Assembly: GCF_900143005.1 (NCBI RefSeq)
Contig: NZ_FRCS01000010.1
Location: 186,001-250,000 of the forward strand
From: Cryptosporangium aurantiacum
GTDB lineage: Bacteria; Actinomycetota; Actinomycetes; Mycobacteriales; Cryptosporangiaceae
DNA: 64,000 nucleotides
Reading direction: 5' to 3'
Both the position numbers and the translations under genes were made by a program. Position 1 is the stretch's first letter; each line of letters opens with the position of its first letter. This document shows positions 1 to 64,000 of the stretch, one piece after another. The notes under the pieces are model-generated. The model ran no database searches. It worked only from the letters and a program-made list of their open reading frames with translations, and was not told where the DNA came from.

Positions 1-287
1 CGCTCCTTGGCGCCCTGCCTGCGCAAGGCGTCCACCAGGCGACGAGACCCGATGCGCCACAGCCAGCCGGTGACGTCGCCCTGTTCGCGGTAGCGCGCGG
101 CTCCGCCGCGCCAGATCCCCAGGAACGTCTCCTGGACGACGTCGTCCACCACTGCGTGGTCGGCGCAGCGGTGTCGCAGGCGCAGCACCAGCCATCCGGC
201 GTGGCGGCGGTAGAACTCCTCGAACGCAGCGCGATCACCGGCCGCCACCCGGGACAGCAGGTCACCATCGCTCTGCGAAGTGCTCAC
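1..287 (-). CDS. ECF-type RNA polymerase sigma factor (partial, 3' end beyond the window)
   Basis: The first 95 codons of a sigma-70 family factor are visible; the rest lies left of position 1. The protein reads STSQSDGDLLSRVAAGD, then AFEEFYRRHAG, then VVDDVVQETFLGIW and GWLWRIGSRRLVDALRR. This is the order of sigma region 2, with the DDVVQETF core-binding/-10-recognition helix. Region 4 is not in the window. The start is GTG at 287, because an in-frame TGA lies three codons upstream. An AAGGGG tract sits unusually close to it. ECF factors direct RNA polymerase to stress or envelope regulons, often under an anti-sigma factor; the partner and target are not visible here. Confidence 0.85.
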   Translation of the reverse strand, partial: MSTSQSDGDLLSRVAAGDRAAFEEFYRRHAGWLVLRLRHRCADHAVVDDVVQETFLGIWRGGAARYREQGDVTGWLWRIGSRRLVDALRRQGAKE

Positions 288-319
288 GCCCCTTCATCGC
301 ACGTGCCGGGCGTAGCGGT

Positions 320-1147
320 TCACGGAACCAGCTGGAACCTTTCGGCGAATGCCGACAGCTCGTCGGTCGTCCCGGCGCCGACGACCAGGCGGGTCACACC
401 CTGCGCGGCGTAGGCCTCGACCTGCGCCGGGGTGAGATCGATCGAGCCCCACCGGGTGTATTCGAAGCTGTCCGGGTCGGGGCTAGCCGCCCGGGCGATC
501 TCGAACTGCGCGGTCCGCTCCTCCGGCGACAGGAAACCGCCCGGGAAGAAACCGTCACCCCGGCGCCCGGCGCGTCGAGCCGCAGCGAGGCTGGATCCGC
601 CCACGTGGATCGGCAAGTTCGTGGTGCCGTACGGCTTCGGGTAGATGCAGATGTTCTCGAACGCGAAGAACTCACCGGAGTGGCTCACGCCGTGCTCGTC
701 GCCGGCCCAGAGCAGTCGGAGCACGTCGATCGCCTCGTCGGTGCGGCGCCCCCGGCTCGCGAAGTCGACGCCGACCGCCGCGGCCTCGCCCGGGAGCGTC
801 CCCACGCCGACCGTCAGCAGACGCATCCGCCCCTTCGACAGGGTGTCGATTGTCGCGAGGCGTTTGGCCAGCACCACCGGGTGCCGGTAGGGCAGCAGCA
901 GCACCGCGGTGCCGAGCAGGATGCGCTCCGTGGACGCGGCGACGAAGCTCAAGCAGTCGAGCGGGTCGGCGAACGGCAGGGTCGGCGGTAGTGCCATCGG
1001 CCCGATCTTGGCTCCCGGGTAGAGCACCAAATGCTCGTTCACGTAGAACGACTCGAAGCCGCTCGCCTCGGCATGCCGGGCGAAGCCGACGAGCCGGTCC
1101 GGGTCCGTCCCCGCTGTCGCGGTGCTGTAGCTGACGCCGAATTTCAC
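320..1147 (-). CDS. LLM class F420-dependent oxidoreductase
   Basis: A 275-residue luciferase-like (TIM-barrel) oxidoreductase. It begins VKFGVSYSTATAGTDPDRLV and contains FYVNEHLVLYPG, TERILLGTAVLLLPYRHPV, LAKRLATIDTLSKGR and LPIHVGGSS. These are hallmarks of the actinobacterial group that uses coenzyme F420 in place of FMN. Length fits the short Rv2161c-like subfamily. GTG at 1147 was chosen because homologous proteins begin with (M/V)KFG just before the first strand. The open frame extends upstream, but that part runs antisense to the divergent VOC gene. The substrate is unknown. The gene lies just downstream of the sigma factor gene's start, on the same strand. Confidence 0.85.
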   Translation of the reverse strand: MKFGVSYSTATAGTDPDRLVGFARHAEASGFESFYVNEHLVLYPGAKIGPMALPPTLPFADPLDCLSFVAASTERILLGTAVLLLPYRHPVVLAKRLATIDTLSKGRMRLLTVGVGTLPGEAAAVGVDFASRGRRTDEAIDVLRLLWAGDEHGVSHSGEFFAFENICIYPKPYGTTNLPIHVGGSSLAAARRAGRRGDGFFPGGFLSPEERTAQFEIARAASPDPDSFEYTRWGSIDLTPAQVEAYAAQGVTRLVVGAGTTDELSAFAERFQLVP

Positions 1148-1222
1148 GTCGCGGACGCTAAGCTTTGCCGTCGACGTCAAGGCAAACGTTTGGCGCGGCG
1201 GGCGGAGCGGAACGCTCGCGGC

Positions 1223-1618
1223 ATGACTTATCCGATCGTGCGACAGACGGTGCTCGACTGCGAGAACACGCGCGAACTGGCCGAGTTCTACCGGCAATTG
1301 CTCGGCCTGGAGTACCGACCCGGTGACGAGCCGGAGAACGGCGACAAGGAGTGGCTCGTCCTGCGTAACCCGGGCGGTGCGCAGCTCGCGTTCCAGCAGG
1401 TCGACAAGCTGGAGCGGGCGACGTGGCCGGAAGGGCCGCGTCCGCAGCAACTCCACCTCGACATCACGGTGTCCGACACGACCACGCTGATCGAACAGCG
1501 GAAGCGCGCGCTGGAACTCGGGGCGACCCAGCTCTTCGACCGTTTCGACGACCCGGACGAGCCGCTCTACGTCTTCGGCGACCCCGCCGGCCACCCCTTC
1601 TGCCTCTTCGTCGAGTAG
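1223..1618 (+). CDS. VOC family (glyoxalase/bleomycin-resistance fold) protein
   Basis: A 131-residue single-domain vicinal-oxygen-chelate protein. It shows the two beta-alpha-beta-beta-beta modules: TVLDCENTRELAEFYRQLLGLEY in the first half and ELGATQLFDRF ... VFGDPAGHPFCLFVE in the second. The closing DPAGHPFCL motif is typical of this family. The frame stays open far upstream, but ATG 1223 is where family homology starts. It is transcribed divergently from the F420-dependent oxidoreductase, with about 75 bp between starts. Members are lyases, dioxygenases or drug-binding proteins; no substrate can be assigned. Confidence 0.85.
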   Translation: MTYPIVRQTVLDCENTRELAEFYRQLLGLEYRPGDEPENGDKEWLVLRNPGGAQLAFQQVDKLERATWPEGPRPQQLHLDITVSDTTTLIEQRKRALELGATQLFDRFDDPDEPLYVFGDPAGHPFCLFVE

Positions 1619-1802
1619 GCGAGCGCCCAGGTCCGCGGGTCGGGGTCGCTGGAGCGGTGGCAAATCGTGGACGCTCTGGCACCGGGGATTTGACACTGCT
1701 GGGGGCTGGAAGCAGACCTCCGATGGGGCCACTCCGTGGCGCACCCGCGCTCGGACCGGCGCAGTACGGTGGTTACTTCGGGGGCGGCGAGAGGAGAGCG
1801 GT

Positions 1803-3425
1803 GTGGCGGGATGGTCCCTGACCGGGCGGTCCTACCCGAAACCCGTGCAGAGGGTCGCCGACGACCGGGGCCGGCCGCCGCGCCTGGCTGACGTCTCGCT
1901 CGGTGACCTCGGTGTCCACGAGCCGCACGGCACGTACGTGCCCCGCGAAGCCGACGCCGCGCTGGAGAAGCTGTTCGCCGACGACGCCCCGCTGATCGTC
2001 GTCCACGGAAAAAGGCTGGTCGGCACGAGCCGCACGCTGGCCGAGGCGGCCCGCACCCACCTACCCGACCACACGCTCCTCGCGTTCCACCCGGACCCAC
2101 GGGTGCCGCTCGCCGAGCTGGTCGCGGTCGCGAAGCGGCACGCGAAGAACGGCGCGGTGCTCTGGCTCGACGACGCGGGCACCGAGCTGCTGCGGCAGCT
2201 CGGCCAGGTCACGCTGCCGGCCGGTGTTCGGGTGCTCGTCACCGCGCGCTCGGGCCTGCTCGGCGGCGCCCGACTGCCCGACCCGCTCGCGGGTGCGGCG
2301 GTCGAGGTCGGTCCCCTCACCACTGCTGAGCTGGACGCTCTGCGCGAGGCCGAGTACGACGTACCGGCCGACGCGAAGCCGACCAGGGCCGGGCTGCTGC
2401 TGGTGCCGCTGGAGCCGGTAAAGGCAGCGCTGTCCGGCGACAGCGACGAGCGCAGCATCCGGTTCGACCGGCAGGCGTTGCTGCACACACTGTCGGACTG
2501 GCACCGGATGGACCCGCCGACGCCACTGACCGGGAAGATCCTGGCCACGCTGTACGCCGACTACCGGCGCGAGCTGGCCCACCTCGACGGGCGGGCCGCG
2601 GTGTCGACGCCCGGGCGCGAGCGCGCGATCGAGTGGGCGTTGGAGCTGGGTCTGGTGACCGAGGTGTTCGCGAAGGGTAGCGAGTACTACTACGGCAGCG
2701 GGCTGCTGTCGGCGGTCGCCGACGGGCAGCGGCGAGCGGTGAGCGGGCCGTTCTGGCAGTACGTCGCCAGGGCTTTCGAGCCGGACGCCCGCCGTGCGAT
2801 GGGTCTGACCGCGTTCGATCGCGGCGACTACCCGCGGGCCCGTGACCTGCTCGACCAGCTGGACGACGTCCCGGTGCAGGTGCTGTACGTGATCGCGTAC
2901 CGGGCGCACCGCGGCGGCAGCGTGGCGATCGCGCGGCGGTGGTACGAGAAGGCGATCACGGCCGGATCGGTGCAGGCGATGGTCGACCTCGGAGTGCTGG
3001 AGGCCGCCGAGGGGCGGGCGGACGAGGCGCGGAAGTGGTTCCAGCAGGCGGTCGACAGCGGTGACGCTGCGGAGGCACCCCGGGCGATGCGCGGGCTCGG
3101 CGTCCTGGAGAAGGAGCAGGGCAACTCCGAGCAGGCCCGGCAGTGGTTCACCGACGCGCTGGACAGCGAGGACTCGGTGCAGGCCGCGAACGCGATGGTC
3201 GACCTCGGGGTACTGGCCGAGGAACTCGGTGACGTGGAGGAGGCGCGGTCCTGGTACGAGAAGGCCGCGGAGACCCACCAGCCCGCTGCGGCCTCCGTCG
3301 CTGGCGCCAACCTCCGCGTGCTCTCCGACGATGCCCCACCCGCCGAAGCCCCACCCGCCGAAGCCCCGGCCGCTGATCCGCCGGCTGCCGACGCTCCGCC
3401 TCCCGACGAGGATTCGCCCCGCTGA
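1803..3425 (+). CDS. P-loop-like/TPR-repeat protein with degenerate Walker A
   Basis: A 540-residue protein. Residues 60-130 look like the NTPase core seen in many actinobacterial TPR proteins: PLIVVHGKRLVGTSRTLAEA at the Walker A position and AVLWLDDAGTELL at Walker B (D123, D124). The Walker A lysine is replaced by Thr75 (GKRLVGTS against GxxxxGKS), so ordinary nucleotide hydrolysis is doubtful. Residues 370-505 are TPR/Sel1-like repeats of the type ARRWYEKAITAG, ARKWFQQAVDSGD, ARQWFTDALDS and ARSWYEKAAE. The C-terminus is a Pro/Ala/Glu-rich tail. GTG 1803 follows a GAGGAGAG ribosome-binding site. Likely a scaffold or regulatory protein; the partner is unknown. Confidence 0.7.
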   Translation: MAGWSLTGRSYPKPVQRVADDRGRPPRLADVSLGDLGVHEPHGTYVPREADAALEKLFADDAPLIVVHGKRLVGTSRTLAEAARTHLPDHTLLAFHPDPRVPLAELVAVAKRHAKNGAVLWLDDAGTELLRQLGQVTLPAGVRVLVTARSGLLGGARLPDPLAGAAVEVGPLTTAELDALREAEYDVPADAKPTRAGLLLVPLEPVKAALSGDSDERSIRFDRQALLHTLSDWHRMDPPTPLTGKILATLYADYRRELAHLDGRAAVSTPGRERAIEWALELGLVTEVFAKGSEYYYGSGLLSAVADGQRRAVSGPFWQYVARAFEPDARRAMGLTAFDRGDYPRARDLLDQLDDVPVQVLYVIAYRAHRGGSVAIARRWYEKAITAGSVQAMVDLGVLEAAEGRADEARKWFQQAVDSGDAAEAPRAMRGLGVLEKEQGNSEQARQWFTDALDSEDSVQAANAMVDLGVLAEELGDVEEARSWYEKAAETHQPAAASVAGANLRVLSDDAPPAEAPPAEAPAADPPAADAPPPDEDSPR

Positions 3426-3439
3426 GCGAGACGCGCTGG

Positions 3440-4246
3440 TCAGTGGCTTGTGATCCAGCTGACGGTCTCGCGGATGACGAGCGCCTGCCACTCCTGGGTC
3501 TGCGGCTCGGCGTAACCCGGATCGTCGTGGACGGCGAACCCGTGCTGGGCGCCGTCGATCTCGATCAAGGTGCACTTGGCGGACAGCTGGTCGGCCGCCT
3601 CGCGTGACGAGTCGATGTTGACGAACGTGTCCTGGCTGCCGTGCACGAGCAGCGTCGGAACGGCGATGCGGGGTAACGCGTCCCGGGCGGAGAGGTAGAA
3701 CACCTCGTTGAGCAGTGCGCGCCCGAGCTTGAACGACGGTGAGTGCTCGACGTACCCGCGACTGTCCAGTTCCGCGGCGGCCGACGGGCTGATTCGGTCC
3801 CCGGACCAGTACGGCTTCTCGTCCACGAATCTTCGTTTGTAGTCGAAGAGCGGGTTGAACAGGACCAGGCTGCGCAGCATCACCCCGGACGCCGCGACCA
3901 GCGCACAGATGCCACCGCTGAAGCTCGTCCCGACCAACGTAGCCGGGACGCCGAGCCGCCCCACCTCGTCCAGCGCCGCCCGGACGTCGTTGGCCACCGC
4001 GGCCAGCGTCAGCTCTGCCTGGCAGCCGCCGCTCTCACCGTGTCCGCGCAGGTCGAATCGGAGCGAGAGGATCCCGGCCGCCGCCAGCGCGTCAGCGAGC
4101 CGGACGTAGAACCCGCCCTCGTCACGGCTCACGCCGCCGCCGTGGACGAGCACCGTCGCGTGGGTGGGCAGACTCGGTGGTTCGACGAGGGTGCCGATGA
4201 GTTGAGTACCGTCGTGGCTACGGAAAGTGAAATCGTTCGGGGACAT
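3440..4246 (-). CDS. Alpha/beta-hydrolase family protein
   Basis: A 268-residue alpha/beta-hydrolase. The oxyanion region is VLVHGGG (residues 33-38) and RFDLRGHGES follows at about 63-71. The nucleophile elbow is GTSFSGG, with Ser108 the predicted nucleophile; the last position of the GxSxG elbow is Ser here. The catalytic acid is Asp206 (HGSQDTF) and the histidine is His235 (GAQHGF), so the triad is complete. The cap is short. It converges on the TPR protein. Members hydrolyse esters, peptides or lactones; the substrate cannot be told from sequence. Confidence 0.85.
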   Translation of the reverse strand: MSPNDFTFRSHDGTQLIGTLVEPPSLPTHATVLVHGGGVSRDEGGFYVRLADALAAAGILSLRFDLRGHGESGGCQAELTLAAVANDVRAALDEVGRLGVPATLVGTSFSGGICALVAASGVMLRSLVLFNPLFDYKRRFVDEKPYWSGDRISPSAAAELDSRGYVEHSPSFKLGRALLNEVFYLSARDALPRIAVPTLLVHGSQDTFVNIDSSREAADQLSAKCTLIEIDGAQHGFAVHDDPGYAEPQTQEWQALVIRETVSWITSH

Positions 4247-4458
4247 CTGGCACCTCCCGGTGAGGCCTGACCCCTTCTCTTACGCCATCACAACATCGAT
4301 GTGACTTTGCGTACCCGTTTCCGATACAGATATGAGCGACGACACTCGCGGGACGCTGTGCCGACTGTCGAAGGTGGATCGGTCCAGACCGCGATTACGT
4401 CGACGCGACGCGCGGACCGGTCACGGCGTCGCGGCTCGCGGCGAGCTACCGTCACGAC

Positions 4459-5205
4459 ATGGACCACGGGGAATACTGCAAAGCGCTGTTCCGCGAGATC
4501 GATCGGTTAGCCGCGCTCCTGTCGGACGCCGATCTGACCACGCCGGTCCCGAGCTGCCCCGCCTGGGACCTCGCCGAGCTCGCCGGTCACGTCGGTGCCA
4601 CCGAGCGGTGGGTGACCGCGATGATCTCCTCCGGTTCAACCGAGAGGCTGCCGTTCTCCGACTACGAGCAGGACATCCCGACGACGGCGACCGCGCTGTC
4701 CGACTGGGTGGCGGCCGGTGTCGACGCGCTGATCAGCGCACTCGTGGCAGCGCCCGCGCACCAGCAGGTGTGGACCCTCGGCGGAGCAACCCGACCCACG
4801 CTGTTCTGGGCCCGCCGGATGCTCCACGAGGCAACCGTCCATCGCGTGGACGCCGCACTCGCACTGAACGCGCCGATCACGATCGACCCGGTGGTCGCCA
4901 CCGACGGCGTCGAGGAACTGCTGACGATCCTTCCGTACGCTCCCCGCTTGGCCGGGTTCGGCGCGGTCCGCGGCGAGGGGCAATCGATCGAGCTGGTCGC
5001 GACCGACGTCGACGCCCGGTGGCGCATCAACATCGGCGCGGCCGAGTTCGACTGGGCCCGGATCGGCGCGGCGTCCGACGCCGACGTCACCGCGACCGCC
5101 CCGGTCGCGGGCCTCTACCTGTTCCTCTGGGGTCGCCCGTCGGTCCCGCAGATCACCGGTGATTCCAGCCTGCTGGCCCGCTGGTCCGCCGCGACCGCCT
5201 TTTAG
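4459..5205 (+). CDS. Maleylpyruvate isomerase family mycothiol-dependent enzyme
   Basis: A 248-residue protein with an N-terminal DinB-like four-helix metal-binding domain (MDMPI_N). It contains TPVPSCPAWDLAELAGHVG and RMLHEATVHRVDA. His44, Glu124 and His128 match the zinc-binding triad of the mycothiol-dependent maleylpyruvate isomerase family. The C-terminal ~100 residues resemble the SCP2-like second domain. Such enzymes use mycothiol, the low-molecular-weight thiol of actinomycetes, for isomerisation or S-transfer; the real substrate of most members is unknown. ATG 4459 gives the MDHGEYCKALFREIDRL start usual for the family. A long run of unrelated open frame upstream was not included. 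Confidence 0.85.
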   Translation: MDHGEYCKALFREIDRLAALLSDADLTTPVPSCPAWDLAELAGHVGATERWVTAMISSGSTERLPFSDYEQDIPTTATALSDWVAAGVDALISALVAAPAHQQVWTLGGATRPTLFWARRMLHEATVHRVDAALALNAPITIDPVVATDGVEELLTILPYAPRLAGFGAVRGEGQSIELVATDVDARWRINIGAAEFDWARIGAASDADVTATAPVAGLYLFLWGRPSVPQITGDSSLLARWSAATAF

Positions 5206-5316
5206 ATCGACGCCTGCCTGGCGGGCGTGGGCGAGCTCGTCCGCGCCCGCCGGGGCTGAGCGCGCGACGTTCCGCTCCGCCGTCGGGCGTCCGAAGTGTG
5301 CCTCGCGTCCTCGTTA

Positions 5317-5679
5317 CTACGGCACGGCCGTGAAGAACTCGTAACTGTGACCGTCGGGGTCGCCGACGTAGACGCCGCGCCCGCCGGCCAGGTGGTTGAT
5401 GCGACGGTCCCAGCCGTGCTCCGGCCCCGAGCCGAACGGGACTCCGTCGAGCCGTCCGAGCACGGCGTCGAACGTCTCGTCGTCGACGAGGAAGCCGTAG
5501 TGCCCGGCGGCGAACGGGCCGCGGTCGTCGAAGTCCAGCGTCAGGTCGTCGTTGACGCGTACCGGCGTGAACGGGCCGGCCGGGGCACCCGGAGCGCGGC
5601 CGAGTAGCCGGGCGAAGAACGCCGCCGAGGCGTCCTTGTCGCGGGCGCGGACGATCGTGTGGTTGAGGACGACGGGCAT
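5317..5679 (-). CDS. VOC family protein
   Basis: A 120-residue VOC-fold protein: MPVVLNHTIVRARDKDASAAFFARLLG at the start (quoted here only to mark the domain), and VYVGDPDGHSYEFFTAVP at the end. ATG 5679 is preceded by AGAAGGAG at ideal spacing, so it is preferred over an upstream in-frame ATG. The gene diverges from a MarR-type regulator. The 75-bp gap holds two identical-arm palindromes, which suggests that the regulator controls this gene as well as itself. Likely a small detoxification, ring-cleavage or ligand-binding protein. Confidence 0.85.
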   Translation of the reverse strand: MPVVLNHTIVRARDKDASAAFFARLLGRAPGAPAGPFTPVRVNDDLTLDFDDRGPFAAGHYGFLVDDETFDAVLGRLDGVPFGSGPEHGWDRRINHLAGGRGVYVGDPDGHSYEFFTAVP

Positions 5680-5699
5680 GGTTGACTCCTTCTGAACGT

Positions 5700-5734
5700 A
5701 TGCGATACGCATTCAATATAGATGCGATCCGCAT
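5700..5734. promoter_or_regulatory. Twin MarR-type operator
   Basis: Two copies of ATGCG-N3-CGCAT lie at 5700-5712 and 5722-5734, with centres 22 bp (two helical turns) apart, between the divergent VOC gene and the MarR-type gene. The arms are perfect in both copies. Spacing and position fit cooperative binding of two MarR dimers; binding itself is inferred. Confidence 0.7.
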
Positions 5735-5754
5735 ACGTACGCTAGGGTCGTGGC

Positions 5755-6180
5755 ATGACCGACGGTGGGCCCGCGCTGTTCCGGCTGGTGCGGTTCTGGT
5801 CCCGGCGCTGGGCCCGCGGCCCCGCCGCCGATGCCGACGTCGTGCCGCACCCCCAGCTCGTGCTCGTCGTCGAAGCAGTGCATGCCGCCGGAGCGGACGC
5901 GAGCGTGAACGACGTCGCCCGGCAGTTGGGGTTGGACCAGTCCGGCGCGAGCCGGATGGTCACGGTCGCCACCGCCGAGGGTTATCTGGCGCGGGCCCGC
6001 GCCGCCGCGGACGCCCGCCGCACCGCGCTGCGGCTCACACCCGCGGGTGAGCAGCTGCTGACCGCGGCGCGGGACTGGCAATGCGCCACATTCGAACAGC
6101 TCACCGCCCGCTGGGCGGCGTCCGACCGGGAACGGTTCGCGGGCTACCTGCAGCGCCTGGCCGACGAGACGGGCGCATGA
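5755..6180 (+). CDS. MarR family transcriptional regulator
   Basis: A 141-residue winged-helix protein. The recognition helix region is SVNDVARQLGLDQSGASRMVTVATAEGYLARA and the wing is AADARRTALRLTPAGEQLL, the standard MarR pattern. ATG 5755 follows GGGTCGTGGC. It is divergent from the VOC gene across a twin palindrome that is very probably its operator. MarR proteins usually repress until a small aromatic or oxidant ligand binds. The local arrangement suggests autoregulation plus control of the VOC enzyme. Confidence 0.85.
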   Translation: MTDGGPALFRLVRFWSRRWARGPAADADVVPHPQLVLVVEAVHAAGADASVNDVARQLGLDQSGASRMVTVATAEGYLARARAAADARRTALRLTPAGEQLLTAARDWQCATFEQLTARWAASDRERFAGYLQRLADETGA

Positions 6181-6194
6181 TCAGCATTGATGGC

Positions 6195-6226
6195 TTGACC
6201 CTGACACGGTGTCAGGGCGCAACGTT
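6195..6226 (+). promoter_or_regulatory. MerR-type promoter/operator
   Basis: A -35 element TTGACC (6195-6200) and a weak -10 AACGTT (6221-6226) are separated by 20 bp. The spacer holds a perfect inverted repeat, CCCTGACAC-G-GTGTCAGGG (6199-6217). Over-long spacers with a central dyad are diagnostic of MerR-family promoters. The predicted transcript start is only a few bases before ATG 6236, so the mRNA is probably leaderless. Confidence 0.8.
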
Positions 6227-6235
6227 GGGCGGGTC

Positions 6236-7054
6236 ATGTTCAGTATCGGAGACTTTGCCGCACTCGGCCGGGTATCGGTGCGCATGCTGCGCCACTACGA
6301 CGGGCTCGGGCTGCTCGAGCCGGCACGTGCGCTGTCTGGATACCGCTACTACCGCGCCGACCAGCTGCACACGCTGAACCGGATCACCGCGCTCAAGGAA
6401 CTGGGGTTCTCGCTGGCGCAGGTGAAGACGATCCTCCACGACGACGTCGGGGTGGACGAGCTGCGCGGCATGCTGCGGCTGCGCCGGGCGGAACTCGACG
6501 CTCAGCTGGCCGCCGACCAGGCCCGGTTGCGCGCGGTCGAGGTGAGGCTCCGAATGATCGAGAGCGAGGGTGTTATGAGCACCGACGAGATCGTCGTGAA
6601 GTCCGTCCCCTCGGTGCGGGTCGCCGCGCTGCAGGGCACCGTGTCCAGCTACGAGAGCCGGGAGATCAGCCCGGTGATCCAACCGCTCTACCAGGAGCTT
6701 TGCGCCGCGCTGGACGCCGCGGGCGTCACCCCGACCGGCCCGGGCATCTCGTTCTACGACGGCACCGGCGAGGACGGACAGCCGATCCGGATCAACGCCG
6801 GGTTCACGGTGTCGGTCGAGGCCGATCCGTCCTACGGGTTCCAGGTCGTGGACCTGGCAGCGATCCCGGACGCTGCCACGATCGTGCACCGCGGCTCGGT
6901 CGACACCATCGACGCCAGCTACCAGGCGCTCGCGACCTGGATCTCCGCGCACGGCTATCGGATGCTCGGGCACTCCCGCGAGGTGCTCCTGGAGTACTCC
7001 GACGATCCGGAGAAGTGGGTCAACGAGATCCAGATGGCGGTCGAGAAGGCCTAG
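6236..7054 (+). CDS. MerR family regulator with GyrI-like effector domain
   Basis: A 272-residue activator. The N-terminal MerR helix-turn-helix is MFSIGDFAALGRVSVRMLRHYD, with YDGLGLLEPARALSGYRYY as the wing and a dimerisation coiled coil around residues 75-115. The C-terminal ~155 residues form a GyrI-like/BmrR-like small-molecule-binding domain (VKSVPSVRVAALQGTV onward). ATG 6236 is the conserved start; a GTG nine codons upstream lies inside the operator. The architecture is that of multidrug-responsive BmrR/TipA relatives. Only its own promoter is seen as a target here. Its 3' end overlaps the convergent XRE gene by 4 bp. Confidence 0.85.
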   Translation: MFSIGDFAALGRVSVRMLRHYDGLGLLEPARALSGYRYYRADQLHTLNRITALKELGFSLAQVKTILHDDVGVDELRGMLRLRRAELDAQLAADQARLRAVEVRLRMIESEGVMSTDEIVVKSVPSVRVAALQGTVSSYESREISPVIQPLYQELCAALDAAGVTPTGPGISFYDGTGEDGQPIRINAGFTVSVEADPSYGFQVVDLAAIPDAATIVHRGSVDTIDASYQALATWISAHGYRMLGHSREVLLEYSDDPEKWVNEIQMAVEKA

Positions 7055-8295
7055 CGTGCCCAGGACCGGACCGTGTCGAACAGACGCTGGACGGCGAGCG
7101 GACGCTCGGTGCCGCGACGGAGCACGCCGACCAGGCGGCGCAGCTCCGCGCGGATCCGCGACGAGCTGATCTCGGACGCGGTGTCGTGCGCCGCGAGCCC
7201 CACCCGCGCTGCTTCCTCCGGTTGCCCAGCCCGGGCCAGCGACGTCCCCATCAGCGACAGGAAGTAAGCCCGGTCGCGCCGGGAGAAGCCGTGGTAGGCC
7301 TGCCAGCGAGCGTGCGACTCCAACGCGCGCTCGGGCTCACCGGCCTCGCAGTAACAGAGCGCCGACTGCACCGAGAACAGCGGGTACGCGTAGGTGGCGC
7401 CCAGTTCGTCGGCGTCCACCTCGCCGCCGACGGCGAGGAGCTCCTCGGCCTCGTACAGCTTCGCCTGGATCGTCGGCAGGTGCGCGCCCAGCATCGCCTG
7501 GGCGCGCGCCTCCTGCTGTGCGGCCTCGGCGCGGACGCGATCCGGCAGTTGCCACGGTCCTTCCTGGACGGCCCTGGCGAGCGTGAGCATGCGCGGCGCG
7601 TCCCGGTCGTCCCAGGCGGCTTGGCTCTTGCGCAGCAGCACGTATCCCTGCATCGCCAGGTCGCCCGCTTCCTGCGCCCACTCCGTGGCGCGGTCGCGCC
7701 AGTACGACGCCTGGGTACGGCCACCGGCGTCCCGGTACAGCCAGCCGGTGAACTCCGCGGCCCGCGCACCGACCCCGAGCAGCTGACGCCGGACGTCGGA
7801 CCGGACCGATCTGGCGCTCCGGTCGATCGCGCCGACCAGCCCCAACGCCGCCGGGAGCGCCGTCCGCGGGCCCCAGGAGCCGTCGTCGCGGGCGAGCATC
7901 CGCAGCCGGTCCCCGAACTGCCGGACCACGTCGCCGTCGAAGTAGTGCCGGGCATCCTCCAGCGCCGCGGTGATCTTGCTGAGGTCGTCCGCGGTCAGCG
8001 CGGGCAACGGCGCATCCGGTGCCGGGTCCGGGGTCAGCAGGTCGACGTCCGGGTCGTCGGTTCCGGTGAGCAGGTAGGAGAAGCGATCTCGCTCGGTGAC
8101 CGACGCGCGGGCGAGCGCGGTGTCGAGCACCGCCTGCATGTCCGGGCGGGGCCGGATGCCGGCACCTGCCGACTCCCAGTTGGAGATCGTGCGTGCCGCG
8201 ACGCCGAGTCGGTCGGCGAAATCGCGGATACTCAGGCGCAACGCCTCCCGCAGTGCGCGCGCCTCTCGTCCCGTCCAGTGGGTGACAGCGGTCAT
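7051..8295 (-). CDS. Helix-turn-helix (XRE) regulator with TPR-like C-terminus
   Basis: A 414-residue protein. Residues 1-65 hold an XRE helix-turn-helix: LRLSIRDFADRLGVAARTISNWESAG. A linker and a long all-helical region follow (residues 100-410) with TPR-like helices such as ALESHARWQAYHGFSRRDRAYFL and ARAGQPEEAARVGLAAHD. This is the common actinomycete helix-turn-helix/TPR regulator type, whose signals are mostly unknown. ATG 8295 is the first start. It is divergent from the small 84-residue protein across 335 bp and converges on the MerR gene with a 4-bp overlap. Confidence 0.8.
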   Translation of the reverse strand: MTAVTHWTGREARALREALRLSIRDFADRLGVAARTISNWESAGAGIRPRPDMQAVLDTALARASVTERDRFSYLLTGTDDPDVDLLTPDPAPDAPLPALTADDLSKITAALEDARHYFDGDVVRQFGDRLRMLARDDGSWGPRTALPAALGLVGAIDRSARSVRSDVRRQLLGVGARAAEFTGWLYRDAGGRTQASYWRDRATEWAQEAGDLAMQGYVLLRKSQAAWDDRDAPRMLTLARAVQEGPWQLPDRVRAEAAQQEARAQAMLGAHLPTIQAKLYEAEELLAVGGEVDADELGATYAYPLFSVQSALCYCEAGEPERALESHARWQAYHGFSRRDRAYFLSLMGTSLARAGQPEEAARVGLAAHDTASEISSSRIRAELRRLVGVLRRGTERPLAVQRLFDTVRSWAR

Positions 8296-8630
8296 CCGGC
8301 CTCCGGCTCGCGGTGGTCGACGGTGCCCGGATGCGCGTCTTCCGTATCGGAACGTGCAGTGTTTTCAGCGCGAATGCAGCAGCGCTGCAGCGGAGCGGCC
8401 TATCTGCCACGTCCGCCGCGTATCAGGCTAGAGGCATCCGCCTCGTCGCGCCGTCCGGGAGCTGCGACGAAAGGCGATGGCTGCTCTTCCGGCTCCACTT
8501 CGGACGACAGCCGACCCAGCTCCTCTCCCGGCGGTGCGTGGGTTCGCGCGGCGTGGCTTACCCGGTCGCCGGCCCCGTGTCCTCCCTACCGCCGGGAGAG
8601 GCCCGTTCCCTCGGTGGAAGGAGCCCTCCG
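8296..8630. other. Intergenic region between divergent XRE gene and small gene
   Basis: No gene was supported here. The open frames that cross this stretch have no ribosome-binding site and no family-like sequence. It probably carries the divergent promoters. The only recognisable element is the GGAAGGAG ribosome-binding site at its right end. Confidence 0.5.
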
Positions 8631-8885
8631 ATGGCTCAGTACCCCGCAGTCGCACCGGTGAGATCGACCGACCGCTCGTTCCGGCCTCCGGGCTGGAGCC
8701 GCGACGCCACCTCGGAAGACGTCGAGACCGCCCACCGGATCCTGCCGATGCACGCGCCCACCGACTCCTCGCACGGCATGTGCGCGAGCGCCCTCCATCT
8801 GATCAACGCGCCGGCGTGGCCGTGCGAGCAGTATCAGTGGGCCAAAGCAGTTCTGGACGCCGCCGAGCGCCGCGAGATCACCTGA
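8631..8885 (+). CDS. Small conserved-type hypothetical protein beside XRE regulator
   Basis: An 84-residue protein, not assigned to a named family. ATG 8631 has a strong GGAAGGAG ribosome-binding site, which sets the start. The central part reads ETAHRILPMHAPTDSSHG, then MCASALHLINAPAWPCEQY. The paired cysteines and histidines could bind metal, but that is only a suggestion. It is divergent from the XRE-TPR regulator, an arrangement often seen for regulator/target pairs in actinomycetes. No signal peptide or membrane segment. Confidence 0.6.
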   Translation: MAQYPAVAPVRSTDRSFRPPGWSRDATSEDVETAHRILPMHAPTDSSHGMCASALHLINAPAWPCEQYQWAKAVLDAAERREIT

Positions 8886-8897
8886 CGACCCGCCCCC

Positions 8898-9539
8898 TCA
8901 GACGTCGACGGACATCACGTCGAGCAACTTGACCACGTCCGGGTCGTCCAGGGAATCGAGCACGCACCGCCAGAGCTTCAGGTTGACGTCACCCCATTCG
9001 CCGTACCGGGCCCGCGCCGAGGGCGAGTAGAAGTAGATCTCGTCCTCGTTCAGCGGAACCTGTTCCTTGACGATCTTCTCGGCGAGGGCCCGGAGGCCAC
9101 GGCGGGTCTCCGACATGTAGAGCGGCGCGAGGACTATCGGCGTAATCGGAAGCGCCTTGAACAGCGTGTCCGCGTCACTCAGCGCCTTGGCTTCGACCGA
9201 GATGTGGCCGTCCCGGGTGGGCGTTTCGGCGTCCAGGATGATCTGCTCGATGGTAGTGATCTCCGGGCTGGACGCGCCGGACGCTTCGAGTATCTTCTGT
9301 CGTAGATCCCTCCCGCTGGCCGCACTTGTCGTTGTGTCGACGAGGTAGTTCAGGTCGTGAACCAGCGCGGCAACTTCGACAAGGGTCGCATCGGCTCCCA
9401 GCTCCAACGCGAAGTCACGTGCTTTCGAGGTGACGAATTCAATGTGGTGCCACCCGTGGAACGGCACGTCATGATTTCGTCGGTCGTACAGGTTGCACAC
9501 TTCCCGTCGTACATTTGGAACTGTCGTCGGATCGATCAT
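8898..9539 (-). CDS. HD-domain phosphohydrolase-like protein
   Basis: A 213-residue HD-superfamily protein. Metal ligands are visible in order: GWHH (His31/His32), LVHD (His61-Asp62) and LSDADTLFK (Asp122/Asp124). This matches the soluble 'predicted metal-dependent HD phosphohydrolase' pattern, which acts on nucleotides or other phosphate esters. The ~80 C-terminal residues are helical and unassigned. It is the last gene of a three-gene minus-strand unit with the cupin-like and membrane genes, 9 bp after the cupin stop. Base composition is a little less GC-rich than its neighbours, suggesting an accessory origin. The substrate is unknown. Confidence 0.8.
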   Translation of the reverse strand: MIDPTTVPNVRREVCNLYDRRNHDVPFHGWHHIEFVTSKARDFALELGADATLVEVAALVHDLNYLVDTTTSAASGRDLRQKILEASGASSPEITTIEQIILDAETPTRDGHISVEAKALSDADTLFKALPITPIVLAPLYMSETRRGLRALAEKIVKEQVPLNEDEIYFYSPSARARYGEWGDVNLKLWRCVLDSLDDPDVVKLLDVMSVDV

Positions 9540-9548
9540 GGCATTCTC

Positions 9549-10208
9549 CTAGGACAACTCTGCAAGGGCAGCCTCGAGCGAGTGAATAACCATCGGGAGT
9601 CGACGTTCGACGGGTGTATGATAGGTGACCCGGTTGTGGCCTTCTTCGGCTGATATGCTGTACGGCGCTATCGCTGGACCCTTGATGACGAGGGTGAGAG
9701 TACCAGAAGAAACTCGACGTAAACGGTGCCATGAATGGCGATTCACCGAGTTGACGGTGCCTCTCCGGAACTCTTCGGAGGAGATGCAGTTGATATCGGT
9801 GGCAATTGCTTCGGAGTCGTTCAAGGTGACCGAGAAAGTGTCCTGCGTATACCCCCCGCGCAGGATTCCGGACACGAAGTCGTAGCGATGATTATGAATG
9901 GTCGTCGCATAGCTGGCGGATCTCGGTTCCTGCTTGTACTCGTGTAGGTAGACGCCGAAATCCTCACGGTGAGCGCCCAGCAGCGGCCAGACGTAGTGTG
10001 TGGGCGTCTCCCTGGCGGCCGCCCGGATCGCGTCGCTCCGGTTCTCTTCCTGGAGCAGGGCATAGACCTCGTTGATCACCGACCGCGGATCGCTCATGCG
10101 TCCGAGCAGCGCGGAATGCCACTGCTGGAGGTCAGCCATCGGCGCGTCCAGGTGCTCGGCGCCGCCGAGGAGTCGTTGCAGCACCCCTTCCGGTGCGCTA
10201 TGGGTCAC
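9549..10208 (-). CDS. Cupin-like metal-binding protein
   Basis: A 219-residue protein. The central part looks like a cupin barrel related to cysteine-dioxygenase-type cupins: TTIHNHRYDFVSGILRGGY (His105, His107), then NRHSWHRLRRVSSGTLTLVI (His158, His161). These histidines could form a mononuclear metal site. The N-terminal ~80 residues are helical. ATG 10208 overlaps the stop of the upstream membrane gene by 4 bp (ATGA), so the two are translationally coupled. Together with the HD protein downstream they form one unit. Oxygenase activity is possible but unproven. Confidence 0.65.
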   Translation of the reverse strand: MTHSAPEGVLQRLLGGAEHLDAPMADLQQWHSALLGRMSDPRSVINEVYALLQEENRSDAIRAAARETPTHYVWPLLGAHREDFGVYLHEYKQEPRSASYATTIHNHRYDFVSGILRGGYTQDTFSVTLNDSEAIATDINCISSEEFRRGTVNSVNRHSWHRLRRVSSGTLTLVIKGPAIAPYSISAEEGHNRVTYHTPVERRLPMVIHSLEAALAELS

Positions 10209-11188
10209 CGCTGCCCTCCCGTCCGCGGAATCCGCCGGTAGCTACGCACAAATTCGTCGTTGGCGCTGATCAGATCCGCCCGCTCGCTGTCCGAGACTGC
10301 TCTTCCCAAGGCGTCAGTCAGGAACGCCGCCAGGTGGCTGTCGTTCCACCGGCGGTCGATGTCCACGATCCGCGAGGACGGGTGCGACGCGATCTGCGCG
10401 CACTCCGCTTCCTGCATCCGGTACAGCACCGATTGGCCGGAGAACCGGAGCGATCGGGGGAACCGCTTGTCGGATGCGCGATCGCTGAACAGCGTGATCC
10501 AGATCGAGTCGCGGAAGATCTCGAACCTATCGAGCGACGGGGTCGAGACGAGTATGAGCCGGATGCCGGCGCACCGGGTCCGCGCACGGAAGAGCCCGAC
10601 CAGGCCGGTCGCCACTTCCTTGGCCACTGCGTCCCGTACTTGGTTGTAGGTCATTCCTGCCCGCAGGCCGTGGCGATCCTCGTAGTCGACCCGCCCTGCA
10701 ATGGACAGGGGAGTTTGTGGATCGGGAAGAATCAAGTGGGCTTGGAGGCTCGCGCTGCCGTGAAGGAGCAGCCGGGTCGCCGTGTACCTGGCGGACAGGC
10801 CGCGGAACCAGTAGTGCGATGAATCTTCGAGATCCGATTCAAGTATTCCGTTGAAGGAAGGATCCGGTACCGAGGAAGCCGGGAAATCATGCGTGGGAAA
10901 GAAATTTCGATTGGACGCCGAAAGCGATGAGCTCACTTCGTTGACCACAGAGGCGCGGAGGAGTTCAGTTGTCACCCGGCCGGTGATCAGGGCTTGCGCC
11001 AGACCGAATAGCGCCGACGTCAATAGGCCGGTTCCCACCGCACTCAGAAACGACTTCGTCGCGCCGGAGGTCGACTCCGCCCACCACAGCAGACCGAGTG
11101 CCGCCAGTGCGATCACCGAGAGCAGCAGGAGCTGCATTCCGGTGGATAATCGTTTGAGTAGCGTGTAGGCGGTCTCCTTCTGGACCAT
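10205..11188 (-). CDS. Two-helix membrane-anchored protein of unknown function
   Basis: A 327-residue protein. Two N-terminal membrane helices (about residues 17-36 and 47-69) are followed by a ~255-residue cytoplasmic-looking domain with YWFRGLSARYTATRLLLHG, LILPDPQTPL, IRLILVSTPSLDRFEIF and DSIWITLFSD. No family was recognised. The alternating hydrophobic strands and conserved-looking Arg/Asp/Ser suggest a folded alpha/beta domain. ATG 11188 has a GAGGGGGAT ribosome-binding site. It is the first gene of the membrane-cupin-HD unit, and the next gene starts inside its stop codon. It could be the sensor or membrane effector of that unit. Confidence 0.6.
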   Translation of the reverse strand: MVQKETAYTLLKRLSTGMQLLLLSVIALAALGLLWWAESTSGATKSFLSAVGTGLLTSALFGLAQALITGRVTTELLRASVVNEVSSSLSASNRNFFPTHDFPASSVPDPSFNGILESDLEDSSHYWFRGLSARYTATRLLLHGSASLQAHLILPDPQTPLSIAGRVDYEDRHGLRAGMTYNQVRDAVAKEVATGLVGLFRARTRCAGIRLILVSTPSLDRFEIFRDSIWITLFSDRASDKRFPRSLRFSGQSVLYRMQEAECAQIASHPSSRIVDIDRRWNDSHLAAFLTDALGRAVSDSERADLISANDEFVRSYRRIPRTGGQR

Positions 11189-11323
11189 GTATCCCCCTCG
11201 ATCCCGCTTCTGCGGTTCCCCGCCTTTCAGGCTAAGGCAATATGCCCGCCGGATGGGGCGTACGGGGGAATCCGTGCTAAAACGGCTGAAGTGGTCCATG
11301 CTCCCGCTGCGACATGCGCGCGA

Positions 11324-12073
11324 TCATTGAGCTCTTCTGCGCAGGTAGGACTTGGCCAGCTGGCGAAGGCGTGTCCGGTCGAAGCTGTGTCCGTGGCCGG
11401 GGTGGACGACGGACACGTCGAGGTCGGTGAGGAACTCCATGCTTCGCCGGTAGGCAGCCACGTCGGAGTTCGGCAGGGTGTCGATCAAAAAGCCGTCGTA
11501 GACGATGTCGCCGGAGTACAGGGTCCCGGTCCGCTCCTCCAGCAGAGCGATGCTTCCCGGTGTGTGGCCGGGAAGGTGCAGCACGGTCAGCACGCGCCCG
11601 CCCAGGTCGATGCGGTCGCCGTCCTCGAGCACGCGGCTCAGGGCCACGGGTTCGACGCGGTAGGAGGCCGGATCGTAGCCGGGACGGGGTAGCGCGTCGA
11701 TCAGGAGTTCCGGGACGGGTTCTCCCGCCGCGTCGACCCCCAGCTTGTCGTAGAGCTCCGCGCCGTACAGGCTCGCCGGTACCCCCGCCGCCAAGAGCTC
11801 GGCCTCGGCGGGGTGGGCGGCCCGGTCACCGAACTCGGACGCCCCACCGACGTGGTCCAGGTGCGCGTGGGTGAGCAGGACCATCGGATAGCGCTCGAAC
11901 AGGCCCGGAATCGCCTCCCGCAGGGCGACGACACCGAGCCCGGCGTCGATGACGATGTCGCGGTCGTTGCCGCGCAACCACCAGAGGTTCGCCGACAGCA
12001 GTTCGTTGACGTGCGGCTCGGAGATCCGGACGACGTCGCTACTCACCTCGGCCTGCGTGTACCAGTCGACCAT
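11324..12073 (-). CDS. MBL-fold metallo-hydrolase
   Basis: A 249-residue metallo-beta-lactamase-fold hydrolase. The zinc motif THAHLDHVGG gives His69, His71, Asp73 and His74. Further ligands are His170 (LPGHTPGS), Asp189 (YSGDIV) and His227 (HPGHGH). All positions for a dinuclear site are present. It probably hydrolyses a thioester, lactone or similar ester; the nearest named groups are hydroxyacylglutathione hydrolase-like proteins. ATG 12073 begins with the conserved VDWYTQAEVSSDVVRI strand. It is separated by ~135 bp from the membrane-cupin-HD unit on the same strand and may be independent of it. Confidence 0.85.
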   Translation of the reverse strand: MVDWYTQAEVSSDVVRISEPHVNELLSANLWWLRGNDRDIVIDAGLGVVALREAIPGLFERYPMVLLTHAHLDHVGGASEFGDRAAHPAEAELLAAGVPASLYGAELYDKLGVDAAGEPVPELLIDALPRPGYDPASYRVEPVALSRVLEDGDRIDLGGRVLTVLHLPGHTPGSIALLEERTGTLYSGDIVYDGFLIDTLPNSDVAAYRRSMEFLTDLDVSVVHPGHGHSFDRTRLRQLAKSYLRRRAQ

Positions 12074-12106
12074 GTCGGCAAGTGTGTCAGCGCGGTGCTG
12101 CCGCGC

Positions 12107-12895
12107 TCACCGGCTCGGGGTCGCGGAGGCGCGGGAGCGGGCGAGCTGTTGGCCGGTCAGCTCGGCGACCGTCCGTCCGATTGCGACGGCCGTCGCGTCC
12201 GGGTCGTACCCGTCGAACTTGCGCGGCTGCGCCGCCGGGAAGGCCGTGGTCCAGCCGGCCGGGACGTCGATCGCGTGGCCGGGCACGAGCAACTCGATGT
12301 CGCTGACGTCGTGCTGCTGCAGGAGCGTCCGCCCGGCGGGCTCGCCGAGCGGCAGATCGGAGACCTGAGCGTCGGAGAGCAGCAGCACCGCGGTGTCGCA
12401 CTTGGACGCGGGGAACCTGTCGACCTCGGCGAGGGCCGGCGCGAGCAGGGTCCCGCCGCCGTCGGCGACGGCCGGAGCGCCCGGTGCTGACCCGACGGAC
12501 CTGGCGGCGGTCGGAGGGAGGCGGACGTTGGCCGTCTGGGCGAAGTCGATGACCGCGAGCTCGTCGGAGTCGCGAAGGTTCTTGGCGAGCCACGGGACCA
12601 GCCGGTTCAACGCGGCGTCGCGCGCCCCGGCGTAGTCCTGCATCGAGCCGGACGAGTCCACCATCAGCGTCAGCCGGAGGCACTCCGGGCCGCGGCGGCC
12701 CTCCAGCGCGTAGTCGCCGAGGGCGCCGCTGACCGGCGCGGTGCCGTTCTCTTCCTCGCTCTGGCAGCTGGTGAACAGCAGCCAGAGCAGCGGTACGAGC
12801 AGCAGCAGCGCGATCAGCGCCAGCCGGAAGCGGCGGTTCGGTTCACCCAGGCGTGGCGACCGCCCGAAGCGTGGGCCGGGCGCGAGCGTTGTCAC
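12107..12895 (-). CDS. Membrane-anchored von Willebrand factor A domain protein
   Basis: A 262-residue protein. It has a single membrane segment at about residues 24-43, then Cys44, then a vWA domain. The MIDAS motif DxSxS is intact in LMVDSSGSM (Asp80, Ser82, Ser84), with DTAVLLLSDAQVSD later. The vWA part should be extracytoplasmic and bind Mg2+ for protein-protein contact. GTG 12895 overlaps the preceding gene's stop (GTGA), so it is translationally coupled to the four-helix membrane protein. It is the third gene of the OmpA/membrane/vWA operon. Its partner is probably one of the two upstream products. Confidence 0.75.
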   Translation of the reverse strand: MTTLAPGPRFGRSPRLGEPNRRFRLALIALLLLVPLLWLLFTSCQSEEENGTAPVSGALGDYALEGRRGPECLRLTLMVDSSGSMQDYAGARDAALNRLVPWLAKNLRDSDELAVIDFAQTANVRLPPTAARSVGSAPGAPAVADGGGTLLAPALAEVDRFPASKCDTAVLLLSDAQVSDLPLGEPAGRTLLQQHDVSDIELLVPGHAIDVPAGWTTAFPAAQPRKFDGYDPDATAVAIGRTVAELTGQQLARSRASATPSR

Positions 12896-14514
12896 GGGCG
12901 CTGCTCCGGGGCAGGGGCCGGGGCAGGTGGCTGGTATCCGTTGACCGGCATCGGGTCGATGGGGTCCGCCGGGTCGCGGGCCGGCAGCGGTTGCGTAGGC
13001 GTCACCGCGGTTCCCCGGGGGCCGAACGGCTCGAGGTGGAACAGGCGCTCCCGGAGCTCGGTGATCCGCCGCGCAGCGGACGCGGAGTCCTCCGGACGGC
13101 ACCGGGACAGGTGCTCGATCGCGTCCTCGATCCGGCGGAGCGGGCCGATCGCCATGCCGGTGCCGAACAGCGTGAGCGGCTCGGTCGAGGGAAGGCCGGT
13201 GAGCCCGTCCCGCGTCCCGTTCTCGGCCCAGCTGCCCAGGTGTGCCGAACGCGGGTCGCCGACCGCTGGGGGAACCGGCGTGACCGGGTAGGGGCCGAGA
13301 GCGGTCGGTGGCTGGGTGGCGGGCAGCTGCTGCGTCGGTGCGTTCTCAGTCGCCTGCACCGCGTCGGGCGGCGGGGCCGGCTGCGCGTCGGCCGCGGTTG
13401 CTCGTGGCTCCGCGCCCGGGCCGGCCGGCAGTTGTTCGGTCGGTGGGACCGGCTGCTGCTGTGCTACCTCCGGAGCCTGTGTCTGCGGCCACTGCCCGTA
13501 CTGCGGTGGTGCGTAGACGGGCGGTAGGTACTGCGGGGTCGCGTACTGCGGTGGCACGGCCCTCGCGTCCGCGATCATGCGCGCCCCCACCGCGACGACG
13601 CGCTCAATGGCGTCCAAATGGGTTTGCACTTCCGCTCGCAGGTCCTCCCAAGCCCGGTGGTGAGCCAGATCGGCCTTGGTCTTCGCCACCACCAGCCGGT
13701 CGAACACCCGCGACCGCTCCTGCGTCTGCTCCCGGATCTCCGACACCAGGAACACCCGGGCCGCGGCGTCGGCGAGCAGCACCGCGACGAACACCGCGGC
13801 CATCGGCAGCGCGGGCGGCGGCAGCGACCCGATCGGCGCCGTCTCCTCGTCGAACCGGAAGTTGATCAGCCAACCGACCGCCACCAGCGCCAACACGAAC
13901 GCGATCGCCGCGAACACCGCACCGATCCGGTCCTTGCGCCCCACCCCCGGATACCCGGCCAGCCACCGGTGCCCCAGCGGCCCGACGACCCGCGCGGTCG
14001 CGACACCGACCACCGGAATGAACACCGCGAGCAGCGCTGCCCCGACCTTCGACGGGTCGTACCAGGGCGTGCCAGGCTCCACGATGTCGTCGAAGATCGA
14101 GTACCAGAAGAAGACCTCGACGACGATGAAGATGATCTCGACGACCGTGAGCACCCTGCTCGTGATCAGCGGACGATGCGGGTCGAAGTCCTCGTGGAAC
14201 ACCTCCGTACGACGGTCGGACGCCCCGTTCGACGCGGCCCGGCGGTGGCCACGCCAGATCGGGTCGGCCCGGGTGGCGTCCAGGCGCTGACCGGCCAGCA
14301 CCGCGGCGAAGTCGGCGGCGTCCAGGCGATGCTGTTTCCGCAACAGCCGGCGCGAGGCCTTCGCGTCCGCGGCAGCGATCGTCGAGTTGACCTCGACGAG
14401 CACACCGATCTGGCCCGGCGTCATGCCGCCGGAGGCGGCCGCTTCACGCTGAAGGACACGCTGACGCTGACGTTCGACCCCGCGGGTGCCGAACAACCGG
14501 GCGAAGAAGCTCAT
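12892..14514 (-). CDS. Multi-helix membrane protein with Pro/Gln-rich tail
   Basis: A 540-residue protein. The N-terminal ~120 residues are soluble and Arg-rich. Four hydrophobic segments follow: VLTVVEIIFIVVEVFFWY, VGAALLAVFIPVVGVATA, IGAVFAAIAFVLALVAVG and LPMAAVFVAVLLADAAA. A helical stretch and a Pro/Gln/Tyr-rich tail (YATPQYLPPVYAPPQYGQW) come next, and the C-terminus is helical again. ATG 14514 overlaps the stop of the OmpA-like gene (ATGA). It is the middle gene of the three-gene operon and plausibly the membrane platform of the complex. No family name is assigned. Confidence 0.65.
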   Translation of the reverse strand: MSFFARLFGTRGVERQRQRVLQREAAASGGMTPGQIGVLVEVNSTIAAADAKASRRLLRKQHRLDAADFAAVLAGQRLDATRADPIWRGHRRAASNGASDRRTEVFHEDFDPHRPLITSRVLTVVEIIFIVVEVFFWYSIFDDIVEPGTPWYDPSKVGAALLAVFIPVVGVATARVVGPLGHRWLAGYPGVGRKDRIGAVFAAIAFVLALVAVGWLINFRFDEETAPIGSLPPPALPMAAVFVAVLLADAAARVFLVSEIREQTQERSRVFDRLVVAKTKADLAHHRAWEDLRAEVQTHLDAIERVVAVGARMIADARAVPPQYATPQYLPPVYAPPQYGQWPQTQAPEVAQQQPVPPTEQLPAGPGAEPRATAADAQPAPPPDAVQATENAPTQQLPATQPPTALGPYPVTPVPPAVGDPRSAHLGSWAENGTRDGLTGLPSTEPLTLFGTGMAIGPLRRIEDAIEHLSRCRPEDSASAARRITELRERLFHLEPFGPRGTAVTPTQPLPARDPADPIDPMPVNGYQPPAPAPAPEQRP

Positions 14515-15743
14515 CGCGTGCACCCTCCGGGTCGGATCTCGATCTCCACCCGCCGGTTGCGTGCGGCCGCGGCGGTGTCGTGGCGACCGTTGACGAATTC
14601 CTCGACGGCCGGCCGTTCGGCGCCGTAGCCGACCGACTCCAGCCGTGCGGTGTTCACTCCGCGGGCGGACAGGGCGGTCACGACGGCCTGCGCGCGGCGC
14701 GTCGAGAGGTCCTTGCGGTAGCCCGCGTCGCCGTAGTTCGCGGTGTGGCCGGCCACGATCGCGGTCGCCTCGGCGTCCTTCTGCAGCTGGTCGACGACCG
14801 GGTCGAGGACGCCGTCCGCCTCCGGCTGCAGGTCGGCGCTGTCGGCGGCGAACAGCAGCGACGAGGGGATCGACACCCGGGTCGCGCAGCCGTCCCGCAC
14901 CTCGGTCGCGGCGGGCACGGTGATCGGGTCGGACGGCAACCCGGGAGGCGCCGGCGTCGTGCTGGGGGCGTGCTCGGACTCGAACGTCACGGTGGCGCCC
15001 GCGGCCTTCAGCACCGCGCCCCAGAGTTTCTCCAGCGACGTCCGCGCGGACTGCGGCAGCCTCTGCTCGTCCGACGTGTCACCGAGCCCGGCCCACACGA
15101 CCTTCTTCCCCCGCAGGGCGGGTGACAGCGCGTTCGCGTCCCGCAGCGCGTCGGCGAGGCCCTTCGGCTCGACGTCGAACTGCTGCTTGTTCAGGTCGAA
15201 CTCGCCGCTGTTCGATACGCCGTCGGAGACCACCAGGATCGTCTCGGGCTGGTCCTCGGCGGCTCGGCCGAGCGCGCTGAGAATGCGGCTACCCGGTCCG
15301 GTGGGCCGCAGGTCGTCACCGCGAGCCCACGTCGGGACACACTCCAGCGTCAGCGCGCGGGCCCGCTGCGAGGCCTGTGAGTCCGACCCGGGCGCCGGGT
15401 CGAGCGCGATCGTGCGTGACGGCGGCGCGCCGGCACCGTCGACGCCGACCAGGACGAGGGAATCTCCTCGCTCCTGCGCGGCGCGCAGCGCCGACGTGAC
15501 GCCCGGCGGTAAGGAGCCGAACAGCCCGGACGCGGTGTTGTCGACGACGAGCGCGGTCTTGCGGGCACTCGCCTCCGGGGCGACGTCGGCCACTCGGGCG
15601 CATTGGGACTCCGAACGGGTGGTGCCGTTTTCCTCCGACGGCTCGTCGCTCTGGCAACCAGTGAGAATGGTGAGAGCGGTGGTGGCTACGATCAGTAACG
15701 AGAGACGGGTCCGACTTTGACCGGACAGTCCGTTTCCTCGCAT
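14511..15743 (-). CDS. OmpA-family lipoprotein with vWA-like N-terminal domain
   Basis: A 410-residue predicted lipoprotein. The signal peptide ends in a lipobox (ALTILTGC, Cys30). Residues ~60-270 look like a vWA-type fold: ALVVDNTASGLFGSL carries a DxTxS MIDAS-like motif, and ETILVVSDGVSNSGEFD follows. Residues ~290-405 form an OmpA-like peptidoglycan-binding domain: SLLFAADSADLQPEADGVLD ... ALSARGVNTARLESVGYG ... AAARNRRVEIEI. ATG 15743 is preceded by GGGGAG at 8 nt; a GTG two codons earlier is the alternative. It heads the operon with the membrane and vWA genes, and would tie that complex to the cell wall. Confidence 0.8.
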   Translation of the reverse strand: MRGNGLSGQSRTRLSLLIVATTALTILTGCQSDEPSEENGTTRSESQCARVADVAPEASARKTALVVDNTASGLFGSLPPGVTSALRAAQERGDSLVLVGVDGAGAPPSRTIALDPAPGSDSQASQRARALTLECVPTWARGDDLRPTGPGSRILSALGRAAEDQPETILVVSDGVSNSGEFDLNKQQFDVEPKGLADALRDANALSPALRGKKVVWAGLGDTSDEQRLPQSARTSLEKLWGAVLKAAGATVTFESEHAPSTTPAPPGLPSDPITVPAATEVRDGCATRVSIPSSLLFAADSADLQPEADGVLDPVVDQLQKDAEATAIVAGHTANYGDAGYRKDLSTRRAQAVVTALSARGVNTARLESVGYGAERPAVEEFVNGRHDTAAAARNRRVEIEIRPGGCTR

Positions 15744-15978
15744 CGACACATCTCCCCACGTCGCGTCAGATTCGCTGTTCATCAGCGTTTCTGCTCGACG
15801 CAAGCCCGGCGAGGGTGTCCACCCGACTGATAATCGGGAAATCCCCTGCCATCACTGGGGGTTATCACTCTAGGGAAATCAGTTCGGTCCGCACGACCGC
15901 AGGTGAACACCGTCCACGTCCGTCGCATGTGGGCATTGCCCGGAAGGCCAAAAAAGCGGGTAACAGAATGATCACCGG

Positions 15979-17766
15979 ATGGGGGTGTCTGTGGCTCGAC
16001 GCACCAATTCGGCCCTGCGTGTGCTCGCCATCGCCGCGTTAGCAGGCGCGATCGCGTTCGGCTGCGGCCTGCCGTACTGGGCCGATCACCCCTGGCACGG
16101 CGCGCTCGCGGTGGCCGAGTGCTGCGTCACGGCGGCGGCCGGCGCCGCGCTCCTCGGCTCCACGGCCACCCGGCCGACCGGAGCGTTGCTGATCGTCGCC
16201 GGGCTGGCCTGGGCCGTGTCCGGCGCCGCCGGTCGGAACGCCGGGGTGTTCCCGCTGCTCGCCGACTGGGCGAGCGCGACGTTCTTCCTGACGCTCAGCG
16301 TGGCCGTGCTGCTCTATCCCACCGGGCGCCTGCAGCACCGCGTCGAGACGTGGTGGACCTACGGCGCGGTGGCGGCGATCGGCATCGGACAGTTGCTGGT
16401 CACGGTCGTGGGGCGGCCGGAGTGGCTCGGCTACTCCGCCGACGTGGCGTGGCCGACGCTGCTCGGCGACCGGGACGCGTTCGAGCGGGTGCTGGTCGCG
16501 GTGTCGGCCGCGACGGTCGTGCTCGCGCTGACCTATGCGGCGGTGCTCGGCTTCCGCGTCCGGCGGGCGACCGCGTTCGCCCGGCCGACGACGATCGGCG
16601 TCGTGGTGGTCGTCGCGAGTGTCGGCCTCGTCGTCGCCGCCACGCAGCGCGGACAGGCGCTGGTCGAGCTCGACGCCGCCTACGACGCGGCGCTCGTCCA
16701 GGGCACCGTCGCGCTGGTGGTGCCGCTTGCCCTGCTCGGCGCCGGGGTTTACGAGCGCTGGCTGGCCGCGTCGGTCACCGACCGGTTGCTCCGGCAGACC
16801 CAGCCGGCGTCCGTGGTCCGGATCCGGGACGCGCTCCGCACGGTGCTTCGCGACCCCACGCTGGAGCTGCTGTTCTGGTCGCCCGACCAGAGCGGCTGGG
16901 TCGACACCGCCGGCCATCCGACCACCGTGAACCTCAGCCGTGCTGCGACCAGGGCCGCCGGTACGCCGGACGGGCGGTGGTTACGGCTGGTCGCGTCGAC
17001 CGACGGTAGCCCGCTGGCCGTCGTCGACGTCGATCGGTCGCTGGGCGCGAGCCGGCGCTTTGTGGACGCCGCGATCAGCGCCGGACGTCCGGCGCTGCAG
17101 AACGCCCAGCTCGAGGCCGTCGTGCGGGCGCAGCAGGCGACGGTCGTCGAGCAGCTACGGCGGACGCGTCACGCCCAGGCCGAGGCGCTGGCCGCCGAGA
17201 CGCGCGCCCGCCGGAGGCTGGAACACGACCTGCACGACCGCGTACAGGTGCAGATCACGGCCACCCTCCAGCGGCTCGCGGTCGCAATGCACCGGAACGA
17301 CGATCCACAGGTCGCGGCGCTGCTGGCCGAGTGCAGGCGGCTGCTCGACGCGGCGTCGCGTGACGTCCGCCTGTTCGCGCGCGGCATCAACCCGGCGGTA
17401 CTGGAGTCCGACGGCCTGCGCGGTGCATTGCGCGCGTTGGCCGACGGCTTTCCCGGGTTGGTGGACGCCAAGGTCGTCGCCACCCGCTTCCCGGCGGCGC
17501 TGGAGTCCGGGCTGTTCCTGGCCCTCTCCGAAGCGGTGGCCAACGCGGTACGGCACGCCGGGGCCTCGTCGATCGTCGTCGAGGTCGAGCAGGACGGGGA
17601 CGTGGTGGTCGGCCGGGTGACCGACGATGGGAGCGGAACCGCCCGGCTGAGCCCGGCCGGGGGCCTGGAGAACCTCCGGGAGCGGATCGCGGCTCTCGGC
17701 GGCGGGACCGAGCTGCACAGCGAGCCGGGGCAGGGCACCCGGGTGACGATCCGGCTACCGGTCTAG
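15979..17766 (+). CDS. Membrane sensor histidine kinase (HisKA_3 type)
   Basis: A 595-residue NarL/LiaS-type kinase. The N-terminal ~260 residues hold seven to eight membrane helices. A linker follows, then the dimerisation/phosphoacceptor helix RRRLEHDLHDRVQVQ (predicted His419), then an intact HATPase_c domain: LFLALSEAVANAVRHA as N-box, VTDDGSGT as G1 and GGLENLRERIAALGG as G2. Its 3' end overlaps the convergent LuxR-type response regulator gene by 12 bp, so the two are probably partners. ATG 15979 is used; GTG 15991 with GGGGGTG ahead is a possible alternative start. The stimulus is unknown. Confidence 0.85.
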   Translation: MGVSVARRTNSALRVLAIAALAGAIAFGCGLPYWADHPWHGALAVAECCVTAAAGAALLGSTATRPTGALLIVAGLAWAVSGAAGRNAGVFPLLADWASATFFLTLSVAVLLYPTGRLQHRVETWWTYGAVAAIGIGQLLVTVVGRPEWLGYSADVAWPTLLGDRDAFERVLVAVSAATVVLALTYAAVLGFRVRRATAFARPTTIGVVVVVASVGLVVAATQRGQALVELDAAYDAALVQGTVALVVPLALLGAGVYERWLAASVTDRLLRQTQPASVVRIRDALRTVLRDPTLELLFWSPDQSGWVDTAGHPTTVNLSRAATRAAGTPDGRWLRLVASTDGSPLAVVDVDRSLGASRRFVDAAISAGRPALQNAQLEAVVRAQQATVVEQLRRTRHAQAEALAAETRARRRLEHDLHDRVQVQITATLQRLAVAMHRNDDPQVAALLAECRRLLDAASRDVRLFARGINPAVLESDGLRGALRALADGFPGLVDAKVVATRFPAALESGLFLALSEAVANAVRHAGASSIVVEVEQDGDVVVGRVTDDGSGTARLSPAGGLENLRERIAALGGGTELHSEPGQGTRVTIRLPV

Positions 17767-18423
17767 CGCCCGGAAGTACCGGAGGACGGCGATCACTCGA
17801 CGGTTCTGCGTGGTGTCGGCGGGCAGGTCGAGCTTCGTGAAGATCCGGGCGATGTTGTTCTCCACGGTCTTCGTGGTCAGGTGCAGCTCGGCGGCGATTC
17901 CCTCGTTCGAATGCCCCTCGGCCATCGACCGCAGGACCTCCAGCTCCCGGGTGGAGAGCCGGTCCAACTCGTGTGGGCCCTCGGCAGCGAGACGATCGAC
18001 CAGCTCCGGCTCCACCACGGTCTCGCCGGCCATGATGCGCAGCAGCGCGCTCCGGAGCGTCTCGACGTCGGCGACCTGATCCTTCAGCCGGTAACCGAGC
18101 CCACGCGATCCCAGCCGCTTGAGCAGCCGCATCAGGTACGGCGCCTCGGCGTACTGGGAGAGCATCAGGATGCCGATCCGCGGATACCGCTCCCGGAGCT
18201 TCTCGGCGGTGTCCAGCCCACCCTCCGGGTGCGGAGCCATCCGGATGTCCAGGATGACGACGTCGGGCACGTCGTCGTCCACCAGCGACAGCAGCTCGGT
18301 GCCGTCCCGGGCCTGGTGCACGACCTCGACGTCGGCGGCCTCCAGCAACAGCCGCAGACCTTCGCGGAACAGCGCGGCGTCGTCCGCGATCGCGACCCGG
18401 GGCGTCCGGTCGAGGGTGGTCAC
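17755..18423 (-). CDS. LuxR/NarL-type response regulator
   Basis: A 222-residue response regulator. The receiver domain has the acidic pair ADD (residues 13-15), phosphoacceptor Asp59 (VVILDIRMAP) and the switch residues LMLSQYAEAPY and YRLKDQ. The C-terminal LuxR helix-turn-helix reads LSTRELEVLRSMAEGHSNEGIAAELHLTTKTVENNI. GTG 18423 has a GAGGG ribosome-binding site and lies 10 bp after the stop of the upstream kinase-like gene, so the two form an operon. It also converges on the intact kinase gene at 15979-17766. Confidence 0.88.
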   Translation of the reverse strand: MTTLDRTPRVAIADDAALFREGLRLLLEAADVEVVHQARDGTELLSLVDDDVPDVVILDIRMAPHPEGGLDTAEKLRERYPRIGILMLSQYAEAPYLMRLLKRLGSRGLGYRLKDQVADVETLRSALLRIMAGETVVEPELVDRLAAEGPHELDRLSTRELEVLRSMAEGHSNEGIAAELHLTTKTVENNIARIFTKLDLPADTTQNRRVIAVLRYFRALDR

Positions 18424-18433
18424 CGTGGGACCC

Positions 18434-19945
18434 TCACCGGCACGGGAGATCGACGTCGACGACAAGACGGTCGGTCGGCAGTTCGGTGATCGACAGTGAC
18501 CCGCCTGCGGCCCGCACCCGCAGGGCGATCGAGCTGTCCAGCGCCTCGGCGGCGCTGGGCCGTTGTGCGGACGCGCAGGGATCCGGTCGGCCGGTGATCC
18601 GTAACTGCAGTTGGACGCCGTCCGTCGTCGCAGTCACGTCGACCACCCCGTCCGCTCGCTGGATGTACCTGGTGAGCATCCAGCAGACCACGTAGTAGGC
18701 CAGCGCCTCGGTCGTCGGCGTGAATCGGCCCGGTGGCACCGCGACGCGTACCGGGATCCCGTACCGTCCGCCCGCCGACTCCAGCGCCACCCCCAGACCG
18801 GACTCGGTGAGCGTCATCGAGTGGATGCCGTGCGCCAGTTCTCGCAGTTCGCGCAGCGCCAGGCCGAGCTGGGCCTGCGCGTCGGCCAGCACCTCGCCGG
18901 CCTGGGCGTCGGTGCGGCTGCGGGCCGCGCCGAGCCGCATGGTCAGCGCGGAGAGCCGGGTCTGCGCGCCGTCGTGCAGCAGTTGTTCGAGTTCCCGGCG
19001 TTCGGCCCACCCCGCCTCCAGCGCCCGGGACTGGGTGCCGTGCGCGTTGGCGACGGCCTGCAGCCGGGCGGCCTCCAGCTCCGGGCCGATCAACGTCACG
19101 GTCTCGGGCACCCGGTCGGGGAACCGGACTCGCCGGGGATCGGCGTACAGCACCGCCACGGGCTCCGGGGCGGATCCGGCGACGTTGACCACCAGCCGCT
19201 CGTCCCGCGCGGCCGCCGCGCGCCGTTCGTGGCCGGCCGCGTCGACGTAGGTGTCCGCGCCCGGCAACCAGTAGAAGATCTCCAGCCCGGGATCATCGAG
19301 CAGCCGCCGGAGCGCGGACTGCACCGCGTCGCCGGTGATCGGCCACGGCAGCGCCGCGACGTGCTCGACGACTCTGAGCTGGAACAGGCGGAACCGGAGT
19401 GTCGCCGCCGCGGTGGTGCCGGCCAGGAGCGCGAGCGTGGCGTCGAGGGCCAGCGTGTTGATATCGAGCAGCGCGACCGGCACCACCAGCGCCAGCGGCG
19501 CCAGTACGACGCGCCGTGCGGTGCCGGTCGTCGCGCGGGCCGCGAGCATGACCGCGACCGCGAGCACCGGCCAGAACGCGAGGGCGGCACCCGACCCGAG
19601 GCGCTCGGTCGACTCCGTTGCCCACCAGCCGAGCCATCCGATCGGCCAGAGCAGCGCGCAGGCGCCCCACGCCGACGCCGCCACCCGACCAGCAACACTC
19701 GGGCGCAAGCCGTCCATCAACGTCGCCACCAGCGCGAAGAACGACGCCACCAACGCGTTCGCGGCAGCGAGCACCGGCTCGGCCACCCAGAGCGGCCGCT
19801 GGACCTCAGCGGCGAACGCCCCGGCGGCGACCGTCACCACCGCGGCGGTGACCAGGAAACGATGACGACCCACCCGCGTGGCCCGACCGGTTAGCACGCT
19901 TACTAGGTAACGGTCCGGTCGCGGCCCCGGCCAGGGTGCTTGCAC
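18434..19945 (-). CDS. Membrane histidine kinase-like protein with degenerate ATPase domain
   Basis: A 503-residue protein with about seven N-terminal membrane helices. A HisKA_3-like helix RRELEQLLHDGAQTR (His324) is present. The C-terminal domain is in the HATPase position but lacks the usual residues: the N-box reads YYVVCWMLTRYIQRA, where the expected Glu, Asn and His are Trp, Arg and Arg. The G1 position reads TGRPDPCASAQ with no DxGxG. It may be a pseudokinase that senses and binds but does not phosphorylate. GTG 19945 gives the longest frame; GTG 19897 is an alternative. It is directly upstream of the response regulator gene. Confidence 0.75.
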   Translation of the reverse strand: MQAPWPGPRPDRYLVSVLTGRATRVGRHRFLVTAAVVTVAAGAFAAEVQRPLWVAEPVLAAANALVASFFALVATLMDGLRPSVAGRVAASAWGACALLWPIGWLGWWATESTERLGSGAALAFWPVLAVAVMLAARATTGTARRVVLAPLALVVPVALLDINTLALDATLALLAGTTAAATLRFRLFQLRVVEHVAALPWPITGDAVQSALRRLLDDPGLEIFYWLPGADTYVDAAGHERRAAAARDERLVVNVAGSAPEPVAVLYADPRRVRFPDRVPETVTLIGPELEAARLQAVANAHGTQSRALEAGWAERRELEQLLHDGAQTRLSALTMRLGAARSRTDAQAGEVLADAQAQLGLALRELRELAHGIHSMTLTESGLGVALESAGGRYGIPVRVAVPPGRFTPTTEALAYYVVCWMLTRYIQRADGVVDVTATTDGVQLQLRITGRPDPCASAQRPSAAEALDSSIALRVRAAGGSLSITELPTDRLVVDVDLPCR

Positions 19946-19953
19946 CCAAAGGA

Positions 19954-20973
19954 TCAGGGGGTGAGGGCGCGGATGATCTCCGCCGCCGGTGCGTCCTGCG
20001 CGGACGCGTGGCCGGTGCCGGCCCAGAGCGCCATCCGCTCGGGGTCGCCGGCCTTCGCGGCGGCGGCACGCAGCGGCCGGGTGACGTGGTGCACCTGCGG
20101 GTACGCCTCGACCTCGTCCGGCCCGTGGTCGCGGATGAATCCGTTGACCAGACCGCGGGCGCGGCGGCCGGTGAAAGCCCTGGTAATCGTGGTTCCGGTG
20201 CGCGTGACCAGGGCTTCCTTGTGGAGCGGGGGCGCGCCGCTCTCCGGCGAGCGGAGGAGCGCGGTGCCCACCTGGGCGTACGTAGCGCCTGCCGCGAGGA
20301 TCCGGCGGACGGCGTCCACGTCGGCGAGGCCACCGGCCGCGACCAGCGGGACGTCGGTCAGCGGGCGTACCTCGGCGAGCAGAGTGGCCAGCGGGACCGG
20401 CTCGGCGTCGGGCGTCCAGGAGCCGCGGTGCGCACCGGCTTCGGCGCCCTGGAGCAGCAGCGCGTCAGCGCCCGCGGCGACGGCGTCGGCTGCCTCGGTG
20501 CGGGTGGTGACGGTCACCGCGACCGCCGAACCGGCGTTCTGCAGTGCCGCGATCGTCCCGTCGGTCGGGCACCCGAACGTCAGGCCGACGACCGGCAGCG
20601 GATCAGCCAGCAGTAATTCGACCTTGGCGGCCCAGTCGTCGTCGTCCCAGCGCGGTTTGCCGAGCGCCACGTCGAGCCGCTCGGCGTCCGGCGCGAGACG
20701 TTCGGCGTAGGCATCCACCGCCCGGCTGTCGGCGCGATCGGGCCAGGGGACGAACAGGTTGACGCCGAACGGTGCGCGAGTGCGCTCGCGGACCGCGGTG
20801 ATCCGGTCGCGCAGCTGCTCCGCGCTGAGGTAACCGGCTGCGACGAATCCCAGCGCACCGGCGTCAGCGACGGCCGCGACCAGCTCGGGTGTGGTGGCGC
20901 CACCGGCCATCGGTGACTGGACGATCGGCAGGTCGGTTCCCGGCAGCTTCGGCACTCCCCAAGCTTTCCACAC
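19954..20973 (-). CDS. Nitronate monooxygenase family flavoprotein
   Basis: A 339-residue TIM-barrel flavin enzyme. It has LPIVQSPMAGGATTPELVAA, ALGFVAAGYLSAEQL, LLLQGAEAGAHRG and VPLVAAGGLAD, the usual order in NMO/2-nitropropane dioxygenase relatives. The GAEAGAHRG loop carries the catalytic His of that family. GTG 20973 is used; GTG 20955 is possible. It ends 8 bp before the kinase-like gene on the same strand and could be its operon head. Members oxidise alkyl nitronates or act as FMN-dependent reductases of unknown substrate. Confidence 0.85.
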   Translation of the reverse strand: MWKAWGVPKLPGTDLPIVQSPMAGGATTPELVAAVADAGALGFVAAGYLSAEQLRDRITAVRERTRAPFGVNLFVPWPDRADSRAVDAYAERLAPDAERLDVALGKPRWDDDDWAAKVELLLADPLPVVGLTFGCPTDGTIAALQNAGSAVAVTVTTRTEAADAVAAGADALLLQGAEAGAHRGSWTPDAEPVPLATLLAEVRPLTDVPLVAAGGLADVDAVRRILAAGATYAQVGTALLRSPESGAPPLHKEALVTRTGTTITRAFTGRRARGLVNGFIRDHGPDEVEAYPQVHHVTRPLRAAAAKAGDPERMALWAGTGHASAQDAPAAEIIRALTP

Positions 20974-21057
20974 CTGTGGATAGAACCTGTGTACGAAGAA
21001 TATCCGCGCTGGTCGGCTCGGCTTAGAGTGCGCCTCGGGATCGGTACAGGCAGCTTA

Positions 21058-21091
21058 TGCACGTGCACCTGCACGCGCTGCTGCACGTGCA
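21058..21091. promoter_or_regulatory. Twin palindromic site TGCACGTGCA
   Basis: Two identical 10-bp palindromes TGCACGTGCA lie at 21058-21067 and 21082-21091, 24 bp centre to centre, with a half-site-like CTGCACGCG between them. The whole element is an inverted repeat, with ATGCACGTGCA and TGCACGTGCAT as outer arms. It sits between the nitronate monooxygenase gene and the small gene at 21143. It looks like an operator for an unidentified regulator. Confidence 0.6.
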
Positions 21092-21142
21092 TGCCATAGT
21101 TGATGTGATCGCGGCCACCGAACAAACGAGGGGGATGACGTC

Positions 21143-21478
21143 ATGACCGGGTTGGATCGGCGCCGCAGCCCGCACCGCACTCGCCACGGCGCGGCGCACC
21201 GTCCTGGACGCGTGGCTCCGCCGCGCCGGGCGGACCGAAGCGGACCGCCGGAGCGGCCGCGACCGCGTCCTCGTCGGAGGGTCCGCCGCTCGTCTGAGCG
21301 AGGCGGCTCCGCGGGCTCCGGCTTGATCGCGACGATTTGCGCGGGTACTGGCGCGACCGGGATCCCCGCGGTCTGCTGGCTCGGTCTGGTCGACGCCTCG
21401 GCCGTCGCGCTGACGACGACCGGCAGCATCGCCGGCGCCGCACTCACCGCCGCCGGGGTCTACATCCGCCGCCACTGA
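21143..21478 (+). CDS. Small hypothetical membrane protein, possibly frameshifted
   Basis: A 111-residue reading frame. ATG 21143 follows GAGGGGGATGACGTC. Residues 56-108 (SGLIATICAGTGATGIPAV ... SIAGAALTAAGVYIRRH) are hydrophobic and look genuinely coding, with one or two membrane helices. Residues 8-50 are an unnatural Arg/Pro-rich run. In the neighbouring frame over about 21163-21325 the sequence reads more like a protein (ARTALATARRTVLDAWLRRA). A pair of compensating frameshifts, or two tiny genes, is therefore possible. No family was recognised. Confidence 0.4.
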   Translation: MTGLDRRRSPHRTRHGAAHRPGRVAPPRRADRSGPPERPRPRPRRRVRRSSERGGSAGSGLIATICAGTGATGIPAVCWLGLVDASAVALTTTGSIAGAALTAAGVYIRRH

Positions 21479-21641
21479 TGCTCGAACGACAGCCCAACCG
21501 CGCGTCGGCTGGCCGTCCACAGTGGTACAGCGTGGAGCCGCTGTCGCCCCAGCGGCAGTAACTCCACTGATCTAGATAGGACGGCGCCTTGAGGGCGCGG
21601 TGCGGGTCGGTGGCGGGCGCGCGGCGGTCGTGACGGCGAGG

Positions 21642-22280
21642 TCAGGGCCAGCGGTAGATGCGGGCTCTCGGGGGCCACGGGCGGGCGGCACGTGGCTCGG
21701 CGTCCGCGAACGCCACCCAGTCGTCGGTGCGGTCGCCGCCCACCACGCCGGCCAGCCCGGTCCATTCCCGGGCGTCCACGTAGGGGCGACAGCCGTCGCA
21801 GGCGAACCAGTCACCGGCCGGCACCGACACCGCCGGACCCGCACGGTAGGCCCAGCGCGGCACCGCGGCCTCGCAGAAGTCACACATCAGCCCCGCACCG
21901 GTCGCGGCAGGCGACGCCACCGACGCCGCCCACGCGTCCACCGTCGCCTGCAGCGCCACGCTGTCGACCGACGGCGGCCCCACCGTCTCGACCCACGGCA
22001 GCAGCAGCGCGGCCAACTCCTCGACCTGGGCAGCGGTGTTGATGCGGCCGTGCACCGCGAACCACATCACGACCGGACCACCCGTCGGATGGTCGAGGTC
22101 GCACGCCGCGCACAGCACTGCCCTCCCCGCCGAGCTCGCCTCATCAGGGCACAGATCGACCGCGAGCAGCGCCGGCCCGGAGCACCGGGGGCACCTGGCC
22201 ACGTCTGATGAACTCTTTTCAACCTCACCTGTTTCCGCAGGCTGAGCGCCGCCCGCAGGGGTCGGTCGAAAAGAATTCAC
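21642..22280 (-). CDS. Zinc-ribbon protein, DUF6300-like
   Basis: A 212-residue protein with two four-cysteine clusters. Cys30/Cys33 (CPRCSG) pair with Cys57/Cys60 (CAAC), and Cys133/Cys136 (CDFC) pair with Cys161/Cys164 (CDGC). Between them lies [11 protein letters not shown] and an acidic helical stretch, resembling the Streptomyces DUF6300 type. GTG 22280 overlaps the dnaE stop (GTGA), so it is translationally coupled to the replicative polymerase. Function is unknown; nucleic-acid or protein binding through zinc ribbons is a reasonable guess. The same frame continues upstream inside dnaE, but that part is antisense-like shadow. Confidence 0.65.
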
Positions 22281-25200
22281 TCGATCGCCGCCGGTCCGAG
22301 TAGTTGCTTCAGATCGGCCATCAGCGCCGGGGTCGGGGTGACCCGGACATTGTCGCCGAGCTTCCAGCGAGTGGCGCGTGCCTTGTGCTGCAGTTTGAGG
22401 TGCACCTCGGTCGTCCCGGGGTGGATCGACAGCGTCTCGCGCAGCTGGGCCACCAGCTGGTCGTTGACCCGGTTCGCGGAGAGCAGGATGACGACCGGCT
22501 TCTCCGAGTCGGCCTCGCCCAGGTCGAGCAGCGCCAGGTCCTGCGCGAGCAGCTGCGGCTGGTCCTCCCGCTTGTCGAGCCGCCCCTTCACCAGCACCAT
22601 CGCGTCCTCGACCAGGTGCTGGCCGACGAGTTCGTAGGTGGCCGGGAAGAACCGGACCTCGATACCGCCTTCGAGGTCCTCCAGGCGCGCGCTGGCCCAC
22701 AGCTTGCCCTGCTTGGTCACCCGCTTCTGCAGCCCGGAGAGCAGGCCGCCGACCGCCACCTGCCTGCCGTCGGGGTAGTCGTCGCCGACCAGCGCGGAGA
22801 TCGGGCAGTCGACCTTCGCCGCCAACAGGTGCTCGACCCCGGAGAGCGGGTGGTCGGACACGTAGAGACCCAGCATCTCCCGCTCGGTCGCCAGCTTTTC
22901 GTTCTTGGGCCACTCGTCGGTGCTGATTGGGGGCGTGAACGCCACGCTGAGGTCCTCGCCGCCGCTGTCGCCCCCGAACCCGGACCCGAACAGGTCGAAC
23001 TGGCCGACCGCCTCGCTCTTCTTGATCTCGGCGAACGACTCGACCGCGGCCTCGTGCACCGCGAGCAGACCCTTCCGGGTGTGCATCAGCGAGTCGAACG
23101 CACCGGCCTTGATCAGCGCGTCGACGACCTTCTTGTTGCAGACGATCGCCGGCGTCTTCTTGAGGAAGTCGTAGAAGTCCTTGTACGCGCCCTTCTCGCC
23201 GCGCGCCGCGATGATCGCGTCGACCGCGTTCGCGCCCACGTTCCGGACGCCGGCCAGGCCGAAGCGGATGTCGGTGCCACGCGGGGTGAAGTTCGCGTCG
23301 GACTCGTTGACGTCCGGCGGGAAGACCTTGATGCCCATCTTGCGGCACTCGTTGAGATAGACCGCCATCTTGTCTTTGTCGTCGCGGACCGACGTCAGCA
23401 GTGCCGCCATGTACGCCGCGGGGTAGTTGGCCTTGAGGTACCCGGTCCAGTACGAGACCAGCCCGTACCCGGCGGTGTGAGCCTTGTTGAACGCGTAGTC
23501 GGAGAACGGGACCAGGACGTCCCAGAGTGCCTTGATCGCCGCGTCGGAGTAGCCGTTCTGCTTCATGCCCTCGGAGAACGGCTTGAACTCCTTGTCGAGG
23601 ATCTCCTTCTTCTTCTTGCCCATCGCGCGCCGGAGCAGGTCGGCGTTGCCGAGCGTGTACCCGGCGACCTTCTGCGCGATCGACATGACCTGCTCCTGGT
23701 ACACGATCAGGCCGTGCGTCGTGTCCAGGATCTCGGCGAGCGGCTCGGCCAGCTCCGGGTGGATCGGGGTCTTCTCCTGCTGGCCGGTCTTGCGCAGCGC
23801 GTAGTTGATGTGCGAGTTCGCGCCCATCGGGCCCGGCCGGTACAGCGCGAGCACCGCGGAGATGTCTTCGAAGTTGTCCGGCCGCATCAGCCGCAGCAGC
23901 GACCGCATCGGCCCGCCGTCGAGCTGGAAGACGCCGAGCGTGTCGCCGCGCGCGAGCAGCTCGTAGGTCGCCGGGTCGTCCAGCGGCAGATCGAGTAGGT
24001 CGATGTCCGGGCCGCCGTCGGCGACGATCGCCTTGAGGCAGTCGTCCAGGACCGTGAGGTTCCGCAGGCCCAGGAAGTCCATCTTCAGCAGGCCGAGCGT
24101 CTCGCAGGTCGGGTAGTCGAACTGCGTGATGATCGCGCCGTCGGAGGCCCGCATCCAGACCGGGATGTGATCGGTCAGCGGCTCGGCCGACATGATCACG
24201 CCGGCGGCGTGCACACCGGCCTGCCGGATCAGCCCTTCCAGGCCACGGGCGGTGTCGATGACCTTCTTGACGTCCGGGTCGCTCTCGTAGAGTCCGCGGA
24301 TCTCACCGGCCTCGTTGTACCGCTTGTGGCTGGGGTCGAAGATGCCCGAGAGCGGGATGTCCTTCCCCATCACCGCGGGCGGCATCGCCTTGGTGATCCG
24401 GTCGCCGACCGCGTACGGGTAGCCGAGGACGCGTGCCGAGTCCTTGATCGCAGCCTTGGCCTTGATCGTGCCGTACGTGACGATCTGGGCGACCTTGTCG
24501 GCGCCCCACTTCTCGGTGACGTACCGGATGACGTCACCGCGCCGACGCTCGTCGAAGTCGATGTCGATATCGGGCATCGAGACGCGGTCGGGGTTGAGGA
24601 ACCGCTCGAAGATCAGGCCGTGCGGCAGCGGGTCGAGGTCGGTGATGCCCATCGCGAACGCGACCATCGAACCGGCTGCCGAACCACGCCCGGGGCCGAC
24701 CCGGATGCCGTTGGCCTTCGACCAGTTGATGAAGTCGGCCGTGACCAGGAAGTACGACGGGAAGCCCATCTGCAGGATGACGCCGATCTCGTACTCGGCC
24801 TGCTTGCGGTGCTGCTCGTCGTAACCGTTCGGGAAGCGGCGCTTCATCCCCTCCCAGACCTCGTGCCGGAACCAGCTCTCCTCGGTCTCGCCCTCCGGGA
24901 CCGGGAACTTCGGCATCAGGTTCTTCTTGACGAACATGCCGGCCGTGTCGACCTTCTCGGCGATCGCCAGCGTGTTGCGGCACCCCTCCTGCCACGCGTC
25001 GGAGGAGTCGATGCCGTACATCTCCGCAGCCGACTTCAGGTAGTACCCGGTGCCGTCGAACTGGAAGGTCGGCGCGGCGAGCGTCGAGCCGGTCTGGACA
25101 CACAGCAGGGCGGCGTGCGAGGTGGCCTCGGACTCGTGCGTGTAGTGCGAGTCGTTGGTGACGACCGGCGGGATGCCGAGCTCTTTGCCGATCCGGAGCA

Positions 25201-25822
25201 GACCGTCGCGGACCTGGCGCTCGATGTGGAGGCCGTGGTCCATCAGCTCGAGGTAGAAGTGCTCCTTGCCGAAGATGTCCTGGTACTTGCCTGCCGCCGC
25301 GCGCGCCTCGTCGTAGTGGCCGAGCCGGAGCCGGGTCTGCACCTCACCGGAGGGACACCCGGTCGTGGCCATCAAACCCTTCGAGTGCTCGGCGAGCAGC
25401 TCGGCGTCCATCCGCGGCCACTTGACGAAGTAGCCCTCGGTGTAGGCGCGCGAGGAGAGCTGGAGCAGGTTGTGCAGCCCGTCGTTGTTGCGGGCCCACA
25501 TCGTCATGTGCGTGTACGAGCCCGAGCCGGAGACGTCGTCGCTCTTCTGGTCGGGGCGGCCCCACTGGATGCGCTTCTTGTCGTACCGGCTCGCGGGCGC
25601 GATGTAGGCCTCGGTGCCGATGATCGGTGTGATGCCGGCCGCGGTGGCCTTGGTGAAGAAGTCGTACGCACCGTAGGTGTTGCCGTGGTCGGTCATCGCG
25701 ACCGCGCCCATCCCGAGCCGCTCGGCCTCGGCGAACATCTCTTTCAGGCGCGCCGCTCCGTCAAGCATCGAATACTCAGTGTGCACATGCAGGTGGACGA
25801 ATCCATCGGCGGCGCCGGGCAT
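22277..25822 (-). CDS. dnaE: DNA polymerase III alpha subunit
   Basis: The catalytic subunit of the replicative polymerase, 1181 residues, full length. The PHP domain opens with [16 protein letters not shown] and MTDHGNTYG. The polymerase palm carries PDIDIDF at about residues 413-419, the DxD that binds catalytic Mg2+. The fingers, with [11 protein letters not shown] and [20 protein letters not shown], follow, then a helix-hairpin-helix region and an OB fold near the C-terminus ([21 protein letters not shown]). ATG 25822 has AGGAGG at 9 nt, preferred over the in-frame start at 25864. The downstream zinc-ribbon gene begins inside the stop codon. Confidence 0.97.
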
Positions 25823-26133
25823 CGGGAGAGCGCCTCCTGGGGCGGGAGTGGCGGGGAGCACCAAGCACCCTACCCGCCTCGCGCGCGGCTCGGGACCAGC
25901 GACGCCGAGGTGTGGACAACCGCCCTGACCGGCCGAGGAACGGTTACACCGTCCGGTGGAACGGCGATGTCAACGAACGGCTGAGGTGTCGTATCGGGGG
26001 TGGGATCGCGCTCTGTGACCGGTGCCGTCGACGGTCGGGCGAGCGGCGCTCTGGCCGGGCCGTTCCTTACGGTGTGTGATGTTCCGATGCTTTCGCCGGT
26101 AACTGCCTGCGCCGGTGCAGTACCTTGGCGCTC
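25823..26133. other. Divergent promoter region between dnaE and Ser/Thr kinase gene
   Basis: No gene is supported in these ~310 bp. On the minus strand a TTGACA (25968-25973) is followed 19 bp later by TGTAAC (25943-25948), a candidate dnaE promoter with a rather long spacer. The ribosome-binding site of dnaE (AGGAGG) lies at the left end. Nothing else stands out. Confidence 0.4.
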
Positions 26134-27765
26134 ATGTGGCAGCAGGGCGACCACCAGGCCGAGTCGGCCCTGCTCGGCGCCGAGATTCGGAGTGTGCGCA
26201 CTGAGCTCGACGAGGTGACCGCGCGCCAGCGTGGCGCGCTGGACCGCACCGACGTCGTGAGCCTGGTGTTGATGGTCGTCGGGCTGGCGGTGTTCGCGTC
26301 GGTGGCCGTGGTTTCCTACGCGTCCGGACAGGACGGGCGCGGGCAGACGTTCGGTGTCTTGACGCTGCTCGCGGTGCCGCTGGTCGTGGTGGGGATCTGG
26401 CGGTCGGTCGGGCGGTATTTGATGTTGCGCCGCCGGGTGGGTCGGATCCGGCGCCGGGAGGCTCAGCTCGCCACCCGGCTGGAGACGCTGGGCGGCACCG
26501 TTCCGCCGCCGGGGTCCGCGGAGCCCACGGCGCCGATCGGATCTACCGCGTCCGCGCCGACCGTGCTCTCGGGCGGGACACCGCCTGCCACGTCAACGGT
26601 CGTGGATCCCGCGGCGCTGACGACGCCCGCCGTTCCGACGACGCCGACGGCGCAGGCGACGCCGACCGCCCCCACGCCCCCGACGACCCGCGAGCCGAGC
26701 CCGACGCCACCCCACGGCCCGCCATCTGGCGGCCCGCCGTCCGGCAGTCCGACGCCCGGCGGGCCTGCGGCCGGTGGCCCGGCGACGGCGGCCGACGGGC
26801 CGGCGACGCCGGGTTATCCGACGACGCCCAACGGCCCGACGCCTTCGCCAGGGAGGTCGACGCCGGTCGGGGTGCCGGACGACGGGCGGCCGAGCGTGGC
26901 GGACGCGATCGCGATGCTCGAGTCCGCCCTCCCCGCTTATGCGGTGCGGCGTGAGCTGGGCCAGGGCGGCTGCGGCATGGTGTTCCTCGCGGAGCACCGC
27001 CAGGCAGGCTGGTTACGCGCGCTGAAACTGCTCACCGAGACCGAGCTGGTGCCGGACTCGCAGTCCCGCTTCCTGCGCGAGGCCCAGGTGATGGAGAGCC
27101 TCGACCACCCGCACGTCGCCCGCGTCTACGAGTACGTCGAGCACGCGGGCTTCAACCTGATCGTCATGGAGTTCCTGTCCGGTGGCAGCGCCGCGGCGCG
27201 CCGGGCGGAGCTGCTCGGCCGGCCCGGGCCGATCTGCGCGATCGGGCTCGCGGTGGCCGACGCGCTCGCGGTCGCCCACTCCCGGGGGGTCGTGCACCGG
27301 GACATCAAGCCGGGCAACCTGCTCTTCGCCGAGGACGGGGCGGTCAAGGTCACCGACTTCGGCATCGCGAAGCTGCTCGCGGGCGGGGACGGTGAGCCGG
27401 CTAGCATCCTCGCGCTGACGCCCGGGTATGCCGCGCCGGAGCAGCTCAATGCCGACGAGATCACCGCCCGCACCGACCTGTACGGGCTCGCGGCGACGCT
27501 CTACCGGATGTTCAGCGGCCAGACGCCGCCGCTGCCCAGCGCCAACGGAACGCCCAGGGCTCGGATGGGCGCGATCCCGCCCGGCATCGCCGCTGTCCTG
27601 GAGCGGTCGCTGAACGGGTTCCCCGAGCAGCGCCACCCGGACGCGATGAGCTTCGCGCTCGACCTCGCGACCGCGTCGGCCGCGGCGCTCCGGCCGGGGT
27701 GGCTGGACGACGCCGGCGTCCCGTTCCGCGGCGCCGCCCCGATCCGCCGCGCCGCCGACGCCTAA
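26134..27765 (+). CDS. Membrane-associated serine/threonine protein kinase
   Basis: A 543-residue kinase with reversed order compared with PknB. A coiled-coil N-terminus (SALLGAEIRSVRTELDEVTARQR) is followed by two membrane helices at about residues 45-65 and 75-95, then a Pro/Thr/Gly-rich linker of ~150 residues, and the kinase domain is C-terminal (about 268-535). Kinase motifs are intact: LGQGGCGMVF loop, RALKLL lysine, VVHRDIKPGNLL, VTDFGIAKL and GYAAPEQLN. It should phosphorylate cytoplasmic proteins. ATG 26134 is preferred over an upstream TTG. It is divergent from dnaE and has no visible partner gene. Confidence 0.88.
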   Translation: MWQQGDHQAESALLGAEIRSVRTELDEVTARQRGALDRTDVVSLVLMVVGLAVFASVAVVSYASGQDGRGQTFGVLTLLAVPLVVVGIWRSVGRYLMLRRRVGRIRRREAQLATRLETLGGTVPPPGSAEPTAPIGSTASAPTVLSGGTPPATSTVVDPAALTTPAVPTTPTAQATPTAPTPPTTREPSPTPPHGPPSGGPPSGSPTPGGPAAGGPATAADGPATPGYPTTPNGPTPSPGRSTPVGVPDDGRPSVADAIAMLESALPAYAVRRELGQGGCGMVFLAEHRQAGWLRALKLLTETELVPDSQSRFLREAQVMESLDHPHVARVYEYVEHAGFNLIVMEFLSGGSAAARRAELLGRPGPICAIGLAVADALAVAHSRGVVHRDIKPGNLLFAEDGAVKVTDFGIAKLLAGGDGEPASILALTPGYAAPEQLNADEITARTDLYGLAATLYRMFSGQTPPLPSANGTPRARMGAIPPGIAAVLERSLNGFPEQRHPDAMSFALDLATASAAALRPGWLDDAGVPFRGAAPIRRAADA

Positions 27766-27803
27766 CCCCGCGCGGCCAAGCCGCGCCACGGCACCCGCCC
27801 CGG

Positions 27804-28925
27804 TTACTCCAGGGTGCGGGCTACGCGCTCTACCGCGTCGGCGTAGTCGGTTGCCATGTCGTACACGACGTCCCGGGTCGACTTCACCTCGTTCATCAAC
27901 CCGACGCCCTGCCCGACCCAGTAGGTCGCCAGATCCTGCGCCCCAGCGTCGCCGGCCGCCGCCAGCGCGTCCACGTGCCGCAGCGCGGGCTCGCTGATCA
28001 GCGTCTGCAGCGGCATCGGCAGCGGTTCCGGGCTACCCGGCCGCGTCCAGGCGTCCGTCCACGGCGACTTCAGCTGCCGCGACGGCTTACCGGTCCGCCC
28101 CTTCGAGCGCACGGTGTCCCGCGACGTCGCGGCCAGGAACTTCTCCCTGGTGTGCGGCGCGGTCTCCGCCTCGGGCGTGGTCAGCCACACCGAGCCGGTC
28201 CAGACACCGGCCGCGCCGAGAGCGATCGACGCCGCCATCTGCCGCCCGGTCACGATGCCGCCCGCCGCCAGAACGGGAACCGGCGCCACCGCCTCCACCA
28301 CCTCCGGCACGAGCACCATCGTGGTGACCTCGCCGCAGTGCCCACCGGCCTCGGTGCCCTGCGCGATGATGATGTCGACGCCGGCCGCGACCTGCTTGAT
28401 CGCATGCTCGCGCGCACCGACCAGCGCGGCCACCGGCACTCCGGCGGCACGCCCGCGCTCCAGCATCACCGCGGGCGGCACGCCGAGCGCGTTGGCGATC
28501 AGTTTGATCGGATGGCTGAACGCGACGTCCAGCAGCTCGTCCGGCGCCGGGATGCTCTGCGCGAACGCCAGGCCGTCCGTCGCCGGCCCTGCGGCGGGGG
28601 TCACCCCGTGTGCCGCCAGGATCTCGTCCACGTAGGCCCGATGTTCCGCCGGGATCGCCGCGAGCAGGGCGTCCATATCGATCGGAGTGCCCGGCTGCAG
28701 CGCGGCTGCACGTTCGGGAACGATGATGTCGACCCCGTAGGGGCGACCTTGGATGTGGTCGTCGATCCACTTCAGCTCGGTCTCGAGCTGCTCCGGGGTG
28801 AACATCGAGCCGCCCAGCACACCGAACCCACCGGCCAGGCTGACCTCGACGACCACGTCGCGGCAGTGGCTGAACGCCAGCAGCGGCAGGTCGATGCCGA
28901 GTAAGTCACAGATGGCGGTCTTCAT
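27804..28925 (-). CDS. Nitronate monooxygenase family flavoprotein
   Basis: A 373-residue TIM-barrel flavin enzyme: MKTAICDLLGIDLPLLAFSH, FGVLGGSMFTPEQLE, IDIIIAQGTEAGGHCG (with the family His) and VPVLAAGGIVTGRQMAASIALGA. ATG 28925 is preferred; an ATG at 28952 lies on the edge of the inverted repeat that probably serves as operator. It diverges from a TetR-type gene and is likely controlled by it. Long members of this family (about 370 residues) occur with acyl-CoA or lipid catabolism genes, consistent with the thiolase-like gene nearby. Substrate not known. Confidence 0.85.
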   Translation of the reverse strand: MKTAICDLLGIDLPLLAFSHCRDVVVEVSLAGGFGVLGGSMFTPEQLETELKWIDDHIQGRPYGVDIIVPERAAALQPGTPIDMDALLAAIPAEHRAYVDEILAAHGVTPAAGPATDGLAFAQSIPAPDELLDVAFSHPIKLIANALGVPPAVMLERGRAAGVPVAALVGAREHAIKQVAAGVDIIIAQGTEAGGHCGEVTTMVLVPEVVEAVAPVPVLAAGGIVTGRQMAASIALGAAGVWTGSVWLTTPEAETAPHTREKFLAATSRDTVRSKGRTGKPSRQLKSPWTDAWTRPGSPEPLPMPLQTLISEPALRHVDALAAAGDAGAQDLATYWVGQGVGLMNEVKSTRDVVYDMATDYADAVERVARTLE

Positions 28926-28935
28926 GCGCACATCG

Positions 28936-28951
28936 TGAACGCATCCGTTCA
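28936..28951. promoter_or_regulatory. Candidate TetR operator
   Basis: The inverted repeat TGAACG-CATC-CGTTCA lies at 28936-28951, between the start of the nitronate monooxygenase gene and the TetR gene. Arms are perfect over 6 bp and extend with one mismatch to CGTGAACG/CGTTCATG. Its location covers the divergent promoters, as expected for a TetR site. Binding is inferred. Confidence 0.5.
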
Positions 28952-28986
28952 TGTTGTAAAGTCCCCTTCAAGATGGGGGAGGAAAG

Positions 28987-29685
28987 ATGGCGCAGGAACG
29001 ACCGCCCGGTGGGCAGCGCGTCTACGGTGGGCTGAGCCCGGCCGAGCGGGTCGCCCGCCGCCGCGAGCAGTTCCTCGACGCCGCCGTCGACGTTTTCGGA
29101 ACGGTCGGCTGGGCCGGTTCCACGGTCGCCGACATCTGCCGCGCCGCGAAGCTGTCGCCGCGCTTCTTCTACGAGGAGTTCCCCAGCCGCGAGCTGCTGT
29201 TCCTGGCCACCACCGACCGGGTAGCGAGCCAGGTCGAGCAGGTGGTCCGGGACGCGATCGCGACCGGCGAGGGTGACGTCCAGACCCAGGCGCGGCACGT
29301 GCTCACCGCGCTGGCCGAGTACTTCACCGCCGACCCGCGGACGGTGCGGGTCGCGCTGATGGAGTCGCTGGCTACGCCGGAGTTCCGCGAGCAGCGGCGG
29401 CTGCTGCTCTCGAGCTTTGTCGAGCTCGCGGCCCGCCTGATGCGCCCGCTGCGCGCCGACGACCCGGACGACACCCCGGCGCGCGAGCGGAAAGACCTTC
29501 TGTCGGCCGGGCTCCTCGTCGGCGGCGTCGTCGAAGTGTTGATCGCGGGCGCCACCGCGAACGAGGCCGGGCCGCGACGCGGTCCCACCGATCTCGGTGC
29601 TCTAGCCGTCCGGCGCCGTGGCGCCGCGGAGCTCGTCGAGCACCTCACCGCACTGTTCACCGCCGCCGCCCGCTTGGAGGGCTAG
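28987..29685 (+). CDS. TetR family transcriptional regulator
   Basis: A 232-residue regulator. The N-terminal TetR DNA-binding domain reads RREQFLDAAVDVFGTVGWAG, then STVADICRAAKLSPRFFYEEF. The C-terminal ~150 residues are all-helical ligand/dimer domain. ATG 28987 has AGGAAAG just ahead. It is divergent from the nitronate monooxygenase gene over a short gap with an inverted repeat, and its stop lies 2 bp before the thiolase-like gene, so it is in an operon with it. A repressor of an acyl-CoA/lipid-related set is a reasonable inference. Confidence 0.85.
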   Translation: MAQERPPGGQRVYGGLSPAERVARRREQFLDAAVDVFGTVGWAGSTVADICRAAKLSPRFFYEEFPSRELLFLATTDRVASQVEQVVRDAIATGEGDVQTQARHVLTALAEYFTADPRTVRVALMESLATPEFREQRRLLLSSFVELAARLMRPLRADDPDDTPARERKDLLSAGLLVGGVVEVLIAGATANEAGPRRGPTDLGALAVRRRGAAELVEHLTALFTAAARLEG

Positions 29686-29687
29686 AC

Positions 29688-31187
29688 ATGGATGACCACC
29701 GGTTACCCGTCCTCGTCGGGGTCGGGCAGGTACGGGCCAACCGCACACGGTCGGTCGCCGAGGCGCGTGAACCGCTGGCCTTGATCCTCGAGGCGCTGGA
29801 CGCGGCCGCCGCAGACGCCGGCGCACCCGAACTGTTGACGTCCGCCGACGCGATCTACACGGTCCGCGTCGCCAGCTGGGCGTACGACGAGCTGTCCGCC
29901 GTGGTGGCCGACGGCGTCGAGGCGACCCCCAAGCACCGGGTCGACAGCCCGATCGGTGGTCAGTGGCCGATCCGGCTGCTCGACCAGGCCGCGTCCCGGA
30001 TCGCGTCCGGCGAGAGCAGCGTCGCGCTACTGGTTGGCGGTGAGGCGGCGGCGTCGGCTGCCGCGCTGCTGAAGGCGGGCGTCGACCCGGTCGCCGACCT
30101 CGGGTGGAGCGCCCACCCCGGGGGTCCGGCGCCGATCGACGCCGCGGACCTCGGCAGCCCGGCGATGCAGGCTGCCGGGCTGCTGTTGCCCACCCGGGTC
30201 TACCCGCTCTACGAGAACCGCCTGCAGGCCGACCTCGGGCTGACCCCGGCGGAGAACGCGGACTGGTCGGCGCGCCTCTACTCCGACCTCAGCGCGATCG
30301 CGGCGACCAACCCGATCGCCTGGAACACCGAGGCGCTCAGCCCGGCCGAGGTCGGCACGGTCACCGCGAAGAACCGGCTGGTCAGCGAGCCGTATCCGCT
30401 CTCGATGAACGCGCTGCCGTTCGTCGACCAGGCGGCGGCGGTGATCGTCACGTCGTTGGCGGCCGCCAGGGCAGCCGGAATTCCCGCCGAGAAGGTCGTG
30501 CACATCCGTGCCGCCGCGGGTGTCGACGACGTCGGCGACGTCCTGGCCCGCCCGAAGCTCGGCCGGTCGACCGCGCTGGCCGAGGCGCTGACCGGAGCGC
30601 TCGACCGGGCCTCCGTCTCCGCCGCGGAGCTGGACCTGGTCGACATCTACAGCTGCTTCCCGATCGTCCCGAAGCTCGCCGGGCTCGCGCTCGGGCTGCC
30701 CCGCGACGCGGTCCTCTCGGTCACCGGCGGCCACTCCTCGTTCGGCGGACCGCTGAACAGCTACTCGCTGCACGCGCTCGCGCGCGCGGTCGAGCGCATC
30801 CGTAGCGGCGACCGCCTCGCGCTGGTGCACGCGAACGGTGGGTTCCTCACCTATCAGCACGTGGTGGTCCTCGGCTCGTCCGCGGTGGCGTATGCGAGTG
30901 GTCCGGTGCAGGCCCGTACGGGCGGCCTTCCGGTGGTGGACGCCGCCCAGCTGGGCGATGTGGACGTGGTAGTCGAGACCGCCACGGTCGAGCACGGCCG
31001 GGACGGCGCTCCGGCGCAGGCGTTCGTCGTGGTGAGTACCGAGGACGGCGTCCGCGCGGCGGTGGCCACCGCACGTGGTGACGCCGCCGCCGCCGCTGCC
31101 TGGTCGCTCGACGCGCTGCCGCCCGGAGCCACGACCCACGTCGGCCGCCGCGCCCGTCTCAACCTGGGGATTCTCGAAGCCCGATAG
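29688..31187 (+). CDS. Thiolase-like protein (acetyl-CoA acetyltransferase family)
   Basis: A 499-residue thiolase-fold protein: LPVLVGVGQV at the start, ASGESSVALLVGGEAAASA in the first half, VDIYSCFPIVPKLA and VTGGHSSFGGPLNSYSLHAL in the second, and an extra ~110-residue C-terminal domain. The region where true thiolases carry the nucleophilic Cys reads SPIGGQWPIRLLDQAA, with no Cys, so it probably does not form an acyl-enzyme there. This matches the actinobacterial 'thiolase-like' group. It is in an operon with the TetR gene (2-bp gap). Likely binds or processes acyl-CoA; exact reaction unknown. Confidence 0.75.
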   Translation: MDDHRLPVLVGVGQVRANRTRSVAEAREPLALILEALDAAAADAGAPELLTSADAIYTVRVASWAYDELSAVVADGVEATPKHRVDSPIGGQWPIRLLDQAASRIASGESSVALLVGGEAAASAAALLKAGVDPVADLGWSAHPGGPAPIDAADLGSPAMQAAGLLLPTRVYPLYENRLQADLGLTPAENADWSARLYSDLSAIAATNPIAWNTEALSPAEVGTVTAKNRLVSEPYPLSMNALPFVDQAAAVIVTSLAAARAAGIPAEKVVHIRAAAGVDDVGDVLARPKLGRSTALAEALTGALDRASVSAAELDLVDIYSCFPIVPKLAGLALGLPRDAVLSVTGGHSSFGGPLNSYSLHALARAVERIRSGDRLALVHANGGFLTYQHVVVLGSSAVAYASGPVQARTGGLPVVDAAQLGDVDVVVETATVEHGRDGAPAQAFVVVSTEDGVRAAVATARGDAAAAAAWSLDALPPGATTHVGRRARLNLGILEAR

Positions 31188-31313
31188 GTACCGGACGGAT
31201 ACGACCAGTCACACAATGCGGAAACCACCGTCGCTTGGACGCAAATCCGTGATCGCCTGATCTCGGAGCGCAACCTTGGCTACCGTGCGTCCAGTTCAGT
31301 CTTCAAGGGGGCT

Positions 31314-32549
31314 GTGGTGCGCCGGAGAGCTCTGCTCGGAGTGGTGTCAACCGTGCTCCTGGTAACCGCGGGGTGCGGGGGTGATCCGCGTGGCGTCCCG
31401 GACGACGACCCTCCGAGTTCCGCTCCACCCGGTGCCGTCGCCCCCGAACCCAAGCGTTTCGATCCGCCCGCCAAGTTCCTCAACTCCGGCCAGACCCTCG
31501 CCGTGGCGCCGCGGCGAGGGGGGTCACTCGGAAAGCCCGAGGTGGCCGCGGTCTTCGTCGGCGCGACGCTGGTCTACGTCGACGAGTCCTCGCTGGCCGG
31601 CCGTGACCTGGCGACCGGGGACGAGCGCTGGGTGACCCCGATGCCGGGCGTGACCAGCGCGGAATCCACCCAGATCGCAACGCCGGCCCTGTTCGAGGGC
31701 CGGGTCTACGCCGCAGCGGCGATCACCGTGCCGACCGGCCCCCGGGTGACGAGCCACCGGGCGATCTCGCTGGTCGCGGTCGACCCGGTCACCGGCAACG
31801 AGATCTGGACCGCGACGATCGAGGTGTTACCGGGCGACCCGGTCCGCGACGTCCGGCTGGTGGGCGTCACCGCCGACTCGATCGTCCTGGATACCTCCAC
31901 CACCACGTACGTGGTCGATCCGCAGACACGGAAGACCCGGTGGAAGACGCAGTTCTTCGAACCCACGGTCGTCGACGGCACCGTGGTCGCCGGTCAACTC
32001 GGCGAGGACGCCACCGAGACCAAGACGCGGACGGTCGGACTGCGGCTCACCGACGGCGTCCAGCTCTGGTCCAGCCCGGTCGCCGCGCAGCAGGGGCGGT
32101 CGTTCCCGCTGGGCCCGGGGCTGATGGCCGTCCAGGGCCGGGAGTTCAGCAGCACCGAGCCGTTCTTCGACTTCCTCGATCCGGCCACCGGGCAGAGTCG
32201 CTATCCCGGCGACAGCGACGATCTGAGTGCCTACCAGGACTGCTGGTTCGACTCCCGGACGCTGGTCGTCTGCGGGGCGTCCGGCACGCGGACGATCGCG
32301 GTCGGCTACAACTGGTCGGACCTGACCGAGATCTGGGAGCTGCCGGTCGGTGAGCGGGCGGCTCCGCGGGTGACGGCGGCCTGGCACGGCGCCGTCTACG
32401 GCGTGCTGGCCGGCAAGCCGGTCATTCTGGACGGTCGCACCGGGGCGGTTCGCAACGCGGCGGCCGGTGCAGCGCCCGAGCTGGTCAACGAATACGCCGG
32501 GGTCACGGCCGAGTCCGGCTCGCTGACGCTGTTTCCGGCGATCGCCTGA
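31314..32549 (+). CDS. PQQ-like beta-propeller lipoprotein
   Basis: A 411-residue predicted lipoprotein. The signal peptide RRRALLGVVSTVLLVTAGC ends in a lipobox (Cys21). The rest shows propeller blades of the PQQ-binding type: LVYVDESSLAGRDLATGDERW, SLVAVDPVTGNEIWTATI, TYVVDPQTRKTRWKT and LRLTDGVQLWSSPV. Without a catalytic domain it is most likely a binding or scaffold propeller at the outer face of the membrane. Start GTG 31314 (or 31317) follows AAGGGGG. It stands alone, with a terminator-like hairpin after it. Confidence 0.8.
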   Translation: MVRRRALLGVVSTVLLVTAGCGGDPRGVPDDDPPSSAPPGAVAPEPKRFDPPAKFLNSGQTLAVAPRRGGSLGKPEVAAVFVGATLVYVDESSLAGRDLATGDERWVTPMPGVTSAESTQIATPALFEGRVYAAAAITVPTGPRVTSHRAISLVAVDPVTGNEIWTATIEVLPGDPVRDVRLVGVTADSIVLDTSTTTYVVDPQTRKTRWKTQFFEPTVVDGTVVAGQLGEDATETKTRTVGLRLTDGVQLWSSPVAAQQGRSFPLGPGLMAVQGREFSSTEPFFDFLDPATGQSRYPGDSDDLSAYQDCWFDSRTLVVCGASGTRTIAVGYNWSDLTEIWELPVGERAAPRVTAAWHGAVYGVLAGKPVILDGRTGAVRNAAAGAAPELVNEYAGVTAESGSLTLFPAIA

Positions 32550-32560
32550 GCATGGAACGG

Positions 32561-32604
32561 CCGAACGCCCCGGGTGCCGTGACCGTGGCACCCGAGGCGT
32601 TCGG
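32561..32604. terminator. Intrinsic terminator-like hairpin between convergent genes
   Basis: CCGAACGCCCCGGGTGCC (32561-32578) and GGCACCCGAGGCGTTCGG (32587-32604) form an 18-bp stem with one mismatch and an 8-nt loop. It lies just after the PQQ-like lipoprotein gene and before the convergent secreted-protein gene, so it may serve both. Confidence 0.7.
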
Positions 32605-32638
32605 ATCGAGCCGGTGGATCAGGTCCGATTCGACCTGA

Positions 32639-33214
32639 TCAGTAGCCCTGGGTGTTCAGGACCCAGGTCCCGCGGCAGCGCCAGTCGTTGCTGCCCCACT
32701 TGTTCCAGCTCTGGTGCCAACCCTTGTAACCGCGCTTCGTGAAGTCGCAGTCGTAGGAGTCCCACCACCCCTTGTGCACACCACGCTTGCCGGCCGACTT
32801 GCAGGCCTTGTAGCTGCGGTGGAAGCCCTTCACCCGGTCGTGCTTCCACTTGTGCTTGCCGTGGAAGTGACCCTTGTCCTTGTCCCAGCCGCGGTCGCAC
32901 TCGTCGTCGCACTCGTCGTGCTTCTTGCGGTGGTCCTTCTTGTGCCAGTCACCCTTCGACCGGCCGGACGAGTAGTCCTTCTTCTTATCCGCGGAAGCCC
33001 ACTTCACCTCGGTCTTCTCGACCTTCGTGTACGACCCGGCGACCGCGTTCGACGACTCGTGGTCCGAACCCCAGTCGTTCTGGTAGCTACCACCGGAGTA
33101 CTCGTCACCGGTGTGCGTCGCCGCGGACGCCGGCGCGGCGAGACCCAGCGTGGCGCCGCTGGCGAGCGCCAGCCCAGCGACCGAAAGAGCCGTCCGTCGT
33201 GCCTTGCTTCCCAT
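32639..33214 (-). CDS. Secreted Lys/His/Trp-rich protein
   Basis: A 191-residue exported protein. The signal peptide is MGSKARRTALSVAGLALASG through about APASAA (cleavage near residue 31). The mature part is extremely charged: blocks such as KKDHRKKHDECDDECDRGWD and GHFHGKHKWKHDRVKGFHR, then repeated Trp-rich KGWWDSYDCDF, KGWHQSWNKWG and DWRCRG. Six cysteines could form three disulfides or bind metal. ATG 33214 has GAGGAGG ahead. No known family recognised; binding of metal, polysaccharide or cell wall is possible. It stands alone, between hairpins. Confidence 0.7.
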   Translation of the reverse strand: MGSKARRTALSVAGLALASGATLGLAAPASAATHTGDEYSGGSYQNDWGSDHESSNAVAGSYTKVEKTEVKWASADKKKDYSSGRSKGDWHKKDHRKKHDECDDECDRGWDKDKGHFHGKHKWKHDRVKGFHRSYKACKSAGKRGVHKGWWDSYDCDFTKRGYKGWHQSWNKWGSNDWRCRGTWVLNTQGY

Positions 33215-33523
33215 TTCCTGCCTCCTCTGATGTTTCAGGCGGAATGAGCAAAGCAGACGCATCGGTGTTTATTCGGCCCCGATTGAGCCTTACGCCAATC
33301 ACTATTTGTGCAATTAAGGAGTTTTGCCCAGCAGAGTGAGTCGGGGAGATCCGTTGGGAGACGTGTCGTTCCGCCGTTCGGTCGGTTTCGCCCAGATGCC
33401 CGTTACCTAACCCGAAGAACAGCTGCGAGGGTTGTGTCGCTTTCGCCGTTCTCTTCGATCCACTCCGGACACGAAAAGACGGACCGGAAAGTCCTCCGGT
33501 CCGTCCGTGTTCTCGGGTGAGTT
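33215..33523. other. Non-coding region with terminator and promoter of secreted-protein gene
   Basis: No gene is supported in this ~310 bp. The left part should hold the promoter of the secreted Lys/His-rich protein gene; it is less GC-rich, with short A/T runs. The right end holds a terminator for the leftward resolvase-like genes (listed separately). Confidence 0.5.
33478..33505 (-). terminator. Intrinsic terminator of the resolvase-like gene pair
   Basis: An 11-bp perfect stem GACGGACCGGA/TCCGGTCCGTC with a 6-nt loop. Read on the minus strand it is followed by TTTT, a standard Rho-independent form. It lies 18 bp after the stop of the leftward gene ending at 33524. Confidence 0.85.
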
Positions 33524-34096
33524 CTAGTCCGCCGCCGGGTCGATGACCTGGATGGTTCCGCCCGCCGAGGTCGCGTTGTGGCACAGCGCCCGGCGCAGGA
33601 CGTCGTTGGGCGCCAGGTGTGTCCACGTGGGCACCACGATCGCCGACGCCTCGCGCAGGTACAGGTGACGCAGGCAGGCGGAGAACCCCGGCCGCCGGGC
33701 GTCGTCGTCGGTGACGTCGTCGCGGTGTACCCGCAGCAGCGTCAGCCCGCGCTCCCTGGCGTACTGCGCGATCGCCTCGACCAGCGGCGCGGTCGCATCG
33801 TCGTCGACGTCATCGGTGCCTCTGGCCAACGCCGCGAGCGGGTCCGTCGGGGTCACCACCGCTCGGAGGTACCCGACGACCACGCGGGAGACGTCGCTGC
33901 GCGGCCGGCTCGGTTCGCGTTCGATGGTCGGCGACGGCATGTCGAGTGCGGCGAGCAGGCGGACGGCGTCCGCATGCTCTTCGGGGGCGGAGACCGACAG
34001 CCGGGGCCAAGCGGTCGGAGTGGTGGGTGCGGCCGGAAGCGTGACGGGCGCGGCGAAGCCGTGCCGTCCCGCGCCACCCGATGCGGCCGGGGTCAT
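33524..34096 (-). CDS. Resolvase-fold protein without catalytic serine (second of pair)
   Basis: A 190-residue protein. The C-terminal ~130 residues resemble the serine-recombinase N-terminal domain: VVVGYLRAVVTP at the strand where recombinases have YxRVS, LVEAIAQYARERGLTLLRVHRD, RRPGFSACLRHL, SAIVVPTWTHLAP and GGTIQVID. The catalytic Ser is absent (AVVTP in place of VSS), and no DNA-binding tail follows. Recombination is thus unlikely. ATG 34096 with AAGGAG ahead is preferred; GTG 34123 is a longer alternative. It follows the similar 118-residue gene with a short gap, so both probably share an mRNA. Confidence 0.6.
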   Translation of the reverse strand: MTPAASGGAGRHGFAAPVTLPAAPTTPTAWPRLSVSAPEEHADAVRLLAALDMPSPTIEREPSRPRSDVSRVVVGYLRAVVTPTDPLAALARGTDDVDDDATAPLVEAIAQYARERGLTLLRVHRDDVTDDDARRPGFSACLRHLYLREASAIVVPTWTHLAPNDVLRRALCHNATSAGGTIQVIDPAAD

Positions 34097-34133
34097 GCTC
34101 GTCGGTACTCCTTGCGCCGTCACGGTCGACCGG

Positions 34134-34490
34134 TCACGTTCTGGACTGCGCCGAGGCGAGCGCTTCGTCGGCTACGAACAGGCGACCGCCGGCGTCTTCC
34201 ACGAGATAGGCCAGCGAGTCGCGGATGTCCGGATGCCAGGACAGGTGCGCGACGTCGAGCAGCAGGACCCCGTCGGCGCGGCGTTCACGCACGTCAGCCA
34301 AGGCCGCCGCGAATCCACTTCGTTCACCGCGCCTACCCGTGATCGCACCGGGCCCGATCGCGTCCGCATAGACGTGTCGTAGTTCCAAGGCGCGGTCTTC
34401 GGCGTAGCGTCGAAGTGCTTCGAGTTCGGCGTGCGAATCCACGGCGCCTGCACGCGGCGGTCGCAAGTAACCGACAACGGTCGTTGCCAT
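34134..34490 (-). CDS. Resolvase-fold protein without catalytic serine (first of pair)
   Basis: A 118-residue protein with the resolvase N-terminal-domain pattern: TTVVGYLRPPRAG, ELEALRRYAEDRALELRHVY, RSGFAAALADVRERRADGVL, DVAHLSWHP and GGRLFVADE. The usual active-site Ser is missing (PPRAG), and there is no DNA-binding domain. It lies upstream of the second, related protein and is divergent from an XRE/DUF397 pair. Role unknown; a regulatory or scaffold use of the fold is likely. ATG 34490 is the start that matches the first strand. Confidence 0.6.
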   Translation of the reverse strand: MATTVVGYLRPPRAGAVDSHAELEALRRYAEDRALELRHVYADAIGPGAITGRRGERSGFAAALADVRERRADGVLLLDVAHLSWHPDIRDSLAYLVEDAGGRLFVADEALASAQSRT

Positions 34491-34703
34491 CTGGGTCTCT
34501 CCGGGTCTCGGGTGCTGGGCACGCGTCACCGCACGGAAAGACCAATGCGGTGACACCTCGGCGGTCCCGGTAGACGCCGTGGGTCACATGCTGACGACCT
34601 CTGTCTCGATAGTGCATCTGTGTCCCCTGCAATGCAACTCCCACTTCGGCGTGGTGCGATTTCGAGGCTGGTGTGGCGGTTCGCGTGGTGCCACACTCGC
34701 GCC

Positions 34704-35546
34704 GTGTCAGGAAGCCCCACGGTTCGTCGCCGTCGTATCGCCAGAGAACTGCGCCACCTCCGCGAGAAGGCGGGGATGACGCTCGAGCAAGCCGCCCGTC
34801 AGCTCGACATGTCACGCAGCAATCTGTCCCGCATAGAGACCGCTCAGATCGGGATCAAGCCCAGGGATGTCCGGGCCGCACTGGCCCTCTACGGCATCAC
34901 CGGGGACGATTCCGAACCGCTCATCGAGATCGCACGTGGCGCACAGCAGCGCGGCTGGTGGCAGAACTATGCCGACGTGCTGCCGGCCTGGTTCGAGTTC
35001 TACATCGGCCTGGAGGCCGAGGCGGTTCGAATCAGCACCTACGAGGCGGAGGCCGTGCCCGGCCTCCTGCAGACCGAGGCCTATGCCCGCGCGGCCTTCC
35101 GGGCCACCGCGGGGGACGACGACGTCGACCGCAAAGTCGCGGCCCGGCTGCGTCGCCAGGATCTACTCCGAGGAGATTCCCCGGCTGAATTGTCCGTCGT
35201 TCTGAACGAAGCAGTTTTGTTGCGGCCGTTCGGTGGCGTAACGGTGATGCGCGAGCAACTTGAGTACATAGCTCAGCTAGCGGCGCTACCCAACGTAACC
35301 GTTCAAGTGTTGCCATTCTCGGTCGGCGGGCACCCCGCGATGACGACACCCTATGTCATCCTTAGTTTCCCGGATCCTGACGACAATTCTGTCGTCTACC
35401 TGGATAACCTCACTGTGGGTATCGCTCTGGAGGAACCGGACCAGGTGGATGGGTATACCCTCGTGCACCAAAAGCTGTGTGGCATAGCGCTCACGCCGGA
35501 GCAATCCGTACTCCGGATCCGCGAAGCCGCTGGTGACATGTCGTAG
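34704..35546 (+). CDS. XRE family regulator with DUF5753 domain
   Basis: A 280-residue regulator of the large actinomycete XRE-DUF5753 type. The helix-turn-helix is IARELRHLREKAGMTLEQAA, then RQLDMSRSNLSRIETAQIG. The C-terminal DUF5753 has VRISTYEAEAVPGLLQTEAYARA, LNEAVLLRPFGG and PNVTVQVLPFSVGGHPAM. GTG 34704 was chosen because VSGSPTVRRRRIARELRHLR is the usual beginning. It is followed 25 bp later by the small DUF397 gene, its standard partner, and is divergent from the resolvase-fold pair. Confidence 0.88.
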   Translation: MSGSPTVRRRRIARELRHLREKAGMTLEQAARQLDMSRSNLSRIETAQIGIKPRDVRAALALYGITGDDSEPLIEIARGAQQRGWWQNYADVLPAWFEFYIGLEAEAVRISTYEAEAVPGLLQTEAYARAAFRATAGDDDVDRKVAARLRRQDLLRGDSPAELSVVLNEAVLLRPFGGVTVMREQLEYIAQLAALPNVTVQVLPFSVGGHPAMTTPYVILSFPDPDDNSVVYLDNLTVGIALEEPDQVDGYTLVHQKLCGIALTPEQSVLRIREAAGDMS

Positions 35547-35571
35547 TCGTGGCAGGAAAGCTGAGGCAGGT

Positions 35572-35778
35572 ATGGCAAACATCGATCTCACCTACGCTCC
35601 GTGGCGTAAGAGCAGTGCGAGCACGGGTAACGGCAACTGCGTCGAGGTTGCGCTGATGGAGTCTGTCGTTGCAGTGCGTGACACGAAAGACCGGGGTGGC
35701 CCAGCATTGGTGCTGCCCGCGGCGGGTTGGCAGTCGTTCATCGTCGGTGCCAAGTCCGGAGAGTTCGACCTGATCTGA
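35572..35778 (+). CDS. DUF397 domain-containing protein
   Basis: A 68-residue DUF397 protein: APWRKSSASTGNGNCVEVAL, VAVRDTKDRGGPALVLPAAGW and FIVGAKSGEFD, the complete family pattern. DUF397 genes almost always follow XRE-DUF5753 genes, as here; the pair behaves like a regulator with its small partner. ATG 35572 is the conserved start, with AGGCAGG ahead. Confidence 0.9.
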   Translation: MANIDLTYAPWRKSSASTGNGNCVEVALMESVVAVRDTKDRGGPALVLPAAGWQSFIVGAKSGEFDLI

Positions 35779-35925
35779 AACGCACGACCCACCACCTGGG
35801 CTCCCCGCTCGCGGAACCGCGTCCGGTCGGCAGGTTGCGGCCGGACTCCGCGGCGGGGTGGGACGGAATGAACGGACTGGTCGGCCAGCCGGGTAGCGCT
35901 GGTCGGACCGGATCGCCGGTCGCCT

Positions 35926-36675
35926 CTACCCGGCAGGTCGAATCACCAGGTCGCGGAGTACCGCGTCGGTGCCCCACGCGCTGAATCGCACCGCACCGCA
36001 CCCGCCGGCCAGTGGAACGCCGCCGTCGGGCAGTGGCTGGCCGTCGAACCACACCCGGGCGCGTGCACCGGCCAGGTCGACCCGGATGCGCGGGTTCTCC
36101 TCGGCGCTGGCCAGCACCGCGAGCGTGGTGCCGCGCGCGTCCGCCACCCGCACCTGCTCATCGACGCGGGAGTACTCGATCGACAGCGCTGCCGGAACCG
36201 TCGGGTCGGAACCGGCCCGGATGCCGAGGAGCAGGCCCGAGGCCGGCGGCTCCACCGCCGCGACCTCTGTCGCAGCCCGCGTCGTGCTCTGCCGCACGTC
36301 CTTCACGTGAACGCTGGCCTCCAGCCGACCGTCGCAGAACTCGGCGTCCGAGAGGTATGCGCCGCCGGTTGCCGCCGGTGCGTTCACGGTCAGCCCGCTC
36401 TGCGGATCACCGCTCACCGTCGCGTCGCCGAACGCCTGAGCGGTCGTCGGACGCAATGCCGCCGGGGTCGGCCGGTCGGCGGAGCGCGGCTTGGTCAGGT
36501 CGTGTGCCCGTAAACCGACCATCAGCGCGAGCAGCAGGACGATGCCCGCGACGATCGCGCCCATGCGCGCCGGGGCGCCCGGACGAGTGCCACGCAGGCT
36601 GAGCGCGACGAGGATCCCGACTACCACGACGACCATCGCCACGGTGGCCTGATCGGACCTGCTCAAGGACTCCAC
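35926..36675 (-). CDS. Membrane-anchored protein with jelly-roll-like outer domain
   Basis: A 249-residue protein. Two N-terminal membrane helices at about residues 10-27 and 38-57 (VAMVVVVVGILVALSL; MGAIVAGIVLLLALMVGL) precede a ~180-residue domain. The latter has strands such as AYLSDAEFCDGRLEASVHVKD, PAALSIEYSRVDEQVRVAD and RIRVDLAGARARVWFDGQPL, a pattern of concanavalin-like sandwich folds. No catalytic residues can be named. It stands alone between the DUF397 gene and the MarR gene. Function unknown. Confidence 0.65.
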   Translation of the reverse strand: MESLSRSDQATVAMVVVVVGILVALSLRGTRPGAPARMGAIVAGIVLLLALMVGLRAHDLTKPRSADRPTPAALRPTTAQAFGDATVSGDPQSGLTVNAPAATGGAYLSDAEFCDGRLEASVHVKDVRQSTTRAATEVAAVEPPASGLLLGIRAGSDPTVPAALSIEYSRVDEQVRVADARGTTLAVLASAEENPRIRVDLAGARARVWFDGQPLPDGGVPLAGGCGAVRFSAWGTDAVLRDLVIRPAG

Positions 36676-36731
36676 GCCGCTCCCTCCCCGGTGTGGAGGC
36701 TTGATGCCCGCTCCGGCGCGGGCTTAACACC

Positions 36732-37175
36732 TCACCAGACGGCAGGCCGGAGCGGTCCGCGCCCGACGACCCGGCGCAGATCGTCGACCAGCGCGGTGAT
36801 CCGGTCCTGGCCGAGAACTTCCACCCAGGCGCCGACGGCTTCGGCAGCGGCCGCGTCGGCGGCGCGGGTGCACGCCCAGCCCCGTTCGGTGAGGACGACG
36901 AGCCGCGCCCTGGCGTCGGAGGGGTGGGGGCGACGCTCCACATAGCCCTTGCCCACGAGTTCCTCGACTAGCTGGCTGGCGGCCTGTTTGGTGACGCCCA
37001 GGTGCTCGGCGATCTCGGTGACGGTCGCGCCGGACGGAGCGAGGCGGACGAACACGAACCCGTGCGTCGGCCGGAGGTCGTCGAAGCCGCGGCGGGCGGT
37101 GCCGGCATGGATCCGCTCGACGAGCGTGCCGGCGGCGCCGAGGAGCAGGGTGGAAAGCGCGAGTTCGTCCGCCAT
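36732..37175 (-). CDS. MarR family transcriptional regulator
   Basis: A 147-residue winged-helix protein. The recognition part is ATVTEIAEHLGVTKQAASQLVEELVGKGYVERR, followed by the wing HPSDARARLVVLTERG. ATG 37175 is the start. It is divergent from a cupin gene; the 73-bp gap holds a 14-bp perfect inverted repeat. It is expected to repress both genes until a ligand binds. Confidence 0.87.
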   Translation of the reverse strand: MADELALSTLLLGAAGTLVERIHAGTARRGFDDLRPTHGFVFVRLAPSGATVTEIAEHLGVTKQAASQLVEELVGKGYVERRPHPSDARARLVVLTERGWACTRAADAAAAEAVGAWVEVLGQDRITALVDDLRRVVGRGPLRPAVW

Positions 37176-37196
37176 GGAATCACCTTGACACAGAGA

Positions 37197-37230
37197 TCAA
37201 GCTGCTTGACTATTTGGTCAAGCAGCTTGA
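37197..37230. promoter_or_regulatory. MarR-type operator between divergent genes
   Basis: A perfect inverted repeat, TCAAGCTGCTTGAC (37197-37210) and GTCAAGCAGCTTGA (37217-37230), with a 6-bp AT-rich centre (TATTTG). Each arm is itself a near-palindrome (TCAAGC...GCTTGA), so two dimers could bind. A TTGACA (37185-37190) lies beside it. Position and symmetry make it the operator for the MarR/cupin pair. Confidence 0.8.
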
Positions 37231-37248
37231 CTAACTGGAGGAGTGGAC

Positions 37249-37620
37249 ATGCCTGTTCTTCAGGCCGATTCGGCGGTGACCCACGAGGTGCACGGTTCGC
37301 GATTCACGTCCTACGTGCGGCCGGCGGTGGGAAGCGCGGAGCTCTGTGCGTGGCGGCTGGACGTTCCGGCCGGCACGACCGGCGTACCGCACCGCCCGAG
37401 CCGGGAGGAGGTGCTGGTGATCCTCAGCGGCAGCGCCGAGGTGACGCTGGACGGCGAGGTGCGCACCGCCACCGCAGGCGACGTGGTTCTGGTGCCCGCC
37501 GGTGCGAGCTTCCGCGTGGACGTGGGTGACGAGCCGCTCCGGGCCTGGGTCACCACGTCCGTCGGCCTCACCGCGGAGTTGCCCGACGGCTCCACGCTCA
37601 CCCCGCCGTGGGCGGCATGA
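37249..37620 (+). CDS. Cupin domain protein
   Basis: A 123-residue single-domain cupin: VPHRPSREEVLVILSGSAEVTL is the first motif and TATAGDVVLVPAGASFRV the second. The metal-binding set is incomplete compared with classic cupins, so it may be a ligand-binding rather than catalytic form. ATG 37249 has GGAGGAG ahead. It is divergent from the MarR gene and very probably its target. Confidence 0.85.
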   Translation: MPVLQADSAVTHEVHGSRFTSYVRPAVGSAELCAWRLDVPAGTTGVPHRPSREEVLVILSGSAEVTLDGEVRTATAGDVVLVPAGASFRVDVGDEPLRAWVTTSVGLTAELPDGSTLTPPWAA

Positions 37621-37686
37621 CCGACCTGGAGCCGGCAGCCGTCCGCGCGCAAGGCACGGCCTCACGCGCGGACGACAGCGTCGTTC

Positions 37687-38265
37687 TCAGCGGGCCGTCC
37701 TCCGGGTCACGATGAGCTGGCCCCGGGAGTTGTTCCAAGCGCCGCGCCAGGCGGCGGCCAGGCGCGCACGGTCGGCCTGGTCGACCTTGATGCAGCCGAG
37801 GGTCCGGTAATGACGGAACGGCGCCCCTGGGGCGCCGCTCGAGTGGATGAACAGGTCGTTCCGCACCGTCTTGCGGTTCCGACACACGCGATCGGACACT
37901 CGCCAGACGTCACCCCGGACGGCTGGGTTGCCCGCCCGGTAGTTCGGCCAGAACCGGACGGCGTACTGCCCCACCGGCAGCACACCGCGGTTCTTCGCAC
38001 ACTCGTCGAGGGATCCCAGCCCACTGCCCGCCCGTACCGAGATGAACCGGCGGGCATGGTCGTGGCGCGATGAGTAGTAGAGCGTCAGCCGGCTGTTCTG
38101 CGGCGCGCGTACGTTGATCGCGTAGTAGAAGCGGGGCACCGCCCGCTCGGAATACCGGTCGTAGACGCCGGTGACCTGCGTGCCCGCCGCGGCCGGCGGC
38201 GCGGCCAACCCGAGCGTGGTGACGACGCCGATCGCGGCGGTCACGATGTTGCGAATCGTGCTCAA
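37687..38265 (-). CDS. Secreted L,D-transpeptidase-like protein
   Basis: A 192-residue exported protein. The signal peptide STIRNIVTAAIGVVTTLGLAA ends near PPAAAG. The C-terminal half carries LFIHSSG ... YRTLGCIKV, i.e. the HxxG/S and S/T-x-GC[IV] spaced motif of L,D-transpeptidase (YkuD/Tlde1-like) domains, with the Cys as nucleophile. The region before it reads YYAINVRAPQNSRLTLYYSS. The likely role is cross-linking or modifying peptidoglycan. The start is taken as TTG 38265, since GGAGAGGAG lies 6-7 nt ahead and the signal peptide begins directly. It has no operon partner. Confidence 0.6.
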   Translation of the reverse strand: MSTIRNIVTAAIGVVTTLGLAAPPAAAGTQVTGVYDRYSERAVPRFYYAINVRAPQNSRLTLYYSSRHDHARRFISVRAGSGLGSLDECAKNRGVLPVGQYAVRFWPNYRAGNPAVRGDVWRVSDRVCRNRKTVRNDLFIHSSGAPGAPFRHYRTLGCIKVDQADRARLAAAWRGAWNNSRGQLIVTRRTAR

Positions 38266-38463
38266 TCCGAACTCCTCTCCGGCGCGCGCACGGATAGCGC
38301 GCGGGAGAACAGGACACATCAGGAGAAAAGACGCTTTCGGAGCGGGTCGGCGTTTCTAGATTTGTCGACTCGACACCGTGGTTTCGGTGCGCCCGCGTCG
38401 CAGTCGTCCGACCGGACACGGGTACGTTCAGGCTGACCCGTACTAAGCGACTTGGAGACGGAC

Positions 38464-38889
38464 ATGGCGCTTACCAGCACCGCGACTGCGCACTGGGAAG
38501 GAAGCCTTTTCGAGGGCAAGGGATCGGTCAACCTCGACTCCTCCCGCCTCGGCTCGTTCGACATCAACTGGAAGGCCCGCTCGGAAGGGCAGGACTCCAC
38601 CACCACCCCCGAGGAGCTGCTGGGTGCCGCGCACGCGGCCTGCTTCTCGATGGCGTTCTCCAACGGGCTGGCCAAGGCCGGCACGCCGCCGACCGCGCTG
38701 AACACCACCGCTGACGTGACGTTCGTGCCCGGCACCGGCATCACCGGCATCAAGCTCACGGTCCGCGGCGACGTCCCCGGCATCTCCGCGGACGACTTCG
38801 CGGCCGCCGCTGCCGATGCCAAGGCGAACTGCCCGGTGAGCAAGGCGCTCGCGGGGGTCGAGATCACGCTCGACGCCGCGCTCGCCTGA
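38464..38889 (+). CDS. OsmC family peroxiredoxin-like protein
   Basis: A 141-residue OsmC/Ohr-family protein: TATAHWEGSLFEGKGSVNL, PEELLGAAHAACFSMAFS (first active-site Cys) and AKANCPVSKAL (second Cys). Both cysteines of the family are present, so it should reduce organic or lipid hydroperoxides in the cytoplasm, with a lipoyl or thiol reductant. ATG 38464 is the conserved start with TTGGAGACGG ahead. A strong terminator follows. Confidence 0.88.
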   Translation: MALTSTATAHWEGSLFEGKGSVNLDSSRLGSFDINWKARSEGQDSTTTPEELLGAAHAACFSMAFSNGLAKAGTPPTALNTTADVTFVPGTGITGIKLTVRGDVPGISADDFAAAAADAKANCPVSKALAGVEITLDAALA

Positions 38890-38900
38890 GCAGCGACGTA

Positions 38901-38935
38901 CGCGAAGGGCCCCGGTTCTTCCGGGGCCCTTCGCG
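38901..38935 (+). terminator. Intrinsic terminator after osmC-like gene
   Basis: A 15-bp perfect stem (CGCGAAGGGCCCCGG and its complement) with a TTCTT loop, starting 12 bp after the stop of the OsmC-like gene. It is followed by CATTTC rather than a long T run. Confidence 0.8.
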
Positions 38936-39080
38936 CATTTCGGGTCGGCGAAGAACGAGCCGTTTGTGGACCGGGGGCTGCGGAGACGCCCCGAGCCGGA
39001 AAAACTTGGGTGAACTGGGCGTGAGTACCGGCCGTTATCCGGGTAGCCCTTCGAATGCCACCTGGTGAGGGAGGGCAGCC

Positions 39081-39395
39081 ATGGACCGGCCGCCAACGCG
39101 CTTCGACGTCAGCACGACCGATGGCTGCACCGTCCTGCGCGTGTTGGGTGACCTGGATTCCGATTCGGCGCCCACGTTGCGGACGATGCTGTCCAAGGAG
39201 TTCGACGTCGGCCATGACGTCATCGTCGATCTGGCGAACTGCCCGTTCCTCGACTCGGTCGGCATCGGGGTGCTGGTCTTCGGCTGGAAGGCCGCGGAGA
39301 CCGAGGGAACCCGGTTCCACCTGCGCAACATCGGTCGGTACGCGCAGCGGGTACTCGACCTGGTCGGGCTGAGCGATCTGATCCCGGTGGCCTGA
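39081..39395 (+). CDS. STAS-domain anti-sigma-factor antagonist
   Basis: A 104-residue SpoIIAA-like STAS protein: TVLRVLGDLDSDSAPTLRTM, VIVDLANCPFLDSVGIGVLV, with Ser59 in the position phosphorylated by anti-sigma kinases. It would act in partner switching: dephosphorylated protein binds the anti-sigma kinase and frees a sigma factor. The kinase is not identified here. ATG 39081 has GAGGGAGGG ahead. It is followed by a terminator that separates it from the convergent GAF-protein gene. Confidence 0.88.
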   Translation: MDRPPTRFDVSTTDGCTVLRVLGDLDSDSAPTLRTMLSKEFDVGHDVIVDLANCPFLDSVGIGVLVFGWKAAETEGTRFHLRNIGRYAQRVLDLVGLSDLIPVA

Positions 39396-39399
39396 CGAA

Positions 39400-39429
39400 A
39401 ATCGGCGCCGACCAGGGTCGGCGCCGATT
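39400..39429. terminator. Bidirectional hairpin between STAS and GAF genes
   Basis: AATCGGCGCCGAC (39400-39412) and GTCGGCGCCGATT (39417-39429) form a perfect 13-bp stem with a 4-nt loop. A/T ends on both sides allow use in either direction between the convergent genes. Confidence 0.8.
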
Positions 39430-39450
39430 CTCCGGGTTGGAGGGTGGCCG

Positions 39451-39999
39451 TCAGCCGTTGGTGAAGAACGTCGGCATGTAGTCCGGCGAGTTCCGGCTCG
39501 GGTGCTGCTCGAACGCCGTGACGACGTCCTCGGCGGCGGCCCGCAGTTCGGCGATCTCCTCGTCGCTGAACAGGTGCGGCTCGACGTCGATGACGCAGTG
39601 CGCGCCGAGGACCTGCCCGGACGGTGTGATCAGCGGGGCGCCGGCGTAGGCGCGGATGCCGTCGAGCTCGACGACCGGGTTCGTGCACTGCACCGGGTCG
39701 GTGATGGCGTCCGAAACGATGTACGGCTCGCGGGTCAGCACGGTCTGCGCGCAGAACGCCCACTCGGCGGGCCCGCCCGGGCCGCCGCGCAGCCACCCGT
39801 CGACGCCGTGGCTGCCGGCGATCAGCATCGCGTTGTCGAGCATCAGCGTGGTCATCGCGGTCGGCATGTGCAGGTGCGCCGCAGTCCGCATCGCGATGGC
39901 GTCCAGCTGCTGCTTCAGGTGGGCATCGTCGACGTCGTAGCACGCCAGCGCCGCGAGGCGCTCCTTGTCGGCCAGGCGGTGGTGCAGAAGGGTGCTCAT
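39451..39999 (-). CDS. GAF domain protein
   Basis: A 182-residue protein consisting mainly of a GAF domain: LDAIAMRTAAHLHMPTAMTTL, AEWAFCAQTVLTREPYIVSD, RAYAGAPLITPSGQVLGAHCV and LFSDEEIAELRAAAEDV. Conserved Cys at AFCAQ and H/C in GAHCV could bind a ligand or cofactor. ATG 39999 overlaps the stop of the upstream 103-residue gene (ATGA), so the pair is coupled. It belongs to a signalling cluster, and is likely a light, redox or small-molecule sensor without output domain. Confidence 0.75.
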   Translation of the reverse strand: MSTLLHHRLADKERLAALACYDVDDAHLKQQLDAIAMRTAAHLHMPTAMTTLMLDNAMLIAGSHGVDGWLRGGPGGPAEWAFCAQTVLTREPYIVSDAITDPVQCTNPVVELDGIRAYAGAPLITPSGQVLGAHCVIDVEPHLFSDEEIAELRAAAEDVVTAFEQHPSRNSPDYMPTFFTNG

Positions 40000-40307
40000 G
40001 CCGTGCTCCCGATCAGTTCCCGGTCGGTGGCGATCGCGTCGAAGGCCGCCACCCGGATCTCCAGCGAGCGACCGCACAGCGCGGTGATCGGATCGCTGGA
40101 CTTCATCGCATCGATGACCCGGTCCAGTGCCTCCGGGTCGGTCTCGTTCCCGGTCAGCCGCGTCTCGCGCAGCAGCTGGGTCCAGATGCGGTCGGTGATC
40201 TCGGCGTAGATCTCGGCCAGTGCCTGGTGGGCCTCGTCGAGGTCGGGCCGGGGCAGACCGTAGGGCCCGGACGTGGCGCCGGGTGGGGGGTGCGGGAGAT
40301 CGATCAT
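39996..40307 (-). CDS. Hypothetical protein coupled to GAF protein
   Basis: A 103-residue protein, mainly helical: LDEAHQALAEIYAEITDRIWTQLL, DPEALDRVIDAMKSSDPITALCG, LEIRVAAFDAIATDRELIG. No family recognised. ATG 40307 starts it, and the following GAF gene begins inside its stop codon. The coupling suggests a physical pairing with the GAF protein. Confidence 0.65.
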   Translation of the reverse strand: MIDLPHPPPGATSGPYGLPRPDLDEAHQALAEIYAEITDRIWTQLLRETRLTGNETDPEALDRVIDAMKSSDPITALCGRSLEIRVAAFDAIATDRELIGSTA

Positions 40308-40406
40308 GGTCGTCGTCCGTCCTCACGTGCCGCCACGGATCAACTACGGGCGGTTACCACGATGATCACCCATTTCGGGCATTTAGCCAACCCTTGGGTG
40401 GCGCAG

Positions 40407-40859
40407 CTACCTCCGGCGCCCGGGGAGCTGGGCGGTTTGGCCGTAGAACTGCTCGATCTGCACCACGACGCTCTCGAACTCGGCGAAGTCGACCGGCTTC
40501 GTGACGTACGCGTTCGCGTGCAGGTCGTAGGAGCGCAGGATGTCCTCGTCGGCGGCGGACGTGGTCAGCACCACAACCGGGATGCTCGCCAGTGACTCGT
40601 CGTCCTTCAGCTCCTCCAGAACCTCTCGCCCGCTCTTGCGCGGCATGTTCAGGTCCAGCAGGACGAGGTGCGGCCGCGGTGCGTCCGCGTGCTCGCCCTC
40701 GCGTCGGAGGAACTGCATGGCGACGACGCCGTCCGGCACGACGTGGAGCGTGCTGCCTAGCCCGTGGGTGGCCAGCGCCTCTTCGATGATCATGACGTCG
40801 CCGGCGTCGTCGTCGACGATTAGGACTTCGAACGGAGGGGGCGGCGAATACTGCGACAT
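40407..40859 (-). CDS. Single-domain response regulator (Rcp1-like)
   Basis: A 150-residue stand-alone receiver. It has the acidic pair VDDDAGD (Asp16-18), phosphoacceptor Asp69 (VLLDLNMPRKSG), switch Thr100 (VVLTTSA) and Lys121 (VTKPVD). The spacing is that of the Rcp1/CheY-like receivers paired with bacteriophytochrome-type kinases. ATG 40859 with GGAGG at 7 nt is preferred. It lies 126 bp downstream of the PAS-GAF histidine kinase gene on the same strand, the probable phosphodonor. Confidence 0.87.
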   Translation of the reverse strand: MSQYSPPPPFEVLIVDDDAGDVMIIEEALATHGLGSTLHVVPDGVVAMQFLRREGEHADAPRPHLVLLDLNMPRKSGREVLEELKDDESLASIPVVVLTTSAADEDILRSYDLHANAYVTKPVDFAEFESVVVQIEQFYGQTAQLPGRRR

Positions 40860-40985
40860 GGGAAGGCCTCCTACCGCGTACGGGTGAGAGTCCCGCGCGC
40901 TGCTGGACGGGAGACTGGCGCTCATCGTACGGGTCCGGAACCTGACGGTGGTATAGCGGCCAGCGTCCGTGGGTATGGCTGTTCC

Positions 40986-42653
40986 TCAGGGTTCGTCGGG
41001 CCCACGAACCGGCAGCGAGACGGCCATCGTGGTGCCCGGACGCCCGTGCCGCGCCTGGAGGTTGCCCGCGTGTCGTTCGGCGATCGCGCGAGCCAGTGGA
41101 AGGCCGAGACCGGACCCCCCGGTGATACCCCGCGCGGTGGCGGCCGACGAGCGGAAGAACCGTTCGAACAACCGGGACCGCTCGTCCTCCGGGATCCCCA
41201 TCCCGTTGTCGGAGACGGTCAGCACCGCTAGTTCGCCGTGCCGCTCCAGTCGCACCCGAACGTCACCACCGTCCGGGGAGTACTTCACGGCGTTGGACAC
41301 CAACTGGTCCACCAACTGCCGCAGACGCGCGGGATCACCACACAGCGACAGCACTCGCGGAGCGTCCACCTCGATCTTGACGTCATTGGCCTCGGCCGCG
41401 GGCCGGAGCGCCGACACCGCCGCACCCACCAACTCGACGAAGTCGAGCTGGTCGAGGTCCAGCGAGATGTCCCCGGACTCGAGGCCGGCCAAGTCGAGCA
41501 GGTCGGCGACGATCTGGCGCAGCGCGTGCGCGTTGCGGTCGACGGACTCCAGCAGCGTCCGGTTGTCGCCGGTGATCCCGTCCGTGTCGGTGAGGAGCAG
41601 TTCGGTGTGGGAGACGATCGAGGTCAGCGGCGTGCGGAGTTCATGCCCGACGAGCGCGAGGAAGTCGTCCTTGGTCCGGGTCAGCTCCAGCGCGAGCTCG
41701 TCGGCCCGGCGTCTGGCCAGGAACTGCCCGACGTGCGCGGCGACGCCGCCCAGCAGGGCGATCAGTGAGTTCTCCGGCTCCTCGACGGTGGCGCCGAAGA
41801 ATGCCAGGACGCCGATGAACTGCTCCGGAGTGCGGATCGGCACCGCGATCGCCGAACGCAGCCCGAACCGGCTCGCGGTGTCGGCGAGTCGGGTGTCGCC
41901 GCTGGTGGAGACGTCGGCGTACCAGCGGGGCGCCCCGGTCTCCCAGACCTGACCGGCCAGACCGCTGCCGCGCGGCAGCGAGTCGGGCAGCGGGCCGGAC
42001 GGGCGGTGACCGGGTGCGACCCAGCGGGCGGCCGGGTGCAGGACGTCCTCCGCCTCGTCGGCGAGCCAGAGCTCGCCGTAGGGCCAGGACAGCCGTGCGC
42101 CGACCGCCGCGAGCACGCCGGCACCCGCGTCGGCCACCGACGCCTCGGTGGTCAGCGCCTCGGACACCGCCAGCTCGCAGTCGCCCAGCCGGGCGGCCAG
42201 CCGGCGTTCGGTGACGTCGTGCAGGGCGAGCAGCGCGCCGAGCAGCCGCCCCTCCGCGTCCCGGACGGGCTGGCCGTGCACGTGGTAGGTCCGTGGGCGC
42301 CGTCCGTCCGGACCGAGGTGGACTTCCAGGCCGTGCAGCTGCTCGCCGCGCAGTGCCCGGACGAGCGGGAGTTCGCCGTGCACCGCCCGTGAGCCGTCCG
42401 GGTTCCGCAGGCAGCTGGTGATCCGGTGGATGTCGGCGCCGACCTCCAGTTCGCCGCGGACGCCTGCGTCCGGTTGCCAGCTCGCCGCGTCACCGCGGTC
42501 GCAGGCCCGCGCCATCGCGCGGTTGAAGAGCAGGATCCGCCCCTTCGGATCGCAGACCACGACCGCTGTGTCGAGGTTCTCCAGCAGCGCACGGAGATAG
42601 GGCTGGGGGAGGTCGGCGGGAAACTCCGCCGGAATAGTGTCCTGCTGAGCCAT
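40986..42653 (-). CDS. PAS-GAF sensor histidine kinase
   Basis: A 555-residue soluble hybrid sensor. A PAS domain (residues ~15-140, with LLENLDTAVVVCDPKGRILLF) is followed by a GAF domain (~165-310, with AARLSWPYGELWLAD and SRFGLRSAIAVPIRT). A HisKA helix LALVGHELRTPLTS (His ~337) and an intact HATPase_c domain come last: QLVSNAVKYSPDGG, VSDNGMGIPEDERSRLF and GGSGLGLPLARAI. There is no membrane segment, so it senses a cytoplasmic signal. ATG 42653 is the start. The receiver gene downstream is its likely target. Confidence 0.88.
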   Translation of the reverse strand: MAQQDTIPAEFPADLPQPYLRALLENLDTAVVVCDPKGRILLFNRAMARACDRGDAASWQPDAGVRGELEVGADIHRITSCLRNPDGSRAVHGELPLVRALRGEQLHGLEVHLGPDGRRPRTYHVHGQPVRDAEGRLLGALLALHDVTERRLAARLGDCELAVSEALTTEASVADAGAGVLAAVGARLSWPYGELWLADEAEDVLHPAARWVAPGHRPSGPLPDSLPRGSGLAGQVWETGAPRWYADVSTSGDTRLADTASRFGLRSAIAVPIRTPEQFIGVLAFFGATVEEPENSLIALLGGVAAHVGQFLARRRADELALELTRTKDDFLALVGHELRTPLTSIVSHTELLLTDTDGITGDNRTLLESVDRNAHALRQIVADLLDLAGLESGDISLDLDQLDFVELVGAAVSALRPAAEANDVKIEVDAPRVLSLCGDPARLRQLVDQLVSNAVKYSPDGGDVRVRLERHGELAVLTVSDNGMGIPEDERSRLFERFFRSSAATARGITGGSGLGLPLARAIAERHAGNLQARHGRPGTTMAVSLPVRGPDEP

Positions 42654-42688
42654 CTCGCGGACTTTAAACCAAAAACAGCGTAATTCTC

Positions 42689-44107
42689 CTACCGGTAGTG
42701 ATCCGGTGACACGGGCGCGAGCCAGCGCAGCAGCGCACGGGCCGCCTGGAGGACCAGCGAGCGCTCGTACGTCAGCACGTAGTCGAAGCGGCGTTCGGAG
42801 TCCGGGCCGTCGTCGCCCAGATCGCGCGCCACCAGCGCACCGGAGAAGTGCGGACCGACCACTACCACGTTCCACTCGTTGCGGAGCGCGTCGTCGGCGC
42901 CCAGCACCGCACCGCGGACGCCGGGCGCGGGCTCGGGACCCACGTCTTCCCCCAGCGCGGCGACCAGCCCGGCCGACGTGGCGAGCCGCGCGTACCGCTG
43001 CCGCGTCGTCGCGGTCAGGTATCGGTCGTGCTGGAAGCACGCGAGGACAACCGGCGGCTCCTCGCTGTCGAGGCCCTTCGTCTCCAGGTACTGGCTGATC
43101 GCCAGCAGCGAGTCCTTCGACGCTCGCCGGGCCGGCCGGGCGGCCGACAGGAGCTCGAACGGCGTTCCGGTCGGCTCCGCGGCCACGCGGCGGTAGAGCC
43201 GCTCCGGCGGGAGCGACGGAGCGGCGTCGGTCGGGAGCGGGCCGGGGCGACCGGTCAGCCAGCCCTGCACGTACGACGCGCCCATCGTGCGCGCGGTCGC
43301 CAGGTGTGCCGAGGTCTCGACGCCCTCGGCGAGGATCGCGGCGCCGGACCGTTCCGCCTGCGCGATCACGCTGTTGACGACGCGGGCTGTCGCCAGGTCG
43401 TGCGGGTGGCGCAGGAGGTGCATGTCCAGCTTGATGACGTCGGGGTCGAGCAGCGGCATCAGCGCCAGCGACGCCGGGATCGCGCCGACGTCGTCCAACG
43501 CGATGCTGCAGCCGGCGGCACGCAGCGTCGAAGCAGCGGTGAGCAGGCCCGCCGGGTCGGCGGCGATCGACCGCTCGGTCATCTCGACGACGAGGTGCAG
43601 GCGGCGCTCGGCGTCCCGGATCGCGGGCAGCAGGTCGTCGGGGCACGGCGTGGCGGCAGCGAGCGGCTCGGCGTTGACGAACAGGGCGGTGGAGCGGTCG
43701 AGGCCGGCGGCGATCGCGGCACGGCCGATCCGGGCCCGGCACGCCCAGTCCAACTCGGTGAGCCGACCGACCTCGGTGGCGGCCGCGAACAGCGCATCGG
43801 CGGACTCCCACGGCGTGCTGGCCGGGCCGCGGCTCAGCGCCTCGTACCCGACCAGTGCCCGGTCGTCAGCCCGGACCAGCGGCTGGAACACCGGGAAGAT
43901 CGCCCGGGCGTCGATCACGTCGTGGATCGTCGGGAACCGGCTGGCCGCACGGTCGGCGCGGTTCGGACGGGCGGCGCCCACCGCTCCCTGCCGGGCCTGC
44001 GCGGCGATCGAACCGGGGCGTGGCACCACGCGGACCGCACCGTCGTCGCCGGCCAGCGCCTTGGCGGCGGGGCGGCGGGAGGGCGGTGAGGGGAGCGTAT
44101 CGGTCAC
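42689..44107 (-). CDS. EAL-domain c-di-GMP phosphodiesterase with C-terminal sensory domain
   Basis: A 472-residue protein. A disordered N-terminus (~60 residues) leads into an EAL domain (about 62-295). All catalytic positions are present: Glu89 in YEALSRG, Asn145 in LFVNAEP, Glu175 in VEMTERS, Asp205/Asp206 in ALDDVG, Lys227 in IKLDMH, Glu261 in LAEGVET and Gln281 in YVQGW. DDVG replaces the usual DDFG. It should hydrolyse c-di-GMP. Residues ~320-470 form a second domain with DICT-like pattern ([21 protein letters not shown]). GTG 44107 is used; the frame continues upstream antisense to lpd. Confidence 0.82.
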
Positions 44108-44224
44108 GCCGAGTTGATCGGTGGCGTGCGGTACGCGGAGAGTGGCGGTCGGTTGCAGTTGCGGTGCGAACCGTGCCTTGACCTGCCCGGTGCGTTCGCG
44201 GCGATCCGGCATAGGCTGGAAACC

Positions 44225-45625
44225 GTGAGCACACACTTCGATGTCGTGGTACTGGGCGCGGGCCCGGGTGGGTATGTCGCCGCGATCCGAGCCGCGCAGC
44301 TCGGCAAGAAGACGGCGATCATCGAGAAGCAGTATTGGGGTGGGGTGTGCCTCAACGTGGGCTGCATCCCGTCCAAGGCACTGCTGCGGAATGCCGAACT
44401 GGCCTACCTCTTCCAGAACGAGGCCAAGCAGTTCGGCATCAACGTCGACGGCACGGTCTCGTTCGACTACAAGGCCGCCTACGACCGCAGCCGCAAGGTC
44501 GCCGACGGTCGCGTCAAGGGCGTCCACTTCCTGATGAAGAAGAACAAGATCCAGCAGTTCCACGGCTGGGGGACGTTCACCGACCCGCACACGATCGAGG
44601 TCGCGCTCAACGACGGCGGCAGCGAGACCGTCACGTTCGACAACGTGATCATCGCGTCCGGCGCCACCACCCGGCTGCTGCCGGGCACTCAGCTGTCCGA
44701 GCGGGTCGTCACGTACGAGGAGCAGATCCTCACCGACAACCTGCCGGACAGCATCGTCATCGCCGGTGCGGGCGCGATCGGCGTCGAGTTCGCCTACGTG
44801 ATGCGTAACTACGGCGTCGACGTGACGATCGTCGAGTTCCTCGACCGGCTGGTGCCGCTGGAGGACGTCGAGGTCTCCACCGAGCTCGCGAAGCGCTACA
44901 AGAAGCTCGGAATCAAGGTGCTCACCTCGACCCGGGTGGAGTCCATCGACGACTCGGGTCCCTCCGTGAAGGTGACGGTGACCAAGGACGGCCAGCAGCA
45001 GGTGCTGGAGACCGACAAGGTCCTGCAGGCGATCGGGTTCGCGCCGCGGACCGAGGGATTCGGCCTGGACAAGCTCGGTGTCGCGCTGACCGACCGCGGC
45101 GCGATCGACATCGACGAGTTCTGCCGGACGAACGTCCCGCACGTCTTCGCGATCGGCGACGGCACCGCCAAGCTGATGCTGGCGCACGCGGCCGAGGCGA
45201 TGGGCATCATCGCGGCCGAGACGATCGCCGGCGCCGAGACGATGTCGTTGGACTACGTGATGATCCCGCGGGCCACGTACTGCCAGCCGCAGATCGCCAG
45301 CTTCGGGTACACCGAGGCGCAGGCGCGCGAGAAGGGCTACGACGTCCAGGTCGCGAAGTTCCCGTTCACCGCGAACGCGAAGGCGCACGGCCTGGGCGAC
45401 CCGGGCGGCTTCGTCAAGATCCTGTCCGACGCCAAGTACGGCGAGCTGCTCGGCGCGCACATGATCGGCCCGGACGTCACCGAGCTGCTGCCGGAGCTGA
45501 CGCTGGCGCAGCAGTGGGACCTGACCGTGCACGAGGTCGGTCGGAACGTCCACGCGCACCCGACGCTGTCCGAGGCGGTCAAGGAGGCCATCCACGGCCT
45601 CGCCGGCCACATGATCAACTTCTGA
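44225..45625 (+). CDS. lpdA: Dihydrolipoyl dehydrogenase
   Basis: The FAD-dependent E3 component of 2-oxoacid dehydrogenase complexes and glycine cleavage, 466 residues. The FAD motif is [14 protein letters not shown]; the redox-active disulfide is [10 protein letters not shown] (Cys42, Cys47); the NAD-binding motif is [15 protein letters not shown]; and the catalytic base pair is His445-Glu450 in HAHPTLSEA. Everything needed for activity is present. GTG 44225 is followed directly by the first strand. It stands alone, transcribed divergently from the EAL gene. Confidence 0.95.
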
Positions 45626-45681
45626 CGTCGTTGGGCCTCCCGGCCGGCGGTTGCGCCGGTCGGGGGACCAGCGGAGGTGGC

Positions 45682-46398
45682 ATGACCTGGCGCACCAGCT
45701 ACCGGCACGTAGACCTGAACCCCGACCAGCGCCCGACCGGGCTCTGGGACGCCGGGCGCGGACCGGACGCGTACTTCGCCCGGCAGGCGGCGGGCGTCAC
45801 CGCGCTGTACACGCACTTGCTCGGCGCCGCGACGCCGGTACCGGCCAACACCACGAAGATCGCCGTGTGCGCCTACGTGTCGGACACCCCCGACTCCACA
45901 CCGCACTTCGGGGAGGCGCGCCGCAACGGCTGGGAAAGCACGTCCAAGGCCATGGATCCGGCGATCCCGGCGTTACCCCCCGATCAGCGGCCGGCGGCCT
46001 ACCTCGCCTGGCTGCAGCCGATCCTGCTCGGCCTCGCGGCGACGCGCGGAGTGCCTGCCACCGGTTTCGAGGAGACATTCGAGGCCTGCCGGTCGGCCGG
46101 ATACCTCCTGAAGTGGGACGGCCCGGCGCGGAGCAACCCGGACCGGTCGTTGCGCGCGGTGCCGCACTACTGGTTCGACGCGGACGGTGACGCGTGGCTG
46201 CGGGTCACGGTGTCGGACCGCAGGCGGACGGTGGTTGCGGAGGGCGGTCCCTGGCCTGCGCACCCGAGCGTGCAGGAGTGGCGGTTCACTGCGAAGGCGC
46301 TCACCTGGCTGACGCCCATCGAGGTCCGCGCGCACGCCTATCGGCAGCCCTACGCGAGCGCCTGGCGAGTGCCGGCAAGCCACACCGTCGTCTGTTAG
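45682..46398 (+). CDS. Hypothetical protein
   Basis: A 238-residue protein of unknown family. It starts MTWRTSYRHVDLNPDQRPTG and contains LPPDQRPAAYLAWLQPILLGL, a helical middle, and strands near the end (HYWFDADGDAWLRVTVSDRR, EWRFTAKALTWLTP). No signal peptide or membrane segment. ATG 45682 has GGAGGTGG ahead. It follows lpdA by 56 bp on the same strand and could be co-transcribed. Confidence 0.65.
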   Translation: MTWRTSYRHVDLNPDQRPTGLWDAGRGPDAYFARQAAGVTALYTHLLGAATPVPANTTKIAVCAYVSDTPDSTPHFGEARRNGWESTSKAMDPAIPALPPDQRPAAYLAWLQPILLGLAATRGVPATGFEETFEACRSAGYLLKWDGPARSNPDRSLRAVPHYWFDADGDAWLRVTVSDRRRTVVAEGGPWPAHPSVQEWRFTAKALTWLTPIEVRAHAYRQPYASAWRVPASHTVVC

Positions 46399-46489
46399 GC
46401 CGACGACGTTCGGGGCGCGAGCGGGCTCACGTGTCAGCGAGCCGTCAGATCTGCTGTCCAACGAATCGTCGGCCCATACCTTAATTCGC

Positions 46490-47149
46490 ATGGGAATCTT
46501 TTCTGCGTTCAAGCAAGCGGCCGACGGTTTCAAGCAGCTGACCGGAGGCGTTGATGACGAACTGATCCGGACCGGCAGACCGGCCCGCGGCCTCATCCTC
46601 GACGTCCAGCTCACCGGCACCACCGTCCAGATGGGTGGGCCGCCGGAGCGGGTCTGCGTCTTCACGCTCGAGGTCACGCTCGACGACACTCAGTCCTACC
46701 AGGCGGTCGCGCGCCAGCGCATCGCCGAGCACGTGCTGCCGCGCCTCCAGCCGGGCCAGACGTTCGTCGCCGTGCGGGTCGACCCCGCCGACCCGAACCG
46801 GGTCGCGATCGACTGGGCCAGCGAGCCCCCGGTGGTCCGGGCCACGCCGAAGGCCGGCGTCCCGACCGCGGCCGAACTGCTGGCCACCGGCCTTCCGTGC
46901 GAGGCCGTGGTCATCCAGAGCGCGCCGCTGGGCATGCGGAACCCGGCCGGCATCGACCTGCACGCGTTCGTGCTCACGATCCTGCGACCGGGCGTCGCGC
47001 CGTACCAGATCCAGGTCGGCAACCCGGTCCCGACGCACGCGGTGCCGCTGGTCTACCCCGGCTCGCGGCTGCAGGCCAAGGTCTCCGCGTCCGAGCCGAA
47101 CGCGGTCGCGATCGACTGGGACAGCTCGGTCGCAGCCGCTCAGCGCTAA
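46490..47149 (+). CDS. Hypothetical protein with internal tandem domain duplication
   Basis: A 219-residue protein. After a ~30-residue N-terminus it has two similar halves: RPARGLILDVQLTGTTVQMG ... NRVAIDWASE and GLPCEAVVIQSAPLGMRNPAG ... NAVAIDWDSS. Each half ends in the same (V)AIDW signature. The halves appear to be a duplicated beta-rich domain. No enzyme family recognised. ATG 46490 is the start. The MFS transporter gene follows by about 90 bp on the same strand. Confidence 0.65.
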   Translation: MGIFSAFKQAADGFKQLTGGVDDELIRTGRPARGLILDVQLTGTTVQMGGPPERVCVFTLEVTLDDTQSYQAVARQRIAEHVLPRLQPGQTFVAVRVDPADPNRVAIDWASEPPVVRATPKAGVPTAAELLATGLPCEAVVIQSAPLGMRNPAGIDLHAFVLTILRPGVAPYQIQVGNPVPTHAVPLVYPGSRLQAKVSASEPNAVAIDWDSSVAAAQR

Positions 47150-47238
47150 CGCGTTTCGCCCAGTGGAACGGCGACGTTTCCGGGCCGGGCGGCGGGGCAG
47201 GGGTGCGGGGAAGTCCCCGCACCGCCCAGGAGGCCCCC

Positions 47239-48576
47239 GTGGCGCTCACCAGGCTCGACCGCGTCGCCCGCACCGTTCTGTCCCTGTGCTGGGTCGTCGT
47301 CCTGCTCGAAGGCTTCGACCTCTTCGTCTACAGCACGGTGATCCCGGAACTCCTCGACGACCCCGAGTGGCAACTCACGGCCTCCGAGGCCGGTCGGATC
47401 GGCAGCTACGCCACGTTCGGCATGCTGATCGGCTCGTTGACGATCGGCACCGTCACCGACTGGATCGGACGCCGCAAGGCGATCATCGGTTGCGCGACCT
47501 GGTTCTCGGTGCTGATGGCGGTCTGCGCGGTCGCACCGAACCCCGCGGTCTTCGGGTTCGGCCGGTTCCTCGCGGGCCTGGGCCTCGGCGGTCTGATCCC
47601 GACCGCGATGCCGCTGGTCATGGAGTACATCGGCGAGCATCGCCGGGGCGCGGGAGCCACCTGGATGATGACCGGCTATCACGTCGGTGGTCTAGTGGTG
47701 GCCGCGCTCGCGATCGCGGTGCTGCCCGCGTTCGGCTGGCGCGCGATGTTCTGGGCCGGTGCGCTCCCGATCGTCGTCATGCTCCCGCTGCTCTGGCGGT
47801 ACCTGCCGGAGTCGGTCGACTTCCTGCTGGCCCGCGGACGGACGGCTGAGGCCGAGGCGGTCGCCCGCCGTCACCACGTCGATTTGGACGCCGCCCGAGC
47901 GCGAGTCGGCGATGACGTGCACACCGAGGACAAGTCCGCGGGCATCCGCACCATCTTCGGGCACGGATACCTGGCCTCGACACTGTTGTTCTTCGTCGCG
48001 TCGTTCTGCGGGCTGCTCCTCGTCTACGGGTTCGGAACGTGGCTACCCGAGCTCATGCGCGACTCCGGCTACGGCCTCGGGTCGGCGCTCTCGTTCCTGG
48101 TCGTGACCAACATCGGCGCGGTGGCCGGGCTGCTGCTGACCGGCCCGCTCGCCGACCGGCTCGGGACCAAACGAGCGTCGGCGATCTGGTTCCTCACCGG
48201 GGCGGTGTTCGTCGGGCTGATCAGCATCCGGATGCCGTCGGCGTTGATCTACCTGGCGGCGGCGCTGGCCGGCTTCTTCCTGTTCACCGCTCAGGTCGTG
48301 CTGTACGCGCACGTCGGCTACCACTACCCGACCGCGACGCACGCGACCGCGCTCGGCTGGATCGCCGGTGTCGGACGGATCGGCTCGGTGGTCGGCCCGA
48401 CGCTGGGCGGCGTCTTGCTCGACGCCGACGCCGGCGTGTGGAGCTTCTACGTGTTCGCGCTGGCGGGACTGGTCGGGGCGGTGGCGATGTGGCTCGCGCC
48501 GCGGTCGCCGTTGGAGGCACCACCCCGGGCACGCTGGTCACCTCGCGGACGCGCTGGTTCGCCGAAACCCGCGTGA
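47239..48576 (+). CDS. MFS transporter, aromatic acid:H+ symporter (AAHS)-type
   Basis: A 445-residue twelve-helix MFS permease. It has VVVLLEGFDLFVYSTVIPEL in helix 1, the MFS signature TDWIGRRKAIIG after helix 2, GLGLGGLIPTAMPLVMEYIGEHRRG in the family-specific loop and ADRLGTKRASAIW in the second half. The GFDLF and signature loop are typical of the AAHS family, which imports aromatic acids with protons. GTG 47239 has AGGAGGC ahead. The substrate remains to be shown. Confidence 0.85.
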   Translation: MALTRLDRVARTVLSLCWVVVLLEGFDLFVYSTVIPELLDDPEWQLTASEAGRIGSYATFGMLIGSLTIGTVTDWIGRRKAIIGCATWFSVLMAVCAVAPNPAVFGFGRFLAGLGLGGLIPTAMPLVMEYIGEHRRGAGATWMMTGYHVGGLVVAALAIAVLPAFGWRAMFWAGALPIVVMLPLLWRYLPESVDFLLARGRTAEAEAVARRHHVDLDAARARVGDDVHTEDKSAGIRTIFGHGYLASTLLFFVASFCGLLLVYGFGTWLPELMRDSGYGLGSALSFLVVTNIGAVAGLLLTGPLADRLGTKRASAIWFLTGAVFVGLISIRMPSALIYLAAALAGFFLFTAQVVLYAHVGYHYPTATHATALGWIAGVGRIGSVVGPTLGGVLLDADAGVWSFYVFALAGLVGAVAMWLAPRSPLEAPPRARWSPRGRAGSPKPA

Positions 48577-48615
48577 TCGGACGGCGACGAGGGTGTTGCG
48601 GATCGTCGACATCAC

Positions 48616-48646
48616 TTGACCTCAACGAAGGTTGAGGTTGCAGGCT
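48616..48646 (+). promoter_or_regulatory. MerR-type (SoxR-like) promoter/operator
   Basis: TTGACC (48616-48621) and CAGGCT (48641-48646) are separated by 19 bp. The spacer holds the inverted repeat CCTCAAC-GAAG-GTTGAGG (48620-48637). It resembles the MerR/SoxR box that drives quinone-reductase genes. The start codon follows at 48654, so the transcript is likely leaderless. Confidence 0.8.
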
Positions 48647-48653
48647 GGCGCGC

Positions 48654-49619
48654 ATGCGAGCGATCTGGTTGACAGAGTTCGGTGACCCGTCGGTACTCGT
48701 GCCGGGTGGAGCGCCTGATCCGGAGCCGGGCGCAGGTCAGGTCCGGGTGGACGTCGAGGTGGCCAGCATCTCGTTCGTCGAGACGCAGATCCGCGCCGGA
48801 CGCCCCGGGCCGTTTCCGCTGCCCGACCCCCCGTTCGTGCCGGGCAACGGCGTCGGCGGTGTGGTCGCAGCGGTCGGCCCCGACGTTGATCCGGCCCTGC
48901 TCGGCCGGCGGGTGTTCAGCACGACCGGCGGGTTCGGCGGCTACGCGGAGAAGGCGGCGGTCGCGGTCACCGACGTCGTCGAGATCCCGGACGTGCTCTC
49001 GACCGCCGACGCGGTAGCGCTGGCCACCGACGGGCGGACCGCGGTCGGGCTGTTCCGGCTAGCCGCACCGAAGGCTGGTGAAACCGTGCTGGTCGAGGGG
49101 GCGGCCGGTGGTCTCGGCTCGATGCTGGTCCAGCTGGCGCTCGGTGCGGGCGCCCGGGTGATCGGTGCCGTCGGCAGCGACCAGAAGCGCGACGTCGTCC
49201 GCAAAGCCGGAGCAGAAGCCGTGGACTACCGGCAGCCGGACTGGGCGGATCAGGTCCGCAAGCTGGTTGACGGCGAAGCCGTAGACGTGGTGTTCGACGG
49301 GGTCGGTGGGGAGATCGGCGCCACCGCACGGGGCCTCGTGCGTACCGGCAGCCGGTTCGTGGTGCACGGCGCCGCGGGTGGGCCGATGACCGATCCCGCG
49401 TCGGTCGCCGCCACCGGTGCGACCGTGGTCACGCTCTGGGACATCCAGAAGAAGCTCGGCTTGAGCGTGCCGCAGTTGGCGGCCGCGTCGCTGGCGGAGG
49501 GGGCCGCCGGGCGGCTGAAGGCCGTGATCGGGCAGGTGTTCCCGCTGGAACGGGCGGCCGACGCGCACGCCGCGATCGGGGCACGGACGACGGTCGGGAA
49601 GACCCTGCTCCTGGTGTGA
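48654..49619 (+). CDS. NADPH:quinone reductase-like zinc-binding dehydrogenase
   Basis: A 321-residue medium-chain dehydrogenase of the quinone-oxidoreductase type. The N-terminal GroES-like part reads MRAIWLTEFGDPSVLVPGG, and the Rossmann part has ETVLVEGAAGGLGSMLVQLAL, with VGSDQKRDVVRKAGAEAVDY. No structural zinc ligands are obvious, so it is probably zinc-free and NADPH-dependent. It sits behind a MerR-type promoter that ends 8 bp upstream, which suggests induction by redox or electrophile stress. Its stop overlaps the first possible purB start. Confidence 0.85.
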   Translation: MRAIWLTEFGDPSVLVPGGAPDPEPGAGQVRVDVEVASISFVETQIRAGRPGPFPLPDPPFVPGNGVGGVVAAVGPDVDPALLGRRVFSTTGGFGGYAEKAAVAVTDVVEIPDVLSTADAVALATDGRTAVGLFRLAAPKAGETVLVEGAAGGLGSMLVQLALGAGARVIGAVGSDQKRDVVRKAGAEAVDYRQPDWADQVRKLVDGEAVDVVFDGVGGEIGATARGLVRTGSRFVVHGAAGGPMTDPASVAATGATVVTLWDIQKKLGLSVPQLAAASLAEGAAGRLKAVIGQVFPLERAADAHAAIGARTTVGKTLLLV

Positions 49620-49633
49620 GCGAAGATAGGGAC

Positions 49634-51052
49634 GTGATCCCGAACGTACTCGCCGCCCGATACGCCTCGACCGAGCTGACCAAGCTCTGGTCTCCCGAGC
49701 ACAAGATCGTGCTCGAGCGCCAGCTGTGGATCGCCGTGTTGCGGGCCCAGCGCGAGCTCGGCGTCCCGGTGCCCGACAGCGTCGTCGAGGCGTACGAGGC
49801 GGTCGTGCACGACGTCGACCTGGAGTCGATCGCCGCGCGCGAACGCGTCACCCGGCACGACGTAAAGGCGCGGATCGAGGAGTTCTCGGCGCTCGCCGGG
49901 CACGAGCACATTCACAAGGGCATGACGTCCCGCGACCTGACCGAGAACGTGGAGCAGCTCCAGGTCCGTGCGTCGCTGGAGCTGATCCGCGATCGGGTCG
50001 TCACCTCGCTGGTGCGGCTGGCGGCGCGGGCGGTGGAGTTCGACGCGCTGGTGCTCACCGGCCGGTCGCACAACGTGCCGGCGCAGGCGACGCTGCTCGG
50101 CAAGCGATTCGCCTCCGCGGCGGAGGAGCAGCTGCTGGCCTACGAGCGGATCTCCGAGCTGCTCGCGCGGTACCCGCTGCGCGGCATCAAGGGCCCGGTG
50201 GGCACCGCGGCCGACCAGCTCGACCTGCTAGGCGGTGACCCGGTGAAGCTCGCGGCGCTGGAGGACGCCGTCGCGCGCCACCTCGGGTTCCACCGGACCT
50301 TCACCAGCGTCGGCCAGGTGTATCCGCGGTCGCTCGACTACGACGCGCTGTCCACGCTGGTCGTCGCGGCGGCCGGGCCGTCGAGCCTGGCGACGACGAT
50401 CCGGTTGATGGCCGGTCAGGAACTGGTCACCGAGGGGTTCAAGGCCGGGCAGGTCGGTTCCTCGGCGATGCCGCACAAAATGAACACCCGGTCGTGCGAG
50501 CGCGTGAACGGCCTGGCGGTGATCCTGCGCGGGTACGCGTCGATGACCGGTGAGCTGGCAGGCAACCAGTGGAACGAGGGCGACGTCTTCTGCAGCGTCG
50601 TCCGCCGGGTCGCGCTGCCGGATGCGTTCTTCGCCGCGGACGGCCTGTTCCAGACGTTCCTCACCGTGCTGACCGAGTTCGGGGCGTACCCGGCTGTCGT
50701 GCAGCGTGAACTCGACCGGTACCTGCCGTTCCTGGCGACGACGAAGGTGCTGGTCGCGGCCGTGCAGCGGGGTGTGGGCCGGGAGGTCGCGCACGAGGCG
50801 ATCAAGGAGCACGCGGTCGCGGTGGCGCTGGAGATGCGCGAGAAGGGGATCGAGCGCAACGACTTGCTCGACCGGTTGGCGTCGGACGAGCGGCTCCGGC
50901 TGGACGCCGCATCGGTGCGTGCGCTGGTCGCGGATCCGGCGGCGTTCACCGGGGCGGCGTCGGCGCAGGTCACCGAGGTGGCGCGGCGGGTCGCCGAGGT
51001 CGCGGCGCGGCACCCGGCAGCCGCGGCCTACACCCCGGGCGAGATCTTGTAG
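49634..51052 (+). CDS. purB: Adenylosuccinate lyase
   Basis: Catalyses two steps of purine synthesis: SAICAR to AICAR plus fumarate, and adenylosuccinate to AMP plus fumarate. The 472-residue protein has IPNVLAARYAST at the start, TSRDLTENVEQLQ, TGRSHNVPAQ and the family signature SSAMPHKMNTRSCERV (residues ~275-290), with conserved His and Ser catalytic regions present. GTG 49634 with AGGG ahead is preferred; GTG 49616 overlaps the quinone-reductase stop. It is linked in function to purSQL at 58.5-61.6 kb. Confidence 0.93.
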   Translation: MIPNVLAARYASTELTKLWSPEHKIVLERQLWIAVLRAQRELGVPVPDSVVEAYEAVVHDVDLESIAARERVTRHDVKARIEEFSALAGHEHIHKGMTSRDLTENVEQLQVRASLELIRDRVVTSLVRLAARAVEFDALVLTGRSHNVPAQATLLGKRFASAAEEQLLAYERISELLARYPLRGIKGPVGTAADQLDLLGGDPVKLAALEDAVARHLGFHRTFTSVGQVYPRSLDYDALSTLVVAAAGPSSLATTIRLMAGQELVTEGFKAGQVGSSAMPHKMNTRSCERVNGLAVILRGYASMTGELAGNQWNEGDVFCSVVRRVALPDAFFAADGLFQTFLTVLTEFGAYPAVVQRELDRYLPFLATTKVLVAAVQRGVGREVAHEAIKEHAVAVALEMREKGIERNDLLDRLASDERLRLDAASVRALVADPAAFTGAASAQVTEVARRVAEVAARHPAAAAYTPGEIL

Positions 51053-51063
51053 GGACGAGTTCA

Positions 51064-51291
51064 GTGGACAAGCGGAGGGAGGCGGAACGTCTCGCCGCGG
51101 TTGAATTTCTCGGTGATCGCCTGTTCCGGGCCTATGGGGTTGACGAGGAGCGGATCGGGGCCATTCGTCGGTGGGCGGTGGCGTGGCGGGACGACATCGG
51201 CGTGCGGTGGGCGTCCGATCCTGCGGGGAAGGGCGACGAGCCGCCACGCTTCGACTGGGACCGGTACCTCGACGAGCGGCGCCGACGCTAA
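51064..51291 (+). CDS. Small hypothetical protein downstream of purB
   Basis: A 75-residue, charged and probably helical protein: MDKRREAERLAAVEFLGDRL, YGVDEERIGAIRRWAVAWRDD, PPRFDWDRYLDERRRR. No family is recognised. GTG 51064 lies 11 bp after the purB stop, so it is probably co-transcribed. Its end overlaps the convergent small gene by 4 bp. Confidence 0.55.
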   Translation: MDKRREAERLAAVEFLGDRLFRAYGVDEERIGAIRRWAVAWRDDIGVRWASDPAGKGDEPPRFDWDRYLDERRRR

Positions 51292-51503
51292 GAGGCGGCA
51301 GCGCGCTCCAGCGCCCAGCGCATGCGCGGCACCGCGGTCTCCGGGTGCTCGCCGAACTCGGCAGCCAGACGCTGTGCGCACCCGGCAGGCCCGAACATCT
51401 CCAGGCTCGTTTCGATCGCGGCACGGAGCTGGGCGGTGCTGCACTTCTCGGACGGCTGGAGTGCGCTGACGAAGAGTGCCTCGGCCCTCACGGTGAGAGT
51501 CAT
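51288..51503 (-). CDS. Small conserved-type actinobacterial protein
   Basis: A 71-residue protein: MTLTVRAEALFVSALQPSEK, QLRAAIETSLEMFGPAGCAQRLAAEFGEHPE, TAVPRMRWALERAA. This composition is typical of a small conserved actinomycete protein of unknown function. ATG 51503 has AGGGGG ahead. It follows the 66-residue Cys protein on the same strand. Confidence 0.6.
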   Translation of the reverse strand: MTLTVRAEALFVSALQPSEKCSTAQLRAAIETSLEMFGPAGCAQRLAAEFGEHPETAVPRMRWALERAAAS

Positions 51504-51613
51504 GATGTTCCCCCTACGGACGTCGCCTTCCCCGAGGCGATATCGCAACCATCCGGCGGGGTAGGAGCGTCTACGGTCGCAGGCCGGTTGCAACTCGGGT
51601 GCTGCCGCAGGGA

Positions 51614-51814
51614 TCAGACCCCGGAGGGTGGCGGACCGTCGGTCGCAGCGCGCATCATCTCGACGCCGGTGCGGTACGCCGTGCACTCCCAGTTCGTGTG
51701 GCAGACCGGGCATTCCGAGGAGCCGTCGAGCGGGAGATGCGCCGCGCGTAACTCGTAGCCAGCGAGCCAGAGCTCCGCGTCACTCGCATCGGTCGGGGGA
51801 TGGGGCAGGCTCAC
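51614..51814 (-). CDS. Small Cys-motif protein
   Basis: A 66-residue protein: ELWLAGYELRAAHLPLDGSS, ECPVCHTNWECTAYRTGVEMM. The CxxC...C cluster may bind zinc. GTG 51814 starts it. It precedes the 71-residue gene on the same strand by ~110 bp, and the two are probably a unit. Function unknown. Confidence 0.55.
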   Translation of the reverse strand: MSLPHPPTDASDAELWLAGYELRAAHLPLDGSSECPVCHTNWECTAYRTGVEMMRAATDGPPPSGV

Positions 51815-52269
51815 CCGAACATCCGGGGGCCGCTCGAAGGGCTGGGCGGACGTGGGCCTGCGGGCCGCGGGCGTCCCGGTCTCGGCCTAGTGATGCTGTC
51901 GCCATGGGGACGCGATTGGGTGCCTTCTCTGGCTCTCCACAACGTCGTGCCGTGAGCTGCCGGGGTGAAGCAAACCCGTGCCATGCGCCCTCCGATCGCC
52001 TTCACCGTGGACGTCGACCGGCCTGCGTGGTGTGAGCGGCGGGGAGTCCGACGGTGACGGACTGTTGGGGGCCGCGCGACATCGTCGGCGCCCGGCGCCC
52101 AACCCCGAGGATGCCGGTTATCGCTGTTAAACTTCAAGAAATTGTGAGAAATAATCTTGAGTAAGCCCGTTCGGGGTTGGGATTTTCTCCGCGTTTAGCA
52201 ACCATCTGAGTCCTCAGTGCTGTGCCGCACGGTGCTGGGTAGTTCACTGTGGACCCGGGGGGATTAGTC
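51815..52269. other. Non-coding region with an AT-rich patch
   Basis: No convincing gene is seen in these ~455 bp. The left half is GC-rich and has only unsupported open frames. A clearly AT-rich stretch at about 52,120-52,200 (TTAAACTTCAAGAAATTGTG, then AGAAATAATCTTGAG) stands out from the rest of the window and probably holds the promoter of the genes to the right. Confidence 0.5.
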
Positions 52270-52503
52270 GTGAAACTCACGTTCCGCGGCACCAATAGTT
52301 CGAGCGGATCCTGTCCGTCCGTCTACGAAACCGACCGCGGCACCCTGGTGATCCAGGGCTGGCGGGTCACCGATACCGAGGCCATCGCCGCACTCATCGA
52401 GCGGGGCCTCCCGGCGCACGAAACCGCGGTCGAAATCCCGATGGAGCTTCTCGGGTACTTCCCTTCGGACCGCGGTTTGGGGGCGTCGCCCGCCCGAAAG
52501 TGA
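52270..52503 (+). CDS. Small conserved protein upstream of XRE/DUF5753 gene
   Basis: A 77-residue protein: VKLTFRGTNSSSGSCPSVYE, TDRGTLVIQGWRVTDTEAIAAL, ETAVEIPMELLGYF. Such proteins regularly accompany XRE-DUF5753 regulators in actinomycetes, as this one does. GTG 52270 with GGGGGGAT ahead is preferred over GTG 52249. Confidence 0.7.
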   Translation: MKLTFRGTNSSSGSCPSVYETDRGTLVIQGWRVTDTEAIAALIERGLPAHETAVEIPMELLGYFPSDRGLGASPARK

Positions 52504-52629
52504 TACGCCAGAAGACCCCTGGGACGAGCATCGACCACTGAGGACGGTGCGGTCGCCAAAGGCGGTGGTCGGTGTCCGGGCGCGAGGGCCCCGACCGTTA
52601 CCCTCGTGCCAGGAGGGAAGACCGGTTAC

Positions 52630-53469
52630 GTGGCCAAACCCCATGACGCTCTGCGCGTTTTCGGACTGCAATTGCGCCAGGTGCGCGAGGACGCCGGCCT
52701 GACCGGGCGGGCGGTCGCCGACCGTACCGGCTGGCCGCACTCCAAGGTGTCCAAGTTGGAGCGTGGACAGCAGACAGCTACCCAGGCCGATGTGGACGCC
52801 TGGGTGCAGGCGACCGGCGCGGACGCCGAGGACGCCCAGCGGCTGCAGGTGGCGCTTCGGCAGGCCCGGATGGAGTACACCGAGTGGCGCCAACGGCTGT
52901 CGACCGGGACGCGCGCACGTCAGCTCCAGCGCCGCGAGGCGGAGGCTGAGGCGACGTTGATCCGGGCGTTCGAGCCCGGCGTCTTTCCCGGGCTGCTGCA
53001 AACCGCGGACTACGCGCGGGCGGTATTCCAGGGCCTCGTCAGCACCTATCAAGTCGCGGACGACGTCGAGGAGGGCGTGCGAGCCCGGCTCAGTAGGCAG
53101 GACCTGCTGCATCAACCGGGTCGGCGGTACCACTTCATTCTGGCCGAGGCGGCGTTCTACTGCCGGATGGCCGATTCGGCCGTGATGCGGGCGCAACTCG
53201 AACGCTTACTCACGGTGGCTCGGCTACCGGCCGTCGACCTGGCGGTGGTGCCGCTCGGTGCGCGGTGGCCGGTCGGTCCGCTGAACGGGTTCTGGATCTT
53301 CGATCGGGATTACGCGTTGGTGGAGACGCTCGGCGCGGAGTTGACTCTGCGTGAGCCCGCTGAGATCGCGGTCTACGAGCGGATCTTCGACGTGTTCTCT
53401 CGCCTGGCCGTGCGTGGGGCGGCAGCTACCGACCTGATTCTCGGCGCCACCCGCCGGTACGTAGGGTGA
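52630..53469 (+). CDS. XRE family regulator with DUF5753 domain
   Basis: A 279-residue regulator. The helix-turn-helix is FGLQLRQVREDAGLTGRAVA, then DRTGWPHSKVSKLERGQQTA. DUF5753 shows EATLIRAFEPGVFPGLLQTADYARA, ILAEAAFYCRMADSAVMRAQL and PAVDLAVVPLGARWPVGP. GTG 52630 has AGGAGGGAAG ahead at about 10 nt. The 77-residue gene lies just upstream and is its likely partner; no DUF397 gene follows, unlike the other XRE gene at 34.7 kb. Confidence 0.87.
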   Translation: MAKPHDALRVFGLQLRQVREDAGLTGRAVADRTGWPHSKVSKLERGQQTATQADVDAWVQATGADAEDAQRLQVALRQARMEYTEWRQRLSTGTRARQLQRREAEAEATLIRAFEPGVFPGLLQTADYARAVFQGLVSTYQVADDVEEGVRARLSRQDLLHQPGRRYHFILAEAAFYCRMADSAVMRAQLERLLTVARLPAVDLAVVPLGARWPVGPLNGFWIFDRDYALVETLGAELTLREPAEIAVYERIFDVFSRLAVRGAAATDLILGATRRYVG

Positions 53470-53600
53470 CGTCGGCGTCCTGATATTCGGCCATCACCAC
53501 CCCAGATCGTCGCGCTAGTGGCCGACGGTCCGTATTCTGGGCGCTTCTCGGGGGATACGAACGCTTCCGAGTGACGCCAGTGTGACCACGGGGAACGGTG

Positions 53601-55625
53601 ATGACCCAGTATCCGGCCGGCGGCGGCCAACCGAGCGAAGGCGAGAATCCGGGAGCGCAACCGAATCCATCGGCGGGAGAGCCCGGCTGGACACTTCCAC
53701 CGGAGCAATCGCCGAGCGGACCGCCGGCTCCGAGCCAGTCGTCCGGGCCACCGCAAGGCGGCTTACCACCGGGGCAGGCTTACGGTGGGTATCCGCAGGG
53801 TGGCTACTCGCAGTATCCACCGGGGCAACCGCAGTACGGTCAACAACCGCCCCAGTTCGGGCAGCAGCCTCCGCAGTACGGCCAGCAGCCCCCGCAGTAC
53901 GGCCAGCAGCCCCCGCAGTACGGCCAGCAGCCCGAGTACGGGCAGCAGCCGCAGTACGGGCAACCCCAGCACGGCCAGCCGGAATACGGGCAGCAGCCCC
54001 AGCAGTACGGCGAGCAGCCCCAGCAGTACGGGCAGCAACCTCCGCAGTACGGGCAGCAGCCCCCGGAGTACGGCCAGCAGCCACAATTCGAGCAGCCCCA
54101 GCAGTTCGGACAGCAGCCTCCCCAGTACGGGCAGCCTCCTCAGTACGGCCAGCAGCCCGAGCACGGGCAGCAGCCCCCGCAGTACGGCCAGCAGCCCGAG
54201 CACGGGCAGCAGCCCCCGCAGTACGGCCAGCAGCCCGAGCACGGGCAGCAGCCCCCGCAGTACGGCCAGCAGCCCGAGTACGGGCAGCCCCAGTACGGCC
54301 AGGCGGAATACGGCCAGCAGCCGCAGTACGAGCAGCCTCAGCAGTACGGCCAGCAGCCGCAGCAGTTCGGCCAGGAGTACCAGCAGTACGGCGAGCAGGC
54401 CTACGGGCAGGAGTACGCCGCACCACCGCCCGAGACGCCGAAGAAGCGCCGGTCCCTGGTCGGCATCGCGTTGGTCGTCGTTCTGGCACTGGTGGTCATC
54501 GGCGGCGGTGGCACCGCCGCCTGGGCCATGCTCAAGGACGACGAGAAGCCGGACACCGCCAAGCAGCCGGTGGCCGCGAAGTGTGCCAGCGCGACGATCG
54601 CGGTTCTCGGTGATACCGGCGGGGACGCGGACTCCGAGGGTGAGGCGGCGATCGCGATCGCGAACCTCGCGGCAGAGGAGTTCCACGCCAAGAACCCGGA
54701 CTGCACGGTCGCCGTCCGCGCGTTCGACAGCGGCGGCGAGAAGGACAAGGCCAAGCTGCAGGCCGACAAGATCATCAAGGACAAGTCGATCCTCGGCGTC
54801 ATCGGGCCGCTGTACGGAAACGAGGCGCGAGAAGTCTCGCCGATCCTCGACAAGGCCGGCGTCCCGATGGTGAACCCGACGGTCTCCACGGTGTCCCTCG
54901 GGGAACAGGGCATGAAGAGCTTCCACCGCACCGTGGGCACCGACGCCGACACCGGCGTCGCGATGGCGAAGTACATCAAGAGCGCCGACCCTGCGGCGAA
55001 GGCATTCATCATCGACGACGGCAGCCCGTTCCCCAAGGCCGCCGCAGCCGCTGCCAAGAAGGCGCTGGGAACCCTGGTCGTGGACAACGCGACGATCAAG
55101 CAGGGCCAGACCGATTTCAACCTGCTGGCCTCGACGATCGTCGACTCGGGGGCGACCGTGATCGCGTTCGCCGGCTTCTCCGCGGAGGCAGCGGGGATCC
55201 GGAACGCGGTCAACGCGAAGGGCGGCAGCGCGATCGACTTCGTGGCGGGCCCGGGCCTGCTCGACTCGATCTACGTCACCGAGACGGGCGAGGCGGGCAA
55301 GGACACGATCGTGGTCTGCGCCTGCGTGCCGGGGACCGGTCTGCCGGAGGAGTTCCGGACGAAGGTCGAGTCGAAGACGACGACCAGCCCGTCGGTGTAC
55401 ACGGGTGAGACGTACGACGCCGCGACCGCGCTGATCTCCGCGTTCGGGGCGGGGACGGGCAGCCGCACCCGGGCGGAGGTCAACAAGTTCCTCGACAAGT
55501 ACTCCGCCAAGGGGGTCACCGGCCCGATCGCGTTCGAGGCGGGCGGTGACCTCAAGGGCACCCCACCCGAGTGGTACTTCGTCTCGGGCACGGACGGCTT
55601 CTTCGGGAAGAGCCGCGTGCAGTAG
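53601..55625 (+). CDS. Membrane-anchored ABC-type solute-binding protein with Gln-rich tail
   Basis: A 674-residue protein. Residues ~60-265 are a low-complexity run of QYGQQPP/QPEHGQQPP repeats. A membrane helix follows (about 284-308, RSLVGIALVVVLALVVIGGG), then a Leu/Ile/Val-binding-protein-type periplasmic domain (330-674): CASATIAVLGDTGG, SILGVIGPLYGNEAREVSPI, VPMVNPTVST and KAFIIDDGSP. The tail is thus inside, the binding domain outside and uncleaved. ATG 53601 (after GTG 53598) is used. No permease genes are nearby, so it may sense rather than transport. Confidence 0.8.
   Translation: MTQYPAGGGQPSEGENPGAQPNPSAGEPGWTLPPEQSPSGPPAPSQSSGPPQGGLPPGQAYGGYPQGGYSQYPPGQPQYGQQPPQFGQQPPQYGQQPPQYGQQPPQYGQQPEYGQQPQYGQPQHGQPEYGQQPQQYGEQPQQYGQQPPQYGQQPPEYGQQPQFEQPQQFGQQPPQYGQPPQYGQQPEHGQQPPQYGQQPEHGQQPPQYGQQPEHGQQPPQYGQQPEYGQPQYGQAEYGQQPQYEQPQQYGQQPQQFGQEYQQYGEQAYGQEYAAPPPETPKKRRSLVGIALVVVLALVVIGGGGTAAWAMLKDDEKPDTAKQPVAAKCASATIAVLGDTGGDADSEGEAAIAIANLAAEEFHAKNPDCTVAVRAFDSGGEKDKAKLQADKIIKDKSILGVIGPLYGNEAREVSPILDKAGVPMVNPTVSTVSLGEQGMKSFHRTVGTDADTGVAMAKYIKSADPAAKAFIIDDGSPFPKAAAAAAKKALGTLVVDNATIKQGQTDFNLLASTIVDSGATVIAFAGFSAEAAGIRNAVNAKGGSAIDFVAGPGLLDSIYVTETGEAGKDTIVVCACVPGTGLPEEFRTKVESKTTTSPSVYTGETYDAATALISAFGAGTGSRTRAEVNKFLDKYSAKGVTGPIAFEAGGDLKGTPPEWYFVSGTDGFFGKSRVQ
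54150..54266 (+). repeat. 39-bp exact tandem repeat, three copies
   Basis: Three identical consecutive 39-bp units (54150-54188, 54189-54227, 54228-54266) encode QQPEHGQQPPQYG-type blocks inside the tail of the solute-binding protein. Shorter 21-bp versions occur at about 53,870-53,935. Copy number may vary between strains by slippage or recombination. Confidence 0.85.
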
Positions 55626-56160
55626 CGCCTGTTCGCGCACGAACCGGCCGCCGCGTCCCTCGGGGTGCGGCGGCCGTTTGCTGTCCCCGGCCGGCGAGTA
55701 AAGGCGATGTGCACTCGCTTTTCCGCCGCCGAAACGCGAATCGCGCTCGGGGAAATTCTTGTTTCTCGGCGATCCGAGTGGGAATTTGAGAATTGAAATT
55801 CCCGCTCGTCGAACAAGTGTTCGGTGAGCGGTCGGGGGTTGCGAACGGAACTCGGGAAACCCCCTAAAGGTAGGGGTGCGGCCGGGGTTGCTCGCATTCG
55901 ATCTACTCCGTTATGTTTTTTCCGGTCTGACAGCGGGAGAGATTCCGCCGCAGATTCCTGTCCATGGCGACCCGTCGATGGCCACGCGGAACAGCATCAA
56001 CAGATCCTTCTGCCGGTCAGTGCACTGCTTCATCGTGTCCGGACGTCTTTGGTGAAGCGTTGAACTCGGTCGGTGGGCTTCCCTGTGCGAGACAGCGGAA
56101 GTCGGATCCATCTCCGAAGCCTGATGACGTTCGCCAACTTATCGAAAGGGAATTGCACGC
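55626..56160. other. Non-coding region between solute-binding and secreted-protein genes
   Basis: About 535 bp without a convincing gene. A terminator lies at its left end (listed separately). The middle (55,720-55,930) is AT-richer than average, with short A/T tracts. The right end has GAAAGGGAA as the ribosome-binding site of the next gene. Probably the promoter region of the secreted pair. Confidence 0.5.
55645..55676 (+). terminator. Intrinsic terminator after solute-binding protein gene
   Basis: CGGCCGCCGC (55645-55654) and GCGGCGGCCG (55667-55676) form a perfect 10-bp stem with a 12-nt loop, followed by TTTG, 20 bp after the stop. Confidence 0.75.
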
Positions 56161-56469
56161 ATGAACGTGTGGATTCGCCGTACCACTGGTGTCGTCATGA
56201 TCTCCGCCGGCCTGGTTGCCGCCGCGTCGACCGCTGCTGCGGCCGCGCCCGGCGACGACAACCGCGACTACCGCCAGCGCTGGTCGTACAACCAGCAGGC
56301 CAGCAGCAGCGCGACCAGCAACGCGACGTTCAACAACACCACGAACCAGAAGGGCTACATCCCGATCAACGTGACGGCCGGGAACGTGGTCGCCAGCGAG
56401 GCGAACGCCACCACCTGGCAGAAGGGCTCCGAGTTCGAGGACAACTTCTGGGGCAACTACTTCGACTGA
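56161..56469 (+). CDS. Small secreted protein A (paralogue pair)
   Basis: A 102-residue exported protein. The signal peptide MNVWIRRTTGVVMISAGLVA runs to about AAAAA, residue 28. The mature ~70 residues are rich in Asn/Thr/Ser and carry FNNTTNQKGYIPINVTAGN followed by ATTWQKGSEF. ATG 56161 has GAAAGGGAA ahead. The next gene encodes a clear paralogue with the same signal and motif, so this is a duplicated family. No known family recognised; a surface or matrix protein is possible. Confidence 0.75.
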   Translation: MNVWIRRTTGVVMISAGLVAAASTAAAAAPGDDNRDYRQRWSYNQQASSSATSNATFNNTTNQKGYIPINVTAGNVVASEANATTWQKGSEFEDNFWGNYFD

Positions 56470-56625
56470 TGACCTCGCGGCCTGTTCGAGGCTGCCTAGT
56501 TGTCGGTAGACCCGTTGACGGGGGTGCAAGGTGCTGGTTCGGCGTTGCCCGGTATTCCAGCCCAGCGGTCACCGGCGATAGTGCGCGTTGATCGTTATTC
56601 TTCTTGTTACCGAGAAAGGGAAACT

Positions 56626-56922
56626 GTGAATACTTGGGTTCGTCGTGGAGCTGGCGTCGTCATTCTGTCTGCCGGTCTTGTTGCGGCAGGTTCGACAGCC
56701 GCGCAGGCGGATGACGAGGTCGCCGGCTTCAATTACCGCGAGTACGCCAGCAGCTCCGCCGGCGTTGGCAACGTCTTCAACAACACCACCAACCAGACTG
56801 CGGGACTGATCGCGGTCAACGTCACCGCAGGCAACCTGCAGCTCGGAAACGCGCAAGCGACGACCGAGCAGCTGGGGTCGGCGTTCACGGGGAACCGGTT
56901 CGGTTGGTTCCGCGGTCGGTGA
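56626..56922 (+). CDS. Small secreted protein B (paralogue pair)
   Basis: A 98-residue exported protein like the preceding one. The signal peptide is MNTWVRRGAGVVILSAGLVA, ending near AQA. The mature part has VFNNTTNQTAGLIAVNVTAGN and ATTEQLGSAF. Shared with protein A: FNNTTNQ, NVTAGN, ATT and a closing GSxF. GTG 56626 has AAAGGGAAA ahead. The pair differs most at the C-terminus (WFRGR here, NYFD in A). A strong hairpin follows. Confidence 0.75.
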   Translation: MNTWVRRGAGVVILSAGLVAAGSTAAQADDEVAGFNYREYASSSAGVGNVFNNTTNQTAGLIAVNVTAGNLQLGNAQATTEQLGSAFTGNRFGWFRGR

Positions 56923-56936
56923 GTTGAGAGTTGCAC

Positions 56937-56973
56937 CGGATCCCCGCTCCGCAGCCCGCGGAGCGGGGATCCG
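56937..56973. terminator. Strong hairpin between convergent genes
   Basis: A perfect 16-bp stem, CGGATCCCCGCTCCGC (56937-56952) with GCGGAGCGGGGATCCG (56958-56973) and a 5-nt loop. It lies 15 bp after secreted protein B and just before the convergent NmrA-like gene's end. No T run, but the stem is very strong and could serve both directions. Confidence 0.75.
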
Positions 56974-56978
56974 CGCGT

Positions 56979-57611
56979 TCAGTGGGCGACCGTGACCGTG
57001 CGGCCGGCGGTCTCCGCGCGGCTGATCAGCGAGAGCAGGCAATCGGCGACGTCGGCCCGCGCGACCGTGTAGCCGCGTCGCACGCCGTCGTAGCCGGTGC
57101 GGTACTGGCCGGTGTGCGGTCCGTCGGTCAACCGCGGCGGCCGGACGATCGTCCAGTCCAGGCCGCTCTCCCGGATGATCGACTCCATCGCTCGGGTGTC
57201 CGCAAAAGTGTTCCGGAGCACTACTCCCAACAGCGGTTTCACCGCGCGCCGCGTCACCAGGTCGTCGCTCTTCTCGATGAAGGCCCCGGCGGCGCTGACG
57301 ACCAGGACCCGGCGCAGTCCGACCTCGGTCGCCGCCGCCACCAAGGAACGCGCGCCGTCGGTGCAGATCGTCGTCGGCCCTCGCTCCCGGGTGCCCAGCG
57401 TGGAGATCACCGCATCGCGGCCGGCCACGAGCGGCGCGAGCTGACCCGCATCCAGCACGTCGGTCCGGACCACGTCCAGCCGGGGATGGGCCGGGGCCGA
57501 CAGCCGGGCCGGATCGCGGACCAGCGCGGTGACCTCGTCTCCGTCTTTCAGCGCCTGGCTGACGACCTGGGTGCCGATGCCGCCGGTGGCGCCGATCACG
57601 GTGATTTTCAT
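56979..57611 (-). CDS. NAD(P)-dependent oxidoreductase, NmrA/SDR-type
   Basis: A 210-residue Rossmann-fold protein: MKITVIGATGGIGTQVVSQA with the GxxGxxG nucleotide motif, VRTDVLDAGQLAPLVAGRD, VISTLGTRERG, VLVVSAAGAF and DWTIVRPPRLTDG. It belongs to the atypical SDR/NmrA-like group (NAD(P)H-binding, often regulatory or reductase). ATG 57611 with GGGAGGG ahead is chosen over the upstream in-frame start. It is divergent from the TetR gene over a perfect palindrome. Confidence 0.85.
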   Translation of the reverse strand: MKITVIGATGGIGTQVVSQALKDGDEVTALVRDPARLSAPAHPRLDVVRTDVLDAGQLAPLVAGRDAVISTLGTRERGPTTICTDGARSLVAAATEVGLRRVLVVSAAGAFIEKSDDLVTRRAVKPLLGVVLRNTFADTRAMESIIRESGLDWTIVRPPRLTDGPHTGQYRTGYDGVRRGYTVARADVADCLLSLISRAETAGRTVTVAH

Positions 57612-57624
57612 GCCCACCCTCCCT

Positions 57625-57646
57625 GGTTGGTGAGTACTCACCAACC
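57625..57646. promoter_or_regulatory. Perfect 22-bp TetR operator
   Basis: Arms GGTTGGTGAGT (57625-57635) and ACTCACCAACC (57636-57646) abut with no spacer, a perfect 22-bp palindrome. It lies between the NmrA-like gene (start 57611) and the TetR gene (start 57671), overlapping both promoters. Confidence 0.85.
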
Positions 57647-57670
57647 TAGACTGACGACGCAGCCACGCCG

Positions 57671-58267
57671 ATGTCAAGGGAGAGCGCGCTGAGCACCCGA
57701 GACCGAATCCTCGACGCCGCAGCAGCCGTCATGCGGGAACGCGGCATGGCGCATGCGACCACCAAGGAGATCGCCAAAGCCGCCGGCCTCTCCGAGGCGG
57801 CGCTCTACAAGCACTTCACGGACAAGACCGAGCTGTTCGTCCGCGTGCTCGCCGAGCGGTTGCCCCGGTTCCTGCCCACGATCGAGACGCTGGACGTCGA
57901 GGCGGGAACCGTCGTCGACAACCTGCGAACGGTCGCCGAGGCAGCGATCACGTTCTACGCCGACAGCTTCCCGATCTCGGTGTCGATCTTCGCCGAGCCG
58001 AAGGTGCTCCACGCCCATCGAGCCGCTCTCCGGCGTACCGGAGCCGGTCCGCACAAAGCCAACGAGGCGCTGGCCGAGTACCTCGCCGCGGAGAAGGAAC
58101 GCGGCCGGATCCACGCGGACGCCGACCCGTCGTCGTTGGCCGCCCTGGTGTTGGGCGCGTGCTTCCAGCACGCGTTCCTGCATCAATTCGCAGACGACGA
58201 GCAGGTGGACGCCGCCGGGGCAGCCGACCGTCTCATCACCGCGCTGGCGCCGGCGCTGCTGCCCTGA
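57671..58267 (+). CDS. TetR family transcriptional regulator
   Basis: A 198-residue TetR: LSTRDRILDAAAAVMRERGMA, then HATTKEIAKAAGLSEAALYKHF, with the helix-turn-helix in residues ~15-60 and an all-helical C-terminal domain. ATG 57671 is the first start. It is divergent from the NmrA-like reductase over a 22-bp perfect palindrome and almost surely represses that gene and itself. Confidence 0.87.
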   Translation: MSRESALSTRDRILDAAAAVMRERGMAHATTKEIAKAAGLSEAALYKHFTDKTELFVRVLAERLPRFLPTIETLDVEAGTVVDNLRTVAEAAITFYADSFPISVSIFAEPKVLHAHRAALRRTGAGPHKANEALAEYLAAEKERGRIHADADPSSLAALVLGACFQHAFLHQFADDEQVDAAGAADRLITALAPALLP

Positions 58268-58453
58268 GCGCCGACCGTCGCGGACCGGAACGATCGTCGG
58301 TTAGTCGTCCGGAGGGACCACTGAGCAGCGTCGATACGCACCGCGACGCGCCGGGTGTGGCCCGTGCAACCGGCGGTCGTGCCGGTTCGCCCGGGAACGC
58401 TCGGTACGCTGAATCGCTGGAAACGCAGCATCCCGCCACTGGTTGGAGTATCC

Positions 58454-58714
58454 GTGCCCGCGTCGACCCGCGTCGTCGTCGATGTCATGCTCAAGCCCGA
58501 AATCCTCGACCCGCAGGGCCAGGCCATCGCCAACGCCCTGCCCACCCTCGGGTTCTCTTCGATCGCCGCTGTCCGGCAGGGCAAGCGCTTCGAGGTCGAA
58601 CTCGCCGGTGAGGCCACCGAAGAGGCTCTGGACGAGGTGCGCCGCGCTGCCGCGACGCTGCTCGCCAACCCGGTGATCGAGGACTTCGAGGTCCGTGTCG
58701 AGGTTGCGCAGTGA
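58454..58714 (+). CDS. purS: Phosphoribosylformylglycinamidine synthase subunit PurS
   Basis: An 86-residue protein: [55 protein letters not shown]. This is the full-length small subunit of the three-part FGAM synthase, bridging PurQ and PurL and helping ammonia pass. GTG 58454 is the conserved start. It is followed by purQ, whose GTG overlaps the purS stop (GTGA). Confidence 0.93.
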
Positions 58715-59385
58715 GCCCTCGGATCGGAGTCATCACCTTTCCCGGTTCGCTCGACGACCGGGACGCGCTGCGCGCGGTCAAGCTGGCCGGCGGTGAGCCG
58801 GTTTCCCTCTGGCACGCGGACGCCGACCTGCGCGGCGTCGACGCGGTGATCCTGCCCGGCGGCTTCTCGTACGGCGACTACCTGCGCTGCGGCGCGATCG
58901 CCCGGTTCGCACCGGCGATGAACACGCTCGTTGACGCGGCCAAGGGCGGCCTGCCGGTGCTCGGCATCTGCAACGGCTTCCAGGTGCTCTGCGAGTCGCA
59001 CCTGCTGCCCGGTGCGCTTCGCCGCAACCACCACCTGCACTTCCGCAACCGCGACCAGAAGCTGCGGATCGAGTCCACCTCCACCCGCTGGACGCAGGAC
59101 TACCAGGAGGGCGAGGAGATCCTCATCCCGCTGAAGAGCGGTGAGGGTGCCTACATCGCCGACGAGAAGACGCTCGACGCGCTGGAGGCCGAGGGCCGGG
59201 TGATCGCCCGTTACGTCGGTAACCCGAACGGCTCGCTGCGCGACATCGCCGGCATCAGCAACGAGGCCGGGAACGTCGTCGGGCTGATGCCGCACCCGGA
59301 GCACGCGATCGAGGCACTGACCGGTCCGTCCACCGACGGGCTCGGCTTTTTCACTTCCGTGATCCGAGCGCTGGTGCCCGCGTGA
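58711..59385 (+). CDS. purQ: Phosphoribosylformylglycinamidine synthase subunit PurQ (glutaminase)
   Basis: A 224-residue class I glutamine amidotransferase. The nucleophile is Cys87 in [11 protein letters not shown], and the other triad members are His195 and Glu197 in LMPHPEH. It hydrolyses glutamine and passes ammonia to PurL. It overlaps purS on one side and purL on the other by 4 bp each, so the three are translationally coupled. Confidence 0.95.
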
Positions 59386-61634
59386 CCGACACCGTTTCCC
59401 AGGCCCAACAGTCCCCGGACGCCGAGCAGCCCTACCTCGAGCTCGGTCTCAAGGACGACGAGTACGCCCGAATCCGCGAGGTACTCGGCCGCCGGCCCAC
59501 CCAGACCGAGCTCGCGATGTACTCGATCATGTGGAGCGAGCACTGCTCCTACAAGTCGAGCAAGGTGCACCTCCGGCAGTTCGGCGAGAAGGCCCCGAAG
59601 ACCGACGCGCTGCTCGTCGGCATGGGGGAGAACGCCGGGGTGGTCGACGTCGGCGGCGGTCTCGCCGTCACGTTCAAGGTCGAGAGCCACAACCACCCGA
59701 GCTTCGTCGAGCCGTACCAGGGCGCGGCGACCGGCGTCGGCGGCATCGTCCGCGACATCCTGACGATGGGTGCCCGCCCGATCGCGGTGATGGACCCGCT
59801 GCGCTTCGGCGCGCCGGACCACCCCGACACCGCTCGCGTGCTGCCCGGCATCGTCGCGGGCGTCGGCGGCTACGGGAACTGCCTCGGCTTGCCGAACATC
59901 GGCGGCGAGGTCGTGTTCGACCCGTGCTACCAGGGCAACCCGCTGGTCAACGCGCTCTGCGTCGGCGTGATGCCGCACGACCGGATCCAGCTGTCGGCCG
60001 CGCGCGGAGTGGGCAACGTCGTCGTTCTGCTCGGCGCGAAGACCGGCCGGGACGGCATCGGCGGCGTCTCGGTGCTGGCCAGCGCCACATTCGAGGAGGG
60101 CGCCGAGACCCGGCGCCCGTCGGTGCAGGTCGGCGACCCGTTCGCGGAGAAGCTGCTGATCGAGTCCTGCCTGGAGATGTTCGACCGCAAGCTGGTCGTC
60201 GGCATCCAGGACCTCGGGGGCGCCGGCTTGACCTGCGCCACCACCGAGACCGCTGCGGCCGGTAAGTCCGGGATGCGGGTGTGGCTCGAGCGGGTTCCGC
60301 TGCGCGAGCCGTCGATGGAGCCGCACGAGATCCTCGCCAGCGAGTCGCAGGAGCGGATGCTCGCGATCGTCGAGCCGTCGAAGCTCGACGAGGTGCTGGC
60401 GCTGGCCGCCAAGTGGGGCGTGATCGCGACCGCGATCGGCGAGGTCACCGAGGGCGACCGTTTGGTGATCACCTGGCACGACGACGTCGTGGTCGATGTT
60501 CCACCGCGAAGCCTGTCGGACGAGGGGCCGGTGTACAACCGTCCGATCGAGCGGCCGGGCGACTTCGACCTGGTGCGCGCCGACCGGGCCGAGACGCTGC
60601 CGCGGCCGAAGACCGGTGACGAGCTGCGCGAGACGCTGCTCAAGCTGGTCGCGAGCCCGAACCTGGCCGACAAGACCTGGGTCACCGAGCAGTACGACCG
60701 GTACGTCCAGGGCAACACCGTGCTGGCCCAGCCCGAGGACGCCGGTGTGATCCGGCTGGACGAGGAGACCGGGCGGGGCATCGCGCTGGCCACCGACGGC
60801 AACGGCCGGTACGCCAAGCTCGACCCGTACGCCGGGGCGCAGCTCGCGCTCGCCGAGGCGTACCGGAACGTGGCGACGACCGGCGCGGCGCCGCTGGCGG
60901 TCACGAACTGCCTCAACTTCGGCAGCCCGGAAGACCCGCACGTGATGTGGCAGTTCCAGCAGGCGGTGACCGGCCTGGCGGACGGGTGCCAGCAGTTGGG
61001 CACTCCGGTGACCGGCGGCAACGTCAGCTTCTACAACCAGACCGGGTCGACGGCGATCCACCCCACGCCGGTCATCGGTGTGCTGGGCGTCTTCGACGAC
61101 GTCGCCCGGCGGACGCCGATCGGCTTCCAGGACGACGGCGAGTCGCTGATCCTGCTCGGGTCGACCGAGGAGGAGCTGTCCGGCTCGGAGTGGGCGTGGG
61201 CTCTGCACGGGCACCTGGGCGGCGTCCCGCCGAAGGTGGACCTCGCGCGGGAGAAGCTGCTCGCCGACATCCTGATCGCGGGATCGCGGGACGGGATGCT
61301 CTCGGCGGCCCACGACCTGTCGGACGGTGGGCTGGCGCAGGCGCTGACCGAGGCGACGCTGCGGTACGGCGTCGGCGCGCGGATCGTCCTGCCGGAGGGC
61401 GCGGACCCGTTCGTCTGGCTGTTCTCCGAGTCGGCCGGGCGGGTGCTGGTGTCGGTGCCGCGTACGGAGGAGCTCCGCTTCACCGACATGTGCACGATGC
61501 GGGCGCTGCCCTGGACCCGGATCGGCGTCGTCGACAAGGTCGGCGGTGCGTTGGAGGTGCAGGGCCAGTTCACGATCCCGCTGGACGAGCTGCGCTCAGC
61601 ATGGACGGGGACTCTGCCGAACCTGTTCGGCTAA
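59382..61634 (+). CDS. purL: Phosphoribosylformylglycinamidine synthase subunit PurL
   Basis: A 750-residue small-type Pur[65 protein letters not shown], and AISC-like repeats of the AIRS fold. It makes FGAM from FGAR, ATP and ammonia, the fourth step of de novo purine synthesis. It is catalytically complete. Its GTG overlaps the purQ stop (GTGA). A strong hairpin follows. Confidence 0.96.
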
Positions 61635-61644
61635 ATCGGAGCCA

Positions 61645-61700
61645 CCGAAGCGGATTGCATTCGCGAGGGCTATCGGCATTCCAAATGCAATCCGCTTCGG
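61645..61700. terminator. Long hairpin between purL and the convergent surface-protein gene
   Basis: A 17-bp perfect stem, CCGAAGCGGATTGCATT (61645-61661) with AATGCAATCCGCTTCGG (61684-61700), and a 22-nt loop. The stem is extended by GCC/GGC with one mismatch. It lies 11 bp after the purL stop and may end both transcripts. Confidence 0.7.
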
Positions 61701-61781
61701 CGGCGGCCCGCCGTTCGGGGAAGGCATCGGCGGCGCTCGGGGAGCTGAGCGCCGCCGGCCAGGGGTGGGCCGAGCGGACGC

Positions 61782-64000
61782 TCAGCGTTGGCCGTTCGGG
61801 GGCCAGTACTGCTGCGCCGACCACTCCGGTTCGGGCTGGTACTCCGGAGCGGGCGGGACGGGACCGGGCTGCTGCGGCGCGGCCTGCGGGTAGCCGCCGT
61901 AGGCGCCGTGCGGGGCCGGGTGGCCGGCCGGGGCCGGGGCCGGAGGCCCGCTCATCGGCGGCGTCGCGGGCTGGTAGCCCTGCGCAGGGTATCCCGGGTG
62001 GCCGGGCGTTGATCCGGGTGCCTGGGCCCACTGAGGGCCGCCGCCGTTGGGGCCCTGCCACTGTCCGTCGCTCTGCCACTGCCCGTCGTTCTGCTGCCAT
62101 GCCTGGGTCGGGGCCGGCGCGGCGTAGCCGTTCGCGGGGGGCGCCGACGGGTGCGGCCCGGGGTAGCCGCCGTACGGCGGCGCCGACCCGGGATAACCGC
62201 CCGCGGGTGGGGCCGATGCGGGGTACGCAGCCGCGGGCGGCGCCGAAGCCGGGTAGGCCGGAGACGCGGCGGCGGGATAACCGGCAGCCGGCGGCCCAGA
62301 GGCCGGGTACGCAGCGGCCGGCGGCGCCGACGCCGGGTAGGCCGACGCTGGCGGCGCGGAGGCCGGGTACGCAGCGGCCGGCGGCGCCGACGCCGGGTAG
62401 GCCGACGCTGGCGGCGCGGAGGCCGGGTACGCAGCCGCCGGGGGCGCCGACGCGGGGAACGCGGCGGTCGGCGGGGCGGCGCCGGGGTACCCCGCAGCCG
62501 GAGGCGCCGACGCGGGGAACGCCGCGGTCGGCGGTGCAGCGGCGGAGTATGCGGACGTCGGGTACGCCGAGGCGGGGGGCGCCGACGCGGGGTGGGAAGC
62601 GGTCGGCGGTGCCGGGGCGGGGTAGGACGGGGGCGCGGACCACTGCGCGGTCGGCTGCATCACCGACGTGTGCGGTGGGCCGGGCGGCGTCGGGGGAACC
62701 TGGCCCGGCGCGGCGGGGTACCCCGCCGATGTGGCCGCGAGCGGCGGCCCGGACATCGGGGTCGGCTGGGGTGCGGCGGCCGGGGGTGTGTCCCAGCCCG
62801 CCAGCGGTGCCTCGGCGAGCGGCGGTTCGCCGTAGGCCGCTCGGCCCGGCGTCCCCCATTGCTGTTCGAAACCGGGATTGACCGCGGGCCAGGCCGTGGT
62901 GGGGTCGCTGGGCGCGACCGGTCTACCGGACACCGGGGCGGGAACACCGGAGGCCGGAACACCGGAAGCGGGAGCGTCCGACTCGGCGGGCGACGGGTCG
63001 ATCGTGGGCCACTCCGCGGTGCGCTCGCCGGACGACGAGCCGTGGCCGGAGTCGCTGTCCGACCAGCCGCTGGGCGCGCCGGACACGTGGATCGGCTCGG
63101 TCGAGCGGTTCACGTAGGGCGCCTCGTCGGCGTTCTGCGCCCACCCGCCGGGCTGCCAGTTGCCCGCCGGCGGCGGCGCGCCCCAGACCGCGGTCGCGGC
63201 GGCACCCGCGGGCGCCTCGGCCCGGCCGAACGGGGGTTGGTTGGCGACCGTGGTCTCCGACAGCACGCTGTTCGGCACCCGCACCGGCATCGTCGGCATG
63301 ATCGACTCGGCCGCGACCAGGTCGGGAAGCTCCTGCGGGCCGCTGCCAGGACCGCCGGAGTCCTTGTCCTTGCGCTTGTACATCCACCAGCCCAGAGCAC
63401 CCAGGCCGCCGAGCGCCAGCACGATGCCGAGAACGACCAGCACGGTGTCCCACGGGAAGCCACCGTCGTCGGCCTTCAGCGCCTGCGGAGCCGGGCTGGT
63501 CGCCGGGGCCGGGCTGCTGGGCGCGGTCGAGGGGGTCGGGCTCGCGCTGGCGACCTGCTTGTCGAGCGCGAGTTGGACGCCGGTGATCGTGCCGTTCTGT
63601 GGCGTGACCGTCGTGCGGCTGACCTCGAAGCCGGCCATCGTCGCTTCGATCGTCACCTTGCTGCCGGCCAGCGGCGGGCTCGGTGTGCAGTTGAACGCAC
63701 CGGCCGAGTCGGTGGTCGCCAGGCACGTGGTGCCGTTGACGTCGCGGGCGACGACGCTCACCCCGACGATCGGCTGCCCGGAGCTGCCGTCGACGATCGT
63801 GCCGTTGATCTGGGTGACGGCGGGCGGTGCGCCGGCGAGGTTGAGCGTGAACTGGCTGCTGTCGTTGGCCGGGTTCGGATCGTCGCCGCCGGCGTCGATC
63901 GTGATCTGGCCGGTCGCGCTGAACACGTCGGTCGGCTGCAGGGACCCGGCCGGTGGTGCGCCGATGACCAGCGTGAAGACGGTCGTCTTACCGACGTCGA
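61782..64000 (-). CDS. Surface protein with Carboxypeptidase-regulatory-like domain and Ala/Pro-rich tail (partial)
   Basis: Its 5' end lies beyond the right edge; about 739 codons are in the window. The visible N-terminal part is beta-rich (TVFTLVIGAPPAGSLQPTDV, NDSSQFTLNLAGAPP), with a carboxypeptidase-regulatory-like repeat: TIVDGSSGQPIVGVSVVARD ... TTDSAGAFNCTP. A Pro/Ser/Thr stretch precedes one membrane helix (DTVLVVLGIVLALGGLGALG), then WWMYKRK. After this is a ~550-residue Ala/Pro/Tyr-rich tail of SAPPAAAYPASAPP repeats. If the helix is oriented by its flanking charges, the tail is inside. Function unknown. Confidence 0.7.
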   Translation of the reverse strand, partial: DVGKTTVFTLVIGAPPAGSLQPTDVFSATGQITIDAGGDDPNPANDSSQFTLNLAGAPPAVTQINGTIVDGSSGQPIVGVSVVARDVNGTTCLATTDSAGAFNCTPSPPLAGSKVTIEATMAGFEVSRTTVTPQNGTITGVQLALDKQVASASPTPSTAPSSPAPATSPAPQALKADDGGFPWDTVLVVLGIVLALGGLGALGWWMYKRKDKDSGGPGSGPQELPDLVAAESIMPTMPVRVPNSVLSETTVANQPPFGRAEAPAGAAATAVWGAPPPAGNWQPGGWAQNADEAPYVNRSTEPIHVSGAPSGWSDSDSGHGSSSGERTAEWPTIDPSPAESDAPASGVPASGVPAPVSGRPVAPSDPTTAWPAVNPGFEQQWGTPGRAAYGEPPLAEAPLAGWDTPPAAAPQPTPMSGPPLAATSAGYPAAPGQVPPTPPGPPHTSVMQPTAQWSAPPSYPAPAPPTASHPASAPPASAYPTSAYSAAAPPTAAFPASAPPAAGYPGAAPPTAAFPASAPPAAAYPASAPPASAYPASAPPAAAYPASAPPASAYPASAPPAAAYPASGPPAAGYPAAASPAYPASAPPAAAYPASAPPAGGYPGSAPPYGGYPGPHPSAPPANGYAAPAPTQAWQQNDGQWQSDGQWQGPNGGGPQWAQAPGSTPGHPGYPAQGYQPATPPMSGPPAPAPAGHPAPHGAYGGYPQAAPQQPGPVPPAPEYQPEPEWSAQQYWPPNGQR
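62301..62420 (-). repeat. Exact 60-bp tandem duplication
   Basis: Two identical 60-bp units (62301-62360 and 62361-62420) encode a 20-residue SAPPASAYP/SAPPAAAYP block of the Ala/Pro-rich tail. A third, incomplete copy follows. Perfect identity points to recent duplication. Confidence 0.85.

Follow-up and report, generated by a model that had tools for sequence, protein, structure and literature searches.

A whiJ-bldB-abaA-type cassette with a predicted resolvase-fold component in Cryptosporangium aurantiacum

In the accessible part of PMC4255298, the whiJ clusters of Streptomyces are described as comprising three kinds of protein, namely WhiJ, a DUF397/SCO4542-like protein and the antisigma-like AbaA. 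An AbaA-type HATPase has been published near 5 of 10 S. venezuelae cassettes and hence does not strictly define them, and binding of the regulator to direct repeats in the divergent intergenic region has been published for WhiJ9 only. According to the portion of PMC10294661 consulted, BldB does not bind DNA, and both the targets of WhiJ/BldB paralogues and the mode of action of BldB in streptomycete development are described as unresolved. The same portion reports for IosA (vnz16670) a pI of 10.3 and a predicted structure unlike any solved one, which suggests that IosA lies outside the protein family treated here. DUF397-Xre has been proposed on genomic grounds as a type II toxin-antitoxin pair (PMC2701414, in part), whereas the streptomycete pairs are described, in the sections available, as regulators of antibiotic production and differentiation (PMC6262351, PMC10364602).

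The locus considered here lies in a 64-kb stretch (64,000 nucleotides; the window) of the 9.58-Mb genome of C. aurantiacum. It is a cassette of the whiJ-bldB-abaA type with a resolvase-fold part for which no description was found in the literature searched. The two minus-strand genes and the divergent XRE-DUF5753/DUF397 pair had been correctly placed and characterized in a preliminary description (Table 1). Both members of a WhiJ-BldB cassette are present: the XRE protein scores 66.4 bits with HTH_31 and 187.3 bits with DUF5753 in Pfam, and 287.9 bits with the NCBIfam model of the Sco1979 family, under its cut-off of 350, and the small adjacent protein scores 73.1 bits with Pfam DUF397. The two resolvase-fold genes, termed pseudo-resolvases below, are separated by 10 bp, and their proposed arrangement as a tandem with its own terminator agrees with a hairpin of 13 pairs, a loop of 4 and a T-rich tail, found by consensus scan only; the scan gave 5 terminator-like sites within 33250-36000 against 1.1 expected. 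Near this operon, at 32639-33262 (-), is a small Lys/Trp/Asp-rich protein with a start that by eye resembles a signal peptide. Elsewhere in the window a second XRE-DUF5753-like ORF occurs at 52504-53466 (+; 229 bits with a local XRE profile), and no DUF397 or pseudo-resolvase match was found in the 64 kb besides the locus itself.

Table 1. Features of the pseudo-resolvase locus (window positions)
Feature	Positions	Strand	Basis or remark
Terminator-like hairpin, 3' of the pseudo-resolvase operon	33477-33506	-	Consensus scan only
Pseudo-resolvase 1, 199 aa, GTG start, operon gene 2	33524-34123	-	Resolvase fold
Pseudo-resolvase 2, 118 aa, ATG start, operon gene 1	34134-34490	-	Resolvase fold
Divergent intergenic region, 213 bp	34491-34703	none	Extent if the regulator starts at GTG 34704
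WhiJ-like regulator, XRE helix-turn-helix + DUF5753	34704-35546	+	Pfam; start probably GTG 34704
BldB-like DUF397 protein, 68 aa, ATG start	35572-35778	+	Pfam DUF397

A serine-recombinase fold had been suspected in both minus-strand products, and structure prediction bears this out. The 118-aa protein matches Pfam Resolvase at 24.9 bits, above the cut-off of 23.3, and the 199-aa protein reaches 17.1 bits, below that cut-off, its fold being seen from the model. An 11-sequence profile that took in both proteins matched the solved chains 3lhk (MJ0014), 2mhc (TnpX), 3bvp (TP901-1 integrase) and 6dgc (ISC1926 TnpA) at E 4e-5 to 5e-4. AlphaFold2 models built from eight-row alignments had a mean pLDDT of 78.8 for the 118-aa and 70.4 for the 199-aa protein; the latter is confident from about residue 81, save for an insert at 91-110, and its roughly 80 N-terminal residues, modelled with low confidence, are probably disordered. 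Foldseek returned 7 matches at E <=0.001 for the shorter and 17 for the longer model, all of them serine recombinases or MJ0014. With VIA the best match of both was the catalytic domain of ISC1926 TnpA, 6dgc (Z 13.1, rmsd 3.5, 99 aligned for the 118-aa model; Z 14.6, rmsd 1.7, 101 aligned for the 199-aa model), gamma-delta resolvase 2rsl followed with Z 9.9 and 12.2, respectively, and the first rows other than recombinases were HflX proteins with Z 8.7 and 9.0. Because profile, Foldseek and VIA matches agree, the resolvase fold of both proteins is well supported as a prediction.

The catalytic residues have been lost to different degrees. In an alignment that also included recombinases found by these searches, the two proteins have P and V at the Ser10 position, H in place of Arg68 in both, and W and P in place of Arg71, and both retain Arg8. 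The absence of the active-site serine, as first proposed, thus stands for the two window proteins but not for the whole family, whose 81 rows comprise 70 with another residue for Ser10, 5 with a gap and 6 that retain it. Among 94 domain rows, 13 carry Arg68, and these have Ser10 in 12 cases (one gap) and Arg71 in 13; in the Arg68 column of the other 81 there are 70 His, 7 Gln and 4 further entries, and these rows keep Arg71 in 12, Arg8 in 44 and the R45 equivalent in 44. The division into pseudo-resolvases and true recombinases was made on R68, so its absence from 81 of 81 rows holds by definition and that column proves nothing alone; the evidence for the split is that the same division also separates tail, neighbourhood and tree position. 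Since the serine is still present in some rows, the change from Arg68 to His is, on the alignment, a better signature of the family than the loss of Ser10.

An enzyme of another chemistry housed in the resolvase fold could make use of this His, which prevails while Ser10, D67 and R71 drift. The family profile has an invariant Gly7 and nearly invariant Tyr8 and Gly101, and besides this Tyr, which adjoins the Gly of the first strand, no polar residue accompanies the His, which is itself not invariant (the Gln rows) and may be structural; such an enzyme is therefore regarded as decidedly improbable.

In resolvases, the long dimerisation helix would start right after the catalytic core. In the window proteins the domain is followed by 10 and 4 residues, compared with 109 or more in the 13 recombinase rows, in keeping with the earlier statement that neither has a DNA-binding tail. 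A homologue set combining intact Ser with a recombinase tail did not emerge, the homologues being without Arg68 and tail, but the six rows with Ser10 qualify this result. These data bear on the idea that the proteins no longer cut DNA and still bind it, or form hetero-oligomers with active serine recombinases in a dominant-negative or architectural role. The fold is kept, Arg8 is found in both proteins and the R45 equivalent in more than half of the family rows, and a long serine-recombinase gene with a 555-codon frame is present elsewhere in the window's genome. Nevertheless, the usual DNA-binding domain is missing, because both proteins end shortly after the catalytic core, and the genomic linkage is to regulators and HATPases; a residual DNA function is accordingly considered unlikely.

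In an unrooted tree the recombinases occupy one side of a branch with support 91/83, and of 200 bootstrap trees 92% recover it. The dead family may thus have arisen once, which a tree of 103 columns, with no more than 13 recombinases from the profile search, allows and does not prove. The family rows come from six taxonomic families, that of Frankia among them, with L106 set aside. L106 and L144, which have long branches and no HL motif, were left out of the neighbourhood count and are among the 81 tree rows; L145 and L099 were dropped under a score or length filter, and L114 had no family match. One pseudo-resolvase, at L087:5858-6832 (+), has a C-terminal part matching the NCBIfam Frankia-40 domain (41.4 bits, cut-off 40).

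Descent from recombinases is indicated by the rows with Ser10 and by L113, which, among five residues checked, lacks D67 and R68 alone. It could then be supposed that the genes are recently decayed recombinases or mobile-element remnants without function, and one copy has indeed decayed: L109 (G002), one of three genus relatives, has between its 199-aa and XRE genes only a truncated remnant of the 118-aa gene, with the start-codon region still recognisable, and the 118-aa gene is therefore dispensable in that genome. The 199-aa, XRE and DUF397 genes are present in all three relatives. Within the genus, three genomes gave dN/dS values of 0.12-0.20 for the 118-aa gene, and six pairs from four genomes gave 0.22-0.41 for the 199-aa gene; the range for the XRE gene was 0.06-0.12. 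The two window proteins are under purifying selection in the genus and are not decaying as a class. Recent decay was rejected on dN/dS values well under 1 and on the family-wide pattern, in which R68 has been lost, mostly to His, across six taxonomic families; linkage far above background (see below) also speaks against it, and the probability left to it is very small.

The neighbourhood was compared in two sets of regions. The first held 68 regions around first-profile matches and genus mates, plus the window, mostly with E below about 1e-7 in the class search, to which a few weaker matches, genus mates and other matches were added. The second held 20 regions from the taxonomic family of G148, which is also represented in the first set, and the two are thus not phylogenetically independent. 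The HMMs used to score neighbours (HTH, DUF397, XRE, HATPase) took genes of the window and a single HATPase as their starting point and were built up on the first set, tandem copies were counted once per cassette, and expected counts were taken from the density elsewhere in the regions. The suggestion that the XRE and DUF397 genes form one module with the resolvase folds is borne out beyond the genus: 28 of 56 first-set cassettes (0.68 expected) and 16 of 18 second-set cassettes (0.23 expected) have a gene for an XRE helix-turn-helix protein divergently upstream. An AbaA/RsbW-type HATPase stands beside the pseudo-resolvase on the same strand, or is fused to it, in 21/56 (0.22 expected) and 14/18 (0.20 expected). 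None of the 13 true recombinases of the first set, one of them near a contig end with little upstream sequence, had XRE, DUF397 or HATPase beside it.

The regulator itself varies. XRE-DUF5753 is the divergent gene in 11 of 56 and 3 of 18 cassettes, and DUF397 accompanies a divergent XRE, as in the window, in 10 of 56 and 3 of 18. Most second-set regulators are XRE proteins without DUF5753 and DUF397, both being found in 3/18, and WhiJ-BldB is hence just one partner among several. Not all HTH calls are strong: for 10 divergent regulators Pfam placed HTH above cut-off in 7, below it in 2 and nowhere in 1 (L111, counted as HTH nonetheless). With the HMMs used, 17 of the 56 first-set cassettes have neither a divergent XRE nor a HATPase, and some of these by eye have other regulators, zinc-ribbon HTH or GntR-like. 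GntR-like regulators, likewise identified by eye, replace XRE in the slot divergent from the pseudo-resolvase in L053, L095 and L100. The genome to which the window belongs yielded two cassettes with three members in all, each cassette with a divergent XRE. Tandem pseudo-resolvases recur in two genomes of the genus and, within the G148 family, at the loci L128 and L129, both divergent from an XRE.

Fusions to the HATPase were found in 4 of 56 first-set and 0 of 18 second-set cassettes of the region scan. HATPase_c_2 is above the Pfam cut-off in all four fusion candidates compared with Pfam, in which the Resolvase model is above cut-off in 2, below it in 1 and absent from 1; in NCBIfam, RsbA-type anti-sigma matches below cut-off occur in two of three fusions, one of which also matches SpoIIAB weakly. 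From their fusion and adjacency taken together, a shared pathway is likely for pseudo-resolvase and HATPase. The HMM scan found no HATPase in the 64-kb window, and the fusion argument thus reaches the window only through its relatives.

The 213-bp intergenic region is the expected place of the regulator's operator and of both promoters. It is 96, 89 and 89% identical to that of three genus mates, compared with 74-82% for the pseudo-resolvase genes where intact, and it exceeds the XRE gene (92, 87 and 88% overall; 82, 68 and 68% at third codon positions) by a small margin. This conservation fits a regulatory region under constraint. Across four genomes of the genus, 30-nt steps through window positions 34545-34649 are 87-97% invariant, which is above the flanking pseudo-resolvase genes and about level with the 5' end of the XRE gene. 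Near the XRE start, a weak triple repeat of TGGTG[CT] with a spacing of 17 bp, at 34652, 34669 and 34686, is a candidate operator that offers a hint at most. Repeats as good were seen in 3 of 100 shuffles for the window, 11 for L107 and 1 for L108; in seven other WhiJ-type intergenic regions no consistent repeat was found (L141 2/100, the remaining six 5 to 82/100), and the candidate was set aside as too weak to claim and not common to other loci. A structured RNA was also rejected: an Rfam search of the region gave no match near a gathering score, and the plus strand folds no better than shuffles (z 0.92), the minus strand having z -1.62 with 10 of 200 shuffles as good.

Matches are patchily distributed. 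Some match, true recombinases included, was found in 54 of 394 genomes of the class (11 candidates scored per genome), and in the family of G148 a match at E 1e-6 occurs in 38 of 101 genomes, a figure that again takes in long frames, probably recombinases. In the phylum search, matches from outside the class were all weak (E 2.6e-11 to 8e-7, frames of at least 167 codons, 12 candidates scored per genome), which leave room for family members there. A first scan of genome contigs found no relative, near records possibly lying outside that scan. Among plasmid records, the 199-aa protein had no match and L072 (G159-type) had nine Streptomyces matches, each annotated as hypothetical protein, from which the taxonomic family of Streptomyces probably also has members. 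A known defence system was rejected, as PADLOC gave no match for either pseudo-resolvase, the DUF397 protein or a Frankia member; the XRE protein had three weak HTH-type matches there. A single weak PHROGs match, to an integrase (E 0.018), was obtained with the 118-aa protein.

Such patchiness, together with the small size of the genes and the published DUF397-Xre proposal (PMC2701414, in part), could suggest a type II toxin-antitoxin-like module with an XRE antitoxin, a DUF397 toxin and the pseudo-resolvases as additional genes for antitoxin, toxin or immunity. However, a regulator and its target have just this arrangement, divergent and with conserved sequence between them, the HATPase fusions point to signalling, and the accessible accounts of the streptomycete pairs (PMC6262351, PMC10364602) speak of regulation; the toxin-antitoxin reading is given only a low probability.

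The reading preferred here, with reasonable though far from full confidence, is that the dead serine-recombinase domains are the divergent output of a WhiJ-BldB cassette and act by protein binding, elsewhere probably on an AbaA/RsbW-like HATPase; the resolvase fold would thus have been reused for regulation or binding. They are taken as outputs because they occupy the place of such a regulated output, and their control by WhiJ is suggested by analogy with the published WhiJ9-iosA work. Most likely, the XRE protein would bind the shared 213-bp region and set the expression of the pseudo-resolvase operon, and the DUF397 protein would most likely modulate the XRE regulator. The pseudo-resolvase, judging from linkage and fusion only, would act by binding another protein, in many other genomes probably the adjacent or fused HATPase, and the result would be a circuit of the sigma-factor or partner-switching type that governs development or secondary metabolism. 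More broadly, pseudo-resolvases are probably an extra effector or adaptor component of whiJ-bldB-abaA-type cassettes. It is a more tentative proposal that the tailless recombinase fold with Arg68 changed to His is a dedicated adaptor of anti-sigma-like AbaA ATPases and a fourth, hitherto overlooked kind of protein in the whiJ-bldB-abaA developmental network. If true, the adaptor reading would give one answer to what these cassettes actually switch, a recurrent extra protein that is sometimes fused to an AbaA-type ATPase would be a concrete handle on WhiJ/BldB, and a DNA-cutting fold would have been turned into a probable signalling part.

Compared with known systems, the two proteins share with the PF00239 serine recombinases (ISC1926 TnpA, IS607-like; TP901-1 integrase; gamma-delta resolvase) the fold of the catalytic domain, R8 and, in the family, often R45, and differ from them in having neither Ser10, R68, R71 nor a tail, and in having regulators as neighbours. 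RsbW/SpoIIAB/RsbA-type anti-sigma HATPases are fusion or adjacency partners of family members elsewhere, with no match in the window. The putative DUF397-Xre toxin-antitoxin systems (PMC2701414) likewise have XRE and DUF397 genes, and here a divergent pseudo-resolvase operon is added. The words 'resolvase' and 'recombinase' are absent from the available portions of PMC4255298 and PMC10294661, and no recognised description of a resolvase-like cassette member was found among the matches listed in the literature search, in which PMC8262856 has 'resolvase-like domain' once and subscription journals were mostly outside the scope. The closest likeness is to the WhiJ-BldB-AbaA paralogue cassettes of Streptomyces, including iosA-whiJ9-bldB9 (PMC10294661; PMC4255298), in which an XRE regulator is followed by a DUF397 protein, a further gene lies beside or divergent from the regulator and, as often in the wider family studied here, a HATPase of AbaA's domain type may be nearby; unlike those published cassettes, with WhiJ, the DUF397/SCO4542-like protein, AbaA and IosA, the present locus has a resolvase-fold component.
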